From NCBI RefSeq assembly GCF_021655115.1, contig NZ_PPXY01000019.1:124001-188000 (forward strand): a stretch of 64,000 bases of DNA. The letters run 5' to 3'. Under the pieces are notes generated by a model. The model was not told the DNA's origin. It searched no databases and worked only from the letters and a program-made list of their open reading frames with translations. Positions 1 through 64,000 of this stretch are shown piece by piece. Numbering within the stretch: the stretch's first letter is position 1; each line of letters begins with the position of its first letter. Made by a program: the position numbers and the translations under genes. This stretch comes from Clostridium sp. Cult3. GTDB lineage: Bacteria; Bacillota; Clostridia; Tissierellales; Tepidimicrobiaceae.

Positions 1-2
1 CA

Positions 3-653
3 CGTCCCTGTCAATGGGGACGTTGTTTGTTTTGCGATTATATTAAAGATAACTGGGACGATGACAATCATATTAATCAATTTAATAAGGATATTTTAAA
101 TAATGTAACTGGAGAGTTTAAACAATTGGAGGTTATTAATTCTGCATCTGTATTTCAATTACCAAAGGAGACCCTTGATGATATAAGGGATATTGTCTAT
201 TCAAAGGGCATAGAAAGACTATATTTTGAAAGCCATTATAATTACAGACATAGGCTCAGTGAAATAGTAGATTATTTTAAGGGCATAGATATCGTATTTA
301 AATGTGGAATTGAAACCTTTAATAACAACTTCAGAAACAATTGTTTAAACAAAGGAGTGTACTTTACTGACTATAGGGATGTGGCTAAATACTTCAAATC
401 AATATGTTTATTGGTGGGAATCAAGGGGCAAACTAAGGAAATGATCTCAAAGGATATGGATATTCTGCAAGAGCATTTTGACTATGGATGTATCAATATC
501 TATGTAGAAAATTCTACTCCTGTAAAAAGAGATGAGGAATTGATCCATTGGTTTAAAGAAAATTACTCTTATTTAGAGGAATATGATAATATTGAAATAC
601 TATGGAATAATACGGATTTTGGAGTAGGAGGAGATGCAGATGAACACAAATAG
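3..653 (+). CDS. Radical SAM-like protein, 5' end outside window (queuine lyase candidate)
   Basis: The reading frame is open from the window edge, so the N-terminus is missing. The first codons give three cysteines spaced C-x4-C-x2-C (codons at 9-11, 24-26 and 33-35), followed by FCDY-like sequence, which resembles a radical SAM [4Fe-4S] loop but with four rather than the usual three residues in the first gap. The remaining roughly 205 residues look like a TIM-barrel half with alternating strands and helices and no membrane segment. The gene overlaps the start of queT by 14 bases, so the two are translationally coupled. In Clostridioides difficile a radical SAM queuine lyase (QueL) works with QueT and the kinase QueK to salvage queuosine; by context this gene may be such an enzyme. 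The family assignment is inferred from the cysteine cluster and neighbour only. Confidence 0.6.
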   Translation, partial: RPCQWGRCLFCDYIKDNWDDDNHINQFNKDILNNVTGEFKQLEVINSASVFQLPKETLDDIRDIVYSKGIERLYFESHYNYRHRLSEIVDYFKGIDIVFKCGIETFNNNFRNNCLNKGVYFTDYRDVAKYFKSICLLVGIKGQTKEMISKDMDILQEHFDYGCINIYVENSTPVKRDEELIHWFKENYSYLEEYDNIEILWNNTDFGVGGDADEHK

Positions 654-1116
654 ACTTGTAAAGGCGGGAATTATTGCAGCTTTATATGTGGTATTGACCT
701 ATGCCTTGCCTTCGTTAGCCTATGGTCCATTACAATTTAGATTCTCTGAAATATTGACACTGCTAGCTTATATAGATCCTTTTTATGTATTACCTCTTAC
801 TTTAGGTAATGCCTTGGCTAATATAGGTAGTCCTTTTGGAATAATTGATGTTGTATACGGTACTTTTTTAAGTTTCCTAGCATTGTATTCCATGAGTAAG
901 ACTAAAAACATATATATAGCTAGCCTTTGGCCAGCTGTATTTAATGCTTTCATAGGCTTGGAGATATATTTACTATCAGAAACTCCTGTTAATTTTTTTA
1001 TAGTAGCTGGGCAAATAGCCCTTTCTGAATTTATAATAGTAAGTTTAATAGGTGTACCCATTTTTAAAATTATGGAAAAAAATGATTATATTATGGATAT
1101 TTTAAAAAATAATTAA
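640..1116 (+). CDS. queT: QueT family queuosine-precursor transporter
   Basis: A 158-residue hydrophobic protein with about five membrane segments that matches the QueT family of ECF-type substrate-binding (S) components, which import queuosine precursors such as preQ0/preQ1 or queuine. Recognisable stretches are the N-terminal AALYVVLTYALP helix and FRFSEILTLL. The start at 640 is chosen because AGGAGGA ends eight bases upstream; an in-frame ATG at 634 sits almost on top of that ribosome site. It overlaps the upstream radical SAM gene by 14 bases and ends just before a rho-independent terminator. The energising ECF ATPase/T components are not in the window and are probably shared and encoded elsewhere. 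Confidence 0.88.
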   Translation: MNTNRLVKAGIIAALYVVLTYALPSLAYGPLQFRFSEILTLLAYIDPFYVLPLTLGNALANIGSPFGIIDVVYGTFLSFLALYSMSKTKNIYIASLWPAVFNAFIGLEIYLLSETPVNFFIVAGQIALSEFIIVSLIGVPIFKIMEKNDYIMDILKNN

Positions 1117-1123
1117 TCAAAAG

Positions 1124-1153
1124 AGTATGGTGATTTTAACCATACTTTTTTTA
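1124..1153 (+). terminator. Rho-independent terminator after queT
   Basis: An 8-bp stem (AGTATGGT at 1124-1131 with ACCATACT at 1139-1146) is followed directly by a run of T residues. Confidence 0.85.
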
Positions 1154-1217
1154 TATAAAAAAAGATACCCTTATAGAATATCTATCTCTTATTGGCAAAT
1201 TTAAAGTTTCGATTTTA

Positions 1218-1748
1218 TTAACTACTAGTTGTGGTGATCTTCCCATCTACTTTACTTAGATTCTTTACCTTTAAGGTAGGGGTATTTATGCCGCATTCCT
1301 CTATAATATCCTCAAGTATCCTAAATTCTTTTCGATTGATTACCACTTCTACTTTGTATCTCTTATTCCCATTGTTGCCACTAACTGAATAATTGTTTAC
1401 CGTATATCCTTCCTCTCTAAGGTTTTCTGCTAATTCAATCATTTTATATTTATGATTTAAAAATACATCTACTTCTAAAATCCCTAAAGCTAATCTATCT
1501 TCTAATTTATTGCCTATGAAAACTCCCATAGATCTTCCCAAGGCATAGGCAATTGTAAACTGTATTCCATCTCCACTAGTTACCTTGCCAACTATTGTTG
1601 CAAAAATTATTGCATCTACAAATACTAAAATATATACTGGATTCATAATTTTCTTAGATATAAACATAGTTTTTAGCGTAGATAAAACATTGGTAAACGC
1701 AGTTATCAAAAATAAACCTGCAAGTGAAACTATTAAATTTTTTGTCAT
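1218..1748 (-). CDS. UPF0316 membrane protein (DUF5698 + DUF2179)
   Basis: A 176-residue protein with three hydrophobic segments in the first about 90 residues and a soluble C-terminal alpha/beta domain (about residues 95-170) of the DUF2179 type, an ACT-like fold found in several membrane proteins of unknown role. The start at 1748 is chosen over a longer form because GAGGAGGTG lies seven bases upstream. It is transcribed alone, tail to tail with queT. An inverted repeat (1794-1801/1806-1813) lies just upstream and could be regulatory. No function is established for this family. Confidence 0.8.
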   Translation of the reverse strand: MTKNLIVSLAGLFLITAFTNVLSTLKTMFISKKIMNPVYILVFVDAIIFATIVGKVTSGDGIQFTIAYALGRSMGVFIGNKLEDRLALGILEVDVFLNHKYKMIELAENLREEGYTVNNYSVSGNNGNKRYKVEVVINRKEFRILEDIIEECGINTPTLKVKNLSKVDGKITTTSS

Positions 1749-2135
1749 TCTAACACCTCCTCTATAAATTAATTTCAATTTCAATACAAAAATCTAACAT
1801 AAAAATATGTTAGCAAATTATTCTTAATATTAAATATAAAATTTTATTTTTTATTTAATAATTAAAGTTTTGGTGGATTTCTATAAAGCAAGACAAGTAT
1901 GTATCTCTTTGCCATAGATATTATACATGATAGGATAAAATTATGAAAAATATTTGTTTATACTATAATCCATTCCTTAACTAACTTGAATAGTGTATCA
2001 TATGTATACACTTTTTGCAAATTGAACTAAAAAATATATTAAAAACAATTCTTAGTGCATTTTTATAATCTGAACTTATTTTGCTAAATATTTAAAAAAA
2101 ATTGAACCTTTTCCACCTTTTATCCGACTAAGTAT
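1749..2135. other. Intergenic region between divergent UPF0316 and ECF sigma genes
   Basis: Very AT-rich, about 390 bases. It holds the ribosome site of the leftward UPF0316 gene, an 8-bp inverted repeat with a 4-base loop (1794-1813), and the ECF-type promoter described separately at its right end. I see no small gene or structured RNA family here. Confidence 0.6.
2103..2130 (+). promoter_or_regulatory. ECF-type promoter, probably autoregulated
   Basis: TGAACC (2103-2108) and CGACTA (2125-2130) are separated by 16 bases, matching the general -35/-10 pattern of ECF sigma promoters such as SigW (TGAAAC, CGTA/CGTC). The predicted transcription start falls at about 2135-2137, essentially on the ATG at 2136, so the transcript may be leaderless. 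Its position before an ECF sigma gene suggests autoregulation. Confidence 0.65.
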
Positions 2136-2660
2136 ATGAAAGTAGCTTTTAGGGGGTATGTAGATGGGATAGAATTCGAACAACTAATATGGCCTTATAC
2201 TAAAATCCTATATAATTATATCCTCTCAAAGGTTTCAAATGCAGAAGATGTTCAAGATATATTACAAGAAACTATGTTGGCAATTTGGCAGGGCATGGAT
2301 AATTATAAAGGGAACTCTTCTTTTAAAACATGGGCTATTGGCATAGCTAGAAGAAAAATCGCAGACTTTTATAGGGGGCATTATAAAGATAAGGACTTTC
2401 ATAATTTAGAAGATCTGGATATAGGAAGAATACCTGGCGAATCTAATCCCATAGATCATGCAATAAATTCCATAGATATAGAGAATAGCCTTAATACATT
2501 GCCATTAGAAGATAAGGAACTATTATTTTTAATTTTTAATGCTGGTCTTAACTATAAGGAAATAGAAAGTATAACTGGAATTTCGGAAGGAACTATTAAA
2601 AGTAGGGTCTATTGCCTAAAGAAAAAGCTTAGGCCACTATTAGTAGAAGGAGGGATTTAG
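2136..2660 (+). CDS. ECF-family RNA polymerase sigma factor
   Basis: A 174-residue sigma factor with region 2 (about residues 20-85, including the AEDVQDILQETMLAIW and FKTWAIGIARRKIADFYR stretches) and region 4 (about 115-168, with a GLNYKEIESITGISEGTIK helix-turn-helix). It directs RNA polymerase to alternative promoters when released by its anti-sigma partner, whose gene starts two bases after this stop codon. No Shine-Dalgarno precedes the ATG at 2136; in-frame alternatives are lacking, and the ECF promoter lies so close that translation may be leaderless. The inducing signal is not visible. Confidence 0.88.
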   Translation: MKVAFRGYVDGIEFEQLIWPYTKILYNYILSKVSNAEDVQDILQETMLAIWQGMDNYKGNSSFKTWAIGIARRKIADFYRGHYKDKDFHNLEDLDIGRIPGESNPIDHAINSIDIENSLNTLPLEDKELLFLIFNAGLNYKEIESITGISEGTIKSRVYCLKKKLRPLLVEGGI

Positions 2661-2661
2661 G

Positions 2662-3006
2662 ATGAGTGATGAGTGTAGATTAATGGAAGATTATATTATT
2701 CAATATACAAATAAAACTATAGAAGAACAGAACAAAATGGAGCTAATTAATCATCTTAAATATTGTCCTCAATGTAGAGAAGAATTAGCCTTTACTTTAA
2801 AACTATCTGAAATAGTTTCCAAAGATATGAAAGAGATTCCTGAGGAAATTTTAAACAATATGTTTTCTAAAATTCCAGAATCTAATGAGAAAGAAGATAT
2901 TATAATTGTATCCAAGTTTAAATCTGCATTAGAACCTTTAGAAATTGTTACCCAAATATTGTCTACTGCTAAAAAGTCGGTAAATCTTGCATTTCAATTT
3001 GTTTAA
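2662..3006 (+). CDS. Zinc-finger anti-sigma factor (ZAS type), apparently soluble
   Basis: A 114-residue protein with the H-x3-C-x2-C zinc motif of ZAS anti-sigma factors (H31, C35, C38) plus C5. It would hold the sigma factor encoded immediately upstream. GGAGG precedes the ATG. Unlike RsiW-type proteins there is no clear transmembrane helix; the C-terminal 25 residues are only amphipathic, so this may be a cytosolic sensor (compare RsrA or ChrR) or may dock on the membrane through the small proteins encoded downstream. The sensing mode is inference. Confidence 0.78.
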   Translation: MSDECRLMEDYIIQYTNKTIEEQNKMELINHLKYCPQCREELAFTLKLSEIVSKDMKEIPEEILNNMFSKIPESNEKEDIIIVSKFKSALEPLEIVTQILSTAKKSVNLAFQFV

Positions 3007-3019
3007 GGAGGTTGTATAA

Positions 3020-3274
3020 ATGGGCGAAGTTCACGCAAATGATGTAAAGGAATTAGCTGAAATACTAGACACAATTACAGATAAAATACCACAATTAATC
3101 ACCGGGGTGGTTAATACTCTTTATTCTGCAGAGGCTGGTAAAAATATAGGTCAGGCTGTAGGGAGTTTATACAAAGAATTAGTAGATTCGGGAATACCTG
3201 AAGAGGCAGCACTAGATATGGCAAAATCCTATATGCTTTCCATGAAGGATATTTCTGCCATGACTAATAAATAA
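3020..3274 (+). CDS. Small hypothetical protein of the ECF operon
   Basis: An 84-residue, probably helical, soluble protein that I do not recognise. AGGAGGT lies seven bases before the ATG. It contains an amphipathic segment (residues about 20-55) with several small residues (TGVVNTLYSAEAGKNIGQAV) and a C-terminal helix. It follows the anti-sigma gene by 13 bases and precedes a membrane protein, so it is likely an output or signalling partner of the sigma factor. No function is assigned. Confidence 0.65.
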   Translation: MGEVHANDVKELAEILDTITDKIPQLITGVVNTLYSAEAGKNIGQAVGSLYKELVDSGIPEEAALDMAKSYMLSMKDISAMTNK

Positions 3275-3277
3275 GCT

Positions 3278-3502
3278 ATGAAAGCTAATGTAATTAAGGT
3301 TTTTTCCTGGATAAAGCTAATTATAAAATTTCTATTATATTTAATAATTCTCCCTTTTTGGCTTATTAATATTTTGATTAGGTATTGGAGTTTTAAATGT
3401 AATTTTAAGAAACAATTAAAATTAGCTGGATTGGATAATAAGGAAAGAAAATATTTAGCCAATGAATTAAATTTTACCATGCCTTTTAAAGAATTTATTT
3501 GA
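3278..3502 (+). CDS. Small membrane protein of the ECF operon
   Basis: A 74-residue protein with one long hydrophobic stretch (residues about 9-38, rich in Leu/Ile/Trp) followed by a basic 35-residue tail. It begins three bases after the preceding stop without a recognisable ribosome site, so translation is probably coupled. The stop codon overlaps the left arm of the operon terminator. It could be a membrane anchor or effector for this regulon, but no family is recognised. Confidence 0.6.
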   Translation: MKANVIKVFSWIKLIIKFLLYLIILPFWLINILIRYWSFKCNFKKQLKLAGLDNKERKYLANELNFTMPFKEFI

Positions 3503-3534
3503 TGCACCAAGGTTCGCCCTTGGTGCATCTTTTT
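3501..3534 (+). terminator. Rho-independent terminator of the ECF operon
   Basis: A perfect 12-bp stem (GATGCACCAAGG at 3501-3512 with its complement at 3518-3529) is followed by five T residues. The left arm begins inside the stop codon of the last gene. Confidence 0.92.
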
Positions 3535-3619
3535 GATTACAACTCCCACCCATATTCTTTACTTTCACTAACTCTTATATTAATTCCTCTTGTTTTCCAT
3601 TCAATTCAGAATCAATTTA

Positions 3620-5272
3620 TTATGCGTTCATAAACATTTCTATATCATCTTCCACATTAGAAATAGTTCCAATTCCGAAATTTTCTACCAATACTTTAGC
3701 CACATTTGGTGAAAGGAAAGCTGGTAGTGTTGGTCCTAGATGTATATCCTTAACTCCTAAATATAGCAATGCTAACAACACTATTACTGCTTTTTGTTCA
3801 TACCATGCAATATTATAAGCAATTGGCAATTCATTTAAATCTTCTAATCCAAATATTTCTTTTAATTTTAATGCTATTAAAGCTAGTGAATAACTATCAT
3901 TACATTGCCCTGCATCTAGTACTCTTGGTATACCATTTATATCTCCTAAGTTTAATTTATTATATTTATATTTTGCACATCCAGCTGTTAATATTACTGT
4001 GTCCTTTGGTAAGGCTTTTGCAAAATCTGTATAATAATTTCTAGTCTTATGTCTACCGTCACAACCTGCCATTACGAAGAATTTCTTAATAACGCCAGTT
4101 TCAACTGCTTCTACTATTTGATCTGCCAATTCAAATACTTGATTGTGGGCAAATCCACCTACTATTTTGCCTGTTTCTATTTCCGTTGGTGATGGTAATC
4201 TTTTAGCATCTTCTATTATTTCTGAAAAGTCCTTAGATTGTCCATCTACTCTATCTGGAATATGTCTAAATCCTGGATATCCTGAACTACCTGTAGTATA
4301 TACCCTATCTGCATAGGATTCCTTTGGCGGTACTATACAGTTAGTAGTAAATAATATTGGCCCATTGAACTTTTCAAATTCTTCTTTTTGTTTCCACCAT
4401 GCATTTCCATAGTTTCCAACAAAGTGATCATATTTCTTAAAGGCTGGATAGTAATGGGCTGGTAACATCTCACCATGGGTATATACATCTACACCAGTTC
4501 CCTTAGTTTGTTCTAGTAATTCTTCTAAATCCTTTAGATCATGGCCAGATATTAATATAGCTGGATTGTTTCTAACTCCTATATTGACTTCCGTTATCTC
4601 TGGATTACCATAAGTAGATGTGTTTGCCTTATCTAATAATGCCATAGTATCTACACCATATTTACCAGTTTCTAATGTCAATGCTACTAGATCATCTAAT
4701 GTTAGACTATCATCTAATGTAGCTGCTAAAGCTTTTCTAATGAATTTTCCTATTTCAGGATCATAATATCCTAGATTGTCTGCATGTTCTGCATAGGCAG
4801 CCATACCTTTAAGCCCATAGGTGATTAATTCCCTTAAAGATCTTATATCTTCATTTTCTGTAGCTAAAACTCCTACCTTTTCTGAACTAGCCTTATACAC
4901 TATTTCATCTTTGGAGTTTACCGTAAATGTAGCTGCATCAGCTAGTTCTTCTAATTCTACTCCCTTTTCTATTAACTGGGCTTTAAGCTCATCTCTTAAT
5001 TTAAGAGCTTCTTTTATCTTTTCAAAAAATCTTTCCTTATCAAAATTGGCATTGGTGATAGTCATAAATAAACCTTCTATTATGAATCTATCTAAGCCTT
5101 CCATATCCATACCTATCTCATCAGCTTTAACCCCTAGTTCTGAAATTCCTTTTAAGGAATAAATCATCAAATCTTGAAGAGCTGCTAAATCCGCCGTCTT
5201 ACCACACATACCTACCTTTGTGCAACCCTTCCCTTGAGCTGCCTCTTGGCATTGGAAACAAAACATATTCAT
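3620..5272 (-). CDS. hcp: Hybrid cluster protein (hydroxylamine reductase-like)
   Basis: A 550-residue hybrid cluster (prismane) protein. The N-terminus has the [4Fe-4S] ligand set C-x2-C-x8-C-x5-C (residues 4-21). Hybrid-cluster ligand regions are recognisable further on: [46 protein letters not shown] and WYEQKAV. Hcp proteins reduce hydroxylamine in vitro and act on nitric oxide in vivo. The start at 5272 is chosen because GGGAGG lies eight bases upstream; longer forms have no ribosome site. It is monocistronic, and a GTAAC dyad identical to one at 9552 lies 61 bases upstream. Confidence 0.95.
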
Positions 5273-5332
5273 AATTATTACCTCCCTATCTATACTGTAA
5301 CAATATGATAATATATAATCCCTAGTATTTCG

Positions 5333-5346
5333 GTAACCTATGTTAC
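5333..5346. promoter_or_regulatory. GTAAC-N4-GTTAC dyad upstream of hcp
   Basis: GTAACCTATGTTAC is a perfect 5+5 dyad. The 18-base context 5330-5347 is identical to 9549-9566, upstream of the ABC/GTPase cluster. It fits the general form of CRP/FNR-family operators; HcpR, a member that controls hcp in many anaerobes, is the obvious candidate, although no such regulator gene is in the window. Confidence 0.7.
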
Positions 5347-5420
5347 AGAATTGAGGTTTAATTTTATCTTTATTCATCATAAAAGATAATAGATAGGATT
5401 TTCATTAAGTAATAAATATA

Positions 5421-5834
5421 TTACATTTTTCTACTCCAGTAAAGCTTACTTAACTCCATTAAAATAATAAGCACAACTATTAATCCAGATATTAAATAGC
5501 TTAATTCATCATTTTGTTTGATTACGTTAACAAACCATAGTATTACCAAAATAGTTAATGTCATATTGTGAGTAAAGTAAGCGGCTTTATCCCTAATAAT
5601 TATTAACCTTTCATCCTTTTCCAGTTGTTTTTCTTTCTCCCGCATTTTAGGATGTTTTCTATATTCATAAAGATCCAATAATGCACGCACTACAATAACA
5701 AATAGGATTCCAGATAATACCCTTAAGGTACTATTTTCATTACCTAATAAATCATATATTGTTACACCTAATAAGTAACCAAGTAGATTATAAATAAAAT
5801 GTTTTACTTTTTTCTTCTTCAATCTATCTTCCAT
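5421..5834 (-). CDS. Membrane protein partner of small XRE regulator
   Basis: A 137-residue protein with about four hydrophobic segments and a charged middle region (about residues 58-78, rich in Lys/Glu). I do not recognise a named function; small multi-TM proteins of this type are common companions of short XRE regulators in Firmicutes. The start at 5834 is chosen because AGGAGG lies six bases upstream; it overlaps the end of the regulator gene by 11 bases, implying coupled translation from the shared promoter. Confidence 0.7.
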   Translation of the reverse strand: MEDRLKKKKVKHFIYNLLGYLLGVTIYDLLGNENSTLRVLSGILFVIVVRALLDLYEYRKHPKMREKEKQLEKDERLIIIRDKAAYFTHNMTLTILVILWFVNVIKQNDELSYLISGLIVVLIILMELSKLYWSRKM

Positions 5835-6033
5835 TTTCATCCTCCTCATAAATAAATATATCCTCTATGCTTCTTTCAAAATAACGGGCTATCTTAAACG
5901 CTAGTAGGATAGAAGGATTGTATCGTCCATTTTCTAATGAACTAATAGTCTGTCTAGAAACTCCTAGTATATCTGCTAATTCCTCTTGACTAAGCCCTTT
6001 TGATTTTCTAATCTCTTCTAATCGATTCTTCAT
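5824..6033 (-). CDS. Small XRE-family transcriptional regulator
   Basis: A 69-residue protein that is almost entirely an HTH domain of the Cro/CI type (residues about 5-60, with the GLSQEELADILGVSRQTISS helix-turn-helix and ENGRYNPS). It has no sensor domain. It is the first gene of a two-gene operon with the downstream membrane protein. Its promoter is straddled by two direct repeats, consistent with autorepression. The HTH assignment is secure; the regulon is unknown. Confidence 0.88.
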   Translation of the reverse strand: MKNRLEEIRKSKGLSQEELADILGVSRQTISSLENGRYNPSILLAFKIARYFERSIEDIFIYEEDENGR

Positions 6034-6053
6034 CCAATAAATCCACCCCTTAA

Positions 6054-6115
6054 TGTCAAGCTTACTTTACATCCATTATATCTTTTCTATGAGTTTTGTC
6101 AAGGAAACTTTACAT
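6054..6115 (-). promoter_or_regulatory. Sigma-70 promoter with two direct-repeat operators for the XRE operon
   Basis: On the minus strand TTGACA (6102-6097) and TATAAT (6080-6075) are separated by 16 bases. Two 19-bp direct repeats differing at three positions, tgtcaag-n3-actttacat in plus orientation, lie at 6054-6072 and 6097-6115, one overlapping -35 and one just downstream of -10. This placement suggests repression by the encoded XRE protein. Confidence 0.75.
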
Positions 6116-6124
6116 GTTGTACAC

Positions 6125-6167
6125 AAAAAAACAAACTGATAGATTTAAATCCTTCAGTTTGTTTTTT
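6125..6167. terminator. Bidirectional rho-independent terminator
   Basis: A 14-bp stem (6126-6139 with 6154-6167) flanked by A/T runs on both sides. It ends the leftward transcript of the zinc-ribbon gene and separates it from the XRE promoter. Confidence 0.85.
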
Positions 6168-6173
6168 GATATA

Positions 6174-6419
6174 TCAATAATCCTTTCCTGCTGCCATTAC
6201 ATTGTCAGGATCAAAGGCGTGGCAAGGGGTTACTCCATATACCATACCACAGTTTGGACATTTTCCCTCATGGCATTCCATTTCGAATTCTTCATCACAT
6301 TCTGTGCATTTTATATATAATGGCATAGCCATAGGTTGATTGGCAAAGCCCATCATCCTTATCTTATCCACCACTTGTTTCCCGTTTTCAAAACTTCCTG
6401 AACATCCTTCGTGCATCAT
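6174..6419 (-). CDS. Small zinc-ribbon-like protein, last gene of the ABC/GTPase cluster
   Basis: An 81-residue cysteine-rich protein. The centre reads C-x2-C (KCTECDEEF), a lone C, then C-x2-C (KCPNCG), with another C near the C-terminus and one near the N-terminus, consistent with a zinc ribbon or metal-binding site. The start at 6419 is chosen because AAGGAAAGG lies six bases upstream; two other ATGs are adjacent. It lies 88 bases downstream of the ABC ATPase on the same strand with no terminator between, and is followed by a strong terminator, so it likely belongs to the same transcript. Function unknown. Confidence 0.75.
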   Translation of the reverse strand: MMHEGCSGSFENGKQVVDKIRMMGFANQPMAMPLYIKCTECDEEFEMECHEGKCPNCGMVYGVTPCHAFDPDNVMAAGKDY

Positions 6420-6506
6420 AATCATCCTTTCCTTAGGCGATCAAAAATCACCCCTGTTATTTGTCAAGCAAAGATCTATTTTCAGTAATCCCCAACTGTT
6501 TTTTCT

Positions 6507-7562
6507 TCAATAGGTTAGTAAGTTAGTGCCAGGCATCAATATTTGTTTTGTCAATTTTTCATTATCAATTGACAGACCATTTCTCAAATCATTTCTCATA
6601 TTTTGAATTATGCCATCCACCTTTTCCAGTTCTCTTAAAACTTTCTTTTCGTCTTCACTAGTCTCTATAATCCTATCTATCCCACCATTTTTTATCACTA
6701 TTCTCTTGTCCGCCATAAGGGCTAAAATTGGATCATGGGTTGCCATTAGAACAATTTTGTCGCTACTTACCAATAGTTCTAATGCTTTCTTCCTATCTAT
6801 TCCTGCATTTTCAATCTCATCTATTAATACTATAGGCGAAGAGCTTAATATAGCTGTATCAGCAATCATAAGGGCCCTAGATTGTCCACCGCTAAGGCTG
6901 GTAATATTGGTATTTAACTGAAACTCTTCTCCCGCTAGACTATTGGCTGCCTTAATGATTTCTTGAACTACCTTATCTATATTTTCTACCATCCTACTTT
7001 GGGCATGGAGTTTTAAAAATTCTTCTACTGTTAAATCCATTACAAAATTCATATTTTGAGAAAGCTGTGCCACCAATCTATTGTTAGATGAGAATCTCCA
7101 TTTAGTATCTGGTATCTCCCCATTTACATATATGGTTCTTCCTGTAGGAGTATCTCCTCTAGCTGCCCATTCTATATCAGCTAATAACCTAGATTTTCCA
7201 GAACCAGTAGGTCCCACTATAGATATAATCTGGGATTTATTTATGGTTAATTCCCCAAATTCCTCTGCTTTTCCATCCTTATTTCTACCTGATACTATAG
7301 TTAAGGACTCTACACTATTATTTTCTTCTATTCCTAAAAACTCTCTCATTCCATGGATATATTCCCATAAATCCTTTGCTATTTTTTCTTTATCTATAGC
7401 CCATTCTTCTATTTCCTCTTGGGTAAAATGATTTAAATACTCAACAAAGGTATTGTCTTCAAAGCTTTCTACATTTAACCTGTTTTCTTCAAAATAACTT
7501 ATTACAAAGGGGTATTTTTGTTGTAATTGTCTTATTGACATGGTTTCTAGTATATTATTCAT
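6507..7562 (-). CDS. Soluble ABC-type ATPase with DUF1858-like N-terminus
   Basis: A 351-residue protein with a complete ABC nucleotide-binding set: Walker A GPTGSGKS (117-124), signature LSGGQ (223-227), Walker B IVLIDE (244-249) and H-loop H276. About 100 residues precede it, starting with a helical segment (SIRQLQQKYPFVISYFEENR) that resembles DUF1858/ScdA_N-type domains but lacks their cysteines. There is no transmembrane region and no permease gene nearby, so classical transport is doubtful. The start at 7562 follows AGGTG by six bases and overlaps the GTPase stop, so translation is coupled. A role in energising metal or cofactor handling is inference. Confidence 0.82.
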   Translation of the reverse strand: MNNILETMSIRQLQQKYPFVISYFEENRLNVESFEDNTFVEYLNHFTQEEIEEWAIDKEKIAKDLWEYIHGMREFLGIEENNSVESLTIVSGRNKDGKAEEFGELTINKSQIISIVGPTGSGKSRLLADIEWAARGDTPTGRTIYVNGEIPDTKWRFSSNNRLVAQLSQNMNFVMDLTVEEFLKLHAQSRMVENIDKVVQEIIKAANSLAGEEFQLNTNITSLSGGQSRALMIADTAILSSSPIVLIDEIENAGIDRKKALELLVSSDKIVLMATHDPILALMADKRIVIKNGGIDRIIETSEDEKKVLRELEKVDGIIQNMRNDLRNGLSIDNEKLTKQILMPGTNLLTY

Positions 7563-8256
7563 CTTCATCACCTAGTTTTATCTTCCTTACATTACCCATT
7601 TGATAATCCTCTCCTATGCGTGTCTCCCCTAAACAATAGGAACATAATGCTGATGGCATTGGGAATCTAAGTCGTTTACCTTGTACTGCATCTATATTTT
7701 GTTCTTCTTCATATAGCAGGGTACTAAGTTCAAATGCCCCTTGTCCTGTTAAACCATTTATATGCATAGCAATAGCCTTAGGGTTTACGGAGTTTACTCG
7801 AGATAAAAACACTTCCCTTTCAGCTTGGGATACTATATCTCCTTTGGTTATCACGACTATATCCGCTGCTTTTAACATAGGTCCTATTTTTTTAGGAGTA
7901 TTTATTCCCGATAGATTGTCTATGACACATATGGATTTTATACCATCTATATAAGGGGAGCATCTATTACATAGTCCTGCAGATTCAGTAATCAAAAGGT
8001 CTAACTTTTCTTTCCTTCCCCACTGCACCACCTCTTCGATATTGGATACAAAATAATGGTCCGGACAAAGGGAGCCTGATAATCCTTTTATTACAGGAAT
8101 ATCTGCTTTTTCATACAATATATCATCATCAGTATAAAGACAGTCAAATTTCACTACTCCAACATCCATATCCCTAAGTTTTAATGCCTCTATAACCTTT
8201 AGTATAATAGAGGTCTTCCCCGATGAGGGAGGACCAGATACTGTAACTAAGTTCAT
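7555..8256 (-). CDS. G3E-like P-loop GTPase with two CxxC motifs
   Basis: A 233-residue GTPase resembling the SIMIBI/G3E class (HypB, UreG, CobW). Visible motifs are the P-loop GPPSSGKT (8-15), the G3-type ESAG (91-94) and the guanine-specificity motif TKGD (137-140). Two C-x2-C pairs (C96/C99 and C205/C208) and C64 could bind a metal. G3E proteins typically deliver nickel, cobalt or zinc to enzymes. The gene sits between the cytosolic binding-protein-like gene (11 bases upstream) and the ABC ATPase (overlapping), with a GGAGG ribosome site. The substrate metal or cofactor cannot be read from the sequence. Confidence 0.82.
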   Translation of the reverse strand: MNLVTVSGPPSSGKTSIILKVIEALKLRDMDVGVVKFDCLYTDDDILYEKADIPVIKGLSGSLCPDHYFVSNIEEVVQWGRKEKLDLLITESAGLCNRCSPYIDGIKSICVIDNLSGINTPKKIGPMLKAADIVVITKGDIVSQAEREVFLSRVNSVNPKAIAMHINGLTGQGAFELSTLLYEEEQNIDAVQGKRLRFPMPSALCSYCLGETRIGEDYQMGNVRKIKLGDEDE

Positions 8257-8267
8257 ATATACTCCTC

Positions 8268-9494
8268 CTATATTGATTCATTAAATATCCTTTCACATTT
8301 AGTAATCAAACTTCCAATATCATTTCCCTGTATAAAATCCCAACCAATCCACATATATTTGTTATCCTTAGATATTCTGTTATCCACTTCTGGATTGGTG
8401 CTTGGAAATCTTCCATTGTGAGATAGTATCTCCCCTACTTCTCTGGAGACAAAAAAGTTTACAAAAGGCTTTAACTTATCCTTCTTTGATTTCTTACTTA
8501 ATAAGAATATTGGACTTATAATAGCTCCATCCTCTGGCCATACAGCTACCATAGGTCCACCTCTTTTGGTCATCTTCGTAAAGAAATAGGGCATAATGGT
8601 AATGGCTGGCCTTTCAGTCTTCATATGGGACTTTACCATCTCCGATGGGTGCATACTCTTAAGCAGAGATTTGCCCAGCCTCTTAATTCCTTCTTCTCCA
8701 TATTCCTTGTATATGGTCAAAAGCATAGCATTAAATAGATCAAAGTCCTCTATTGGCAGGGATACAGAGTTTTCAAATTCAGGCTCTAAGATATCCTTCC
8801 AACTGCTAGGGATTTTTCTCCCCTTTAATTCTTCAGTATTTACAAGAAATACCGCTGGAACCACCCCTATTACCGTATATTCCTTCCTTGGATCTTGTAA
8901 ACTTATATATTCATTTTGAAAATCTTCATTTAATCTATCCAAATCCGATATATCTTCAAAAGTTCCCTTTTCTTTAAATTTACCCATCAATTTCTTATCG
9001 AAGAATAGATCAAAACCAGCAGATATAAATAGATCTGATAAATCATCTTCGGATTCTGATTTTTGAATATCCCCCTTTATCCAGTCGATACCTCCAGCGG
9101 CAGCCTTAAGTTCATAATCGATCTTAAGACCTAATTTCATACCTTCTTCCTCCAGCCAAGTATTAAAAGCATCCATCAAGGGAACTCTAACAGGACAGGG
9201 AAGGATTCCATCAATTCTTATATCCGTATCTTCACCTTTCCTCTTATGAATTAAATCATAGTCTACCATTTGCCTATTTTGTTCAATAGCCTCTGTAAGC
9301 TTTTGTGTAAACACTTGAATATTCATATTTTTACTCTTTAAGGCCATTTCCAAGGAAATGGTCTTTCCCATAAGCTTTCTCATATTTTCATTACCTATTT
9401 GTTCAAATCCATTGGCTACAAATACATCTATAGTTTCTGGATACTTTTCTGTAATATGGTATATCTTATCCTTCATATCGAAATATTTAGTCAT
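8268..9494 (-). CDS. Leaderless ABC substrate-binding-like protein with DUF1858-like N-terminus
   Basis: A 408-residue protein. Residues 1-80 form a helical segment resembling DUF1858 (YHITEKYPETIDVFVANGFE); from about residue 100 the sequence resembles periplasmic iron-type binding proteins (PSSWKDILEPEF, SFAxx-like loops, FVNFFVSREVGEILS). It has neither a signal peptide nor a lipobox, so it should stay in the cytosol, which is unusual for this fold. The start at 9494 follows AGGAGGG by six to seven bases. It is the first gene of the cluster and is preceded by the operator shared with hcp. It may bind a small ligand or metal complex for the ATPase/GTPase encoded downstream; this is inference. 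Confidence 0.78.
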   Translation of the reverse strand: MTKYFDMKDKIYHITEKYPETIDVFVANGFEQIGNENMRKLMGKTISLEMALKSKNMNIQVFTQKLTEAIEQNRQMVDYDLIHKRKGEDTDIRIDGILPCPVRVPLMDAFNTWLEEEGMKLGLKIDYELKAAAGGIDWIKGDIQKSESEDDLSDLFISAGFDLFFDKKLMGKFKEKGTFEDISDLDRLNEDFQNEYISLQDPRKEYTVIGVVPAVFLVNTEELKGRKIPSSWKDILEPEFENSVSLPIEDFDLFNAMLLTIYKEYGEEGIKRLGKSLLKSMHPSEMVKSHMKTERPAITIMPYFFTKMTKRGGPMVAVWPEDGAIISPIFLLSKKSKKDKLKPFVNFFVSREVGEILSHNGRFPSTNPEVDNRISKDNKYMWIGWDFIQGNDIGSLITKCERIFNESI

Positions 9495-9551
9495 ATTCAA
9501 CCCTCCTAACCTCATCCTCATCTATTTTATGCTTTTTATTGGATATAGTCG

Positions 9552-9565
9552 GTAACCTATGTTAC
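9552..9565. promoter_or_regulatory. GTAAC-N4-GTTAC dyad upstream of the ABC/GTPase cluster
   Basis: GTAACCTATGTTAC, identical in sequence and in flanks (18 bases, 9549-9566) to the site upstream of hcp. It lies 58 bases upstream of the first start codon, nearly the same distance as in hcp (61), so both promoters are probably read by the same CRP/FNR-type regulator. Confidence 0.72.
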
Positions 9566-9608
9566 AAAAATAAAAAAAGCGCTGTAATTCTTATAATAAT
9601 CACAACGC
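9566..9608 (-). terminator. Rho-independent terminator of the ABC exporter/HAD operon
   Basis: An imperfect 11-position stem (9579-9589 with 9598-9608, two mismatches) is followed on the minus strand by a T-rich run (plus-strand A-run 9566-9578). Confidence 0.7.
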
Positions 9609-9626
9609 AGTAAAATTGACATACTA

Positions 9627-10097
9627 TCAATTCCTCAAAGTAGCTTTAACCTTGTTTTCACTTAGTATAATCTCCAAGGCTTCCTTAATAGACCTTGCTA
9701 CTATATGAGCATGAGATAACAATTTCCCACAAGCCCCTTCCCCTTCAATAACAGCTATGGATAATATGGACTCCTGAAACATGGGTATATCGTTAAACCC
9801 GTTTCCTACAACTAAGGTATTCTGTCCTCCTAATCTTTTAACTATATCCCTTTTGGATTCACCAGCATTTTCCTTTGGAAAAGTCCATACCTTTCCTGGA
9901 AGCCTGCTACATTCCTTTGCTACGGTACCATAGGTATCGGCAGTCAGTATGTAAATATCTACATGCTTATCAAGTTCTACGAAGAGTTCTTCTACACCTT
10001 CTAAAACCTTACCATCTACAGCTATAGTACCATTGTAGTCAAATACTACATTTTGAATCTCTATTTTTTCTCTTCCTGGTATTTCATATACTAACAT
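9627..10097 (-). CDS. HAD-family hydrolase, short soluble P-type-ATPase-like type
   Basis: A 156-residue HAD protein with motif I DYNGT (residues 20-24), motif II around ILTAD (51-55), a lysine region and motif IV GNGFNDIPMF (97-106). It has no cap insertion and resembles the soluble phosphatases related to the P-domain of P-type ATPases. The start codon follows the stop of the ABC gene directly, with GAGAGGTGG upstream, so it is the third gene of that operon. Its substrate is unknown; a link to the exporter is only contextual. Confidence 0.82.
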   Translation of the reverse strand: MLVYEIPGREKIEIQNVVFDYNGTIAVDGKVLEGVEELFVELDKHVDIYILTADTYGTVAKECSRLPGKVWTFPKENAGESKRDIVKRLGGQNTLVVGNGFNDIPMFQESILSIAVIEGEGACGKLLSHAHIVARSIKEALEIILSENKVKATLRN

Positions 10098-11927
10098 TTA
10101 TACCACCTCTCCTATATTCATAAATTGGCTCATATATAGATTATAATATTTGCCCTTTTTATCTATAAGTTGGTCATGATTTCCCTTTTCCACAATTTTA
10201 CCATCATCTATAACCATTATTATATCTGCCTCTCTTATGGTACTAAGCCTATGGGCTATTATAAAGGTTGTACGCCCTTTCATAAGTTGAACCATAGCTT
10301 CTTGGATTTTTAATTCTGTCCTAGTATCTACACTGGAAGTTGCCTCATCTAGTATAAGTATAGATGGATCGGCTAATATGGCTCTTGATATGGCTATTAA
10401 TTGTCTCTGTCCTTGACTTAAATTCATACCCCCTTCAGAAAGGATGGTATCATAACCCATAGGCAATCTACTTATAAAATCATGGGCTTTGGACATTTTT
10501 GCAGCCCTTTCTATCTCTTCATAGGTGGCATCTAATCTACCGTATCTTATATTTTCCTCTATGGTACCTGAAAACAGATAGGTATCCTGTAGTACCATTC
10601 CAAATATTTCTCTTAAACTATCTTTTTGATAGTCCTTTATGTTTATTCCGTCTATCAATATTTCCCCTTCTTCTATTTCATAGAATCCTGTCAATAAATT
10701 TACTATGGTAGTCTTCCCAGCGCCAGTAGCCCCTACTAAGGCTATATTGGTTCCTGGTTCCACCTTAAAGGAGATATCCTTGAGGACTGGTTCACCTGGC
10801 TCGTACTCAAAACTAACAAATTTGAATTCCACTTCCCCTTCAATATCTGTTGCTAGAATGGCTCCTTCCCCATCCTTTCTTTCTTCTTCTTCATCTAATA
10901 TTTCAAATACCCTTTCTGCTCCAGCTATACCCGATTGTAGAGTATTAAAGGTGTTGGCCAATTCATTTAATGGCCTTGTAAACTGTCTCGAATAGAATAT
11001 GAAGCTAGCAATTATACCTACGGATATTTTTCCCTTTACTGCTAATGCACCGCCCAATATAGCAATAACACCAAAGCCAAAGTTATTTATTACATTCATA
11101 AGGGGCATGATAAAGCCTGACCAAATTTGGGCCTTGACTCCAACCTCCCTTAATATATGGTTTTGTCGTATAAATTCATCTACCACCTTATCCTCCTTGT
11201 TAAATGCCTTTACTACATGGATTCCCCCTATAGTTTCCTCAATATGTCCATTTAACAATCCTAGGGCTTCCTGTTGTTCTTTAAACAACACTTTAGTCCT
11301 TTTTGCGATAGTTTTAGTTAGAAGATATACCATAGGTACGGTTATTAAACTAGCTATGGTCATAAATCCACTTAAACGTATCATCATAATTAAGGAGCCT
11401 ACGATGTTTACCACCGAAGCCATAAATTGAACTGTAGATTGGGATATAGTATTACTAATATTATCTACGTCGTTAGTAAGTCTACTCATTAATTCCCCAT
11501 GGGTCTGAGTATCAAAATAGACTATTGGAAGGGATTGGAGTTTGCCAAATAAACTTTTCCTTATATCGTGTACCACCTTTTGAGCAATTCCAGCTACTAT
11601 ATACTCCTGTAAAAAGGTTAGTCCACTATCCAATATATATATTGATAACAATAGAGCTGATATAAACTTTAATCTTCCAAACTCTACAAGATTAGGCCCA
11701 GGAAATATTGCATCTACAGCCTTCCCAATGAGAAATGGAACAAGTAGCCCCAATATTCCTGAGGTTAATACCAATAAAAAGGTAGCAGACAGTCCTATTT
11801 TCTCTTTCCTAAAAAAATCCCATAGCCTATTCAATGTATATCTGATATCCTTTGCTTTCTCTACAGGCATAATAGCTCTTCTTCCACCTGAAATACCTGC
11901 AGGTCTTCTACTACGTCTAGGATCCAA
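10098..11927 (-). CDS. ABC exporter half-transporter, canonical subunit
   Basis: A 609-residue fusion of a six-helix exporter domain (about residues 30-330) and an ABC domain with Walker A GATGAGKT, signature LSQGQ, Walker B ILILDEATS and H-loop IIAHR, so its catalytic glutamate and histidine are intact. It pairs with the upstream gene, whose site is degenerate, as in heterodimeric exporters such as LmrCD or TM287/288. The start is TTG at 11927: AAGGGGG lies about 11 bases upstream and the resulting Arg/Gly/Pro-rich N-terminal extension is typical of this subunit. It overlaps the upstream gene by 11 bases. Substrate unknown, probably drugs or peptides. Confidence 0.9.
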   Translation of the reverse strand: MDPRRSRRPAGISGGRRAIMPVEKAKDIRYTLNRLWDFFRKEKIGLSATFLLVLTSGILGLLVPFLIGKAVDAIFPGPNLVEFGRLKFISALLLSIYILDSGLTFLQEYIVAGIAQKVVHDIRKSLFGKLQSLPIVYFDTQTHGELMSRLTNDVDNISNTISQSTVQFMASVVNIVGSLIMMIRLSGFMTIASLITVPMVYLLTKTIAKRTKVLFKEQQEALGLLNGHIEETIGGIHVVKAFNKEDKVVDEFIRQNHILREVGVKAQIWSGFIMPLMNVINNFGFGVIAILGGALAVKGKISVGIIASFIFYSRQFTRPLNELANTFNTLQSGIAGAERVFEILDEEEERKDGEGAILATDIEGEVEFKFVSFEYEPGEPVLKDISFKVEPGTNIALVGATGAGKTTIVNLLTGFYEIEEGEILIDGINIKDYQKDSLREIFGMVLQDTYLFSGTIEENIRYGRLDATYEEIERAAKMSKAHDFISRLPMGYDTILSEGGMNLSQGQRQLIAISRAILADPSILILDEATSSVDTRTELKIQEAMVQLMKGRTTFIIAHRLSTIREADIIMVIDDGKIVEKGNHDQLIDKKGKYYNLYMSQFMNIGEVV

Positions 11928-13665
11928 TATATTCTAACCCCCTTCCCATCTGAGAATGATAGATATCCCTATAAACTTGAGAATTGTCTATAAGCTCATT
12001 ATGGTTCCCTAATCCTACTATTCTACCTCCATCCATTACAAGGATTTTATCTGCATCCATTACAGAAGTTATCCTTTGGGCTATAAGTATAGTAGTGGTA
12101 TCCTTTAGATAATCTTTTAATCCTTTTCTTATTTCCTTTTCCGTAATCATGTCTACAGCAGAAGTGCTATCATCTAAAATCAATATTTTAGGTTTCTTCA
12201 ATAAGGCCCGGGCTATGGAAATCCTCTGTTTTTGTCCACCAGACAGATTAACCCCTCCCTGCCCTAAATAAGTATTATAGCCCTCATTAAAGGATAGGAT
12301 GAAATCATGGGCTTTTGAAATTTTAGACACCTTTTCTACTTCTTCATCGGTGGCTTTTTCATCTCCCCATTTAATATTCTCCTTTATGTTCCCAGTAAAC
12401 AGCAGGGTCTTTTGGGGGACTATGGCAATATTTTCCCTTAACTCATGTAGGTCCATATCCTTTATATCTATTCCATCTATTTTTATGCTTCCTTCCGTTG
12501 GATCATAAAATCTAGGTATTAAATTGATTAGCGTAGATTTTCCCGATCCAGTGGAACCTATAATCGCCAAAGTTTCACCTGGATTTACTGAAAAGCTTAT
12601 ATCTTCCAAAACATATTTGTTGTTTTCATGATATTTAAAATATACATTGTGTAACTCTAGCTTTCCCTTTATATCCTTAAAAGGAAAGGGCGTTTCCTTT
12701 GTATATATAATATTTTCCGTACTAAATACCTCTCCAATTCTCTCAGCAGAGGCTTTAGCTCTAATATACATATTTAATATTCTAGTAGTCATAACTAGAG
12801 AAAACAATAGCCTGTTCATATAGTTTACAAAAGCCATTATCTTACCAACTTCTAAATTCCCACCATTGACCCTTAGTCCTCCTACCCATAGGATTAATAC
12901 AATACCTATATTAACTATCAAGGCTACAATAGGATTAAACAAGGCCACTATTCTCATACCCTTTAAGCTTACATCCCTCAAATTATTATTTACTTCCTCA
13001 AAACGAGATTCTTCATAATCAAATCGATTAAAAGCTTTTACCACTCTTATACCTGCTAGGTATTCCCTCATAACTCCATTGACCTTATCTAAAGCCTTTT
13101 GAATCCTTGTAAATATAGGATAGGATATCCTAAGATTTATCAATATGGTAATCCCTACTATTGGAACAATTCCAATGAGTATAAATCCCATTTTGGAATC
13201 CAGTAAAAAGGTCATCACTATAGCCCCTATTCCAAGTATAGGGGCTTTAACAAATACCCTCATCATTCCATGGGCAAAATTTTGCACCTGATTTACGTCA
13301 TTGGTAAGCCTAGTAATCAAGGTAGCGTCTTGAAACTTATTTATATTTTCAAAGGATAGACTCTGTATCTTAATATACAGGTCTTCCCTTAAATCTGCAC
13401 CAAAGCTTTGAGACACTTTAGAAGACACTATATTTCTAACTACTGCAGAAATAGCCCCTAATCCAGTGACCAAAAACATTAGTCCTCCTAGTTTAAGCAC
13501 ATAATCCATATCTTTGTTTTTTACACCAATATCTATTACCTTAGACATGATAGTAGGCTGAATTAAATCCCCCATGGCTTCAAGTATCAAAAAAATAAGG
13601 GCTATAAAAAACTCCTTCTTGTACTTTTTTATATATTTATTTAAATAATCCATATTTCCATTCAT
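11917..13665 (-). CDS. ABC exporter half-transporter, degenerate-site subunit
   Basis: A 582-residue protein with six transmembrane helices followed by an ABC domain: Walker A GSTGSGKS, signature LSGGQ, but Walker B reads ILILDDSTS (Asp in place of the catalytic Glu) and the H-loop reads LIAQR (Gln in place of His). Such substitutions mark the non-catalytic site of heterodimeric exporters; the partner gene downstream supplies the canonical residues. The start at 13665 is preferred to the GTG at 13677 because AGGTGGAG precedes it at normal spacing. First gene of a three-gene operon with the partner subunit and a HAD hydrolase. Confidence 0.9.
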   Translation of the reverse strand: MNGNMDYLNKYIKKYKKEFFIALIFLILEAMGDLIQPTIMSKVIDIGVKNKDMDYVLKLGGLMFLVTGLGAISAVVRNIVSSKVSQSFGADLREDLYIKIQSLSFENINKFQDATLITRLTNDVNQVQNFAHGMMRVFVKAPILGIGAIVMTFLLDSKMGFILIGIVPIVGITILINLRISYPIFTRIQKALDKVNGVMREYLAGIRVVKAFNRFDYEESRFEEVNNNLRDVSLKGMRIVALFNPIVALIVNIGIVLILWVGGLRVNGGNLEVGKIMAFVNYMNRLLFSLVMTTRILNMYIRAKASAERIGEVFSTENIIYTKETPFPFKDIKGKLELHNVYFKYHENNKYVLEDISFSVNPGETLAIIGSTGSGKSTLINLIPRFYDPTEGSIKIDGIDIKDMDLHELRENIAIVPQKTLLFTGNIKENIKWGDEKATDEEVEKVSKISKAHDFILSFNEGYNTYLGQGGVNLSGGQKQRISIARALLKKPKILILDDSTSAVDMITEKEIRKGLKDYLKDTTTILIAQRITSVMDADKILVMDGGRIVGLGNHNELIDNSQVYRDIYHSQMGRGLEYIGS

Positions 13666-13721
13666 AAGCTTCTCCACCTATGTCTTTTTATTATATTATA
13701 TTATTTAGATACCCTAAATAC

Positions 13722-13753
13722 AAATAAAACCGAGTTGATTTTACAACTCAGTT
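13722..13753 (-). terminator. Rho-independent terminator after the amidohydrolase
   Basis: A 10-bp stem (13728-13737 with 13744-13753, one G-T pair) is followed on the minus strand by a T-rich stretch (plus-strand 13722-13729). Confidence 0.8.
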
Positions 13754-13775
13754 CTATTATCACGCTGTAGTATTA

Positions 13776-15014
13776 TTAGATTTCCTTCTTTACAAAATGT
13801 CCCTCTTTCATAATCACTTTCATATTTTCAACAGTTATGTGGTGAATATCTTCAAGGGGATTTCCTTGGATAACCAATAAATCGGCAAACTTACCTTCCT
13901 CAATGGTTCCAGTAATATCATCTATCTTAAGCATCTCTGCACCGTTCTTAGTGGCTGCTACTATTACTTCCATCTCCGTCAACCCCGCCTTGTTTAAAGC
14001 ATACATCTCAGTAATAGCATACTTTCCATAAGGAGTTAAACTGCTACAGAAGGAGTCCGAACCTACGGTTATTCTAATGCCTTTACTATTAGCATTTCGA
14101 AGATTGTCTATAATACGGTTTAATTCTTTTTCAGCAGTAGTTTCTCCTGGATATTTATCGTGGATAGGCCTATAGGGTGGCTCATATACTGTAAACCATT
14201 CGTAAAAAAACTGCAGCGTAGGACAAAAGGTAATGTCCTTTTCTTTCATTATATCTAGACATTCTTCATTTAACTCTTGACCATGGATAATTGCAGATAC
14301 ACCTGCTTTACAAGAATTCAATGCTCCTTCATAGCCTTCTGCATGGGACCAAACTGGTAATCCTACCATATTACATTCATCTACTACCGCTTGGATTTCT
14401 TCCATGCAGTAATGGGTATCTGCCTTAGCGTCATGTCTCCAGATGCCTCCCCCTGTGGACCAGATCTTAATGGCATCTGGGTTTTCTCGAATTCTCCCTC
14501 TAATGGCCCTTCTCAACTCCCAAGGTCCGTCTACTCTTTCTGCCCAAGGATGGGAATCATCATTGTATTCCAGTGGTAACTTATGAGAGTCCCCATGACC
14601 AGCAGTCCTACAAAATCCAAGACCTGTTGCAACAACTCTAGGACCAGGGATTATTCCCTTTTCAATCATATTTCGAATATGTATACCTGATCGAGAAATT
14701 TCACCTACAGATGTAAGGCCATGTTCTAGTGCTTCTTGAGCTTGGGCAACTGCTACTATTGTCTTCTGGATAACAGGTTCCAAAACCCATTCCGTATCAT
14801 CATCGCTAAGATTTCCACTAAAATGTAGATGGGTATCGATTATACCTGGCATAATAGTTTTCCCTGTAATGTCAATAATTTCACAATCCACATCTACATC
14901 TACCTTTGGTCCTGCATATTGAATCTTTTTACCATCAATTATAATAAGGGAATCTTCTACTGTTTCTCCAGTCCCATCTATCAACATCCCACCCTTAAAT
15001 GCAACCTTAGTCAT
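13776..15014 (-). CDS. Amidohydrolase-superfamily metal-dependent hydrolase
   Basis: A 412-residue protein of the imidazolonepropionase/prolidase-like branch of amidohydrolases. Visible metal ligands: DTHLH (residues 60-64) near the first barrel strand, a lysine in AIKIWSTGGG, histidines in WSHAEG and IIHGQE, and an aspartate in TVGSDS. The N- and C-terminal segments form the usual small beta-sandwich (LLVIQGNPLEDI). GGGAGG lies seven bases before the ATG. It is monocistronic with its own terminator. The reaction cannot be specified; related proteins hydrolyse cyclic amides or Xaa-Pro dipeptides. Confidence 0.87.
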   Translation of the reverse strand: MTKVAFKGGMLIDGTGETVEDSLIIIDGKKIQYAGPKVDVDVDCEIIDITGKTIMPGIIDTHLHFSGNLSDDDTEWVLEPVIQKTIVAVAQAQEALEHGLTSVGEISRSGIHIRNMIEKGIIPGPRVVATGLGFCRTAGHGDSHKLPLEYNDDSHPWAERVDGPWELRRAIRGRIRENPDAIKIWSTGGGIWRHDAKADTHYCMEEIQAVVDECNMVGLPVWSHAEGYEGALNSCKAGVSAIIHGQELNEECLDIMKEKDITFCPTLQFFYEWFTVYEPPYRPIHDKYPGETTAEKELNRIIDNLRNANSKGIRITVGSDSFCSSLTPYGKYAITEMYALNKAGLTEMEVIVAATKNGAEMLKIDDITGTIEEGKFADLLVIQGNPLEDIHHITVENMKVIMKEGHFVKKEI

Positions 15015-15091
15015 CCCATTACCTCCCTATACTTATATTAATTTGTCCATATATATTTTATATTATATTTTAAACCTTATCAAGAAGTGTA

Positions 15092-15319
15092 TTAACCTCC
15101 ACCAACAGGAGGAAATAGGGCTACAATATCTCCATCTTCTATTTGTCTATCTAAGGAACCATCTATTCCATTGAGCAAGGCTATGCTTACCTCTTTTTCA
15201 TCTATGTTTAAAGCCTCTATTACCTGGGATATAGTAGTACCTTCTTCAAACTCCATTATCTGTTTCTTTTCTCTTCCTTCCCTAAAGTAGGCAAATAACC
15301 TAACTTCTGCTTTTATCAT
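15092..15319 (-). CDS. MoaD/ThiS-family sulfur-carrier protein
   Basis: A 75-residue beta-grasp protein ending in PPVGGG, the C-terminal diglycine that is thiocarboxylated in MoaD/ThiS carriers. The start at 15319 follows AAAGGAGG at normal spacing; longer forms have no ribosome site. It lies 140 bases downstream of the aldehyde ferredoxin oxidoreductase, after a weak terminator-like hairpin, and probably supplies the sulfur of the pterin dithiolene. MoaD-like genes next to tungsten oxidoreductases are a known pattern. No moaE is in the window. Confidence 0.88.
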   Translation of the reverse strand: MIKAEVRLFAYFREGREKKQIMEFEEGTTISQVIEALNIDEKEVSIALLNGIDGSLDRQIEDGDIVALFPPVGGG

Positions 15320-15395
15320 AATACGCCTCCTTTCACCATTATTATATAATATAGACTTGCATAATGCATCAATTAATTGACTCAAAATCTATATG

Positions 15396-15433
15396 AATAA
15401 AATAAGATGGCAGACCATCTTTATAGCCTGCCA
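15396..15433 (-). terminator. Probable terminator between AOR and the MoaD-like gene
   Basis: A short stem TGGCAG/CTGCCA (15408-15413 with 15428-15433) followed on the minus strand by a T-rich stretch. It is weak and may only attenuate read-through. Confidence 0.5.
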
Positions 15434-15458
15434 CCCTTTTTATGGATATCTACCTGCT

Positions 15459-17291
15459 TTATTTGTCAGCCAAACCTAAATATTTCTTGTAATCTTCAAG
15501 ACCTAATCTCTCTAAAGTATCTTCCGTTGGTATACCCTTCTCATCCCAGCCTCGTACAGAGTAGTATTCAGGAAGTAATTTATCAAGATGGTGTACATGG
15601 CCTTTCGTAGGTCCATTTACTACAGGGTCTTCTAATAGTCTCTTTGGAAGTTTGTCATGAGAACTATCTATACCTTCTCTTAAGTTAAATAGTTTTTCTA
15701 AGTTCCAAACCCTTTCTCCTGCTTCTAACAGTGTTTCGTCATTATATATATCCCCGCATACTGCATTATACATATCTACATAGTCAGGTAAACCTAATCC
15801 AAAGGTACTGAATACGCAAAGTCCTATAGAGTCTATAACAGCAGTTAAGTCATGGAAGGTCTTAGCATAAGCTGCTTTTCCTTCTAAGGATAGTCTATCT
15901 AACTTTTCTGGATATCCTAATATTTCAGGGCTTATCATATATCCTTTAATATGACAACCACCTCTGTTGTTTACAGCGTAGGTAATACCATGTCCTTGAA
16001 CTCCTCTTGGATCATATGCAGGAAGTTCTTGTTTCTTAACGGTCATAGATATTTCTGGAGCGCCATAGGATTCTGCTAATCTATAAGAACCTTCAGCTAA
16101 CTTGTCACCAAAGCCTTCCCTTAATACCATCTTCTTTGTCCAGCCTAATACAGCGTCTGCATCTCCCCATTTTAGACTTAGACCATCTGCAGCTATCTCT
16201 TCATCTTTAATATATCCTTTTTCATAAAGTTCCATAGCAGCGGCTATAGTTGCACCAGCTGAAATTGTATCCAATCCATATTCGTTACAGAGCATATTAC
16301 ATTCATTGATTACATCATAATCATAAACATCACAGTCTGCTCCAAAGGACCATATAGTTTCGTATTCTGGCCCACCGACTACAGTGCCATCAGCTAATTT
16401 TACTATTCTACCACAAGCAATAGGGCATCTAAAACAAGGATGCTTTCTAACAAGATGTTTCTCCGTCATAGTTTCCCCACTTATTAGATCTGCCTTTTCA
16501 GTATAGGATTCTTGGAAATTTCTAACTGGCATTACACCAGATTCATTTATTATATTTACTAAAACTGCACTACCATAGGAAGGTAATCCACCACCAGCTA
16601 CTGGATCTTCTCTTAATATTTTAATCTTCTCTTGGGAAACCTTCTTAGTCCTCTCTTCGTCAAATAGAGAAACTTTATTCGTCCCCTTTACTACTACAGC
16701 CTTTAAGTTCTTTGAACCCATAACAGCTCCTACGCCACCTCTACCTGCTGCTCTGTCTATATCATTCATTACTGAAGCCATTGGAGATAGCTTTTCTCCT
16801 GCTGGGCCAATGCAGAGGACTTTCACCTTCTCATGTTCCTTTTCTAACGCTTCTGTAACTTCTGATGAGGTCATTCCCCAAAGATGAGATGCATCTCTAA
16901 TTTCTACTTTATCATCTTCAATATATAAATATACTGGCTTGTCAGCACGGCCTTCAAATATTATTGCATCATGTCCTGTGGATTTGAAATTAGGTCCCCA
17001 ATATCCACCAGAGTTTGCAATAGCAATAGTACCAGTTAATGGAGATTTAGTTATAACCATATACCTTCCACTGGTTGGTACCGGTGCGCCTGTTAAAGCT
17101 CCTGTAGCTATTATCATCTTGTTTTCTTCGCTTAGTGGGTCAACATTAACAGGAACTTCATCCATCATTACTTTTACTCCTAATCCTCTTGCACCTAAAT
17201 ACTTTTGTGCTATTTCTAAATCTAGAGGTTCTACTTCAACGGTTCTCTCCGTTAAATTGACTCTTAAAATCTTCCCCATATATCCATTCAT
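15459..17291 (-). CDS. aor: Tungsten-dependent aldehyde:ferredoxin oxidoreductase
   Basis: A 610-residue member of the AOR family, which oxidises aldehydes to acids with ferredoxin or, in the reverse direction, reduces acids. The N-terminal domain (1-205) has the pterin-binding landmarks (SGRYMVITKSPLTG, GPAGE, DRAAGRGGVGAVMGSKNLKA). The [4Fe-4S] ligands are C286-x2-C289-x3-C293 and C492. Length is normal. AAGGAGG precedes the ATG. It lies behind a sigma-54 promoter and two dyads next to a MOSC-domain sigma-54 activator, so expression is probably switched by that protein. The tupABC transporter in this window would provide the tungsten. Confidence 0.95.
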   Translation of the reverse strand: MNGYMGKILRVNLTERTVEVEPLDLEIAQKYLGARGLGVKVMMDEVPVNVDPLSEENKMIIATGALTGAPVPTSGRYMVITKSPLTGTIAIANSGGYWGPNFKSTGHDAIIFEGRADKPVYLYIEDDKVEIRDASHLWGMTSSEVTEALEKEHEKVKVLCIGPAGEKLSPMASVMNDIDRAAGRGGVGAVMGSKNLKAVVVKGTNKVSLFDEERTKKVSQEKIKILREDPVAGGGLPSYGSAVLVNIINESGVMPVRNFQESYTEKADLISGETMTEKHLVRKHPCFRCPIACGRIVKLADGTVVGGPEYETIWSFGADCDVYDYDVINECNMLCNEYGLDTISAGATIAAAMELYEKGYIKDEEIAADGLSLKWGDADAVLGWTKKMVLREGFGDKLAEGSYRLAESYGAPEISMTVKKQELPAYDPRGVQGHGITYAVNNRGGCHIKGYMISPEILGYPEKLDRLSLEGKAAYAKTFHDLTAVIDSIGLCVFSTFGLGLPDYVDMYNAVCGDIYNDETLLEAGERVWNLEKLFNLREGIDSSHDKLPKRLLEDPVVNGPTKGHVHHLDKLLPEYYSVRGWDEKGIPTEDTLERLGLEDYKKYLGLADK

Positions 17292-17358
17292 GATAATCCT
17301 CCTTTATATGTTGTATAGTTGACTTTGTAATTAATAATATTTCTTCTATAAATAATAT

Positions 17359-17376
17359 ATGCATTTTTCATGCCAA
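17359..17376 (-). promoter_or_regulatory. Sigma-54 promoter of the aldehyde oxidoreductase gene
   Basis: Minus strand TTGGCATGAAAAATGCAT has GG (17374-17373) and GC (17362-17361) separated by exactly 10 bases, the invariant -24/-12 spacing of sigma-54 promoters. The start of transcription would be near 17349, leaving a leader of about 58 bases before the AOR start codon. Confidence 0.82.
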
Positions 17377-17421
17377 ATAATAAAAGCTTAGACATGCCTT
17401 CGATGTCTAAGCTTTTATTAT
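17377..17421. terminator. Long-stem terminator between the MOSC activator and AOR
   Basis: A perfect 19-bp stem (17377-17395 with 17403-17421) with a 7-base loop and AT-rich flanks. It would end the moaA-moaC-MOSC-activator transcript and insulate the sigma-54 promoter that starts at the next base. Confidence 0.85.
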
Positions 17422-17424
17422 GGT

Positions 17425-17475
17425 TGTTCCATTATGGATCATTTATTTATTTTATGGCTGTTCTAAAGTGGAGCA
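17425..17475. promoter_or_regulatory. Two tandem dyads, likely enhancer sites for the MOSC sigma-54 activator
   Basis: TGTTCCATTATGGATCA (17425-17441) and TGTTCTAAAGTGGAGCA (17459-17475) fit the common dyad TGTTCYA-N3-TGGANCA and are 34 bases apart. They lie about 85 and 118 bases upstream of the predicted AOR start, typical for activator sites. The second spans the last codons and stop of the activator gene itself. Confidence 0.68.
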
Positions 17476-19269
17476 TCGTTCGAACTTAGAACAGTCTATT
17501 TGATACTTTTCTATTTTTCTATATAAGGTATTCCTCCCAATACCTAATGCTTCTGCCGAGTGGGTAATATTACCAGAATGCATCTCCAATACACTTTTTA
17601 TATGATTTTTCTCAACATATTCTAAGGATAGATCCTTGTTTTGTATAATATCTTTCCCCTCTATAAAGCTTTCTAATTTACCGTCTACTTTAATAGGTAC
17701 ATGTTCCATATTTATAATTAGTTCAACATAATTTTCCAATTCCCTTACATTGCCGGGCCAATCATAGTCCATAAGTTCTTTCATCTGTTTTTCTGATATG
17801 GATACTACCCTTTTGTTTAATCTTTTAGATATCTTAGCCATAAAATAATCTATTAACAAAGGTATATCTTCTTTTCTCTCCCTTAAAGAGGGTAACTGAA
17901 TAGGTAACACCTTTAGTCTATAGAATAAATCCTTTCTAAAGCTACCCTTTTTTACTTCTTCTTCTAGATCCCTATTGCTAGCTGCTATTATCCTAACATC
18001 TACAACTTTCTGATCCAGACCTCCAATTCTTGAAACTGTGCCTTCCTCTATCACCCTTAGAAGTCTAGTCTGCATATCATAAGGCATCTCACCTATTTCG
18101 TCTAAAAAAATAGTACCTCCATCGGCAATTTCAAACTTTCCAGGCTGACCGCCTTTTTTAGCACCAGTAAAAGCTCCTTCTACATATCCAAATAATTCTG
18201 ATTCGATTAAATTTTTTGGTATAGCCCCACTGTTTATGGCTACAAAAGGTTCATCCCGCCTATTGCTATAATTGTGAATAGACTGAGCAAATATTTCCTT
18301 TCCCGTTCCACTTTCTCCAGTTATTAGTATGGTAGATTTGCTATCAGCTATCTTCTTTGAAAATTCTATTGCATTTTTAAACTTTTGATTTTCGCCTATT
18401 ATCTTGTCAAAAGTATATATGGCCTGTCTCCCCATTATTCTATTAGCAAGTTTTCTTTCCTTTTTAAATTCGCTAAATATATATACTATATCCATTACTT
18501 CTCCATTTGCATCAAATAAGGGATAGGAAGTTAGATTAAATCTTAACTTATTAGTTCTTGCATTGACAAATACTTCTTCATCCTCAAAATTATGTTTTGA
18601 TGCTACTACATTTTTTACCGTAGCCCAGCCTTTAAATAGCTGGGATGCCTTTATCTTTTTTATTTCTTCAAAGGTGTATCCAAACATTTCAAGTACATGA
18701 CTATTTGCAATCTTTATATTGCCCTCTAAATCTGAAATGATAAGCCCCATAGGTATAGAATTGACAATATCATATATATATCTATTAACTATGTTGGGCT
18801 CATAATTATATAGAAGTAATTCAACTGTTTCTACTTTATCACCGATGTTTATTTTACCTCCCTTTAAAATCTTTGTAAATATTGCATTTTGGTGCAATGG
18901 GCAAGTTCCTCCACCCTTTATTATATTACATTGGGGAAAACAGCTTTTTCCCACCTCTGTAACTTCATGGATAGTTTCGCCAATTCTAATGGTAGAACCA
19001 GGAACTATATGGTCTAAATTCAAATTTTTTACCCTTATATTTTCATGATACCTATTAGTACAAAGTCCTTTAACTTCTAAGGATTTAATCTCATCCCAAC
19101 CTTCTTCTGTAAATATGGAAACCTGCCTACTTCCTCCTTTTGAATGTATGTCTCCCACCAAGCCTAGGTCTTCTTTAAAATAACCTTCTTCAACCAATCT
19201 TATAGATTCATCTTCCTCCGTTTGAATATAGATTCCTACTACTTCCCCAATTGTAGTATATCTTCTCAT
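17452..19269 (-). CDS. Sigma-54 enhancer-binding activator with N-terminal MOSC domain
   Basis: A 605-residue regulator. Residues 1-150 are a MOSC domain (GLVGDIHS, RQVSIF, GKSCFPQCNI with C110, C114, C123, IFTKILKGG), clearly related to the separate MOSC protein encoded just upstream. Residues about 160-275 form a PAS domain. The AAA+ domain carries Walker A GESGTGKE (318-325), the sigma-54 contact motif GAFTGA (365-370) and Walker B IFLDE. A Fis-type HTH lies near 570-592. The ATG follows GAGGTG inside the end of the MOSC gene. MOSC domains handle pterin cofactors or their sulfur, so I infer it senses molybdenum/tungsten cofactor status and activates the AOR promoter downstream. Confidence 0.92.
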   Translation of the reverse strand: MRRYTTIGEVVGIYIQTEEDESIRLVEEGYFKEDLGLVGDIHSKGGSRQVSIFTEEGWDEIKSLEVKGLCTNRYHENIRVKNLNLDHIVPGSTIRIGETIHEVTEVGKSCFPQCNIIKGGGTCPLHQNAIFTKILKGGKINIGDKVETVELLLYNYEPNIVNRYIYDIVNSIPMGLIISDLEGNIKIANSHVLEMFGYTFEEIKKIKASQLFKGWATVKNVVASKHNFEDEEVFVNARTNKLRFNLTSYPLFDANGEVMDIVYIFSEFKKERKLANRIMGRQAIYTFDKIIGENQKFKNAIEFSKKIADSKSTILITGESGTGKEIFAQSIHNYSNRRDEPFVAINSGAIPKNLIESELFGYVEGAFTGAKKGGQPGKFEIADGGTIFLDEIGEMPYDMQTRLLRVIEEGTVSRIGGLDQKVVDVRIIAASNRDLEEEVKKGSFRKDLFYRLKVLPIQLPSLRERKEDIPLLIDYFMAKISKRLNKRVVSISEKQMKELMDYDWPGNVRELENYVELIINMEHVPIKVDGKLESFIEGKDIIQNKDLSLEYVEKNHIKSVLEMHSGNITHSAEALGIGRNTLYRKIEKYQIDCSKFERCSTLEQP

Positions 19270-19272
19270 ATA

Positions 19273-19713
19273 TTAAAGCACCTCAATAGTATCCCCTGGT
19301 CTTATTGTTCCACCTTTTATTACTTTAGTGAATATACCTTCTTTAGGCATAATACATTTTCCTACTGTCAATACAATGGCACAACCTGTATGACACTCTT
19401 TTCCTATTTGTGTTACTTCCTGGACGGTCTCCCCTATTTTGAGTCTAGTACCTACCGGAAGTTCATAAAGTATTATACCCTCTGTAGTAATATTCTCTGC
19501 AAAATCACCATGTTTTAACCCTTGTATTCCTTGTTCTTCCATCTTTCTAAAGCTTTCAATCCCTAAAAGGCTCACCTGCCTATGCCATTTGCCAGCATGA
19601 GCATCTCCTTCTAGCCCAAATCCTTCGATGAAAACGCCTTCATCAATAGGATGCTTAACCACTCCTTTTTTTTCTGATATATTTATATCCAATACCTTAC
19701 CAATTTTATTCAT
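19273..19713 (-). CDS. Stand-alone MOSC domain protein
   Basis: A 146-residue protein consisting only of a MOSC beta-barrel: GLEGDAHAG, RQVSLL, GDFAENI, IGKECHTGC and IFTKVIKGG are recognisable, with cysteines at about 107, 111 and 119. Small MOSC proteins occur with moaC in clostridia and are thought to bind or sulfurate the pterin cofactor. It lies 16 bases after moaC and four bases before the activator whose N-terminal domain is its paralogue. AAAGGGTG precedes the ATG. Its biochemical step is not established. Confidence 0.9.
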   Translation of the reverse strand: MNKIGKVLDINISEKKGVVKHPIDEGVFIEGFGLEGDAHAGKWHRQVSLLGIESFRKMEEQGIQGLKHGDFAENITTEGIILYELPVGTRLKIGETVQEVTQIGKECHTGCAIVLTVGKCIMPKEGIFTKVIKGGTIRPGDTIEVL

Positions 19714-19729
19714 ATTATCACCCTTTCTA

Positions 19730-20203
19730 TCAGTCCGTTTTTCTAATATACTCTCCAGATTTGCCTCCAGATTTTTTCATAAGTTTAATATCTTCAATTA
19801 CCATATCCTTATCTACTGCCTTACACATATCGTATATAGTCAATAAAGCCAAAGAAACAGCAGTTAATGCTTCCATTTCCACCCCTGTTTTCCCAATAGT
19901 CTTTACTTCCGATTCTACTTCTATGGTATCTTCTAGTATATTAAATCTAATATCTACACCAGTTAAGTTTATATTGTGACACATGGGTATCAATTGGCTA
20001 GTCCCCTTGGCACCCATTATTCCTCCAACTTGAGCTACGGAAAGAACATCTCCTTTTTTAATTAAACCTTCTTTTACAAGATTTATAGTTTCTTCTTTCA
20101 TGCGTATTTTTCCAGTTGCTATAGCTATCCTTCTAGTATCTTCTTTATGGCCTACTTCTACCATATGGGCTCTACCTTCTTCATTGAAATGAGTAAAATC
20201 CAT
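19730..20203 (-). CDS. moaC: Cyclic pyranopterin monophosphate synthase MoaC
   Basis: A 157-residue MoaC, which with MoaA converts GTP to cyclic pyranopterin monophosphate. Conserved stretches include [11 protein letters not shown]-like ([10 protein letters not shown]), [27 protein letters not shown], and [22 protein letters not shown]. It starts two bases after the moaA stop and ends with GGKSG, normal for the family. Second gene of the moaA-moaC-MOSC-activator unit. Confidence 0.96.
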
Positions 20204-20205
20204 GC

Positions 20206-21162
20206 CTATCCTCCTATTTGATACATTTTCTTAAATATATATTCTCCCTCTTCTAACCTATGGGATTCTGGCTTTTGTTTTATTGCCTTCACAATCAACC
20301 TCTCTATGTTCTCACCTCTTCTTAAAGCTGCTTTTAAATCTATCTCATCATTTGAATGAAGGCATAGCTTTAATTTACCTTGAGCTGTTAGTCTAACCCT
20401 ATTACAATATGCACAGAATTTACAAGATATTGGATTTATCAATCCAACTTTTCCCCTTCCATTAGGTAATTTATAGTATACTGCAGGAGAGGATATATCC
20501 TCCCTTTCTATTTCCGTTAATCGGGGAACCTTTTCCAAAACTATTTGATTTGATACAAAGTGTTTCGATTCATATTTAATTGCTTCTCCTATAGGCATCA
20601 ATTCAATAAATCTTACATCTATCTCTTCTTTTTCCGTCAATCTAACGAAATCCTCTATCTCATCATCATTAAATCCCCCTACTAAAACGGTATTTATCTT
20701 GATAGGAGTGAGTCCTACTTCTTTTGCAGCCTCAATCCCCTCCATTACATCTTTTAACTTACCACCTCTCGTAATATGGGAGTATTTCTTCTCATCTAAA
20801 GTATCCAATGATATATTTACCCTATCAAGCCCTGCAGATTTCAAATCTTTAGCATGTTTTTTCAAAAGGATACCATTAGTAGTCATGGCTAAATCCTCTA
20901 TTCCCTCTAGTTTTCCTATTCCTCGAAAGATATCCACTATACCCTTTCGTATCAAGGGTTCACCACCTGTTATGCGGATTTTTTTAATTCCTAATCCTTC
21001 AAATACCCTTGCAATTTCTACTATCTCCTCTACCGATAGTATATCCTTATGGTTAGTTTTACATATACCTTCTTCAGGCATACAATATTTACATCTTAAA
21101 TTGCATAGATCCGTTACAGATATACGTAAATAGCTTATATTCCTCCCAAATAGGTCTTTCAT
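20206..21162 (-). CDS. moaA: GTP 3',8-cyclase MoaA (radical SAM)
   Basis: A 318-residue radical SAM enzyme catalysing the first step of molybdopterin synthesis. The N-terminal cluster is C20-x3-C24-x2-C27 and the C-terminal cluster region is [26 protein letters not shown], typical of the family, is present. It ends in GG as usual for MoaA. The start at 21162 follows AAGGTGG at eight to nine bases. First gene of its operon, downstream of a strong terminator; a TATAAT box lies near 21213-21218 on the minus strand. Confidence 0.96.
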
Positions 21163-21225
21163 AACATCCACCTTCTTCCTTTGTCTGCAAAAGTTTTTTG
21201 AAATATTAATATAATTATACCACAA

Positions 21226-21264
21226 AAAAAAGCCCTTCCAAAATAACTTTGGATGAGCTTTTTA
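21226..21264. terminator. Terminator between the small membrane protein gene and moaA
   Basis: A 15-position stem with two mismatches (about 21227-21243 with 21247-21262), flanked by A and T runs; it overlaps the stop codon of the gene at 21262-21555. Confidence 0.78.
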
Positions 21265-21555
21265 ACCCTCTATGTAGTTGAAAGGATCAAACCAAATAGT
21301 AATTGGAAAGTATCGGGAACATAGCTCAAAATTATATACCCTTCCTTCCACATCCTTAAAGGAAACGAAATAGCTATTATGGATTGGAGAATAATCTATA
21401 TTTAAAAAATCCAAATTTTTACTAGGATAATTTTTATTAACATAGTTTATTGCAAAAACTTTCCCTATCTGCTTAGGGATAATTCCACTTATCCATAAAA
21501 CAACTATTAAGGCAATTATATAGATTAGGATCAATTTTTTAGCATCGATTATCAT
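21262..21555 (-). CDS. Hypothetical single-TM protein (DUF3139-like)
   Basis: A 97-residue protein with an N-terminal membrane helix (about residues 8-28) and an extracellular beta-rich remainder with several aromatic residues (NSYFVSFKDVEG, FELCSRYFPI). It resembles short DUF3139/YfjL-like proteins of Firmicutes, but the match is by general appearance. CAGGG lies six bases before the chosen ATG. It is a single gene between agrC and moaA, ended by the terminator that overlaps its stop codon. Confidence 0.6.
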   Translation of the reverse strand: MIIDAKKLILIYIIALIVVLWISGIIPKQIGKVFAINYVNKNYPSKNLDFLNIDYSPIHNSYFVSFKDVEGRVYNFELCSRYFPITIWFDPFNYIEG

Positions 21556-21646
21556 TTTCATCCCTGCCTTTTTATACTTCTTTTCATTATATATAACAAT
21601 ATTAGAGGTCCATTTGTGACAACTTTGTCTAAATTTTTTTAAATAT

Positions 21647-22972
21647 TTATCCCATAGGTAACATCACACTTAAAATAAATTCCCCTCTATCATATTCATA
21701 GTTTAATATTCCATTATATTTTTCCACCACTGAATCCATACTTTTAATGCCAAAACCATGTTTTTCTTTATCTTCCTTAGTGGTCTTAAGCAGTCCTTCT
21801 TCATCTATTGGATTAAATGGTGTGGGATTGGATATTTCAATAAATAAATAGTCCTTATATGGGTTTATCCTAACTTTTATATTTCTTTTATCTATATCCT
21901 CTATCTTTTCATTAGCCTCTATTCCATTATCTAATGCATTTCCCAATATTACGCACAAGTCTGTTGGTTTAATACCCACATTATCTGGAATGGCCACTTT
22001 CATATCTATATCTATCTTTTTCTTAATCCCTTCTGACTTTTTCTGATTTAGTATGGCATCTATCACGGCATTTCCGGTTTTAATCCATGTGTGGACTTCA
22101 AATTTTTCATCTTTTAAATTTTCCATATACTCATTTGCTAATTCTAAATTTCCCTGTTTCAGTATTTTTTCTATACAAATAATATGATTCTTAAAGTCAT
22201 GATGAGTTTTCCTAACCTCCTCATATATTTTTTCTTTTTCTTCAATTTCTTTTGTTAACATCTCATTTTTCATTTCCATTACTTTATAATTACTTCTCTC
22301 CCTGTAAAATTTATTTAATTTCATAAAAACATAGTATGTGATTACCACTATGAGTAAAGAGCCTATGTTTACAGTTATCATTAAATATTGAATACCTACG
22401 TTTAATTCGTTTAAAATCAAACCTATATTAAATATAACTAATAGATTTATCCCAGATATTAAATAGACAAATAATATCCAATACCAATAGTAGCGAGGTA
22501 TGCCAGATTCTCTCTCTACATAGTTATTTTTTATTATCCTCAAAATTATAAATAAAAATAATTTTGATATCTGGGAAAATAGTATCCTAGCCCAAGTTTG
22601 TTCTACTATTATGTCCTTTACATCTTTGCCAATAAACTTGCTTATTATATTTACCGCTATGATATCGCCAAATATTAAGAAGAAATAGAACATGGTGACA
22701 AAAAATATTTTTTCTTTTAGATTTCCATTGAATAGTTTATATGCTATAAATAAAAAAATTATATATATTAATATCGTCCGTATCATTAAATAGATATCGA
22801 TCTCAGTTAATATAAATATAAGAGTTGATAATGATATAATAGACAGATAATAATATCCATCTTTTATATTCCTATTCTTCTTTAACATAAATCCTAAAAA
22901 GTCGAAAAATAGAAGGACTTCGATTAGAGATAAAGCATATTCATATAAACTCCATAATATTGACTGGGACAC
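21647..22972 (-). CDS. agrC: AgrC-like sensor histidine kinase (GHKL)
   Basis: A 441-residue kinase with six to seven membrane helices in the first about 215 residues, a coiled segment, a histidine box (KTHHDFKNHI) and a GHKL ATPase domain (ILGNALDNGIEAN, GFGIKSM). This is the architecture of AgrC/FsrC receptors of cyclic peptides. It starts with GTG two bases after the agrA stop, with GGAGAGG upstream. It is transcribed with agrA and separated from agrBD by a terminator. The ligand is most likely the peptide encoded by agrD at 23826-23951. Confidence 0.9.
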   Translation of the reverse strand: MSQSILWSLYEYALSLIEVLLFFDFLGFMLKKNRNIKDGYYYLSIISLSTLIFILTEIDIYLMIRTILIYIIFLFIAYKLFNGNLKEKIFFVTMFYFFLIFGDIIAVNIISKFIGKDVKDIIVEQTWARILFSQISKLFLFIILRIIKNNYVERESGIPRYYWYWILFVYLISGINLLVIFNIGLILNELNVGIQYLMITVNIGSLLIVVITYYVFMKLNKFYRERSNYKVMEMKNEMLTKEIEEKEKIYEEVRKTHHDFKNHIICIEKILKQGNLELANEYMENLKDEKFEVHTWIKTGNAVIDAILNQKKSEGIKKKIDIDMKVAIPDNVGIKPTDLCVILGNALDNGIEANEKIEDIDKRNIKVRINPYKDYLFIEISNPTPFNPIDEEGLLKTTKEDKEKHGFGIKSMDSVVEKYNGILNYEYDRGEFILSVMLPMG

Positions 22973-22974
22973 TG

Positions 22975-23688
22975 CTATCCTCTCCTTGCAGTACTAATAA
23001 AACTTCTCTTCACTTCCTCTAGTCTATATCTACTAACAGGTAGTTTTTCTTCATTATCCAAGGTTATATCTAGATTTCCTATGCTCTTGATATATCTCTC
23101 ATTTACTAGACAACTTCTATGTATGGGAATAAATCCTTTAGGGATAAATACATCTTCTACATCCTTAAATCTTCTAATAGTAGTCCTATGCTTACCATGG
23201 AAAGTTTGGATTTGAACAACCCGATCCATAAACTCAAAATACAATATATCGCTAATATATAGAGCCACATCTCCACAAATAGTTTTGAATACATGTTTTT
23301 CATCTTCAAGTTTTTCCACAGCACTATTTAAAGCTTCTTCTAATTCCATATCTATATGAGTTTTCCTAATATATCTAAAGGTATTATATTTAAAAACTTT
23401 ATATACTTCGTCATCCATAGAGGTTATGAATATCAGCAAAACCTCTTCATCTCTTTTCCTAATAAGCTCAGCTATCTCTATACCATCCTTTTTTGGCATA
23501 TCTATATCTAAAAAGATGATATCAAAAGGCTTGTCCTTATTATCATAAGCCCTAAGTAACTCTATTCCATCTACAAATTTGTAGGCATTAGCACAGATAT
23601 TACCATATTTTAAAGTATTAATTATCCTATCTTCAATATAATCCAAAAAATAACTATTATCATCACAGATTCCAATGTTTATCATCAT
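22975..23688 (-). CDS. agrA: AgrA-like LytTR response regulator
   Basis: A response regulator of about 238 residues: receiver domain with phosphoacceptor in IIFLDIDMPKKDG, then a LytTR DNA-binding domain from about residue 135 (FHGKHRTTIRRFKDVEDVF, FIPIHRSCLVNERYIKSI). The start at 23688 is chosen because AGAGG lies six bases upstream; neighbouring ATGs at 23694 and 23685 are possible. LytTR proteins bind two direct repeats about 21 bp apart; exactly such repeats lie at 24599-24634 before agrB. Confidence 0.9.
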   Translation of the reverse strand: MMINIGICDDNSYFLDYIEDRIINTLKYGNICANAYKFVDGIELLRAYDNKDKPFDIIFLDIDMPKKDGIEIAELIRKRDEEVLLIFITSMDDEVYKVFKYNTFRYIRKTHIDMELEEALNSAVEKLEDEKHVFKTICGDVALYISDILYFEFMDRVVQIQTFHGKHRTTIRRFKDVEDVFIPKGFIPIHRSCLVNERYIKSIGNLDITLDNEEKLPVSRYRLEEVKRSFISTARRG

Positions 23689-23749
23689 AATCATCCTCTA
23701 TAAGAATTTTCTGATTATAGATTATCATGAATTATATGTGATGACAATG

Positions 23750-23782
23750 CAAAAACCTCCCACATCTACTTGGAGGTTTTTG
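23750..23782. terminator. Terminator between agrD and agrA
   Basis: An 11-bp perfect stem (23750-23760 with 23772-23782) with A and T runs at the outside, able to work in both directions. It separates the agrBD and agrAC transcripts. Confidence 0.9.
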
Positions 23783-23825
23783 TTCGTTATAGTAATAATC
23801 CCACACCCACACACTCTTGACTTTT

Positions 23826-23951
23826 CTATTTCTTCTTCGGCTTCTTAGGCTCGTAGGCTATAAATATTGACTGTTTCCCTTCTGCTGATATAGCCATCTT
23901 CTTTGATAGCCTAGCAATGTTTTTTAATACTTTCGTCTTTGTGTTTCCCAC
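23826..23951 (-). CDS. agrD: AgrD-like cyclic peptide precursor (GTG start, Ser in place of Cys)
   Basis: A 41-residue peptide translated on the minus strand from GTG at 23951, six bases after AAGGGGGG. It has a basic amphipathic N-terminal half (KVLKNIARLSKKMAI) and ends with SIFIAYEPKKPKKK. The Y-E-P-K-x-P tail matches clostridial AgrD recognition tails. There is no cysteine, so the ring would be a serine lactone formed by S28 with A32 or Y33; serine lactones are known from some staphylococci and Enterococcus. It overlaps the 3' end of agrB by 41 bases in another frame. Confidence 0.8.
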   Translation of the reverse strand: MGNTKTKVLKNIARLSKKMAISAEGKQSIFIAYEPKKPKKK

Positions 23952-24537
23952 CCTGAACCCCCCTTTCTAAATATTTTTGCTTGATTATTGAATAAGCTAT
24001 GGAAAACACCGTTATAGCTAACATAAACCATATATCTATTAAATCAGCCTTTACTATATATCCCAAAACCCCTGTTGCACTTAAGATTGATATTCTTATT
24101 CTGGATATTTTTTTATTTCTAACCATCTCCTCTTCTGTCTTTGGATTGTTCTTATTTTCAATTGGGGCAAATTTGAATATAACTAGCATAGAAATTATTA
24201 GTAATAGTAATCCTATAAATGGTTTATAAATATCTGATATTATACAATTTAAAATTACTAAAACTATATACGTAAATATGGAATAGATATAACATTCATA
24301 ATAGTGTTTTGCATGGTATCCGCCTGTATAGGATTTTAAGAAGAAATGCACTAATAAAAATGTCACAGCAAAAATCAAGTTCCCTATTAAAAATCCTAGT
24401 ATCAATATGCTAATGGATGTAAATAAAGTAGATATAAGCAATTCTAATCCATAAATATAAATTTCCCTATCCTCTATATCTATTATGTTATTGGTTATCA
24501 AATAAAAACTTATATCCTCCGCTAATTTATGTAACAT
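23911..24537 (-). CDS. agrB: AgrB-like peptide-processing membrane endopeptidase
   Basis: A 208-residue membrane protein with about six helices and the AgrB catalytic pair H75 (GGYHAKH) and C82 (YYECYIYS), seven residues apart as in Staphylococcus AgrB (H77/C84). It cleaves the C-terminal tail of AgrD and forms the cyclic peptide. GGAGGG precedes the ATG. Its last 14 codons overlap the start of agrD. Expression is probably controlled by AgrA through the direct repeats upstream. Confidence 0.93.
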   Translation of the reverse strand: MLHKLAEDISFYLITNNIIDIEDREIYIYGLELLISTLFTSISILILGFLIGNLIFAVTFLLVHFFLKSYTGGYHAKHYYECYIYSIFTYIVLVILNCIISDIYKPFIGLLLLIISMLVIFKFAPIENKNNPKTEEEMVRNKKISRIRISILSATGVLGYIVKADLIDIWFMLAITVFSIAYSIIKQKYLERGVQGGKHKDESIKKHC

Positions 24538-24569
24538 ATAAGCCCTCCATAAACCCCAATCTTATTTAG

Positions 24570-24634
24570 AATATACCATATTTAATGTAAGTTTTGCCAA
24601 AAACGGTACGAATGGTAGGAAAAACGGTACGAAT
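24570..24634 (-). promoter_or_regulatory. agrBD promoter with LytTR (AgrA) direct repeats
   Basis: Two identical 15-bp repeats, minus strand ATTCGTACCGTTTTT (24634-24620 and 24613-24599), recur with a 21-bp period, two helical turns, as in AgrA/LytTR sites (9-bp cores spaced by 12). A -10 box TATATT lies at 24575-24570. This indicates positive autoregulation of agrBD. Confidence 0.82.
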
Positions 24635-24637
24635 AGC

Positions 24638-24674
24638 AAAATAAAGTTAGATTCTGTATAATCTAACTTTATTT
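24638..24674. terminator. Terminator of the formate dehydrogenase/cofactor operon
   Basis: A perfect 15-bp stem (24639-24653 with 24660-24674) with a 6-base loop, ending the long leftward operon after the moeA-PBP gene. Confidence 0.85.
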
Positions 24675-24704
24675 GTTAACGACTATCCTATTTATCCACT
24701 CCTA

Positions 24705-26600
24705 TTAACCTATCATGATGACTTCTCCAATATTTTCAAAACCATATCCCCCTAGATTATCAACTCTTTCTTTAAATTCTTCGGATTTTAATATATTTAT
24801 AAATTGTTTAACCTTTTCATCTTCTAACGAATCTTGGGTTACTAAAAAGTCATAATCTTCAAAAGCAATATTTATAAAGTCTAAATCTAAAGCTTTAGCT
24901 GCTGAATAAATACCTAAGCCTGTAGTAGCAGACCCTGTTTTTACTGCTGTGGCTACTGCCATATGGGTAGTAAATTCCCTATCATATCCTTCTATAATAG
25001 AGGGATCTATTTGATTTCTACCTAGATGATAATCTAAAAGTATCCTAGTGCCCGCTCCTCTTTGTCTATTTACATAGATTATATCTTCTCTAGTCAAATC
25101 AGAAAAATCCCTTATATTCTTAGGATTTCCCTTTTCCACTATAAACCCTTGATGTCTCTTTACCCCTTTGATTAAAGCCATCTTTTCTCCTGGGAAGTAT
25201 TTTCTTATATAGGAAATATTGTACTCTCCAGTTTCCAAGTCCAATAAATGGATTGGGGCAATGTGACATTCACCTCTTTTCATGGCTAGAATTCCTCCCA
25301 TACTGCCTACATGACCAGAGGTTAGCCTCATCATATCCCCTAATATATCCATTATAATATCATGACTACCTATGGATACTAGGGTCCTTTTTATCTGAGA
25401 TAAGGGCTTTAATAATCTTACATTAACCTTATCCCCAGCTTCCACTCCTTCTAAGTTTTGAGGGATTATGGCTATACCATCGGCTTTTACCAGGGACATA
25501 GTAACCCCTGCTCCACTAGATAAAGGTGTAGCCACTAATTTATCATCTACATATCCTAGATTAACCCTTGCCAATTCCCTATTCTTTAAAGAGGATACTA
25601 TTTTTTTAGAGCTAATAGCTTCGACAATTAAATCCTCTTCCTCCTCTAATCCTATATATTTCAATATTAAAGGTCTAACGAAGGTTTCAAATACTATATA
25701 AGAAGATACAGGATATCCTGGTATACCTATTACAGGTTTACCATCTATGATGCCTAATATAGTTGGTTTACCAGGCTTTAATGCTACTCCGTGAATTGCA
25801 ACTTCCCCTAATTCCTCTATTACATGAACAACATAATCCTTGGTTCCAGCAGAAGAACCTGCCCCTATTATTAAGATATCGTTCTCCTTTACACCTTTTA
25901 ATACCGCCTTTTTAAGTTTCCCATAATCATCTTCTACGGGACTATATCTATTAGGGATTCCACCATCTTCCTGGACCAATGCTTCAAAAACCCTGGAGTT
26001 AGAATCTATTATTTTGCCTGGTTTTAATCTATCTACTTTTTCTATTATCTCCGTTCCCGTTGGTAAAATACCAACCTTTGGCTCTTTGTACACCTTTAGT
26101 TTTTGAATACCTCCCGATATCAACGCTCCTAAATCTATAGGCCTTATCTTATGTTTTGAGGGTGTTATCATCTCAGTAGCCACTATATCTTCCCCAATAG
26201 GCCTTATATGCTGCCAAGGATGGGCTGCTTTAAGTATTTGAACTTTTCCTTTTTCTACCTCTATTACATCTTCGATCATTATTACAGCATCATAGGGTTC
26301 TACTACCATATTGCCTGTATTTACATATGTAAAATCCTTATCTTCCTCTAGTATTTTAGGATTAGTAGTAGCGGCGCCTATAGTTTTAGAAGCCTGAACC
26401 AATATACCATCCATAGCTGCTGCATTATAATTTGGCGAAGAAACCTTAGCATATTGAGGCTCAAAAGTTATCCTATTCAAAGAATCTAGTACATCTATCT
26501 CTTCCCACTCAGGTTTTATAGCTAAACTTCTATAGTAGCTTTCTTTAGCCTTATCCACATCTATATTATCTATATAAATATTTCTCCTCATTTTATCCAT
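24705..26600 (-). CDS. MoeA-like molybdopterin molybdotransferase fused to a PBP-like domain
   Basis: A 631-residue fusion. Residues 1-400 are MoeA (NYNAAAMDGI, PTGTEI, GAGSSAGTKDYV, HGVALKPGKPT, GIPGYPVSS); MoeA inserts molybdate or tungstate into adenylylated pterin. Residues about 405-630 resemble type 2 periplasmic binding proteins related to LysR effector or oxyanion-binding domains (IGSHDIIMDILGD, MGGILAMKRGE, QRGAGTRILLDYHL, ATAVKTGSATTGLGI). The start at 26600 follows AAAGGTG. It lies after a stand-alone moeA and ends the operon. The fused domain may select or present the oxyanion; that is inference. Confidence 0.92.
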   Translation of the reverse strand: MDKMRRNIYIDNIDVDKAKESYYRSLAIKPEWEEIDVLDSLNRITFEPQYAKVSSPNYNAAAMDGILVQASKTIGAATTNPKILEEDKDFTYVNTGNMVVEPYDAVIMIEDVIEVEKGKVQILKAAHPWQHIRPIGEDIVATEMITPSKHKIRPIDLGALISGGIQKLKVYKEPKVGILPTGTEIIEKVDRLKPGKIIDSNSRVFEALVQEDGGIPNRYSPVEDDYGKLKKAVLKGVKENDILIIGAGSSAGTKDYVVHVIEELGEVAIHGVALKPGKPTILGIIDGKPVIGIPGYPVSSYIVFETFVRPLILKYIGLEEEEDLIVEAISSKKIVSSLKNRELARVNLGYVDDKLVATPLSSGAGVTMSLVKADGIAIIPQNLEGVEAGDKVNVRLLKPLSQIKRTLVSIGSHDIIMDILGDMMRLTSGHVGSMGGILAMKRGECHIAPIHLLDLETGEYNISYIRKYFPGEKMALIKGVKRHQGFIVEKGNPKNIRDFSDLTREDIIYVNRQRGAGTRILLDYHLGRNQIDPSIIEGYDREFTTHMAVATAVKTGSATTGLGIYSAAKALDLDFINIAFEDYDFLVTQDSLEDEKVKQFINILKSEEFKERVDNLGGYGFENIGEVIMIG

Positions 26601-26638
26601 ATATATCACCTTTCAATTCTAGTATAAAATATATTAAA

Positions 26639-27865
26639 CTACAGCAAATAGACTTCCCTTTCTTCTCCTTTATAAACCCCTTCTTCATGGGTTTTGATCA
26701 CTATGTACCCATCTGCATCTGCTAGTAAAGTGATCATCCCCGATTCTCCAAAATTTGGAGTAGCATACAGCTTTCCATCCTTCTCCTTTAATTTAACCAT
26801 CTGGTAGGTTTCCCGCCCAGGAGATGATGGGAAGTTAAAGTCCATTATGGCTTTGGTCTTAGGAGTAAAATCAATAATCCCCATCTTGTGCCTTACATAA
26901 TATTCTACAATAGCTTTAAATACCATAATAGATGAAACTGGGTGCCCAGGAAGGCCAAATATTATTTTTCCTTCCCCTTCTCCTACTATAGTGGGTTTCC
27001 CTGGTTTAATAGACATGCCATGGACAAATACCCCTGCGCCTTCAAAGGAATCTATCACCTTAGCTGTATAGTCCCTAGTGCCTACAGAGCTTCCTCCCGA
27101 TATAAGGACTATATCGGATATTCCTATAGCTTTTTCTACCTCATTTCTCAAAAGGTTATAATCATCCCTTACGATGGTCCTTTCCACTACTTCCCCACCT
27201 AAGCGGATTATGAGGGAATGAAGGGCATAGCTATTTATATCCCTAACTTTACCTAATTCTAGCTTTTCGTCTAAATCTATTATTTCATCTCCGGTAGATA
27301 TGATATAAAATTTAGGTTTTTTATATACATTAACTTGCAATATACCTAGGGCTGCTAAAACACCTATGGATTCTGGGGTTATCCTTCTCCCCTTTTCCAA
27401 GGCTATTTCTCCTATCTTAATATCATCCCCTTTTAGTATCATATTCTCATTAAAGGATATAGACTTATATACCATAAGGGTGGACTCATCTAGTTTTTCC
27501 GTATTCTCTATCATCACCATCCCATCGGCTCCTTCTGGAACCATTCCCCCTGTAGGCACATATACTGCCTCACCAGATTTTATATTATACTTAGATACCT
27601 CTCCCATGTGAACTTCACCTATAATATTGAATAGGCTAGGCATGGATTCACTGGCCCCATGGCTTTCCTTACTCTTTATAGCATACCCATCTACTGTAGA
27701 ACGATTAAATTCTGGTACATCTATATTGGAGATAATATCCTCCCCTAAGATCCTATGGGTAGCTTCTAATAAAGGTATATATTCCTTTTCAAATATATAA
27801 TCCTCAAAAACTTCCACTACCTTTCTTTGGGCTTCCTCTACCGATACTACATTAAAAAAATCCAC
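26639..27865 (-). CDS. moeA: Molybdopterin molybdotransferase MoeA
   Basis: A 408-residue MoeA of normal length: FNRSTVDGYAI near residue 60, PTGGMVPEGAD, STGDEI, ISGGSSVGTRDYT, HGMSIKPGKPT and GLPGHPVSS. It starts with GTG one base after the tupC stop, with AGGTAGG upstream. It is the first of two MoeA paralogues in tandem; having both suggests separate steps or metals (Mo against W), but this cannot be decided here. Confidence 0.95.
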   Translation of the reverse strand: MDFFNVVSVEEAQRKVVEVFEDYIFEKEYIPLLEATHRILGEDIISNIDVPEFNRSTVDGYAIKSKESHGASESMPSLFNIIGEVHMGEVSKYNIKSGEAVYVPTGGMVPEGADGMVMIENTEKLDESTLMVYKSISFNENMILKGDDIKIGEIALEKGRRITPESIGVLAALGILQVNVYKKPKFYIISTGDEIIDLDEKLELGKVRDINSYALHSLIIRLGGEVVERTIVRDDYNLLRNEVEKAIGISDIVLISGGSSVGTRDYTAKVIDSFEGAGVFVHGMSIKPGKPTIVGEGEGKIIFGLPGHPVSSIMVFKAIVEYYVRHKMGIIDFTPKTKAIMDFNFPSSPGRETYQMVKLKEKDGKLYATPNFGESGMITLLADADGYIVIKTHEEGVYKGEEREVYLL

Positions 27866-27866
27866 A

Positions 27867-28499
27867 TCAATTACCTACCTTTCCCTCTTCAAGATATATA
27901 ACATTATCACACAATCTTTTAGATTGATCTATATTATGGGTAACTATAAGTACAGTACCCTTACTTTCCTCATTAAATCGCAGTATTTCCCTTTCCATTA
28001 TCTTAATGGATTCTGGGTCTATATTAGATGTGGGCTCATCTAATAACAATAGTTTAGGTTCAAATACTAAAGCTCTTGCTAAACTTACCTTTTGAGATTC
28101 CCCTCCAGAAAGAAGATGAGCTTTCTTATCCTTAAGATCCTCTATCTCAAATCTTTCAATAATATCCTGCACTCTTCTTCTCATTTCATCTTTCTGTACT
28201 TTCCTAATTCTTAAAGGGTATTCTATATTTTCATAAACCTTTCTTCTAAACAAATAAGGTTTTTGGGTCACCAGTGTCATTTCCTTATATATACCCTGGC
28301 TTAAGCCCTTCTCACCATATTTTACTTCCCCTAAATATTCCCTATCCAATCCCCCAATTATGTTCAACAAAGTAGATTTTCCTGAGCCATTAGGGCCTAT
28401 TATTCCTGTTATCTTTCCTTTTTCAAATTGTAGTTCATCTATATTTAATACCAGCTTATCGGAATAATATTTTTTTATATTCTTAACGAATACTTCCAT
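27867..28499 (-). CDS. tupC: Tungstate ABC transporter ATPase TupC
   Basis: A 210-residue ABC ATPase with Walker A GPNGSGKS, signature LSGGE, Walker B LLLLDEPTSNID and H-loop VTHN. The start at 28499 is preferred to the GTG at 28514 because GGGGAGG precedes it and the tupB stop lies directly upstream. With TupB and TupA it forms the tungstate importer. Confidence 0.92.
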   Translation of the reverse strand: MEVFVKNIKKYYSDKLVLNIDELQFEKGKITGIIGPNGSGKSTLLNIIGGLDREYLGEVKYGEKGLSQGIYKEMTLVTQKPYLFRRKVYENIEYPLRIRKVQKDEMRRRVQDIIERFEIEDLKDKKAHLLSGGESQKVSLARALVFEPKLLLLDEPTSNIDPESIKIMEREILRFNEESKGTVLIVTHNIDQSKRLCDNVIYLEEGKVGN

Positions 28500-28500
28500 A

Positions 28501-29190
28501 TCAATCCTCCCCACTGTAGGAATATATTATACTATTTATAACAAAGGATATGATGAGCAAAACTATTCCCAATGCTATAGCCATTGGATAATCCCCCATG
28601 GAGTTCATCATGGATATAGTAGTAGTAATCACTCTAGTATGACCCTTAATATTTCCTCCTACTATCATAACCGCTCCCACCTCGGATATAGCCCTAGAAA
28701 AAGCCGTTACTATATTGACCATTAATTCTATCCTTAGCTCTTTAATAGTTAAAATTATTATATCAAACTTTCCTGCTCCTAGGGTTAACCCTATTTTTTC
28801 TATAGTCTTTCCCCTGCTTTTAGCAAGGCTATAGGTTAGTCCTAGAATTAAAGGGGTTACCAGTAGGACTTGGGCGATGATCATAGCTCTTGGGGTATAT
28901 AATAGCTCTAAATCGCCTAAAGGTCCTCGCCTTGATAACAATATGGCCACTACCAACCCAACTATTACAGAGGGAATGCTCATAAAGGTATAGAGAATCC
29001 GAGAAAAGAACCTTTTCCCCTTAAACTCCTTTATGCCAAGATGGATTCCTAAGGGAATAAAAATTAATGATGCTATTATAGTAGCTGTTGTAGATACCAG
29101 TAGCGATAAGGAAATTATACCATATACTTCCTTATCAAATCCTATAAGAAGCCTAAAAGCTTCCTTAAACCCTTCGTGAATATAGTTCAT
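28501..29190 (-). CDS. tupB: Tungstate ABC transporter permease TupB
   Basis: A 229-residue permease with about five helices and the binding-protein-dependent inner-membrane motif region (KELRIELMVNIVTAFSRAISEVGAVMIVGGNI). It matches TupB/WtpB-like permeases. It follows tupA after a 76-base gap that contains a perfect hairpin, and abuts tupC. Confidence 0.92.
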   Translation of the reverse strand: MNYIHEGFKEAFRLLIGFDKEVYGIISLSLLVSTTATIIASLIFIPLGIHLGIKEFKGKRFFSRILYTFMSIPSVIVGLVVAILLSRRGPLGDLELLYTPRAMIIAQVLLVTPLILGLTYSLAKSRGKTIEKIGLTLGAGKFDIIILTIKELRIELMVNIVTAFSRAISEVGAVMIVGGNIKGHTRVITTTISMMNSMGDYPMAIALGIVLLIISFVINSIIYSYSGED

Positions 29191-29208
29191 CTAGTTCACC
29201 ACCTAAAA

Positions 29209-29245
29209 TTCAAGCTGCATATTTTCTATTCATATGCAGCTTGAA
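29209..29245. repeat. Perfect 13-bp hairpin between tupA and tupB
   Basis: TTCAAGCTGCATA (29209-29221) pairs with its complement at 29233-29245. There is no long T-run, so it more likely stabilises the tupA message or attenuates read-through, which would favour excess binding protein. Confidence 0.7.
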
Positions 29246-29266
29246 AATCTACTTTCTATACATGGA

Positions 29267-30100
29267 TTATTTTGCATTTGGTATAAACAAGGGCATTCCA
29301 TATTCCTCTACACCAAATTCTCCTATTAATTCTTGAGTTTTGTCTGACAACATCCATTCCATAAATGTTTTTGCATCTTCAGCATTTATCTTATCATTTT
29401 TCTCTGGATTTACAGGAATTATACCATATTGGTTAAATAGGTTTTCATCCCCTTCTATTATTATATCCAAATCCAAATCGTCCTTCATGCTTAAATAAGT
29501 TCCCCTATCGGTAATAGTATAAGCCCTTTTCTCATCAGCAATTTTTAGTACGTCTCCCATACCAGAACCTGCAGATATGTACCAATCCCCTTCTGGTTCT
29601 ATTCCTGCTTCTTTCCATATAGATAGTTCTTTTTTATGGGTACCCGAATCATCTCCCCGAGATACAAACTCCGTTTCCGTTTCAGCTAAAATCTTTAAAC
29701 CTTCTAATATATCATTTGGGTGTTCTACCTTTAGATTTAATGGATCATCTCCTGGACCTACAAGTATAAAGTCATTATACATAACATCGTGTCTTTCTAA
29801 ACCATGACCTTCAGCTACAAATTCCTCTTCTGATTCCTTAGCATGTACTAATAGTATATCTGCCTCTCCATCCTTACCCATCTGTAAAGCTTTACCTGTA
29901 CCTACTGCTATTACCTTCACTTCAATTCCTGTCTCGTCCTTAAAAATTGGCAGTAGATAGTCTAAAAGTCCACTATCTTGAGTACTAGTAGTTGTGGATA
30001 ATATAATGCTACCTCCATCCTTGTCCTGCTTTTGTCCACAACCTACTAACAATGTGAATATAAGTATAACACTTAAACTTACTGTTAAAAACTTTTTCAT
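29267..30100 (-). CDS. tupA: Tungstate-binding lipoprotein TupA
   Basis: A 277-residue binding protein with a lipoprotein signal peptide (lipobox LLVGC, lipidated Cys at 21) and the TupA signature TTTSTQDSGLL (residues 35-45), VIAVGTGKAL and GADILLVHA-like segment. TupA binds tungstate with very high selectivity over molybdate. AGGAGGG precedes the ATG. A terminator-containing leader lies upstream. It serves the W-enzymes AOR and formate dehydrogenase in this window. Confidence 0.95.
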   Translation of the reverse strand: MKKFLTVSLSVILIFTLLVGCGQKQDKDGGSIILSTTTSTQDSGLLDYLLPIFKDETGIEVKVIAVGTGKALQMGKDGEADILLVHAKESEEEFVAEGHGLERHDVMYNDFILVGPGDDPLNLKVEHPNDILEGLKILAETETEFVSRGDDSGTHKKELSIWKEAGIEPEGDWYISAGSGMGDVLKIADEKRAYTITDRGTYLSMKDDLDLDIIIEGDENLFNQYGIIPVNPEKNDKINAEDAKTFMEWMLSDKTQELIGEFGVEEYGMPLFIPNAK

Positions 30101-30130
30101 GAAACTTGCCCTCCTTAATTTTTAATTAAA

Positions 30131-30261
30131 TAAAAAACCAGCCCTAGAAAGGACTGGAAACATACAATACAATCGTATGGATCTAATGTATTCCTTTCCA
30201 AACACGGGAGGCATAAAGATTTCTCCTTATACCCAAGACTTAAGTTTCATGGCCTATGGCT
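30131..30261 (-). promoter_or_regulatory. Structured leader with intrinsic terminator upstream of tupA (Moco/Tuco riboswitch candidate)
   Basis: Between the fdhD stop and tupA the minus strand can form a 9-bp stem GGTATAAGG/CTTTATGCC, has a CCTCCCGTG segment, GGAAAGG, a hairpin CATAC/GTATG, and then CCAGTCC/GGGCTGG (30157-30138) followed by TTTTTTA, a terminator located just before the tupA ribosome site. This is the layout of a transcription-attenuating riboswitch. Position before tungstate uptake suggests the Moco RNA class (Rfam RF01055), but I cannot confirm the consensus. Confidence 0.55.
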
Positions 30262-31044
30262 TTAGAAATTTAAGTTCGGAAAATTGGTATATATATTCAT
30301 TTTTTCTCCTCTAGCAAAGCCTACTAAAGTAATTCCCAATTTTTCAGCCATTTCTACAGAAAGGCTAGTAGGAGCTGATCTAGAAACTATAATAGGTACC
30401 TGTCTCTTAGCTGCTTTGATGAGGATTTCAGAAGATATCCTTCCACTAGTTAGGATAACTTTATCTCTAGTATCTATATTCTCGGCCAATGCCCTTCCAA
30501 ATATCTTATCCAAGGCATTGTGCCTTCCTATATCCTCTTCGAATATTATTATATCATCAGCACTACACAAAGCACAACTGTGGACTCCCCCAGTGTCTAT
30601 GAAAAGTTGGGATTTTTTATTAAAACCTCTAACCAGTCTCTTTATACTTTCAATATCTATTGTTAGAGGTTTTTCTATCTTTTTAGACTTAAATGAATCT
30701 ATCACATTGTAGAAAACCGTTCCCTTTCCACAACCAGAAGTAATAGTTCTTTTGCCCATAAATTTTTTACTAAACTCATTCATTTCATCTAGATACACAT
30801 AACCTATTCCATTATCTTCATCAATGGTAATCCTTCTCACATTGGATAAGGAATTTATTAGCCCTTCAGAATATATAAAACCTAAAGCTAAGTACTCTAG
30901 GGAAGTAGGGCTACACAGTAGGGTCACAATCTCCATATCATTAATAAATATGGTGAATGGATATTCTGTTACTACTATATCCTCTTCTAAATTAGAAATA
31001 TCTCCCTTAATCCTTAAAATTTCCACCTTTTTTGTATTATCCAT
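30262..31044 (-). CDS. fdhD: Formate dehydrogenase sulfurtransferase FdhD
   Basis: A 260-residue FdhD, which passes sulfur from a cysteine desulfurase to the pterin cofactor of formate dehydrogenase. Visible motifs: LCSPTSLEYLALGFIYSEG, TSGCGKG, the C-x2-C loop GGVHSCALCS, EDIGRHNALDKI and SGRISSE. ATG at 31044 follows GGGGA by eight bases and lies two bases after mobA. It directly supports fdhA in the same operon. Confidence 0.95.
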   Translation of the reverse strand: MDNTKKVEILRIKGDISNLEEDIVVTEYPFTIFINDMEIVTLLCSPTSLEYLALGFIYSEGLINSLSNVRRITIDEDNGIGYVYLDEMNEFSKKFMGKRTITSGCGKGTVFYNVIDSFKSKKIEKPLTIDIESIKRLVRGFNKKSQLFIDTGGVHSCALCSADDIIIFEEDIGRHNALDKIFGRALAENIDTRDKVILTSGRISSEILIKAAKRQVPIIVSRSAPTSLSVEMAEKLGITLVGFARGEKMNIYTNFPNLNF

Positions 31045-31046
31045 GA

Positions 31047-31661
31047 TTATATTCCCCAATTCTCACTTCCTATTATCTCCAAAAAATCTTCTAGATCTTC
31101 TTTAGTATTTAAATTCAAAAACATATCCCAATTCGGACTATATATTCTGGCTTCTTTTTCAGGAACATAATGAACTTCCAGCTTATCAAGCAATGAATTT
31201 ACCGATCTTGCCCCTTTTAATAGATGCTGTTCAATATCCCATATCATATCCTTGGAATAAAAAGCATTGAAGGGCTCAATCCACTCTCCATATCTAGTTA
31301 CACAGGCTTTAACCTCTATATCATCTAGTTTCCTCATCATGTAGTCTATATATTCCATACTTATATTGGGCATATCACAGGCTACAAAGTATACATACTG
31401 GCTACTAGCCTCTACTAATCCCACATGGATACCAGAAAGAGGCCCTTTCCCCACTATTATATCTTTAGTTATTTTATCGCTAAAACCTAGATAGTATTCA
31501 GATTTATTGGTTACTACTATTATTTCATCGAATACTTTGTTTAGCTTGTTTCTTAAATTGTCTATAAGTCTTCTTTCATCAATTTTTAGCAACTGCTTAT
31601 CAAATCCCATTCGGGTGCTCTTTCCGCCAGCTAAAATAACAGCTGTTCCAAATTTTTTCAT
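31047..31661 (-). CDS. mobA: Molybdenum cofactor guanylyltransferase MobA
   Basis: A 204-residue nucleotidyltransferase with the N-terminal LAGGKSTRMGFDK signature, GPLSGIHVGL and the metal-binding ACDMP motif. It attaches GMP to the pterin to make the bis-MGD form required by formate dehydrogenase. AGGTG precedes the ATG at 31661, which lies four bases after the mogA stop. Confidence 0.94.
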   Translation of the reverse strand: MKKFGTAVILAGGKSTRMGFDKQLLKIDERRLIDNLRNKLNKVFDEIIVVTNKSEYYLGFSDKITKDIIVGKGPLSGIHVGLVEASSQYVYFVACDMPNISMEYIDYMMRKLDDIEVKACVTRYGEWIEPFNAFYSKDMIWDIEQHLLKGARSVNSLLDKLEVHYVPEKEARIYSPNWDMFLNLNTKEDLEDFLEIIGSENWGI

Positions 31662-31665
31662 ATTA

Positions 31666-32154
31666 TCACCTAGCACATTCTCCTCCTTGCCCAGTGAGTA
31701 TTTCTAATCCATGATGTATGCTATCCATTGCATACCCTAAGGATTCATTGACTGCCTTTGGGCTTCCCGGAAGATTTATTATTAAGGTTCCCCCACGTAT
31801 ACCGGATACAGCTCTAGATAACATGGCCCGTGGGGTAATGCTAAGGCTATAGTATCTCATAGCCTCAGCAATTCCATTAGCCATCCTATCACAGGCCTTT
31901 ATAGTGGCTTCAGGTGTTACATCCCTACTACTAAAACCTGTACCACCTGTAGTTAATATCAAATCTACCCTCAATTCATCTGCCATATATGCCATCTCTT
32001 TGAAAAGCTTATCCTCATCATCAGGTAAGATCACCTTTCGTTTGACTTCATAGCCCTTTGATTTTACTATATCTGCTATAACCTTGCCACTTAAGTCTTC
32101 CCTTTCTCCAATAAAACCTTTGTCACTGGCAGTGATTATTCCCACTTTGAACAT
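31666..32154 (-). CDS. mogA: MogA/MoaB-family molybdopterin adenylyltransferase
   Basis: A 162-residue protein with the family motif TTGGTGFSSRDVTPEAT and IINLPGSPKAV. It adenylylates molybdopterin before metal insertion by MoeA. The ATG at 32154 overlaps nothing but follows the ferritin-like stop by one base; GGGGTGG within that gene's end is the ribosome site. Confidence 0.94.
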   Translation of the reverse strand: MFKVGIITASDKGFIGEREDLSGKVIADIVKSKGYEVKRKVILPDDEDKLFKEMAYMADELRVDLILTTGGTGFSSRDVTPEATIKACDRMANGIAEAMRYYSLSITPRAMLSRAVSGIRGGTLIINLPGSPKAVNESLGYAMDSIHHGLEILTGQGGECAR

Positions 32155-32155
32155 A

Positions 32156-32656
32156 TTAACCACCCCAAGGAAGATTCATATATTCTTCCATCTTTCTGTC
32201 ATATTCTTCCTTAAATAGCCTTTCATGGCCTTCTTCCCATTTAGCCAATCTTTCAAATAAACTTTTAGCATCTTCATCATCGGCTTCTTTTGCCGCCTTC
32301 TTATAGAACTCAGCATAGTCCCTTTCTATTAAATATGCCATCCTTAAGACAGTGATATCAGGCACATCAGATTCCACCAAGGTCTCATCTATATGCTCTG
32401 ACCGTTCCCTCTTTTCAAATATGCTTTCCTCATCTCTATCAAATATATCCAAATCTAAATCGAAGGAATTCGTCTTTAAATAGCTTTCCAGCTGGGTCTT
32501 TACTAAATTATAATGATCCATTTCCACATCTGCTAACTTCAGGAATAAATTTTTAGTGGTAGGATCTACAAACTCACCAGCCTTCTCTTTAAAGAAATTG
32601 TAGCCATCTAATTCCATCTGCATGGCATATCTCAATATCTGTTCATACTTCTTCAT
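32156..32656 (-). CDS. Ferritin-like diiron (rubrerythrin-type) protein
   Basis: A 166-residue four-helix protein with two E-x2-H motifs (VEMDHY at about 44-49 and EEGHERLF near 143) and matching glutamates in helices 1 and 3 (MELDGYNFF, IERDYAEFY), the ligand set of rubrerythrin-like diiron sites. It lacks the rubredoxin C-terminus. It is placed between fdhA and mogA with four- and one-base gaps. It may protect oxygen-sensitive formate dehydrogenase from peroxide; that role is inferred from position. Confidence 0.82.
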   Translation of the reverse strand: MKKYEQILRYAMQMELDGYNFFKEKAGEFVDPTTKNLFLKLADVEMDHYNLVKTQLESYLKTNSFDLDLDIFDRDEESIFEKRERSEHIDETLVESDVPDITVLRMAYLIERDYAEFYKKAAKEADDEDAKSLFERLAKWEEGHERLFKEEYDRKMEEYMNLPWGG

Positions 32657-32660
32657 AGGA

Positions 32661-35339
32661 TCAACTCCCTAATTTTTCTATTCTAACAGCAGCTACCTTC
32701 AACTCGGGAATCTTTGCAATAGAATCCAGTTCTGTGTTAGTAAGGTAGTTAGCTGCTCCCTCAGCAAAGTGGAAAGGCATAAATAATACATTTTCATCTA
32801 TTATATCGGTTATTTTCGCCTTCGTGATTATTTTTCCTCTTCTTGATGCTAATCTAACCTTTTCTCCATCAGCTATACCCAATTTATTAGCAGTTACCTC
32901 ATTTATCTCTACATAGGATTCAGAGGAAATCTTATTTAGTCCCTCTACTCTACCAGTCATAGTTCTGGTATGGTAGTGATATAGTATTCTTCCAGTGGTA
33001 AATATAAATGGATATTCTGAATCAGCCAGCTCAGCGCTATCTCTATGATCTATTGGCATAAACAACCCTCTGCCTCTAGCTATAGCCGCTTTATGAAGAT
33101 ATTTAGTACCTGGATGATCTACATCTGGGCAAGGCCATTGTATGCCATCTTCCTCAATTCTATCGTAAGTAATACCTCCATATTGGGGTGTTACAGTTCT
33201 AATTTCCTCCATTATCTCCGAAGGATCTAAATACTTTTTGCTGTAGCCGAGTCTGTTCATAAGCTCCATCAATATCTGCCAATCAGGTTTAGAATCTCCT
33301 ACTGATTCTATTGCCTTTCTTACCCTTTGAACTCTTCTTTCTGTATTAGTAAAGGTACCATCCTTTTCTGCAAAGGACGCTGCTGGCAATACTACATCAG
33401 CTAGTTCTGCTGTTTCCGTTAGGAATATATCTTGAACCACTAGAAAATCTAAGTTGTTTAAAGCTTTTCTCACATGGTTTATGTCCGGATCTGAAACCAT
33501 AGGATTTTCTCCCATTATATATAGAAACTTAATATTTCCTGTCTCTGCTTCATCTAAAATTTCTGGTACTGTAAGTCCTACCTTGTTTGGAAGCTTTGAT
33601 TCCCAAAGGGTTTCAAATTTCTCCTGAACTTCTGGTTTAAATACCTTTTGATATCCTGGCAAATCTGCTGGCAATCCTCCCATATCACAGGCCCCTTGAA
33701 CATTATTCTGTCCTCTCAGTGGATTTACTCCAGCTGATTCCTTGCCAATGTTTCCACATAGTAGGCTTAAATTAGATACACTCATTACAGAATGGGTTCC
33801 TGTAGTATGCTGAGTAATACCCATAGCATAATATATTCCAGCCTTATCCGCCTGGGCATATATAAGGGCTGCTTTTATTATATCCTCCTCATCTACTCCA
33901 CATATTTCTGCTACTAATTGTGGAGTATAGCCTCTTATAACCCTTTCAAATTCCTCAAAATTTTCCGTTCTTTCTTCTATATATTTTTTATCATGTAGTC
34001 CACGGCTAATGATTACATTCATCATGCCATTTAATAAAGCTATATTAGTCCCAGGTTTAATTTGAAGGAATACATCTGCATAGTCAGCTAATTCAATCCT
34101 TCTTGGATCAGCTACTATTAGTTTTGCCCCTCTTTTAACTGCCCTTTTCATAACCGTCCCTATCACAGGATGGTTCTCAGTAGTATTTGAACCAATTACA
34201 AATATAGCATCTGCATCTATTATTTCCTCTATGCTATTGGTCATAGCACCGCTTCCTAATGTAGTTGCAAGACCTGCAACGGTGGAAGCATGTCAGAGCC
34301 GCGCGCAGTGATCTACATTGTTGGTTCCAATCACTGCCCTGAACATCTTTTGGAATAAATAGTTTTCTTCATTGGTACATCTAGCTGAAGTTAATCCTGC
34401 AAAGACCTCTGGCCCATGATTACTTTTCGTTTCATTTACTTTATCTACGATGACCCTATAGGCTTCATCCCAACTAGCTTCTTCAAATTTTCCATTTCTC
34501 TTTATAAGAGGGGTTTTAAGCCTATCAGGATGATTAATAAAGGGATATGCAAATCTACCTTTTACACATAGAAGTCCATTGTTGGCCTTTCCCCTTGCTG
34601 GTTCTACTCCAACTACCTTATTCCCCTTAACCAATAGCTCTATTTGACAACCTACACCACAATAGGAACAAGTAGTCTTTACCTTTTCCAACTCCCAATG
34701 TCGAACTTTTTCCTTTCGCTTAGGCATTAGTGCACCAACGGGACAGGCAGCTACACAGTTCCCGCAGGATACACATTTTGAAGTTGCAAGCCCCATATCA
34801 AAGGGAGTAACTACCTTTGTATCAAAACCCCTGCCCTCTAAGCCAATAGCGTCAGTACATTGAAGCTCAGAACAAACTCTAACGCATTTACCACATAGAA
34901 TACATTTATTAGGGTCATAGGTATAAAAATGATTGGAATAATCCGTATTATAATCCTTTTTCTCTCCTATATAGCTTCCTTCAAGAACTCCATATTCAAA
35001 ACAATAATCTTGAAGACTACAATCTCCAGATTTTTCACAACTAAGGCAATCTTCCGGATGATTGGAAAATAGGAGATCTAATATATCTCTTCTTGCATTT
35101 ATAACCTTTTCACTATGGGTTTGTATCTCCATACCTTCCCTTACCTTAAGGGAACAGGAAGTCTGAAGATTTTTCTTTCCCTTAACCTCTACTATACATA
35201 ATCTACATGCTGCATAGGGCTCTAATCTATCATCATGACATAGGGTAGGGATATCTATCCCTAAGTCCCTACAAGCTTCAAGTACTGTAATATCCTTTGC
35301 CACTTGATGCTTTATGCCATTTATTATAATTTCCACCAT
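32661..35339 (-). CDS. fdhA: Selenocysteine-containing formate dehydrogenase alpha subunit
   Basis: An 892-residue protein that must be read through an in-frame TGA at 34293-34295 as selenocysteine 349: the context HCARL-U-HASTVAGLATTLGSGAMT is the FDH active site. N-terminal domains: [2Fe-2S] (residues ~20-75), His-Cys [4Fe-4S], two [4Fe-4S] (CILCGKCVRVC, CVSCGNCVAACP) and a molybdopterin [4Fe-4S] (CSYCGVGC). Length and layout match the W/Se enzyme of Moorella (about 893 residues). A SECIS hairpin lies just after the TGA. The ATG at 35339 follows AGGAG by nine bases. It works with NuoE/NuoF-like subunits encoded upstream. A naive gene caller would split it in two. Confidence 0.95.
34251..34295 (-). 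promoter_or_regulatory. UGA selenocysteine codon with bacterial SECIS element
   Basis: Immediately after TGA (34295-34293) the minus strand forms a lower stem GCTTCC/GGAAGC (34289-34284 with 34256-34251) and an upper stem GTTGCA/TGCAAC (34280-34275 with 34269-34264) with loop GGTCT. The upper stem and loop closely match the Escherichia coli fdhF SECIS apex. SelB would bind here. Confidence 0.92.
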
Positions 35340-35355
35340 AGCTTTCAACTCCTAC

Positions 35356-36291
35356 TTACTTTTTATCTTCTGTTGATAATATCTTTTCAAACACACCTTC
35401 TAATCCTAAGGCTTCCTTCCAAGTAGTTTCTTTAAATTCCCCATCTTCTTTCTTATATGGAGTTTCTGGCTCATCTAAATACAATAGTTCGGTAGTTAAT
35501 CTTCCCTTTAAGCATAGGGGTCTACCTTCTGTAGGGGACTTGGCCCTAACGGCTACGTTCTTACCATTTTTAGATAATACTTCAAAATTACAACCATAAT
35601 CACAAGCCTTACACTTAACCCCTTTAATCTCTCCGTCCCATACTCTAGTCTTTCCTAAAAGTCTTTTATCTACAAGAGCACCAACAGGGCATACGGTAAC
35701 GCATCTATTACATGATACGCAGGTAGATTCCTCTAAAGAAAAATCAGCGTCTGCGACTATCCTAGTATTAAATCCCCTATCTGCAAAGGAAAGAACTTTT
35801 CTATCATGAACTTGTGCGCAAGTTCTAACACACTTACCACATAGTATACATTTACTATCATCTTTTAATATATAAGGGCTTGAGGTGTCCACAAAATTTG
35901 GGCGCCTAGCACCATCATGCTCCCTAAACTTAACATCATATCTATAGGCATATTTTTGTAACAAACATTCACCAGCTTTTTGGCAAGTTAAGCAATCATT
36001 TGGATGATTGTCCAATAATAGCTGTAATATTTCCCTTCTCAAGCTTACTACTCTTTCTGACTCAGTATGAACTACCATACCTTCTTTAACCTTGGTAGAA
36101 CAAGCAGTCTGTAATTTCCTGCTGCCTTCGATTTCCACTATACACAATCTACAAGCTCCCACTACCTCTAAATTTGGATCGTAGCATAGAGCTGGTATCT
36201 CTATACCTAATCTTTTAGCTGCCTGGATTATATTATAATCCCCAGGCACCGTTATCTTTTGCCCATCTATAGTAAGAGTTACATTGCTCAT
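35356..36291 (-). CDS. NuoG-like iron-sulfur electron-transfer subunit
   Basis: A 311-residue protein with the same cluster series as the N-terminus of FdhA: [2Fe-2S] (CYDPNLEVVGACRLCIVE, residues ~36-65), His-Cys site, two [4Fe-4S] motifs (CILCGKCVRTC, CVSCNRCVTVCP) and a C-terminal CKACDYGC motif, but no catalytic pterin domain. It resembles the electron-relay subunits of bifurcating hydrogenases and formate dehydrogenases. AGGAGG precedes the ATG; it lies between nuoF and fdhA. Presumably it links the flavin subunit to FdhA or ferredoxin. Confidence 0.85.
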   Translation of the reverse strand: MSNVTLTIDGQKITVPGDYNIIQAAKRLGIEIPALCYDPNLEVVGACRLCIVEIEGSRKLQTACSTKVKEGMVVHTESERVVSLRREILQLLLDNHPNDCLTCQKAGECLLQKYAYRYDVKFREHDGARRPNFVDTSSPYILKDDSKCILCGKCVRTCAQVHDRKVLSFADRGFNTRIVADADFSLEESTCVSCNRCVTVCPVGALVDKRLLGKTRVWDGEIKGVKCKACDYGCNFEVLSKNGKNVAVRAKSPTEGRPLCLKGRLTTELLYLDEPETPYKKEDGEFKETTWKEALGLEGVFEKILSTEDKK

Positions 36292-36301
36292 ATTATACCT
36301 C

Positions 36302-38194
36302 CTATTTCTTAATTACTGCACCTGTTGGACATACTTCCATGCAGGTTCCGCATTTAATACATTTTTCAGTATCGATAACATGTCTTTCTTTTACCTTGCC
36401 ACTTATGCAGGAGGCAGGACAATTTCTGGCACATTTTGTACAGCCAATACAATCTTCGGTAATAAAATACTCTAATAGGGATTGACACGTACCTCCAGGA
36501 CATTTCTTCTCATTTACATGGGCTTCATATTCATCTCTAAAATATTTTAATGTGGATATTACGGGATTGGCCGCAGTTTGTCCAAGGCCACATAATGATG
36601 CTACAGTTATGGTTTCCGATAGAGATTCTAAAGTTTCAATATCTTCTGGAGTTCCTTCTCCCTCAGTTATCCTCTCTAGGATCTCTAACATCCTCTTAGT
36701 ACCTTCTCTACAGGGAACACACTTGCCGCAGGATTCTTCTACAGTAAAATCTAGGAAGAACCTAGCTATATCCACCATACAGTTATCCTCGTCCATTACT
36801 ACCATTCCACCAGAACCCATTATGGAACCAAGCTCTGCTAGGGATTCAAAATCTACAGGAGTATCCAAATGCTCTTCCGGGATACATCCTCCAGATGGTC
36901 CTCCCGTTTGAATTGCCTTAAACTTCTTGTCATTTGGTATTCCGCCGCCTATATCGAATATTATATCCCTTAATGTAACTCCCATAGGTATCTCTATAAG
37001 ACCAGTATTTTTTACTTTTCCTCCTAATGCAAACACCTTAGTACCTGGAGAATCCTTAGTTCCAATGGACCTAAACCAATCTACTCCCCTTTGGAATATT
37101 ACCGGAACATTTGCAAATGTTTCCACATTGTTTATTATAGTTGGTTTCCCCCACAATCCTTTGTGAGCAGTTCTATGGATTTTAGTCCTAGGCATACCCC
37201 TTCTACCTTCGATGGATTCCATTAATGCTGTCCCTTCACCACATACAAAGGCCCCGGCTCCTAATCTTAACTCTATGTCAAAATTGAAGTCAGTATCGAA
37301 TATATTTTTGCCAAGCAAACCTTTTTCTTTGGCTTGTTCTATAGCTATCTCAAGTCTGTGAACTGCTATTGGGTATTCAGCCCTTACATATATATAACCT
37401 TGATCTGCACCAATAGCATAACCACATATAGCCATAGCTTCTAAAACGGAATGAGGATCACCTTCTAAAATAGATCTATCCATAAATGCTCCTGGGTCCC
37501 CTTCATCTGCATTACATATTACATATTTTTGATCTGATGGGTATTCAAAAGCCGATTCCCATTTTCGCCCTGTTGGAAATCCTGCTCCACCTCTACCCCT
37601 AAGATTAGAAGCCTTCACTAAATCTATTACCTCTTGCTGAGTCATTTCCGTTACCGCTTTTGCTAAAGCTTGGTACCCATCTAGGGCAATATATTCATTA
37701 ATATCTTCAGGATTTACAAGACCACAATTCCTCAAAGCCACCCTAGTCTGTTTTTTATAGAAATTAACTTCACTTACAGGTTTAATAGCACCGTCTACAT
37801 AGGATTCTTTAAATAGTAATCTCTTTACTATGTGCCCTTTTTGAAAATGTTCTTCTACTATTTCATCTACGTCCTCTAGCTTTACATGGCTATAAAAAAT
37901 CCCTTCAGGATATACTACTATATTTGGTCCAGCTTCACAAAGACCAAAACAACCGGTTAATACTATTTTAATATCCTTGTCTAAACCTTTTTCTTTAACT
38001 TTTTTAGCTAATAACTCCCTTATCTTATCTCCATCCGAAGAATGACATCCTGTACCTCCACATACTAATACATGAGTAGGATGCAATTCCATATCCTTTT
38101 GACCATCTGCTATTTCCTTTTGTTCTTCTTGCCTTAATTTGATATTGGCTAACGTTTCCTCTTTGATTTTATTTAAATCTTCAATAGTTATCAC
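36302..38194 (-). CDS. nuoF: NuoF-like NADH-binding flavoprotein subunit
   Basis: A 630-residue protein. Residues ~20-110 are a thioredoxin-like [2Fe-2S] domain (CGGTGCHSSDG, TGCFGLCEAGPN), then the FMN/NADH domain (GRGGAGFPTGRKWE, CNADEGDPGAFMDR, GAGAYVCGEGTAL-like), a [4Fe-4S] site (ESCGKCVPCREG) and two C-terminal [4Fe-4S] ferredoxin motifs (CIGCTKCARNCP, CIKCGTCMEVCP). This is the HydB/HytB layout found in electron-bifurcating complexes. It starts with GTG after GGAGGTG. Confidence 0.94.
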   Translation of the reverse strand: MITIEDLNKIKEETLANIKLRQEEQKEIADGQKDMELHPTHVLVCGGTGCHSSDGDKIRELLAKKVKEKGLDKDIKIVLTGCFGLCEAGPNIVVYPEGIFYSHVKLEDVDEIVEEHFQKGHIVKRLLFKESYVDGAIKPVSEVNFYKKQTRVALRNCGLVNPEDINEYIALDGYQALAKAVTEMTQQEVIDLVKASNLRGRGGAGFPTGRKWESAFEYPSDQKYVICNADEGDPGAFMDRSILEGDPHSVLEAMAICGYAIGADQGYIYVRAEYPIAVHRLEIAIEQAKEKGLLGKNIFDTDFNFDIELRLGAGAFVCGEGTALMESIEGRRGMPRTKIHRTAHKGLWGKPTIINNVETFANVPVIFQRGVDWFRSIGTKDSPGTKVFALGGKVKNTGLIEIPMGVTLRDIIFDIGGGIPNDKKFKAIQTGGPSGGCIPEEHLDTPVDFESLAELGSIMGSGGMVVMDEDNCMVDIARFFLDFTVEESCGKCVPCREGTKRMLEILERITEGEGTPEDIETLESLSETITVASLCGLGQTAANPVISTLKYFRDEYEAHVNEKKCPGGTCQSLLEYFITEDCIGCTKCARNCPASCISGKVKERHVIDTEKCIKCGTCMEVCPTGAVIKK

Positions 38195-38209
38195 TTTTAC
38201 ACCTCCAAA

Positions 38210-38695
38210 TTACCTATACTTGTTTAATATTTCCGTGACGTCTTCTGCTTTGAGCCTACCATAGACATCTTCATTGACCACCAATACAGGTGCCAATCCA
38301 CAGGCTCCTAAACATCTAGTGGCACTAATGGAAAACTTTCTATCTGGGGTAGTTTGTCCCACTGTAATGCCTAGCTCTTCTTCTACTTTGTCTAGCACCT
38401 CTTGGGCACCCTTCACATAACAGGCCGTACCTAAGCATACGCCAATCTTATATTCTCCCTTAGGTACCAAAGAAAATTGAGAGTAAAATGTAGCTACTCC
38501 ATAGATTTCCGATAAAGGAATTCTAAGCTCCTCTGATATCATCTCTTGGATTTCTGTTGGAAGATAACCAAACTGATCCTGGGCTTCATGTAATACTGCC
38601 ATCAATGCTCCCTTTTTACCTTTGTTTTCTCTCATAAATATTTTAAAATCCCTAATCTTTTCCTCATTTGCTTCCCAATCAAATGCAAATTCCAT
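38210..38695 (-). CDS. nuoE: NuoE-like [2Fe-2S] subunit
   Basis: A 161-residue thioredoxin-like ferredoxin with four cluster cysteines (CLGTACYVKGA, CLGACGLAP) typical of NuoE/HydC. It is the first gene of the long operon. Together with the NuoF-like and NuoG-like subunits it would pass electrons between NAD(H) and formate dehydrogenase. AGGAGG lies upstream, at the end of a long structured leader. Confidence 0.95.
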   Translation of the reverse strand: MEFAFDWEANEEKIRDFKIFMRENKGKKGALMAVLHEAQDQFGYLPTEIQEMISEELRIPLSEIYGVATFYSQFSLVPKGEYKIGVCLGTACYVKGAQEVLDKVEEELGITVGQTTPDRKFSISATRCLGACGLAPVLVVNEDVYGRLKAEDVTEILNKYR

Positions 38696-38923
38696 ACCTA
38701 AGCCTCCTTTTTAATCATATATCAAGTAGTTGAATGGTTTTTTACCATTATAGTCATATTCAACAACTTAATATATTTGTTGTTAAAATATTTTTGTAGA
38801 AATTCCACATCTCTATAAAACCTACATCCCTATTAAATATATACGTATACCCTACTTTAATTTGATATAACAATAAAAATATAATATCAATTTAATGTTA
38901 TTTTATTTGATTCTATTTGTCAA
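38696..38923 (-). promoter_or_regulatory. Promoter and long leader of the formate dehydrogenase operon
   Basis: Minus strand TTGACA (38923-38918) and TAACAT (38900-38895) are 17 bases apart, giving a start near 38888 and a leader of about 190 bases. The leader can fold 38758-38769 with 38724-38735 (11 of 12 pairs) or, alternatively, a small ATGGT/ACCAT hairpin inside it. The rest of the gap to 39032 is AT-rich plus a terminator. Confidence 0.55.
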
Positions 38924-38952
38924 TGTTAAGAATATCTAGTTGCAAATAAAAA

Positions 38953-38993
38953 ATCGACCTATATTCTATTTGTTGTTAAAAATATAGATCGAT
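38953..38993 (-). terminator. Terminator of the small membrane protein operon
   Basis: A 13-position stem with one mismatch (38953-38965 with 38981-38993) followed on the minus strand by TTTTTTATTT. Confidence 0.8.
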
Positions 38994-39032
38994 CCATTAT
39001 AGTGCTGTTATTATTTAAGGTTTAAATAAATA

Positions 39033-39473
39033 CTATCTACCTCTTCTATTGTTAGTATTCAAGTCCCTAAGTTTGTTATCTCCTTTATTTACAATCATTT
39101 CAGGAAATACTTTCATACCATATACAGATATAACTGAAATACAAGCTATTGTTCCTAGTTTTCCTCCTATTCCTACAAACACATCCTTAGAAATTATATA
39201 CAAAATGCTTAAGAAAACTGAAACCACTAGCATATCAACATAATTTTGTATACGATCTTTCTCCGACATTCCTGCATAAGAACCTGCTGTAATAGCTGCA
39301 GCCATAGTTAAACCCCAATCTCCAAATAAATAAGGAAATATTATACCACTAAAAAAAGCTACAATAGCTGAGGCAAATACGGGTCCTTTCCCAAGCTTAT
39401 GATTTAAATAAAAAGTTAGGACTCCACCCGAGGCTATCATGATAGATATTCCCAAGATCATCATTCTATCCAT
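39033..39473 (-). CDS. Four-TM membrane protein with GGKLGTIA motif (paralogue of neighbour)
   Basis: A 146-residue protein with about four membrane helices and a short charged C-terminal tail. Near residue 105 it has the motif GIGGKLGTIA, and earlier SYAGMS; both recur at matching positions in the protein encoded at 39485-39835, so the two are paralogues. I do not recognise the family. The pair could form a heteromeric transporter or channel. It is the last gene of a three-gene operon of membrane proteins. Confidence 0.7.
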   Translation of the reverse strand: MDRMMILGISIMIASGGVLTFYLNHKLGKGPVFASAIVAFFSGIIFPYLFGDWGLTMAAAITAGSYAGMSEKDRIQNYVDMLVVSVFLSILYIISKDVFVGIGGKLGTIACISVISVYGMKVFPEMIVNKGDNKLRDLNTNNRRGR

Positions 39474-39484
39474 CTATATCCTCC

Positions 39485-39835
39485 TTAAAGCATTTTAAAT
39501 ATTTCTAAGGTAAGTAAAACAGAAAAAGCTGCAATAGTTCCTAGTTTCCCCCCATAACCATTAAAGACAGATTGAACTAATAAAAAAATAATCCCCACTA
39601 ATAGCCCGGCTAAAATGACCATGGAATAGTTCGTTAAAACTGCAGAAGAAGACATACCTGCAAAAGATGCTGTATAAAGCACTACCGATAATTCTTCAGA
39701 TAAAAATAGTACCCCTAATAAACCAACAATTCCTGAAGACATCATAGGATTAAAATCTAGAGTAGCATTTAAAAAATAAGTAGCAACAGTCCCTATTAAA
39801 GCACAGATTAATACTTTTAAATCCTTGTTCATCAT
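39485..39835 (-). CDS. Small membrane protein with GGKLGTIA motif (paralogue of neighbour)
   Basis: A 116-residue protein with about four membrane helices. It carries SFAGMS and GYGGKLGTIA motifs and aligns along most of its length with the downstream protein. No named family is recognised. It lies three bases after a 61-residue two-helix protein and 11 bases before its paralogue. Confidence 0.7.
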   Translation of the reverse strand: MMNKDLKVLICALIGTVATYFLNATLDFNPMMSSGIVGLLGVLFLSEELSVVLYTASFAGMSSSAVLTNYSMVILAGLLVGIIFLLVQSVFNGYGGKLGTIAAFSVLLTLEIFKML

Positions 39836-39838
39836 ATC

Positions 39839-40024
39839 TTACTCCTTATGTTTTTTTATCTCCTTAATATGGCAATAAACTCCCGCCAAATAAAACAATC
39901 CTATGCCTATTATTAAAAAATTTATCAACCCACTATTACTGTTGGCAACAAAAGATTGATAAATTAAATATATGCCTGTAAAAAGTAATAATATAAGAGA
40001 TAATAAATTAACAATCATATACAC
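39839..40024 (-). CDS. Two-TM small membrane protein
   Basis: A 61-residue protein with two hydrophobic helices (about 2-22 and 31-52) and a basic tail (HIKEIKKHKE). It is the first gene of the three-gene membrane protein operon. A weak AGGGGGA element lies 10 to 12 bases upstream. No function can be assigned. Confidence 0.6.
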   Translation of the reverse strand: MYMIVNLLSLILLLFTGIYLIYQSFVANSNSGLINFLIIGIGLFYLAGVYCHIKEIKKHKE

Positions 40025-40335
40025 TGTCCCCCTAAACCTAAAACATGGAATACTTTGTCTGTTTTTTCACATAATACTTTCCACAGCAAGGAAAGACTTT
40101 TTACTTTACCATTATCCCCCACCAATATTACTACAAAAACTGCATATATTCAACCCTTATCATGATGTTATATCATAATAAGGGTTAGTTGTTATAGGAT
40201 ATTTAAGTGATTTCTATAATATTTTGAAATAAATCTCTATAAATTAATGTTCCAAAATTAACAATCTTTTGTGTTTTATTTATCTCTCACTATGTTATCC
40301 CCTATACCATTTTATGAAAAATAATTTGTTCATTT
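40025..40335. other. Intergenic region with a 14-bp hairpin
   Basis: About 310 AT-rich bases between two leftward units. It holds the upstream region of the small membrane operon and a hairpin at 40152-40186 (AACCCTTAT paired with ATAAGGGTT, continued by ATGAT/ATCAT after one mismatch) without a T-run. No gene is seen. Confidence 0.55.
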
Positions 40336-41658
40336 TTACATAATTAACAAATTTGGTATAGAATAGTATCCTTCCCTTCCGAATATAATATTTTCCCTAC
40401 TTATCCTAGTATAAACTCCTGCAAATTGTTCATTATACATATATACTCCTATGTTTAATTTGAAATCTTCCACATCTATATTGCCTTCTTCATCAAATAA
40501 AACAAAAGGCCTAGTAGGAGGATCTATAAATTGTTGGAATAAATAATTTTTTCCCCAACAATCTTCTAATATCTTCACCCACTCCTCCGCAGCATAATCC
40601 CTTCCTGTATGAACTCCTTGGGACGCAAATGAATCCATGGGTTTCACTATATATTTATCTTTATTGTTTCTTACTTCTTCAAATACCTTTTTATCCCCTG
40701 CAAATTCTTCTGTATAGGGAATGTGTTTTTTAATAAATTCTACTTCTTCCTCCATTAAAAACTCTTGGGTATCCGCATCGTGGAGTATTTTAAATATTAT
40801 CTTATTGTGCATTATTTGGGATCTTAGTGAACCGATTACACATACAGCTCCATCCCTATAAGCTTCTATTAAGTCTGGAATCTCCTGGCTTTTCTCAATA
40901 AATTCTACAGTAACTATCCTTCTATAGATCATGTCTATTCTCATATCTCCATAATAAAGCTTTCCATTAATATAGCGTAAATCCCTTGGGTCTACTATTT
41001 CTACATTATATCCTTTTTTCCTATAGGCCTCTCGAAAAGCTTGAAACTCAGCTGTTATACCTGTCTCCTTGAAATCCACAATTGCTATATTTGGATTTTC
41101 TACCTTGTTCTTATACCTACTATATATGTTAAGGCTTTCTTGAACCCAACTATTAATTAGTTCAAAATAAGTGATATTATATTTTTTTTGCATCTCCTTT
41201 ATGGGTTTTGATTCTAGCATTATATTTGCAAATATATTGTCTTCATTCATCCCTGAAGATCCATCCGTATTCACTTCAATAAATTTAAAATCATCTCCAC
41301 CATCATAGAAAAGGTCAAATCTACTTATAGGAATATTGATGTCATAACCTTGATCTACCAATATAAGCTCTTCTAATAGTTTAGGATATTTGAATTTTTC
41401 CCTATACTTTGGATAATGAATATATCTATCCGTCACCTTATTTGCAATAGACATTAATATATTTCCAGCCTTCTTAAAGTTTTCTATATCTTTCTCTGTA
41501 AAAAACATGGGTTGGTATAAAAATGGTACTGGTTTATCCTTATATCTAGCATTGGAATTCCTAGCTTTGTTCTTAGCCTTCTTGTAATCTTCATAGTATA
41601 TATCCTTATGCTCTTTTACTATATCTATATATTCCTCCGTTAAAGATCTTCCATCCAT
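40336..41658 (-). CDS. ATP-grasp ligase resembling glutathionylspermidine synthase
   Basis: A 440-residue protein with ATP-grasp features: KFIEVNTDGSSGMNEDN near residue 130, KYIVKPMDSFASQGVHTG near 335 and a C-terminal FVLFDEEGNI region. The general order resembles glutathionylspermidine-synthase-type ATP-grasp enzymes. It starts one base after the stop of a glutamate-cysteine-ligase-like gene, so it probably extends a gamma-glutamyl product into a small thiol or related peptide. The true acceptor is unknown. GAGGTG precedes the ATG. Confidence 0.72.
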   Translation of the reverse strand: MDGRSLTEEYIDIVKEHKDIYYEDYKKAKNKARNSNARYKDKPVPFLYQPMFFTEKDIENFKKAGNILMSIANKVTDRYIHYPKYREKFKYPKLLEELILVDQGYDINIPISRFDLFYDGGDDFKFIEVNTDGSSGMNEDNIFANIMLESKPIKEMQKKYNITYFELINSWVQESLNIYSRYKNKVENPNIAIVDFKETGITAEFQAFREAYRKKGYNVEIVDPRDLRYINGKLYYGDMRIDMIYRRIVTVEFIEKSQEIPDLIEAYRDGAVCVIGSLRSQIMHNKIIFKILHDADTQEFLMEEEVEFIKKHIPYTEEFAGDKKVFEEVRNNKDKYIVKPMDSFASQGVHTGRDYAAEEWVKILEDCWGKNYLFQQFIDPPTRPFVLFDEEGNIDVEDFKLNIGVYMYNEQFAGVYTRISRENIIFGREGYYSIPNLLIM

Positions 41659-41659
41659 A

Positions 41660-42961
41660 TTACTTCACCTCACCTAAGTTGTTTAATATACAGCCCTTCA
41701 AAGCTTCTGCCTTTTCTATATGAGCTTTTTCACCTATCATGTCATAGGGGGTTTTCTTCTGTTGAACCATATCTGCCAAAGGCTCAATATATTTCGTTTC
41801 CTCTTCTATTAGTCCCTCTCTAGCTATATCTATCAACCACTTGCTTATTTCATGAACAGTTTTATCCTTTACTTTTCCGTCTAACCCCTTTTCAATGATA
41901 CTCTCTTTAGCTTTATCCATATGCTCCATATTTATATCCTTAATACGGTTATATACCTGATTTAAATTATCCTCATCATATAGTATTCCCTTCCATAGGG
42001 CCATAGCAGATAAATTTAATGGATAAGGTACCGCATCCATCATCCGAATTTCTACATACTTTTTAGTCCTTACATCGGGGAAGAACATTGTAAGTGCATG
42101 CTCTAACTCCTCCATAGAATAATCTTCTGGATTAAATATTTCTTTATAAAGTTTACTTCCTGTAAAATACATATCCTTCCCATTATCCATGAAAATAGGT
42201 GGTCCATTTAATATATATTCTGCATATTTTCTATATCCAAAATCATCATCAAAAGCACTATACACTATGCCAGATCTATCCTTATCACAATTCTCCCATA
42301 TATGGGCCCTTAGGTTGTGCCTTCCCCAAGGTTCCCCTTCAAAATAATAGGCATTGTCAAATAGGGCATATACTACTGGAGATAAAGCATTGGCTACCTT
42401 GAACTTTTTTATATAATCCTCTTCCGAACTATAATCAAAGGCCAACTGTAAAGAAGCAGTACCCTTCATCATATTGTGGGCATGAACTCCCTTGTCTTTA
42501 AAGTAATTAAACATATAATCGTATCTCTTCTTAGGGAGTATTTTTATATCGGAAATCTGTGTCTCTGGGTGATAGCCTACTGCAATCAATCCTTGATTCT
42601 TTTTTTCTAAAATAGGTAGTATCTCCTTTAAAAAGCTAAAATACTCCTTTTCTATATCCCTTATGCATCTTTGGGCTACTACACTGAGCTCTAACTGACT
42701 TCCTGGTTCTAAAGTCACCGTTTTGATTCCATTGTTTAATCCAAGTAAATACTTCCCTTCATATACCCCTTTCCACCCATTGGCTTCCAATTCCTTTAAT
42801 GTTTCTTCCACGCCACCATCTCCATAATAGGAAATGGTTTCAAGGGTATTAAGATCTATTACAAAATGTTCCATTTCTATACCTATTCTAAAATCCTCTC
42901 TATCCTTTTCGTTGTCTCTAAAATATTTGGCTATCTCTTCTACTTGCCTTATATATTTCAA
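41660..42961 (-). CDS. Glutamate-cysteine ligase family protein (GCS2 type)
   Basis: A protein of about 433 residues with GCS2-type landmarks: IGIEMEHFVID near the N-terminus, LEPGSQLELS (substrate/ATP site), an MMKGTASLQLAFDYSSEEDY segment, and RTKKYVEIRMMDAVPYPLN. Such enzymes form gamma-glutamyl-cysteine or related amides. The start is probably TTG at 42961, preceded by GAGAGGAG; TTG at 42967 or 42982 are alternatives. Coupled to the ATP-grasp gene, it suggests a glutathione-like pathway in an anaerobe. Confidence 0.8.
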   Translation of the reverse strand: MKYIRQVEEIAKYFRDNEKDREDFRIGIEMEHFVIDLNTLETISYYGDGGVEETLKELEANGWKGVYEGKYLLGLNNGIKTVTLEPGSQLELSVVAQRCIRDIEKEYFSFLKEILPILEKKNQGLIAVGYHPETQISDIKILPKKRYDYMFNYFKDKGVHAHNMMKGTASLQLAFDYSSEEDYIKKFKVANALSPVVYALFDNAYYFEGEPWGRHNLRAHIWENCDKDRSGIVYSAFDDDFGYRKYAEYILNGPPIFMDNGKDMYFTGSKLYKEIFNPEDYSMEELEHALTMFFPDVRTKKYVEIRMMDAVPYPLNLSAMALWKGILYDEDNLNQVYNRIKDINMEHMDKAKESIIEKGLDGKVKDKTVHEISKWLIDIAREGLIEEETKYIEPLADMVQQKKTPYDMIGEKAHIEKAEALKGCILNNLGEVK

Positions 42962-43041
42962 TTTCAATCTCCTCTCTATCAACTTTCATTTTTATTCTGT
43001 ATATCCATATAATATATTTATACCCATTGAAGGTATTATTA

Positions 43042-43072
43042 AAATAAAAAAAGCCTGATTCTAAAATCAGAC
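43042..43072 (-). terminator. Terminator after ybaK
   Basis: CTGATT/AATCAG stem (43055-43060 with 43065-43070) preceded on the plus strand by an A-run (43041-43052), i.e. hairpin plus T-run for the leftward ybaK gene. Confidence 0.65.
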
Positions 43073-43548
43073 TATTTTATTAAATCTACTATAGTAGCTT
43101 TAGTTATTTTCTTTAATTTCTCTACCCTCAACTCCATCTGAACTCCTATTCTCCCACCGCTAATCACCATGGTATCTAAACTTAAAGCTGATTCATGTAT
43201 AAAGGTGAGATATTCCTTTTTCATTCCAATAGGTGAACAACCTCCCCTAATATATCCTGTATACTTGGTTATATCCTTTACATGAATCATCTCTACCTTT
43301 TTTTCTCCTGTTGCCTTTGCAGCTTTCTTAAGATCTAATTCCTCTGCTACAGGAATTATAAATACAAATATACTCCCACTGCTCCCTTGGGCTACTAAGG
43401 TCTTAAACACCTCTTTAGGATCTTTCCCAATCTTTTCAGCAACGGAAATTCCATCTATTTTCCCATCGATATTGGTATAAGTTATAATATCATATTCTAT
43501 ATGGTGATTATCCAATATACGCATAGCATTAGTCTTCGTTTTAGTCAT
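43072..43548 (-). CDS. ybaK: YbaK-type Cys-tRNA(Pro) deacylase
   Basis: A 158-residue protein of the YbaK/EbsC editing family, which hydrolyses cysteine mis-attached to tRNA-Pro. Recognisable parts: KTNAMRILD at the N-terminus, VFKTLVA, VIPVAEELDLKKAAKA-like (FIIPVAEELDLKKAA), GYIRGGCSPIGMKK and the terminal GRIGVQMEL. AGGAG precedes the ATG. Single gene with its own terminator. Confidence 0.93.
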   Translation of the reverse strand: MTKTKTNAMRILDNHHIEYDIITYTNIDGKIDGISVAEKIGKDPKEVFKTLVAQGSSGSIFVFIIPVAEELDLKKAAKATGEKKVEMIHVKDITKYTGYIRGGCSPIGMKKEYLTFIHESALSLDTMVISGGRIGVQMELRVEKLKKITKATIVDLIK

Positions 43549-43575
43549 TTGATTCTCCTTCTTCTATGATTTTAT

Positions 43576-45219
43576 CTATCCTAATTCTTCTAAAGATATA
43601 TCAAAGGATCTTTTCCATAAAACTAGATTCAAAGCAATCAACACAAATATCAGTATATATGAACCATATTTATATACTGTAATACCAAAATGAGCAAAAG
43701 CTAAAGCTGCCAACATAAAAAATAAGGGTATGATAATAAGCCCTCCACTTTGATTGCTCATTTCAAAAGGCTCGGAAAAAGGCAATATTTTCTTCATCAT
43801 CTTAAAACATATTACAATATATAAAAGGATATTTAAAAACACTATAATTAAATCTAAAAATAACTTGCCTTTAAATGCTATCATAAATACTACACTTTGA
43901 AGAATATATAAAGGTAGCAAAAGGTTTAAAATAAAAGCTTTTATAGTACCTTTAAATATAGGTTCTGTACTATTCAACGGCATAGTCTTGTATACCCATG
44001 CTCCTTTGTACTTACTTGAATATCCTATAGTCATAAGTATAGTTGGAATCATAAGAGCAACAAAGTATATACTAAAATACCTTCTACTAGTCGATACATC
44101 TCCTACCCCTCCACTACTTGAATCCATAAGTAAGAATATAAATGGAAAGATCAATGAAAATCCTAGGGATGGATACACCCTGAGTTTAAATTCCCTTTCA
44201 TTTTTCATCATATTGGTAGCAAATCTAAAGAAGGTTCTCTCCTCTTTAGTCCTACATATCCATTGGGATATTAAGTGTTTAAGGCCTTTATCCTTTGCCT
44301 TAACTTCTCCACTAATGTTGTTAAGTTTTTGCAAATTGCTTTCAAAACTAGGAGTAAGTTTTGTGTACATGATTATTGCCAAAATGGGAACCGCTAATGC
44401 TAATATGGAAAAGGATAATATATAGAATTCATTGTTATGGTTTAAAATCAGCTCAAAAGGCGCCCCAAACCACATCGGAGGTATTAAATATTGCCACCAT
44501 TTTGGATTAAATTGTATGCCCATAATATCGCTAAAATCAAATAATCTTCCTATCAATTGATAGCCTATAGATAAAGTTATGGTCAGTAGTATTTGTACAT
44601 AATTTATTATATCCTTAAGTTTTTCCCCATCGAAAAACTTGAGTATTAATAGATATAATAAAGCAGTTAACGCCACTATCAGCAAATCCATCAATATTAT
44701 CTCAAATAAAAATATTATAAAAAAAGAAAATCCCCGTTGAAATAAAGAAACTATCAATGCCGGTCCAACAAAGAAAAAGGTTATAGATAACATATATATG
44801 ATTATGTGTATAGTCTTTGCCATACTTAATGTTTTACCACTTACTGGCTTTGAAAGAATTATATCCTTATCCCTTAAATCCAATAATACAGATGAAAAAT
44901 CTGAAATCAAAGTAGTCATCATCATGAACATGAGTATTCCAAATAAAAAGCTCATTTGAAATAGATAATTCCCTTCCATAAATACAAAGGGCACCAATAT
45001 TATTCCAAATATTATATATATCCATAGGGATTTTATGAAACTATTTTCTTCATTTTTTTTCTTTTTGTTAGAGTTATTCATCATCACCGTAGGGGTTCTC
45101 CTACCATCTAAGGTGAATTTTACCTGGAGTATCTTTCGCATAATAGGATAGTCCACTCCAGTTTTTTCAAATAATGGTTTAAACTTATCCAATAATCTTA
45201 ATACTTTAAAGTCCTTCAT
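43576..45219 (-). CDS. ABC transporter permease (ABC-2-like, 12 helices)
   Basis: A 547-residue membrane protein with about 12 hydrophobic segments in two halves separated by a large cytoplasmic loop (about residues 295-345). It follows the ATPase gene by three bases and therefore is its permease. The N-terminal 60 residues are soluble and charged. Substrate is not evident; the family includes exporters of lipids, peptides or drugs. Confidence 0.82.
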   Translation of the reverse strand: MKDFKVLRLLDKFKPLFEKTGVDYPIMRKILQVKFTLDGRRTPTVMMNNSNKKKKNEENSFIKSLWIYIIFGIILVPFVFMEGNYLFQMSFLFGILMFMMMTTLISDFSSVLLDLRDKDIILSKPVSGKTLSMAKTIHIIIYMLSITFFFVGPALIVSLFQRGFSFFIIFLFEIILMDLLIVALTALLYLLILKFFDGEKLKDIINYVQILLTITLSIGYQLIGRLFDFSDIMGIQFNPKWWQYLIPPMWFGAPFELILNHNNEFYILSFSILALAVPILAIIMYTKLTPSFESNLQKLNNISGEVKAKDKGLKHLISQWICRTKEERTFFRFATNMMKNEREFKLRVYPSLGFSLIFPFIFLLMDSSSGGVGDVSTSRRYFSIYFVALMIPTILMTIGYSSKYKGAWVYKTMPLNSTEPIFKGTIKAFILNLLLPLYILQSVVFMIAFKGKLFLDLIIVFLNILLYIVICFKMMKKILPFSEPFEMSNQSGGLIIIPLFFMLAALAFAHFGITVYKYGSYILIFVLIALNLVLWKRSFDISLEELG

Positions 45220-45222
45220 AGG

Positions 45223-46011
45223 CTACACTCCTTGTACTATGGATACTATTTCTTCTGCTATCTGCTTATGTTCCTTAAATCCAGTAAGCTCATTAAATAT
45301 CTCCTCTAGGGAACCATCCATAGACTTTTCTTTTAATTCATCAAAACTACCATCAGCTACAATTCTTCCATCATCAATTAATATTATCCTACTGCTTATC
45401 TTTTCAACTACCTCCATTATATGTGAAGAATAGAATATGGTTTTCCCTTGAGTTTTAAGCTCAGCTAATATCTCCTTAAAAACCATAACACTATTAGCAT
45501 CCATACCACTTAAGGGCTCATCAAAAAATAGTATATCTGGATCGTTTAGCAAACTAGATATTACAAGAACTTTTTGCCTCATTCCTTTGGAATAGGAAGA
45601 TATTCTAGAATCATAAACATTCTTTAAACCAAATAACTCCATCATTTTTTTTGCTTTTTCATCAGCTTCATCGTAATCCAGACCATATAGTTCGCCTATA
45701 AAGGTTAAATATTCCCTTCCTGTTAAGTTGTCATATATCTCTGCCGTTTCTGGAACATAGCCTATTCTTTTCTTATATTGTACATTTCCATTAGATATAT
45801 CATCCCCAAATATCCTTACTTCTCCCGTATATTCCTCAATAAGTCCCAGCATTATTTTAACCGTGGTGCTCTTTCCAGCGCCATTTGGCCCTATATACCC
45901 AATTATTTCCCCTTTATGAATGTCCAAATCTATTCCCTTCAATACCTTCTTAGTACCAAAGCTTTTTTGTAAATTCCTCATGGATATCACTGGATTGCTG
46001 TATAACTCCAA
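45223..46011 (-). CDS. ABC transporter ATP-binding protein
   Basis: A 262-residue ATPase of the ABC-2 exporter type: Walker A GPNGAGKST, Q-loop region VPETAEIYDNLTGREY, signature SYSKGM (variant of LSGGQ, common in this class), Walker B ILFFDEPLSGMD and H-loop SSHIM. The start is TTG at 46011, six bases after AAAGGGTG. Operon with the permease downstream. Confidence 0.9.
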   Translation of the reverse strand: MELYSNPVISMRNLQKSFGTKKVLKGIDLDIHKGEIIGYIGPNGAGKSTTVKIMLGLIEEYTGEVRIFGDDISNGNVQYKKRIGYVPETAEIYDNLTGREYLTFIGELYGLDYDEADEKAKKMMELFGLKNVYDSRISSYSKGMRQKVLVISSLLNDPDILFFDEPLSGMDANSVMVFKEILAELKTQGKTIFYSSHIMEVVEKISSRIILIDDGRIVADGSFDELKEKSMDGSLEEIFNELTGFKEHKQIAEEIVSIVQGV

Positions 46012-46179
46012 CTATATCACCCTTTCCATATATATTTATTTTCATTTATTTTATCATATACAACTAGATAAATAAACGATGTAATTTAAATGATATTTTG
46101 ATTATACTGTAAATCCTTTGTATATTTTTCATTAACTTACCCAAACTAATCTTAACTATAATTAACTGGAGGTTTTGAA

Positions 46180-46383
46180 ATGCAGATATCAGCAAGAAAT
46201 CAATTAAAAGCTACAATAAAAGAGGTGACCAAAGGACCTGTATCTACAGAAATTGTGCTAGATGTAGGAGGCCAGACAATGGCAGCTTCAATCACTACTA
46301 CATCTGCTAACAACCTAAATCTAAACATTGGAGATAATGTAACTGCACTAGTTAAAGCATCTTCAGTTATGATTATGAAATAA
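46180..46383 (+). CDS. mop: Molbindin (Mop) TOBE-domain oxyanion-binding protein
   Basis: A 67-residue single TOBE domain (SARNQLKATIKEVTKGPVSTE, LNIGDNVTALVKASSVMI). Such proteins assemble into hexamers that store molybdate or tungstate, or bind pterin. CTGGAGG precedes the ATG at normal spacing. It is monocistronic, divergent from an ABC transporter and followed by a terminator. It fits the tungsten/molybdenum theme of the window, although it lies 7 kb from the cofactor operon. Confidence 0.93.
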   Translation: MQISARNQLKATIKEVTKGPVSTEIVLDVGGQTMAASITTTSANNLNLNIGDNVTALVKASSVMIMK

Positions 46384-46399
46384 GAACTATCAATCGTAT

Positions 46400-46436
46400 A
46401 AAAAAAATGGCCATAGTCAAGTATGCCATCTTTTTA
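46400..46436. terminator. Terminator between mop and purC-like gene
   Basis: ATGGC-c-ATA pairs with TAT-GCCAT (46407-46415 with 46422-46429, one bulge), with an A-run before and TTTTT after, so it can serve both convergent genes. Confidence 0.75.
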
Positions 46437-46464
46437 TATATGATTGTGTAAATTGAACTCATTG

Positions 46465-47151
46465 TTAATTTTTTAAGATTAACCCTTCTAGCTCTAGGGG
46501 CTCAATATACTTACCCTCTTTATAGGCCCTCATATTCCCACCGGATATTTCATCGATTAAAGCAACCTTCCCTTCTTCACCGATTCTACCAAATTCTAAT
46601 TTAATATCGTAAAGTTCAATTCCTTTTTTAGCTAATTCCTCTTTTATTAGATTACTAATTTTTATAGTAAGCTCCTTTAATATTTTGTACTCATCATGGG
46701 ACAGTATTCCTAGCATATGAAGAGCATCTTCTGTAATAGGAGGATCTTGACGCTTATCATCCTTTAGGGTTATTTCTACGAAGGCATCTAAAGTTTGTCC
46801 CTCTGTGGCATATAATCCGTAACGTCGTATAAAGCTTCCTACTGCTCTATAGCGACATATAACCTCTAGACCATAGCCAAATACTTCAGCAGGTTTTACG
46901 GTCATTGTAGCATCATCAATATTGGCATCTATGTAATGGGTTGGTATTCCTTCCTTCTTTAATATTTCAAAAAAGTGTTTCGATAATTTAAGGCCTGATC
47001 TACCTGCCCCTTCAATAGTTAGACCTACAGTATTAGCTCCCGGATCAAATACCCCATCTTCACCAGTTACATCATCTTTAAATTTTAAAAGATAATTTCC
47101 ATCTTCTAATTCATAAACATCTTTTGTTTTTCCCCTATTAATAAGTTTCAT
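46465..47151 (-). CDS. purC: PurC-type SAICAR synthetase, divergent
   Basis: A 228-residue protein of the SAICAR synthetase fold, which joins CAIR and aspartate in purine synthesis. Family features: GKTKDVYEL, YLLKFKDDVTG, EVICRYRAVGSFIRRYG, DPPITED and VALIDEISGGNMR. Compared with usual clostridial PurC, the loop after the ATP-binding strand (FDPGANTVGLTIEGAGR) and the AAGS-like segment (RAVGSF) differ, and no other pur gene is nearby. It may be a diverged or stand-alone paralogue; substrate should be regarded as probable, not certain. Confidence 0.8.
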   Translation of the reverse strand: MKLINRGKTKDVYELEDGNYLLKFKDDVTGEDGVFDPGANTVGLTIEGAGRSGLKLSKHFFEILKKEGIPTHYIDANIDDATMTVKPAEVFGYGLEVICRYRAVGSFIRRYGLYATEGQTLDAFVEITLKDDKRQDPPITEDALHMLGILSHDEYKILKELTIKISNLIKEELAKKGIELYDIKLEFGRIGEEGKVALIDEISGGNMRAYKEGKYIEPLELEGLILKN

Positions 47152-47337
47152 ATATATTTACTCCTTCAAATTAAATTTTAGTACAATATACTATATATTA
47201 TATATCAACTTTTTTTATATTATCAATTATATTTTAATGTCAAATTTATAAAATAACTAAGACTGTAGGAAAGAATAAAAAAAAATGATATAATAGAGTG
47301 AATCATATTAAATTCTCACTTAGAGAGGGTGATTAAT

Positions 47338-48009
47338 ATGAATATCCTAGTTGTTGATGATGAAAGACTTATAGTAAAAGGTCTTAAGCACAGTTTAGAA
47401 CAACAAGGCTATAATGTACTTACCGCCTATAGTGGAGTTGAAGCTTTAGATAGTATACGGAACGATAAAGTGGATTTTATCATTTTAGATCTAATGCTTC
47501 CTGATATAGATGGGATGATGTTGTGTAAAAGGATTAGGGAAAACTACGACATACCTATACTGATGCTTACAGCAAAGGACGGGGATTATGATAAGATTTT
47601 AGGATTTGAATTTGGCGCTGACGACTATATGACAAAACCCTTTAATACACTAGAACTTATAGCTCGAATAAAAGCAATAACTAGAAGAGTTGAAATAAAA
47701 AAAGAAGATATGATATTATCATTAGGAGAGTTGACTATTAGCTGGGGTGAAAGAAAAATCTATATAGATGATGAGGAGATAAAACTAACCCAAAAGGAAT
47801 TTGACATGCTCTATTTATTAGCTAAAAATCCTGGTAGAGTATTTACCAGGGAAGAGATATTTAACCAGATTTGGGAAGAAGAACCCTTAGACATAAGGAC
47901 TATAGATGTCCATATTAAAAACCTTAGGGAAAAAATTGAATCAAATTTTAAGAAACCCAAGTACATTATGACAAAATGGGGGGTTGGCTATTATTTCAAT
48001 AAGATTTAA
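47338..48009 (+). CDS. OmpR/PhoB-family response regulator
   Basis: A 223-residue regulator: receiver domain with phosphoacceptor Asp in DFIILDLMLPDIDG, KPF loop (MTKPFNTLEL), and a winged-helix DNA-binding domain (LTQKEFDMLYLLAKNPGRVFTREEI, RTIDVHIKNLREKIE). The ATG at 47338 follows GAGAGGG; the GTG at 47329 is too close. It overlaps the kinase gene by 26 bases. Confidence 0.93.
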   Translation: MNILVVDDERLIVKGLKHSLEQQGYNVLTAYSGVEALDSIRNDKVDFIILDLMLPDIDGMMLCKRIRENYDIPILMLTAKDGDYDKILGFEFGADDYMTKPFNTLELIARIKAITRRVEIKKEDMILSLGELTISWGERKIYIDDEEIKLTQKEFDMLYLLAKNPGRVFTREEIFNQIWEEEPLDIRTIDVHIKNLREKIESNFKKPKYIMTKWGVGYYFNKI

Positions 48010-49393
48010 AATGCTCATTATATATAGCATTATAATTTTATTAGTTTTTTCCATATTCGGTATAATGGTATTAAACAATTATAAAACTAAACGTATAAAA
48101 AACGAAGAAATACGGTTGTTTCAGACGGCTAATATAGTTGCCGATACCTATAAAGGAAATATGGAAGATATAGTATTTGCAAGGATCATGGTAAAAAGTT
48201 ATGGGAAACAAGCCAATGCCAGAATACTGGTAGTGGATGCTAATAAAAAAGTATTAATAGATAATTATAATAGCTACATTGGTAAAACTTTAGACAATGA
48301 TGAAATAAAATATAGTCTTAAGGGCAAATCTAAATCTGGACTGTATAGCATAGATCAGAAGACAGTCCTCCAACTATCAGTACCTGTAACCATGAATACC
48401 GGTCTTGAAACAAAAGCTATAGGCGCTGTACTCATATCCGCCTCCATGGAATCAATAGATTCTGATATTGAACATTTAAGAAAAGATATACTAACAATTT
48501 CAGCTTTTGCATTAGCAATAGCACTAATATTAACAGCTATTGCATCAAACAATATGACAAAGCCTTTGAGAAGTTTAATACATGGGGTAGAAAGAGTTTC
48601 GTCTGGCGATTTAGGATATAAAGTAGAGAAGAGCTCTAGGGATGAAATTGGTCAACTTGTAGATTCTTTTAACAATATGAGTCATAGGCTTTATAGTGTA
48701 GAAAAAAATAGGAAAAAGTTTATAAATAGTATATCCCATGAACTAAAAACTCCCCTTACTTCCATCAGAGTTTTGATAGAGTCCCTATCTATGGGGACTA
48801 ATGATTTAGAAACCTACGAAGAATATTTAATAGATATATACGAAGAGACCAAAAGAATGGAAGATCTAGTTAATTATCTAATGGGCTCTTTGAAACTTGA
48901 AGATATTATGTTGGACATAGGTGAAGAAGATATTGGACAAATAGTTGAGGATACGGTTAAGCTTATGCAACCTTATGCTGAAAAAAATAATGTAATATTA
49001 AAACTGGATAATGCTAATATTAATGGCATAAGAATTAAATGCGATAAAGATAGAATAAAAGAAGTCCTTATCAATTTAATCGATAATGGCATTAAATATA
49101 AAGACGAAAAGAAGGAACACCACTTTATAGCAATAACCATAAGGAATCATAAAGATTATATTTCCTTAGTCATAGAAGATAACGGTTTGGGTATCCAAAA
49201 GGAAAATATACCCAATCTATTTGAGAGGGGATTTAGAGTCTTAGAAGGCAATGTTTCAAATGATAAAAATATAGAAGGATATGGTATTGGACTGGCAGTA
49301 GTAAAAAGTATTTTAGATAAGCATAACTGGTCCATATCTGTAGATAGTACTTTAGGAACAGGTAGCATTTTTACCATAATAGCACCTATCTAA
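47984..49393 (+). CDS. Sensor histidine kinase (HAMP, HisKA, HATPase)
   Basis: A kinase of up to 469 residues. Helix 1 (about 10-30) and helix 2 (about 168-190) enclose an extracellular sensor domain; then HAMP (NNMTKPLRSLIHGVERVSSGDLGYKV), HisKA with ISHELKTPLTS, and the ATPase boxes (NLIDNGIKY, DNGLGIQ, GYGIGLAVV). The start is uncertain: TTG at 47984 abuts GGGGGG, whereas ATG at 48011 lies just after the response-regulator stop. The downstream GerMN lipoprotein may belong to its regulon. Confidence 0.9.
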   Translation: MAIISIRFKMLIIYSIIILLVFSIFGIMVLNNYKTKRIKNEEIRLFQTANIVADTYKGNMEDIVFARIMVKSYGKQANARILVVDANKKVLIDNYNSYIGKTLDNDEIKYSLKGKSKSGLYSIDQKTVLQLSVPVTMNTGLETKAIGAVLISASMESIDSDIEHLRKDILTISAFALAIALILTAIASNNMTKPLRSLIHGVERVSSGDLGYKVEKSSRDEIGQLVDSFNNMSHRLYSVEKNRKKFINSISHELKTPLTSIRVLIESLSMGTNDLETYEEYLIDIYEETKRMEDLVNYLMGSLKLEDIMLDIGEEDIGQIVEDTVKLMQPYAEKNNVILKLDNANINGIRIKCDKDRIKEVLINLIDNGIKYKDEKKEHHFIAITIRNHKDYISLVIEDNGLGIQKENIPNLFERGFRVLEGNVSNDKNIEGYGIGLAVVKSILDKHNWSISVDSTLGTGSIFTIIAPI

Positions 49394-49500
49394 TTTGTCA
49401 AAAATCTTTTTCTAATTCTTAATAGTTTCTTAATAAATATTCATGGGGTTTTAAAATTTATCTTGTATAATATAGATAAATAATGAAGGGAGTAGATAAT

Positions 49501-50103
49501 ATGAAAAAGATGTTTACTATACTTTTAATCATTGTGCTTACTTTAAGCTTAGTTGCTTGCAGCACTACTGAGAAACCATCAAGTGATAATATGATCGAAG
49601 AAGATGATAGTGATATAATAGATAAACAGGAGAACAATGAGTCAGAAGATGATAATCAGGTAGTAGAACCTACTCCAAAAACTGATGAAGAAGAGGTGGT
49701 TCTCTATTTTGCCAATAAAGAGTATATAGATACTGGGGATGAAAGCTTGGAAAAACTTATCCCAGAAAAAAGAGTTGTAAAATATGGAGATATATCCTTA
49801 GAAGAAGTCATTGTAAAAGAATTGATGAAAGGGCCAAAGAAAGATGATTTAAGTACAGTCATACCTTCAAGCATAAAATTATTGGGCGTAGAAGTATCTG
49901 ATGGCACGGCCTTTGTAAACTTTGCTCAAGAAGGTTTGTTCGGCGGCTCTATGCAAGAGGATTTTACAATAACACAAATAGTTAATAGCCTTTTAGAGTT
50001 GGATAATATAGAAAGGGTACAGTTTCTAATAGATGGGGAAAAGGCTGAATCTTTAATGGGCCATATTGATATATCAGAGCCCTTTGAAAGTATTGAAGAT
50101 TAA
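49501..50103 (+). CDS. GerMN-domain lipoprotein
   Basis: A 200-residue lipoprotein: signal peptide with lipobox SLVAC (Cys 20), an acidic linker (residues ~25-60, rich in Asp/Glu/Asn) and a GerMN domain (~65-180: VVLYFANKEYIDT, VVKELMKGPK-like VIVKELMKGPK, AFVNFAQE, QIVNSLLELDNIERVQFLIDG). GerM-type domains occur in sporulation and envelope proteins. GAAGGGAG precedes the ATG at 49501. It lies 107 bases after the kinase and ends at a strong terminator. Confidence 0.88.
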   Translation: MKKMFTILLIIVLTLSLVACSTTEKPSSDNMIEEDDSDIIDKQENNESEDDNQVVEPTPKTDEEEVVLYFANKEYIDTGDESLEKLIPEKRVVKYGDISLEEVIVKELMKGPKKDDLSTVIPSSIKLLGVEVSDGTAFVNFAQEGLFGGSMQEDFTITQIVNSLLELDNIERVQFLIDGEKAESLMGHIDISEPFESIED

Positions 50104-50143
50104 AAAAACCTCCTTCAAGGAATGTTCCTAGAAGGAGGTTTTT
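50104..50143 (+). terminator. Rho-independent terminator after the GerMN lipoprotein
   Basis: A perfect 13-bp stem (50104-50116 with 50131-50143) ending in TTTTT, starting right after the stop codon. Confidence 0.93.
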
Positions 50144-50228
50144 AAACAATAAAAGTTCTTATATGATAATATATATATAGGAGCAAAAATTAATTAATAA
50201 ACATCCTTATAGAAAGGAGAGATTTTAA

Positions 50229-51350
50229 ATAAACCAAAATAATACTAATATTGATTTAATAAAAAAAGAGAAGAAAAAAGTTATAAAAAATTTAATTGCC
50301 ACTGGTAAGAAGGATGGATTTCTTACCTATGATGAAATAATGGATTGTTTTGAAGATGTAGAGCTTGATGCTGATCAAATAGACGAGCTGTATCAGGGTT
50401 TAGAGGAGCTTGGAATCGATTTAGTCGAAAACGAAGATGAAGTAGAACTTGAAGATGATGTAGATAATCAAGATGATAAAGACGATGAACAAGTTAATGC
50501 ATCTATAGCTAAGGGGATAGATGTTGGTGATCCTGTTAAGATGTATTTAAAGGAGATAGGTAAGATCTCTCTGCTTACAAGAAACGAGGAAGTAGAGCTA
50601 GCAAAGAGAATAGAAGCAGGAGATGAAATGGCTAAAAGGGAATTAGCAGAAGCAAACTTAAGATTAGTAGTTAGCATTGCTAAAAAATATATAGGTAGAG
50701 GTATGTCTTTTTTGGATTTAATCCAGGAAGGAAATCTAGGCCTTATAAAGGCAGTAGAAAAATTTGATTATACTAAAGGTTATAAATTTAGTACCTATGC
50801 TACTTGGTGGATACGACAATCTATTACAAGATCTATTGCCGACCAAGGAAGAACTATTAGAGTGCCAGTTCACATGATAGAAAATATTAATAAACTTACA
50901 AGAATACAAAGACAACTGGTGCAGGAGCTTGGAAGAGAACCTTCTCCTAAAGAAATAGCAGAACAAATGAACATTGAAGTAGGCAAAGTCACTGATATGA
51001 TAAGAATAGCACAAAAACCTATATCCTTAGAAACGCCTATAGGGGAAGAGGAAGACAGTCAATTGGGGGATTTCATAGAGGACGATCATATCGACTCGCC
51101 AGATGCGGTAACTACACAGGTTATGCTTAAAGAGCAACTATTGGAAGTCCTAGACACTTTAACCCCTAGAGAACAACAGGTGCTAAGGTTAAGATTTGGT
51201 TTAGATGATGGAAGAACTAGAACATTGGAAGAAGTAGGAAACGTATTTGATGTTACTAGAGAAAGGATACGACAAATTGAAGCAAAGGCTCTCAGAAAAC
51301 TAAAACATCCAAGTAGAAGTAGAAAATTAAAGGATTATCTAGAAGAATAA
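50229..51350 (+). CDS. rpoD: Primary sigma factor RpoD (sigma-70), apparent AUA start
   Basis: A full-length RpoD of about 373 residues: region 1.1 ([17 protein letters not shown], residues ~23-75), region 1.2 ([11 protein letters not shown]), region 2 ([33 protein letters not shown]), region 3 and region 4 ([28 protein letters not shown]). Region 1.1 continues upstream of the first ATG (50340) to ATA at 50229, which lies nine bases after AAAGGAG and just after an in-frame stop; no ATG, GTG or TTG exists in between. The 50340 ATG has no ribosome site. Unusually, no dnaG is adjacent. It is monocistronic. Confidence 0.9.
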
Positions 51351-51388
51351 AACCAAGGAATGGAACAATATCCATTCCTTGGTTTTTT
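51351..51388. terminator. Bidirectional terminator between rpoD and the FMN reductase
   Basis: A perfect 14-bp stem (51351-51364 with 51371-51384) followed by TTTT; the leftward gene's stop codon lies at its edge. Confidence 0.92.
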
Positions 51389-51929
51389 ACTTTATTTTGT
51401 CTATCCAATCAATAAAATTATCTACTACTCCATCTAGATGTTCGATAGTAGGTTCATGGATCAGATTCCCATCTTCATCTAATTTTTCATGAACATTACC
51501 AATAAAAACTTCATTTCCTGGTAAGTTCAACGTAGCTACGCCGCCGGAATTCAATATTTGACGTAGGTGGACTTGGGCTCTAACCGTACCTAGAGTGCCC
51601 AGAGATGCTCCTACTATCATAGAAGGTTTATTAACCATAACCCTTTCTACCCTCGAAAACCAATCTATAGCGTTTTTCAACACTGCAGATATAGAATGAT
51701 TATATTCTGGTGTTGCAAATAGTATCCCATCACTTTGTTTAATTTTTTTCCTTAACTCTTCTACTATTTCTGATGGTTGTAGTTCTATATCTTGATTATA
51801 CATAGGGAGTTTTTCAATAGGTAAAATTTCAATATCCATTTTATCCTTATACCTCTCCCTCATAAACTCCACTATTTTCCTATTATTTGATTCTTTACTC
51901 ATACTACCTACTAATGCTACAATATTCAT
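51387..51929 (-). CDS. NADPH-dependent FMN reductase family protein
   Basis: A 180-residue flavodoxin-like protein with the FMN phosphate loop GSMSKESNNRK (residues 8-18), PEYNHSISAVLKNAIDW (93-109) and GASLGTLGTVRAQ. Such proteins reduce FMN, quinones, azo dyes or metal ions with NAD(P)H. GGAGG precedes the ATG. It is a single gene, convergent with rpoD. Confidence 0.9.
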   Translation of the reverse strand: MNIVALVGSMSKESNNRKIVEFMRERYKDKMDIEILPIEKLPMYNQDIELQPSEIVEELRKKIKQSDGILFATPEYNHSISAVLKNAIDWFSRVERVMVNKPSMIVGASLGTLGTVRAQVHLRQILNSGGVATLNLPGNEVFIGNVHEKLDEDGNLIHEPTIEHLDGVVDNFIDWIDKIK

Positions 51930-52114
51930 AAGTCAACCTCCAATATTTAATACTATAGTTTATATCTACCCAAATTATTCTATTTCTATCCGCCTATTAA
52001 TAATCCTAATTTCATGGACCTAAAGAAATACATCTTGTATATCTAAGATAAAGTTCTTTTATTTGGGTATAAAGATATGTAATTAGCAGAATTTAATTTA
52101 AAGGAGGTAATTAT

Positions 52115-53338
52115 TTGTTTAGCGAAATATTTAGATTAATAATTTCTAGTGCTGAAAATGCTTTTATACAGGTTACAGTGTTTGTAGGAGCCGTCCTCCT
52201 CCTATTTGGATATATTAATTATAAATTATCTGGAAAACTTGTAGATAAGATAGAAAAATCAAAAAAAACCCAACCCATAATAGGATCCTTACTAGGCCTT
52301 ACCCCAGGTTGTGGAGGTGCTATATTTGTTATGCCTCTATTTCCTGCTGGAATTGTAAGCTTTGGAACGGTTGTAGCTACATTAATCGCTACTATGGGCG
52401 ATTCTGCCTTTGTTCTTATGTCTGTTATGCCTTTAAAGTACATCATAGTAAGTATAATATCCTTTGCTGTAGCCATTATAACGGGATATATAGTGGATCA
52501 TTTTAATTTGGGAGATAAACTTCTTAAAGATATGCATTCAAAAAAAAGAACTAAAGCTCCCATAGAATTAGTCCATGAAGATTTAGAACATACCATGGTC
52601 CCCTTGACCCATATAGGTCATGAAGAAGGCGATGATATAGACCTTATTCTACACCATACTATTAAAGGCCATCAAGCACCGGATACATTAGGATATAAAT
52701 TTACCCACGGTGCCTATGGGCTATACTGGATAATAATAGCCATAGGCCTTGTACTTGGCATATTGGATCTATTTCAAGTAGATTTAAACAGTCTATTTAT
52801 ACCCAATTTAGGTACAATATTAGGTGTAGCTGGAACGACATTGTCTGTAATTATGATGATAATGAGCAAGAAATTTTTTCAAGATGATACTCATGAGGAA
52901 ACAGAATTAAAGGCTATGGAATTAAAGGAAACCATAATCCACAATGCTCAGGAAACTGCTTTTGTTGCTACATGGGTATTTGTAGCATATTTGGCTTATG
53001 AATTGTTTATATTAGCCCTAGGTTCAGGTAATTATATTGCTGGCGAAGCTATTGTTACATCCTTCTTAACTCAAACAGGGTTAACTGCAGTAATCATAGG
53101 AGTGTTAATTGGCATAATACCAGGATGTGGACCTCAAATAATATTCGTTACACTTTATACCAAAGGCCTAGTACCTTTTGCAGCCCTTTTAGCAAATGCT
53201 ATATCTCAAGATGGGGATGCGTTATTTCCATTGATAGCCATAGATAAAAAATCTGCATTCTGGGCTACCGTCTTTAACACCATATCTGCCCTTATAGTAG
53301 GGTTATTGGCCTATTTTATTGAACTGAATTTCTTTTGA
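52115..53338 (+). CDS. Putative ten-TM heavy-metal exporter (ArsP_2-like)
   Basis: A 407-residue membrane protein with about ten helices in two repeats, each containing a PGCG motif (GLTPGCGGAIFVMPLF near residue 57 and GIIPGCGPQIIFVTLYTKG near 336). A central histidine/acid-rich loop (about 145-190, e.g. HIGHEEGDD, LHHTIKGH) may bind metal. This matches the ArsP_2 group annotated as arsenic-efflux or putative manganese transporters. The start is TTG at 52115, seven bases after AAAGGAGG. Substrate unproven. Confidence 0.83.
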   Translation: MFSEIFRLIISSAENAFIQVTVFVGAVLLLFGYINYKLSGKLVDKIEKSKKTQPIIGSLLGLTPGCGGAIFVMPLFPAGIVSFGTVVATLIATMGDSAFVLMSVMPLKYIIVSIISFAVAIITGYIVDHFNLGDKLLKDMHSKKRTKAPIELVHEDLEHTMVPLTHIGHEEGDDIDLILHHTIKGHQAPDTLGYKFTHGAYGLYWIIIAIGLVLGILDLFQVDLNSLFIPNLGTILGVAGTTLSVIMMIMSKKFFQDDTHEETELKAMELKETIIHNAQETAFVATWVFVAYLAYELFILALGSGNYIAGEAIVTSFLTQTGLTAVIIGVLIGIIPGCGPQIIFVTLYTKGLVPFAALLANAISQDGDALFPLIAIDKKSAFWATVFNTISALIVGLLAYFIELNFF

Positions 53339-53350
53339 TGCTATGAAAAT

Positions 53351-53387
53351 AAACCAGCAGGTCTATTATTTATCGACCTACTGGTTT
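53351..53387. terminator. Bidirectional terminator after the metal exporter
   Basis: A 13-position stem with one mismatch (53351-53363 with 53375-53387), AAAC/GTTT at the ends, between convergent genes. Confidence 0.85.
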
Positions 53388-53402
53388 AAAAATATACTTA
53401 TA

Positions 53403-54026
53403 TCATTTCATCATTTCCGTATCTAGAATTAAATAATTTGCCCTATGAATATATAAACTTTTCCCATCTATATTAAGCCTTGTCATCTTTGGTAGATCAT
53501 CAGGCACTGTAACATATACCCTCTCTCCTTGATATACGGCAATAGGGATCCCCATCTGACTTGATATGATTATGGTCTTCTTTTTGCCGATTTTATTTTT
53601 TATGTCATTAACAAATCTATCTATAGGAACAAATCCACCACCTCTACCTACATTGATATCTTCAGGAACCTCAAAATCCTCCACCATATCTAATCCATCC
53701 TCTGCAAATATAACCGTATTTCCTACTTGAAACATTTGCTTTCCATTTATAGTTATTTCAAGTACTCCTGATTGATATCCTGTGGAGGATGGATCTATAT
53801 TAGCATCATTTTCTAATACTCCTACAGTTACTTTACTTCCTTCCATTTCTAAGGTTTTATTAGCATAGTGATCATAAGCAGAAATATTAAAATGTATACC
53901 TACTAATTCACCCTTAATGGTTTTAAGTTTGTCCCTAATTGCAGCACAACCTGTTACGCTCATTATAAGCGCAACTATTATTATAATAAGTATTAACCTT
54001 GATGAGTTTGTTTTTAATCTTTTCAT
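53403..54026 (-). CDS. Hypothetical lipoprotein (DUF5052-like)
   Basis: A 207-residue protein with a signal peptide and lipobox SVTGC (Cys 27). The rest is beta-rich (TVGVLENDANIDPSS, SGVLEITINGKQMFQVGNTVIFAEDGL). It resembles DUF5052 lipoproteins of Firmicutes, of unknown role. Its ATG overlaps the stop codon of the YjbQ gene by one base (TAATG), so the two are translationally coupled. Confidence 0.75.
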   Translation of the reverse strand: MKRLKTNSSRLILIIIIVALIMSVTGCAAIRDKLKTIKGELVGIHFNISAYDHYANKTLEMEGSKVTVGVLENDANIDPSSTGYQSGVLEITINGKQMFQVGNTVIFAEDGLDMVEDFEVPEDINVGRGGGFVPIDRFVNDIKNKIGKKKTIIISSQMGIPIAVYQGERVYVTVPDDLPKMTRLNIDGKSLYIHRANYLILDTEMMK

Positions 54027-54421
54027 TATTCTCCCTTTATTATCTTTATTTTTATTTTTCTATCCCTTGGACCATCAAATTCACAGAAATAAATCCCTTG
54101 CCATATACCAAGGGCTAATTTCCCATTTTCAATTATCACATTACATGCTGAGCCCATCAAAGATGATTTTATATGGGCATGGGAATTGCCTTCCATATGC
54201 TTATAATCTCCTGATATTGGGAATACCTTGTTTAAGCTATTTAATATATCATGTACAACATCAGGATCTGCATTTTCATTAATTGTAATTCCTGCAGTAG
54301 TATGGGGTACAGTTACTATCACTAACCCCTCATCTACTCCACTTTTTCTAACCTCATTTTGCACAATATCTGTAATGTCAATAAACTCTTGAGGTTTATT
54401 TGTTTGTACACTATACTCCAT
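54026..54421 (-). CDS. YjbQ/UPF0047 family protein
   Basis: A 131-residue protein with the family stretches TVPHTTAGITINENADPDV, GNSHAHIKSSLMG and QGIYFCEFDGPR. Members show weak thiamine-phosphate-synthase activity in vitro; the physiological role is unclear. The conserved histidines and aspartate are present. GGAGTGAGG precedes the ATG; first gene of a two-gene unit with a lipoprotein. Confidence 0.92.
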   Translation of the reverse strand: MEYSVQTNKPQEFIDITDIVQNEVRKSGVDEGLVIVTVPHTTAGITINENADPDVVHDILNSLNKVFPISGDYKHMEGNSHAHIKSSLMGSACNVIIENGKLALGIWQGIYFCEFDGPRDRKIKIKIIKGE

Positions 54422-54487
54422 TATACCTCACTCCTTGATATTTATCATATTAATTATAACATAACTAATATTTATCAATAGGACCAT

Positions 54488-55786
54488 CTATTGAACATTT
54501 TCCAATATCTTGATTATTGCTGAATCCATGTAAGGTAGACCTTCTATGCATAGGACCCCCAAATTTCTTATGGTATCTTCTATAGTATATCCAATAATCC
54601 CTATATTTGGCTTTACTATTACGTTTTCCATGGCTAAATAAGCCGATATAACTGCCTCTTCAGCAGATGTAGATAATTTCAAAGAGCAAGTCTCTTTAGC
54701 TCCATCACATATCATTCCGGTTAAATTTGCCAACATATTTTGACATGCTCCCTCTATTTGAGAATCATCACCACCTAGAAGCCATGTAATCCCTGCACTA
54801 GCACCAATTCCTGCTGCAATAGCACAACCACACATAGCCGATAGTTTGCCTGTATATATCTTTACATATCTATTTATCACATGAGCAAAAAATACTGCCC
54901 TTAATAATTTTTCTCCTTCAATCCCTTCCTCTTCTGCCACTACTACAATAGGCAATACTACTCCTAGTCCTTGATTTCCACTTCCTGCACTAGTCATTAT
55001 AGGACAATTTCCTCCACCCATTCTAATATCTGCCGCAGCTGCTGTTAATATTCTGGCTTCAGTTGGAGCTTCGTTAGAAATCATACCCCTTTTCTGTAGT
55101 CTTTTTAGGGTAGCCCCAATCCCTGCCCCTTCATCCCAACTTAAACCTTTTTCTGCGGCTTTACTATTCATTTCAATTCCAATTTCTATGAATTTCAATT
55201 GTTCAATAGGAATGTTCTCGCATATATCCCTAAGCTCTCTAAAGGTCAACCTTTTTAAAAAACTACAAGCTTGTCTATTTCCATCTTCTATCTCATTTTG
55301 AAATATTGTTTCTCCATCCACTTTTACTGTTTCAATATGTTCATGGCTATCCTTCAATACTACTTCTATCTGCTCATTAATAGTAGTAACGATTATTTTA
55401 ACAAATACATCTGGTACATTTTCTACATATTCCACTTTTATCTTATTGTTCTCTATCAACATTTCTGCATCTTCAATAATTCTTTCATCTATCTCACTTA
55501 AAACCATAAGGCCTTTTTCCTTATAGCCCCCTAATATTCCTAAGGCTGCTGCCAAATCTAGCCCCCATCGATTTGTATTAGGAATTATAACAAACTTTCC
55601 ATTCTTAAATATATTTTTGCTTACTATTACTTCTATATTTTCTACCTCTCCTGTTATATGTTCTCTTGTTGCTGCCCCTGCTAAAGCTACAGATATGGGT
55701 TCAGTACATCCCAATGCAGGAATAGAATCCTGTTTTACTATTTTTATTAAAGCATTTATAAGTTTATCTTCCAATAGCAACACCAT
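54488..55786 (-). CDS. L-cysteine desulfidase / UPF0597 (CyuA/YhaM, CdsB-like)
   Basis: A protein of about 432 residues of the serine-dehydratase-alpha-like UPF0597 family, [4Fe-4S] enzymes that degrade cysteine to pyruvate, sulfide and ammonia. Cluster or active-site cysteines are visible: PALGCTEPISVALAG, GGGNCPIMTSAGSGNQG, SAMCGCAIAAGIGAS and MICDGAKETCSLKL. The start is uncertain: ATG at 55786, or TTG at 55774, which has GGATGGTG at better spacing. A sigma-54 promoter lies 45 bases upstream and the adjacent gene encodes a sigma-54 activator, as in the cdsR-cdsB pair of Clostridioides difficile. Confidence 0.9.
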   Translation of the reverse strand: MVLLLEDKLINALIKIVKQDSIPALGCTEPISVALAGAATREHITGEVENIEVIVSKNIFKNGKFVIIPNTNRWGLDLAAALGILGGYKEKGLMVLSEIDERIIEDAEMLIENNKIKVEYVENVPDVFVKIIVTTINEQIEVVLKDSHEHIETVKVDGETIFQNEIEDGNRQACSFLKRLTFRELRDICENIPIEQLKFIEIGIEMNSKAAEKGLSWDEGAGIGATLKRLQKRGMISNEAPTEARILTAAAADIRMGGGNCPIMTSAGSGNQGLGVVLPIVVVAEEEGIEGEKLLRAVFFAHVINRYVKIYTGKLSAMCGCAIAAGIGASAGITWLLGGDDSQIEGACQNMLANLTGMICDGAKETCSLKLSTSAEEAVISAYLAMENVIVKPNIGIIGYTIEDTIRNLGVLCIEGLPYMDSAIIKILENVQ

Positions 55787-55816
55787 CCCCAATTCAATTT
55801 ATATATATATATGATG

Positions 55817-55834
55817 TTGCAAAAAGTATACCAA
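55817..55834 (-). promoter_or_regulatory. Sigma-54 promoter of the cysteine desulfidase gene
   Basis: Minus strand TTGGTATACTTTTTGCAA has GG (55832-55831) and GC (55820-55819) separated by exactly 10 bases. Transcription would start near 55807, about 20 bases before the coding sequence. Confidence 0.85.
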
Positions 55835-55965
55835 TTCAGCCAAGCCCTTGTACACGAGTATTTATCCCATATTGACATTTTTATGATGTTAAAAGTTCTC
55901 ATAAATGCAAATCATCTATGGAAGTTTTTATGTTAGTACGCATATCTACTTAATATTGTAGACCT

Positions 55966-56005
55966 AATTTGCAGTAATGCAAATTAATTTGCACTATTGC
56001 AAATT
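55966..56005. promoter_or_regulatory. Two abutting 20-bp palindromes, enhancer sites for the sigma-54 activator
   Basis: AATTTGCA-N4-TGCAAATT occurs at 55966-55985 and again at 55986-56005, back to back. The centre is about 150 bases upstream of the -24 element of the desulfidase promoter. The second copy covers the last codons and stop of the activator gene. Confidence 0.82.
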
Positions 56006-57748
56006 ATATTTATTTAACTTTCTATATAATGTAGACAAGTCAATTTCCAATATTGAAGAAATTTTCTCTTTATCTTTAGTCGTGTTTCCATAGGTTTTTA
56101 AATAGGATTCTAATATACTTTTTTCATAGTCGTCCATAATTCTCTTTAAACTATCGGCCTTGTTCCCATTACCCTTAAAGTATTGCTCCATACTGTAGGG
56201 TAAGTTTTCAAATCTAATTTCCTTATCCCCTACTACATTTACTAAATATTCTATAACATTTTCCAACTCCCTTACATTACCAGGCCAATTATATCTATTA
56301 AAAGCCTTCCTAACTTCCTCAGAAAAGTATTTTAAATTCCTATTCAATCTTTTACAATATTTTTTGATCAAATGGTTGCTCAAATTGTCTATATCCCCTA
56401 CTCTTTCTCTTAGAGGTGGTATATGAATAGGTATGACATTTAATCTATAATATAAGTCTTCTCTAAATTCCCCTTTAGATATCATATCTTCTAAATCCCT
56501 ATTGGTAGCAGCTATTAATCTAAAATTAACTGGAATGAGCTCTCTTCCCCCGACCCTCATGAATTCTTCTTCTTGAAGAACTCTCAATATTTTAGGCTGT
56601 AAATGTATGGGCAGATCCCCTATTTCATCTAAAAATAAAGTTCCTTCATTAGCTAACTCAAACTTTCCCATCTGTCCTGTCTTTCTTGCACCAGTAAAAG
56701 CTCCCCCTTCATATCCAAACAATTCACTTTCTAAAAGATTATCTGGTATAGAAGCACAATTTATAGCTACAAAGGGAGAGTTTTTTCTATTGCTTGAATT
56801 GTGTATAGCTCTAGCAAACAATTCCTTTCCCGTACCACTTTCTCCCCTAAGCAATATACTGGACTTGCTTGTTGCAACCCTTTGGGATACCTTCTTTGCT
56901 TCTATCATCTTGGGACTATCTCCAATAATATCATCAAAGGTAATACTATTTTGACCCTCTATTAGTTTATATGCACTTTTTACCATGTTTGAAGTCCTAT
57001 GAATTTCTATTATATTGCTTACATTTTTCTCCTGTACCATTACAGGGATTATCTTAATGATAAAGCTCTGTCTTTTATTATCTATAGTCAATTTAATTTC
57101 AATTGGAACTTGTTCTTTAAGATCTAGGTTTAAGCTAGGAATTATATTAAATATAGGTTTATTAATAATATTATTTCCATCAACTTTTAAATATTCTTCA
57201 GCTTTAAAATTGACAAACTTTATATTCCCCAAATTGTCGGTACAGATAATTCCATTCCCTAACGCATCTATTATCATCCTAGTTTCTTCTGTTTGAATTG
57301 TTAAGTCCATTATAGTATTTGCATACTTTAAATTGCCAGCTAATAAATCGCCTAATTTGCTTAAAAAAACTATTAATGAATTATATTCCCTTTGAAGTTT
57401 CTTTTTTTGCTCCATATTAAAAGCTATAAGCCCTATTACTCCTAATAAATCCTCCCCACTTAGTATAGGATAGCCTATGGTGGCCATTTCTGCACAACTT
57501 CCCTTCAGGCTACATCCCATGCATTTTTTGCTTATATTGGGATTGTCTATAAACTCAGGATTTTTCCTATTGGCAATAGATTCAAATGCACAATTTCTAG
57601 GTAATCTTTGTCCTATTAAATTTTTATATTTCCCTGTAGCAGCCACCCTGTTTAAATGAATATCTACAATGGTTACATCTACATTCAAAACAGCTGAAAT
57701 AGCTTCTGCCACTTCTTGGGTCGATCTTTGGATATTAAATAGATTCAT
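55994..57748 (-). CDS. Sigma-54 enhancer-binding activator, CdsR-like
   Basis: A 584-residue regulator. Residues 1-150 form a GAF-like sensor with cysteines C53, C76, C79 and C85 (CMGCSLKGSC), possibly a metal or cluster site. A PAS domain follows (about 155-255). The AAA+ domain has Walker A GESGTGKE (302-309) and GAFTGA (349-354); a Fis-type HTH (ISSILEIDLSTLYRKL) ends the protein. GGAGGAG precedes the ATG. The enhancer palindromes lie at its 3' end and the sigma-54 promoter beyond, so its target is the cysteine desulfidase. In C. difficile the CdsR/SigL pair does the same. Confidence 0.92.
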   Translation of the reverse strand: MNLFNIQRSTQEVAEAISAVLNVDVTIVDIHLNRVAATGKYKNLIGQRLPRNCAFESIANRKNPEFIDNPNISKKCMGCSLKGSCAEMATIGYPILSGEDLLGVIGLIAFNMEQKKKLQREYNSLIVFLSKLGDLLAGNLKYANTIMDLTIQTEETRMIIDALGNGIICTDNLGNIKFVNFKAEEYLKVDGNNIINKPIFNIIPSLNLDLKEQVPIEIKLTIDNKRQSFIIKIIPVMVQEKNVSNIIEIHRTSNMVKSAYKLIEGQNSITFDDIIGDSPKMIEAKKVSQRVATSKSSILLRGESGTGKELFARAIHNSSNRKNSPFVAINCASIPDNLLESELFGYEGGAFTGARKTGQMGKFELANEGTLFLDEIGDLPIHLQPKILRVLQEEEFMRVGGRELIPVNFRLIAATNRDLEDMISKGEFREDLYYRLNVIPIHIPPLRERVGDIDNLSNHLIKKYCKRLNRNLKYFSEEVRKAFNRYNWPGNVRELENVIEYLVNVVGDKEIRFENLPYSMEQYFKGNGNKADSLKRIMDDYEKSILESYLKTYGNTTKDKEKISSILEIDLSTLYRKLNKYNLQ

Positions 57749-57810
57749 TCTATCTCCTCCGATAGATAAGTTACTGTTGATTTACATTATATCATTTATT
57801 TCTACAGCAA

Positions 57811-58932
57811 TTAAACTTCTTGTTGTGTTTTAGAAAAATATAGTCCCATTAATATAAATGCTGCTGCAAATAACAATTGCATAAGTATTTCAAATTTCAT
57901 ATCTGAAAAAGAATTAATTGTCATTCCATTTATCTTTACAAAATAATAATTTGGCAGAAATTTAGCCAATGCCAAAGTCTTTTCCCCCAAAAACTCTTGT
58001 GGTACCATAACCCCTGATATAAATGAGGTGCCTAAAGATAAAACTACTGATATTCCATTTATAATAAATTTATTTTTAGTAAAATTGTTTATAAAGTATG
58101 TCAAACATAGTATAGTGAAGGAAAAAATGATAGTATTGATTAAATACTTATTGAAATCAATTTCTTCAATATATTTCCCCTTTAGTACTATACTCCCTAA
58201 AATAAAAACCAATGTAATTAAACCAGCTAAAGTCAACTGGCCTAGATACATTTCCATATTAAAACTCAAAAATTTCTTTGAAGATATTTTCATTCGCTGT
58301 TCTACATTTTCATCTTTAAATTCAGACATAACTAATCCTATAACAGATATATATAAACCAATAATTACATAACTGGTGAAATTATAATAAGTTTTAAACC
58401 ATTCATTTATGCTGATATTTTTTGCACTATTATCTATTAACTCTACATTTATTCTTTCATCTAGAGCAGAATTTACATCAGCTAAATTAAATTTACCCTT
58501 CTCATAGGTGGCATTGGCAAACATTAAAAATTTATCTACTTGATTTTGGATTTGCATAGATTCAATTTTTCTATCATCTTTGTAAATTTCAATAGATTTT
58601 TCTCTATTTATAACTTTTTCTTCAAAATCCTTTGGAATTATTATAATTGCATCTGCCATTTCTAAAAAAATCTGCTCCTTTATATGTTCCTCATCATCTA
58701 TTGTATCAACTATATCGTTTTTTTCTTCTAAGTAGGTCTTTAGACTAATAGACAATTCACTACTAGAATTATCTATTATTCCAATATTTAGTCTAGTTCC
58801 TGTAAACTTAGCCTCCCTTTCACCAACACCCATGCCACTTAATATGGTTAGAGCAAAAAATATTATAGTATAAGTCAAAATAGCTCCTTTATTTTTTAAT
58901 GCGATTTTTATAAAATATCTATATACTGTCAT
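57811..58932 (-). CDS. ABC-2 type transporter permease
   Basis: A 373-residue ABC-2 permease: one N-terminal helix (about 15-35), a large extracellular domain (about 40-180), then five helices. It overlaps the preceding permease gene by 14 bases; the two form a heterodimeric permease. The substrate is unknown. It is the last gene of the operon controlled by the divergent two-component system. Confidence 0.88.
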   Translation of the reverse strand: MTVYRYFIKIALKNKGAILTYTIIFFALTILSGMGVGEREAKFTGTRLNIGIIDNSSSELSISLKTYLEEKNDIVDTIDDEEHIKEQIFLEMADAIIIIPKDFEEKVINREKSIEIYKDDRKIESMQIQNQVDKFLMFANATYEKGKFNLADVNSALDERINVELIDNSAKNISINEWFKTYYNFTSYVIIGLYISVIGLVMSEFKDENVEQRMKISSKKFLSFNMEMYLGQLTLAGLITLVFILGSIVLKGKYIEEIDFNKYLINTIIFSFTILCLTYFINNFTKNKFIINGISVVLSLGTSFISGVMVPQEFLGEKTLALAKFLPNYYFVKINGMTINSFSDMKFEILMQLLFAAAFILMGLYFSKTQQEV

Positions 58933-59974
58933 AGCTTTTCCTCCTTAAAAATATATAGGACATAAATATTAAAGCTAAACAATAAATACACAGAATTAAG
59001 ATCCCTTCACCTACAGTTTTGGTGCTTTGTAATAGATTTATCCTATATAGATTATTGCTTATTATGGATATAGGATTTATCTTAGCTAAAATAGGTACAT
59101 GCTCATCTATCACTACCTTCATCCAAGGTCCCATCATACCAGATAAAAAGGATAAAAACAAAGTACTAGCAACTCCTATTAAAATTTTTTCATCTATACT
59201 CTTTTTATTTGAAGCTCCAATAAATACCCCAAGAGATACCCCAAATAAATTTCCCATTATAATAAGTAAAGCACTATATTTTATTTCATTAAATAATTCA
59301 ATCTTTAAAACATATTTTGAAAACAAAAGTAATCCAATATTTGCTGTTAAATTTAATAGCAGTGCTACTATAATCCCAGCTAATAAGAAATTTTGTTTTT
59401 TTAGTGGAGTTATACTAATCCTAGCACCAATATTCGATAGATTAGCTTGAATTAGACTAACAGTTACAATACCAGCAGAAATTCCATAGGTAGATACCAT
59501 AGCGATTAGGGAATAAAATACCACTGCTGTAGAATTGGCCTTTTGATTTCTATCTACTATATAATTAGCTTCAAAATCATAGTTTTCAATAGGTCTGTTT
59601 AATTTTTGCATTTGTTTTATCTGTTCTACTATTTCCTTAATAATTGTTTGATTTATTCCGGACTTTTTCACAGCTAAATTTAAATTTTCATCTATAAACC
59701 CATGAATCTGTTCATTATCCAACTTTTCTGTTATTTCTTCATCATTTGTTTTATGGATATTTATAAATTCAATTTCATCTAATGTATATTCAATAGGATT
59801 ACCTTCCCTTATGCCTACATCTATATTTTCTAATTTCATATTAATCATTCCACTAAATGCAATATTAAAAAAACTTATTAAAATTAAGGGGTACAATAAA
59901 CTCCAAAAGATATAACCAAAATCTCTAAACATATTTTTCCCCTGATAAATACAGTTTCTAATTAAACTTCTCAT
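58919..59974 (-). CDS. ABC-2 type transporter permease
   Basis: A 351-residue ABC-2 permease with the same layout as its downstream partner: N-terminal helix, extracellular domain (about 40-160) and five C-terminal helices. Its start codon overlaps the stop of the ATPase gene (shared base at 59974). Natural use may be lantibiotic, antibiotic or lipid export, to judge from family members; not provable here. Confidence 0.88.
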   Translation of the reverse strand: MRSLIRNCIYQGKNMFRDFGYIFWSLLYPLILISFFNIAFSGMINMKLENIDVGIREGNPIEYTLDEIEFINIHKTNDEEITEKLDNEQIHGFIDENLNLAVKKSGINQTIIKEIVEQIKQMQKLNRPIENYDFEANYIVDRNQKANSTAVVFYSLIAMVSTYGISAGIVTVSLIQANLSNIGARISITPLKKQNFLLAGIIVALLLNLTANIGLLLFSKYVLKIELFNEIKYSALLIIMGNLFGVSLGVFIGASNKKSIDEKILIGVASTLFLSFLSGMMGPWMKVVIDEHVPILAKINPISIISNNLYRINLLQSTKTVGEGILILCIYCLALIFMSYIFLRRKSYDSI

Positions 59975-60906
59975 TAATCCCTCAACTCCTTTCCTGTTAA
60001 TTCTAGGAATACATCATTTAAGGAGGGCAACTGACTGTGAAGCTTTGTGTATATTAATTGATTTTTATGTATAAATTCCATAAGATTAGCTAAATTATTA
60101 ATTCCATTTTCAAATTTTATTATATAATCCTCACCAGCTTTTTCTATATCCATTACATGAGGTATGGACTTCATCTTCCGGACTACTTCTTCTCCAATTT
60201 CTGAAAATCCAACTACAACCTTTTCTGAAGTACTTATTATAGACTTTAGTTCTTCATTGGTTCCAGATACTAGATTTCTTCCTTTGTCCATAATAATAAT
60301 CCTTTTACAAAGCTTTTCTGCTTCTTCTAAATAATGAGTTGTATATATAATAGTACTACCTTCATTATTTAGTTTTTTTATTCCATCTAATATAAAGTTT
60401 CTACTTTGGGCATCAACTGCCACTGTAGGCTCATCTAAAAAAATTAATTTAGGCTTATGGGCAATACCACAAGCTATGTTTAATCTTCTCTTTAAACCAC
60501 CACTAAGCTTTTTAGGATAAAATTTAGTATAGTCCTTTAAATCTACAAACTCTATAGCTTCATCTACATATTGTTTCCTTAAATCTCTATCCTCTATATA
60601 CAATCCACAAAAATAATCTATATTCTCTTTAACCGTTAAGTTTTCAAAGACTGAAACCTCTTGAGGTACCAAGCCTATTTTCCTTTTAATATCATAGGAA
60701 TTAGGAGTCATCTTCTTGCCAAATACCTCTATCTCCCCTTTGTCAAAATTCAATAAAGATAAAATACAATTTATGGCTGTAGTTTTACCACAGCCATTAG
60801 GGCCTAAAAGTCCTAAAATTTCTCCCTCTTCTACTTCCATATTAAAGTGGTCTAGGGCTATTAATTCTTCATATCTTTTCACAAGATTATTTACCTTCAC
60901 TATCAT
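59974..60906 (-). CDS. ABC-2 transporter ATP-binding protein
   Basis: A 310-residue ATPase with Walker A GPNGCGKT (residues 35-42), signature LSGGL (variant), Walker B LIFLDEPTVAVD and H-loop TTHYL, plus a C-terminal domain of about 85 residues as in drug/nodulation exporters. GGAGTG precedes the ATG. First gene of the three-gene exporter operon divergent from a histidine kinase/LuxR regulator pair. Confidence 0.93.
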   Translation of the reverse strand: MIVKVNNLVKRYEELIALDHFNMEVEEGEILGLLGPNGCGKTTAINCILSLLNFDKGEIEVFGKKMTPNSYDIKRKIGLVPQEVSVFENLTVKENIDYFCGLYIEDRDLRKQYVDEAIEFVDLKDYTKFYPKKLSGGLKRRLNIACGIAHKPKLIFLDEPTVAVDAQSRNFILDGIKKLNNEGSTIIYTTHYLEEAEKLCKRIIIMDKGRNLVSGTNEELKSIISTSEKVVVGFSEIGEEVVRKMKSIPHVMDIEKAGEDYIIKFENGINNLANLMEFIHKNQLIYTKLHSQLPSLNDVFLELTGKELRD

Positions 60907-60988
60907 CTATATCACTCCTTTTTTCCGTTCTTAAAACCATTATATGGGTTAAAAAAATTTTATTGTAGTGTGTAAAGTTATGATTTCA

Positions 60989-61041
60989 TATGACATTTGT
61001 CATAATAGTAAATTGTATTTATTTATAAATGTTGGTATAAT
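60989..61041 (+). promoter_or_regulatory. Promoter of the two-component operon with upstream dyad
   Basis: TTGTAT (61013-61018) and TATAAT (61036-61041) are 17 bases apart. A dyad TATGACA-TT-TGTCATA (60989-61004) lies just upstream of -35 and midway between the divergent exporter and kinase genes, a natural site for the LuxR-type regulator. Confidence 0.7.
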
Positions 61042-61085
61042 TAGGGTGTGCAATGCATTTAGTATATTTACCTCAGGAGGTGCTT

Positions 61086-62132
61086 ATGAGAAAATTTAGG
61101 GAGAAGTCCTTAATTATTCTATTTTGCTTATACAATACCTATATAGTAAATGCAAATGAACAGTTAGCTTATTTCTTTGCCATATGCGTAATTATATCTT
61201 TAGCTTTGAACTTGATGAATAAAAATGCCATAAAAGCTATACTATATGTTTTTTTTGGAATAATGTGTTTTTCTGATGGTTTGTTTTTATTCTATTTGCC
61301 CTTGATATTATATAATCTATATTTTGACTTCCCAATATATACTTTGCTCTCCATCCCTTTGTTGTTTATGGAATTTCAGTTGATAAACTTTCTCATGGCT
61401 ATTGTTTCAGTCTATATTGCAGCTATGACGAAAAAACATCTTATTCTTCTAGATGAAAACAAAGTAGTAAGGGATGAGTTAAAAGAAGAAACCTTATACC
61501 TGCAAAAATATAATGAACAACTTAAAATAGACAAGGAAAAGAATATCCATATTGCCATACTTACAGAAAGAAATAGAATTGCAAGAGAAATACATGATTC
61601 CATAGGTCATGGGATAAGTAGCAGTATATTACAAGTAGAAGCTTTAAAGATTATATCTTCCGAGGACAAGGTAAAAAAAAATCTCGATACCCTTCAAGAA
61701 ACTTTAAAAAGCGGAATGGAAGAAATTAGGAAAAGTATTCATAATCTATATAATGAATCCTTTGATTTGGAAAGTCAAGTCCAGAAACTCTGTAATGAAA
61801 TACCCACCATAGACATAGAACTTACATATAGAATTGAGGATAATTTAGGCTATGATTTAAAATTTAATATATTGTCTGTAGTAAAGGAGGGTATTACCAA
61901 CTGCATTAAACATTCTAATGCTTCAAAACTAAAGATAAGCTTATTAGAACAACCAAAGTTTTATTCTATAGTAATAAAAGATAATGGAAGTGATTTTAAT
62001 GAAAAAGCTTTCCTTTCATCTAAAGGTATTGGTCTTATTTCTATCAAGGAAATAGCCGATAGACATAATGGTTTTGTAAACTGCAAATTTGATGAAGGCT
62101 TTAGAATACATCTAACTTTAATGAAAGGATGA
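61086..62132 (+). CDS. NarL-type sensor histidine kinase (HisKA_3)
   Basis: A 348-residue kinase: about five membrane helices in residues 10-125 with only short loops, a coiled linker, HisKA_3 with REIHDSIGHGISSSILQVE, and an ATPase domain (NCIKHSNASK, DNGSDF, GIGLISI). ATG at 61086 follows CAGGAGGTG; the upstream ATG at 61053 has none. Membrane-embedded sensors of this kind often detect envelope-active peptides or antibiotics. Next to an ABC-2 exporter this suggests a detoxification module. Confidence 0.9.
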   Translation: MRKFREKSLIILFCLYNTYIVNANEQLAYFFAICVIISLALNLMNKNAIKAILYVFFGIMCFSDGLFLFYLPLILYNLYFDFPIYTLLSIPLLFMEFQLINFLMAIVSVYIAAMTKKHLILLDENKVVRDELKEETLYLQKYNEQLKIDKEKNIHIAILTERNRIAREIHDSIGHGISSSILQVEALKIISSEDKVKKNLDTLQETLKSGMEEIRKSIHNLYNESFDLESQVQKLCNEIPTIDIELTYRIEDNLGYDLKFNILSVVKEGITNCIKHSNASKLKISLLEQPKFYSIVIKDNGSDFNEKAFLSSKGIGLISIKEIADRHNGFVNCKFDEGFRIHLTLMKG

Positions 62133-62137
62133 TGTAT

Positions 62138-62758
62138 ATGAATATAATAATTATAGATGATGACCCTTTAGTAGTAGAATCCTTGAAGACAATCATAGCT
62201 GCTAATGGAATAGATATACTAGCTGTAGGATATGACGGATTTCAAGCAGTGAAGCTCTATAATAAACATCGACCAGATTTAATCCTTATGGATATTAGAA
62301 TGGAAATTTTAAGTGGAATTGAAGCTGCTAAAGAGATATTAAAAATAGATCCTAATGCTAGAATACTATTGATCACCACCTTCCAAGACGATGAGTATAT
62401 AGGCACTGCCCTTTCTCTAGGTTGCAAGGGATATATATTAAAACAAAACATAAAAGGAATTATACCTGCCATCAATGCAGTATATTCTGGAAACTTAGTT
62501 TTTGATTCAAAGATTGTATCCAATATTAAAAAGTATTCTAAAAAATATGATATGGACATAGATCTATCCGATAGGGAATTTGATATTTTACTTCTAATTG
62601 CAGAAGGATTAAACAATAGAGAAATAGCAGAAAAACTGTTTTTAAGTGAGGGTACTATTAGAAACTATATTTCTAATATGCTCGGCAAACTATCCCTTCG
62701 GGATAGAACCCAGCTAGCTATATATTATTATAAGATGAAATATGGAGTAGGAGAATAG
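62138..62758 (+). CDS. LuxR/NarL-family response regulator
   Basis: A 206-residue regulator: receiver domain with phosphoacceptor in DLILMDIRMEILSG, and a C-terminal LuxR HTH (LSDREFDILLLIAEGLNNREIAEKLFLSEGTIRNY). ATG at 62138 lies nine bases after AAGG; an ATG at 62129 overlaps the kinase stop. Cognate partner of the upstream kinase; likely controls the divergent exporter through the dyad at 60989-61004. Confidence 0.92.
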   Translation: MNIIIIDDDPLVVESLKTIIAANGIDILAVGYDGFQAVKLYNKHRPDLILMDIRMEILSGIEAAKEILKIDPNARILLITTFQDDEYIGTALSLGCKGYILKQNIKGIIPAINAVYSGNLVFDSKIVSNIKKYSKKYDMDIDLSDREFDILLLIAEGLNNREIAEKLFLSEGTIRNYISNMLGKLSLRDRTQLAIYYYKMKYGVGE

Positions 62759-62893
62759 TAGGACAGGAGAAACCATCCCCACTATCCTATTTATTATTTA
62801 CCTAATTATGATTACGTAGTGTATTTTTTTGTTTAAATATTATATCATAATAGCTATAATTAATATATGAATCTATAAAAGGAGAGATATTTA

Positions 62894-63904
62894 ATGAATG
62901 GAATAAACATTGAGAAAATGATACTTCATATTTTAGATAATTCCGTAGGTATGCCTATATTATCGGAAAAAGAACACCCATATAGTGGAGATATAATGGA
63001 ATTTATGACAACTCATATAGAAAAAACATTTAATGACATTAATATTAAAAAGGCTTCCTTTAATACCCAAGAAAATACAGTAAAAAACCTATGCATAGCT
63101 GTCTCAGAAGATAGTTCTAGCTTTGTAGAAAAAACAAAGGAATTTGCTCAATTAATGTATAATATAATGGTTGAAAATACTACTATACCTCCTTGTGATC
63201 TAATCTGTTCCTTATTTCATAGGGATGGGGAAAAATACTTAGGCTTTTTTATACTAAATTACAAACCTTCCTATATCCACTATGTAGATGAATCTGAAAG
63301 CATAAGGATTAACACTGTGATAAAACAACAAACAACTTTACCTAACGAAAATCAAAAAATAGATGAATGTATAATAATTAATTTAAATGATTACTCTATA
63401 TTGCTAAAAGAACAAAAATATGAAATAGATGGTGAAAAGGAATTCTATATATCTAAATATCTATTAAAATCAGACAGTATCCTATCAGATAAAGAAAAAA
63501 TAGATATTGTAAACAAAGTATCCAAGAAGATAATAAAGGATTATTATGAGAATGATATAAAAAAGATGGCAGAAGTAAAAAACGCCTTAGTAGAAAGTGT
63601 AGAGGATAGGGGTTCCATAGATATAGAGCATGTTAAGTCCAAAGCATTTCAAAACAATCCTGAACTTCAAAATATCTATGTAGAAGAAATAGAAAAAAAG
63701 GGATTGACAGAAAAAATCATAGAAGTAAATGAAAACCTAGATAAAAAGCTCCCTAGAACCCAAAAACTAGTAACAGGTGATGGAATAGAAATAAAAGTGC
63801 CTACATCTTATCTAACCAATGGAAATAAAATAGAATTTCTAAGTAATCCAGATGGAACTATATCTATTTTACTTAAGAATATTAGAGATATACAAGGGAA
63901 ATAA
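62894..63904 (+). CDS. Nucleoid-associated protein (NA37/YejK-like)
   Basis: A 336-residue protein that resembles the 37-kDa nucleoid-associated family: an N-terminal MILHILDNS-type start, CDLICSLFHRDGEKYLGFFILNYKPS in the middle and a C-terminal domain ending TGDGIEIKVPTSYL. Members bind chromosomal DNA; the clostridial ones are poorly studied. AAAGGAGAG precedes the ATG. It is monocistronic, with a long hairpin that begins within its last codons. Confidence 0.82.
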   Translation: MNGINIEKMILHILDNSVGMPILSEKEHPYSGDIMEFMTTHIEKTFNDINIKKASFNTQENTVKNLCIAVSEDSSSFVEKTKEFAQLMYNIMVENTTIPPCDLICSLFHRDGEKYLGFFILNYKPSYIHYVDESESIRINTVIKQQTTLPNENQKIDECIIINLNDYSILLKEQKYEIDGEKEFYISKYLLKSDSILSDKEKIDIVNKVSKKIIKDYYENDIKKMAEVKNALVESVEDRGSIDIEHVKSKAFQNNPELQNIYVEEIEKKGLTEKIIEVNENLDKKLPRTQKLVTGDGIEIKVPTSYLTNGNKIEFLSNPDGTISILLKNIRDIQGK

Positions 63905-63935
63905 AAGCATTGGTTTTATTTCCCTTGTATATCTC
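63885..63935. terminator. 22-bp perfect inverted repeat at the 3' end of the nucleoid-associated gene
   Basis: Bases 63885-63906 are exactly complementary to 63914-63935 with a 7-base loop. The left arm covers the last codons and stop. There is no clear T-run outside the stem, though the upper stem ends in AAAA/TTTT. It is probably a terminator or a message-stabilising hairpin. Confidence 0.7.
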
Positions 63936-64000
63936 CTTCATGCTCATCCCTATTATCTTAATTCTATATTTCCTTCATAATTTAAATCAAAATTTTTACA

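Follow-up and report, generated by a model that had tools for sequence, protein, structure and literature searches.

Does the short frame that begins with GTG inside agrB of Clostridium sp. Cult3 encode a genuine AgrD precursor, and if so, what closes the ring of a signal peptide whose precursor lacks cysteine? We examined the locus in the window, by which we mean the whole 64,000-nucleotide stretch analyzed, and in related genomes.

A cysteine-free agrD overlapping agrB

The original prediction placed a hidden agrD at positions 23826-23951. The coordinates are correct and the gene lies on the minus strand; its GTG start falls within agrB as described, giving a same-strand overlap of 41 nt (Table 1). 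A strong ribosome-binding site, AAAGGGGGG, is found 6 nt 5' of the GTG, and the translated product, MGNTKTKVLKNIARLSKKMAISAEGKQSIFIAYEPKKPKKK, contains zero cysteines, as had been claimed. As an isolated peptide, it scores 20.1 bits against the NCBIfam model TIGR04223, a marginal match given the curated cut-off of 19, and a Pfam search of the peptide returned no AgrD match. When the same model is used in a six-frame search of the genome, agrD reaches 17.9 bits, slightly under the cut-off, so an annotation pipeline could overlook it; the warning that standard callers can miss the gene was a fair one.

Table 1. Features of the agr region, listed in the order of transcription.
Feature	Positions	Strand	Description
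agr box	24603..24634 (scanned core)	minus	tandem repeat with a 21-bp period, ATTCGTACCGT, directly 5' of the agrB promoter
agrB	23911..24537	minus	membrane peptidase/cyclase; PF04647, E=5e-38
agrD	23826..23951	minus	precursor of 41 aa starting with GTG; leader basic and amphipathic, predicted ring with Ser, tail basic
predicted ring	23856..23870	minus	predicted five-residue lactone S28-I-F-I-A32, from alignment with other AgrDs and the C. thermocellum precedent (PMC5322536)
hairpin	23750..23782	minus	CAAAAACCTCC-loop-GGAGGTTTTTG between agrD and agrA; present in the window and 5 relatives
agrA-like gene	22975..23694	minus	response regulator, receiver and LytTR DNA-binding domains; PF00072, PF04397
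agrC-like gene	21647..22972	minus	sensor histidine kinase, N-terminal membrane part and GHKL ATPase; PF14501, E=1.5e-25
99-aa gene	21262..21561	minus	single-pass membrane protein, small extracytoplasmic alpha/beta domain; directly 3' of agrC; 4 relatives have an orthologue preceded by an agr box
moaA	20206..21225	minus	downstream of the 99-aa gene, followed by moaC

The comparison with close relatives covered nine genomes: the window's own, seven of its family and one from another family (G246). All nine (9/9) keep the frame, the serine and a common motif, EGKQS[IMA]F[IL]x[YF]EPKK, within which EGKQS and YEP/FEP are invariant. The start is GTG in several relatives and ATG at the same place in others. 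In most relatives agrD adjoins agrB, and it is still intact in two genomes (G005 and G014) that carry inserted sequence between the two genes. No other AgrD-like frame was found near agrB, either in the window or in the relatives read. Comparison with the nearest relative gives a pS of 0.52 and a pN of 0.08 (dN/dS ~0.1), and differences over all pairs, counted downstream of the agrB overlap, fall 132/113/290 by codon position. The Ser28 codon is TCA, TCC or TCT among the orthologues, so the residue is kept while its codon drifts. Given the TIGR04223 match, the conserved frame, the purifying selection and the ribosome-binding site, we conclude that the frame at 23951-23826 is a genuine, conserved agrD gene.

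The gene belongs to a complete set in the order agrB-agrD-agrA-agrC, all on one strand, with a LytTR regulator and a GHKL kinase beside agrBD. The agrB gene is the sole copy found in the genome. In AgrB peptidases a histidine and a cysteine are catalytic, as is known for S. aureus AgrB; the corresponding His-x6-Cys motif, GGYHAKHYYEC, is intact in the window's AgrB, and the His/Cys motif also occurs in the family orthologues. The agrC-like kinase matches the AgrC model NF046015 weakly. Between agrD and agrA, the hairpin is likely a terminator or attenuator, which suggests that agrBD product is made in excess of agrAC.

A predicted serine lactone and its processing

Taken together, we consider it highly probable that this agrD serves a complete agrB-agrD-agrA-agrC quorum-sensing operon in which AgrB makes a serine lactone, SIFIA, that is sensed by AgrC/AgrA. 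The sequences establish the gene itself, its conservation, the gene set, the catalytic motif and the box upstream of agrB; the ring, the cut sites, the phosphorelay and the binding of the regulator are predictions. The predicted ring nucleophile can only be Ser28, which is invariant in the nine genomes. In alignments with other AgrDs, the residue in this column stands five positions before an aromatic-E/Q-P motif (here S28-IFIA-YEP). The fifth ring residue varies among the orthologues (A, S, T or F), and the EGKQ preceding the ring is constant; it may be a site of proteolysis or stay on the product as an exocyclic tail.

In the mechanism we propose, the basic amphipathic leader would hold the precursor at the membrane. 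The active-site cysteine of AgrB would cut after Ala32 and pass the acyl group to the Ser28 hydroxyl, yielding the lactone SIFIA, and a second candidate cut upstream of Ser28, at or before the invariant EGKQ, would free the peptide. Once secreted, the lactone would activate the AgrC-like kinase and, by a presumed phosphorelay, the LytTR regulator, whose predicted binding to the tandem box 5' of agrB would create positive feedback. Within this genome, the regulator would also drive the small membrane-protein gene in the same operon. The leader has a net charge of +6 and is amphipathic (muH 0.58, shuffle p 0.016); it is without the hydrophobic, signal-like character typical of most clostridial AgrDs.

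The closest precedent is the AgrD encoded by Clo1313_2818 of Clostridium (Acetivibrio) thermocellum, which gives a cyclic serine-lactone pentapeptide, S25-F29, cut before Y30 and confirmed by LC-MS/MS (PMC5322536). Like our predicted product, it is a clostridial AgrD with a serine nucleophile, a five-residue ring and a cut before tyrosine. However, its gene lies outside an apparent agr operon, in contrast to the full agrBDAC set here, and its leader resembles a signal peptide cut just before the serine, whereas ours is basic and amphipathic. The autoinducing peptide (AIP) of Staphylococcus pseudintermedius/intermedius is likewise an agr peptide closed by serine as a lactone, the closure predicted here, but it is a nonamer with an exocyclic tail (PMC3673130). 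Staphylococcal genes also follow the order B-D-C-A, and those of the window B-D-A-C. In Enterococcus faecalis, FsrD/GBAP shares both the serine lactone (predicted in our case) and a precursor gene overlapping the cyclase gene in another frame (PMC3673130, PMC12312760). Yet fsrD lies entirely within fsrB and its product has a nine-residue ring; the overlap in the window is only the 41 nt noted above.

The original prediction gave the ring as SIFIA or SIFIAY. A serine lactone is still the best explanation, and for its size we favor SIFIA, cut between A32 and Y33, because of the alignment with other AgrDs and the C. thermocellum cut. The same system with a six-residue ring, SIFIAY, would require a cut between Tyr33 and Glu34, and although AIP rings of six residues are reported in some clostridia (PMC12312760), the C. 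thermocellum serine lactone is cut before the corresponding tyrosine (PMC5322536). The aromatic residue before E/Q-P also aligns with a Tyr/His just outside the ring in other AgrDs, and we think this larger ring improbable.

Serine is a weaker nucleophile than cysteine, and AgrB might release its product in linear form, or the peptide might not be a quorum signal at all; the C. thermocellum AIP, for example, inhibits growth and was not tied to cell density (PMC5322536). However, the adjacent kinase and LytTR regulator and the conserved box before agrB point to a signaling loop, the serine is invariant, and proven serine lactones exist, so we rate this alternative as even less probable than the larger ring. 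That the frame arose by chance and the true precursor lies elsewhere is barely credible: 41 codons are not rare in AT-rich DNA, but the frame is conserved under purifying selection, matches TIGR04223 and has a ribosome-binding site, and the relatives read offer no other AgrD-like frame near agrB. A SIFIA lactone signal would give a clean, testable serine-lactone agr circuit to an uncharacterized anaerobe lineage, with [Clostridium] ultunense among the relatives.

Serine at the ring position of other AgrDs

The substitution of serine for cysteine had been presented as unusual, a view that the wider survey does not support. We sampled 90 AgrD peptides from 398 genomes of the phylum, and the residue at the ring position was Cys in 69/90, Ser in 20/90 and Thr in 1/90, fractions that are rough because the survey was built on TIGR04223 and AgrB matches and weighted to the better-scoring ones. 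In the order outside this family, the position is held, again as rough fractions, by Ser in 34/72, Cys in 28/72 and Thr in 5/72. We therefore reject the idea that serine is peculiar to this operon; the orthologues in the other eight genomes have it too. Serine-type AgrDs from other families of the same order (for example L017, L054 and L081-L085) have the serine at the aligned ring position, a YEP/YQP motif and, in several cases, a basic amphipathic leader; they differ in ring and tail sequences, and their AgrBs are only ~20-35% identical. We also placed the Cys/Ser label on a 54-row AgrB tree in which many deep forks are weak. The label is clustered, with ~8-9 changes by parsimony, at least three of them forced by well-supported branches.

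Reviews name S. pseudintermedius and E. faecalis as the serine-lactone cases (PMC3673130, PMC12312760), and a 2025 primer treats serine-closed AIPs from these two species as exceptions; our survey suggests that AIPs closed by serine are widespread among clostridia. We searched the literature on AgrD in Tissierellia and came across no relevant work.

The tail of the precursor had been described as very basic, and as a departure from AgrD tails said to be mostly acidic. It is indeed basic, with a net charge of +4. In the phylum sample, tail charge ranges from -5 to +5 with a mean of +0.7, so the premise of mostly acidic tails fails here; +4 is at the high end, and tails in this lineage typically carry +2 to +4.

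The survey also turned up two smaller groups. Five AgrD-like peptides (L059, L060, L028, L062 and L211) have threonine at the ring position (e.g., NSATTFLT-NQP), and could form threonine lactones or larger rings via a nearby serine. Five others (L027, L030, L029, L040 and L044) have adjacent cysteine and serine (TCSxxxYYEP), which makes both ring size and nucleophile ambiguous.

A conserved agr box and its candidate outputs

A perfect tandem repeat with a 21 bp period, ATTCGTACCGTTTTT, lies directly 5' of the agrB promoter. Such a box precedes agrB in 8/8 family loci checked, and its expected count in shuffled window sequence is 0.00. In S. aureus, the LytTR protein AgrA recognizes a pair of direct repeats that abut its promoters on the 5' side, and the spacers of these promoters exceed the optimal length (PMC4227749); the spacer at the window's box, read by eye, is ~19 nt. 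By this analogy the box is a putative AgrA-type operator. The window's own genome contains no agr box besides the one at agrB, and matches with three mismatches elsewhere in it occur at the background level of controls. Outputs beyond the agr operon are thus not visible in this genome. In relatives the box occurs several times, and its conservation offers a way of reading the regulon from sequence.

In the relatives, sites that differ from the box at 0-2 positions stand ahead of genes for predicted exported proteins, for regulators and for a membrane protein of 97-101 aa, the orthologue of the window's 99-aa frame. A confident structure model of the 99-aa protein (pLDDT 90) has two helices, one of them a membrane helix, and a sheet of four strands, and a fold search with it gave no significant match. 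The gene lies between agrC and moaA in the window and in G016. In G017, G011 and G004 it has its own box and stands ahead of moaA; in G014 the box is ~1 kb ahead of it, before two other small frames. Altogether, six genomes have an agr operon or a box ahead of the small membrane-protein gene and moaA (window 20206-24640; L254, L256, L258, L261 and L268). Where the search of a family genome found no agr locus, the box is missing and so is the 99-aa gene before moaA; the exception is G004, a draft genome that has boxes but in which no agrB was found.

This co-occurrence across relatives indicates that the 99-aa gene is probably an output of agr. moaA is possibly co-transcribed with the genes upstream of it and may simply be carried along with the agr target. 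More speculatively, and in our judgment rather unlikely, the serine-lactone agr system would control the small membrane protein as a conserved effector, and read-through from that box or operon would extend this control to moaA/moaC, making molybdenum/tungsten cofactor synthesis in this lineage follow cell density. What is new here is the 21-bp-period tandem repeat itself, found before agrB in eight family loci and, in relatives, before the small membrane-protein gene that precedes moaA. We regard this box and its link to the membrane protein and moaA as a more interesting lead than the serine ring.

In G246 (L267), where the gene order is agrD-agrB, a second agrD copy lies ~4 kb from the intact one; it is degraded, contains an in-frame TAG and has a box to itself. 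In Clostridium sp. Cult1 (G017; L006/L067), agrB is in two pieces, the order is reversed and a run of N lies nearby, and we consider the locus broken or misassembled; a third agrB fragment with its own box is found at G017:C1:2602116.
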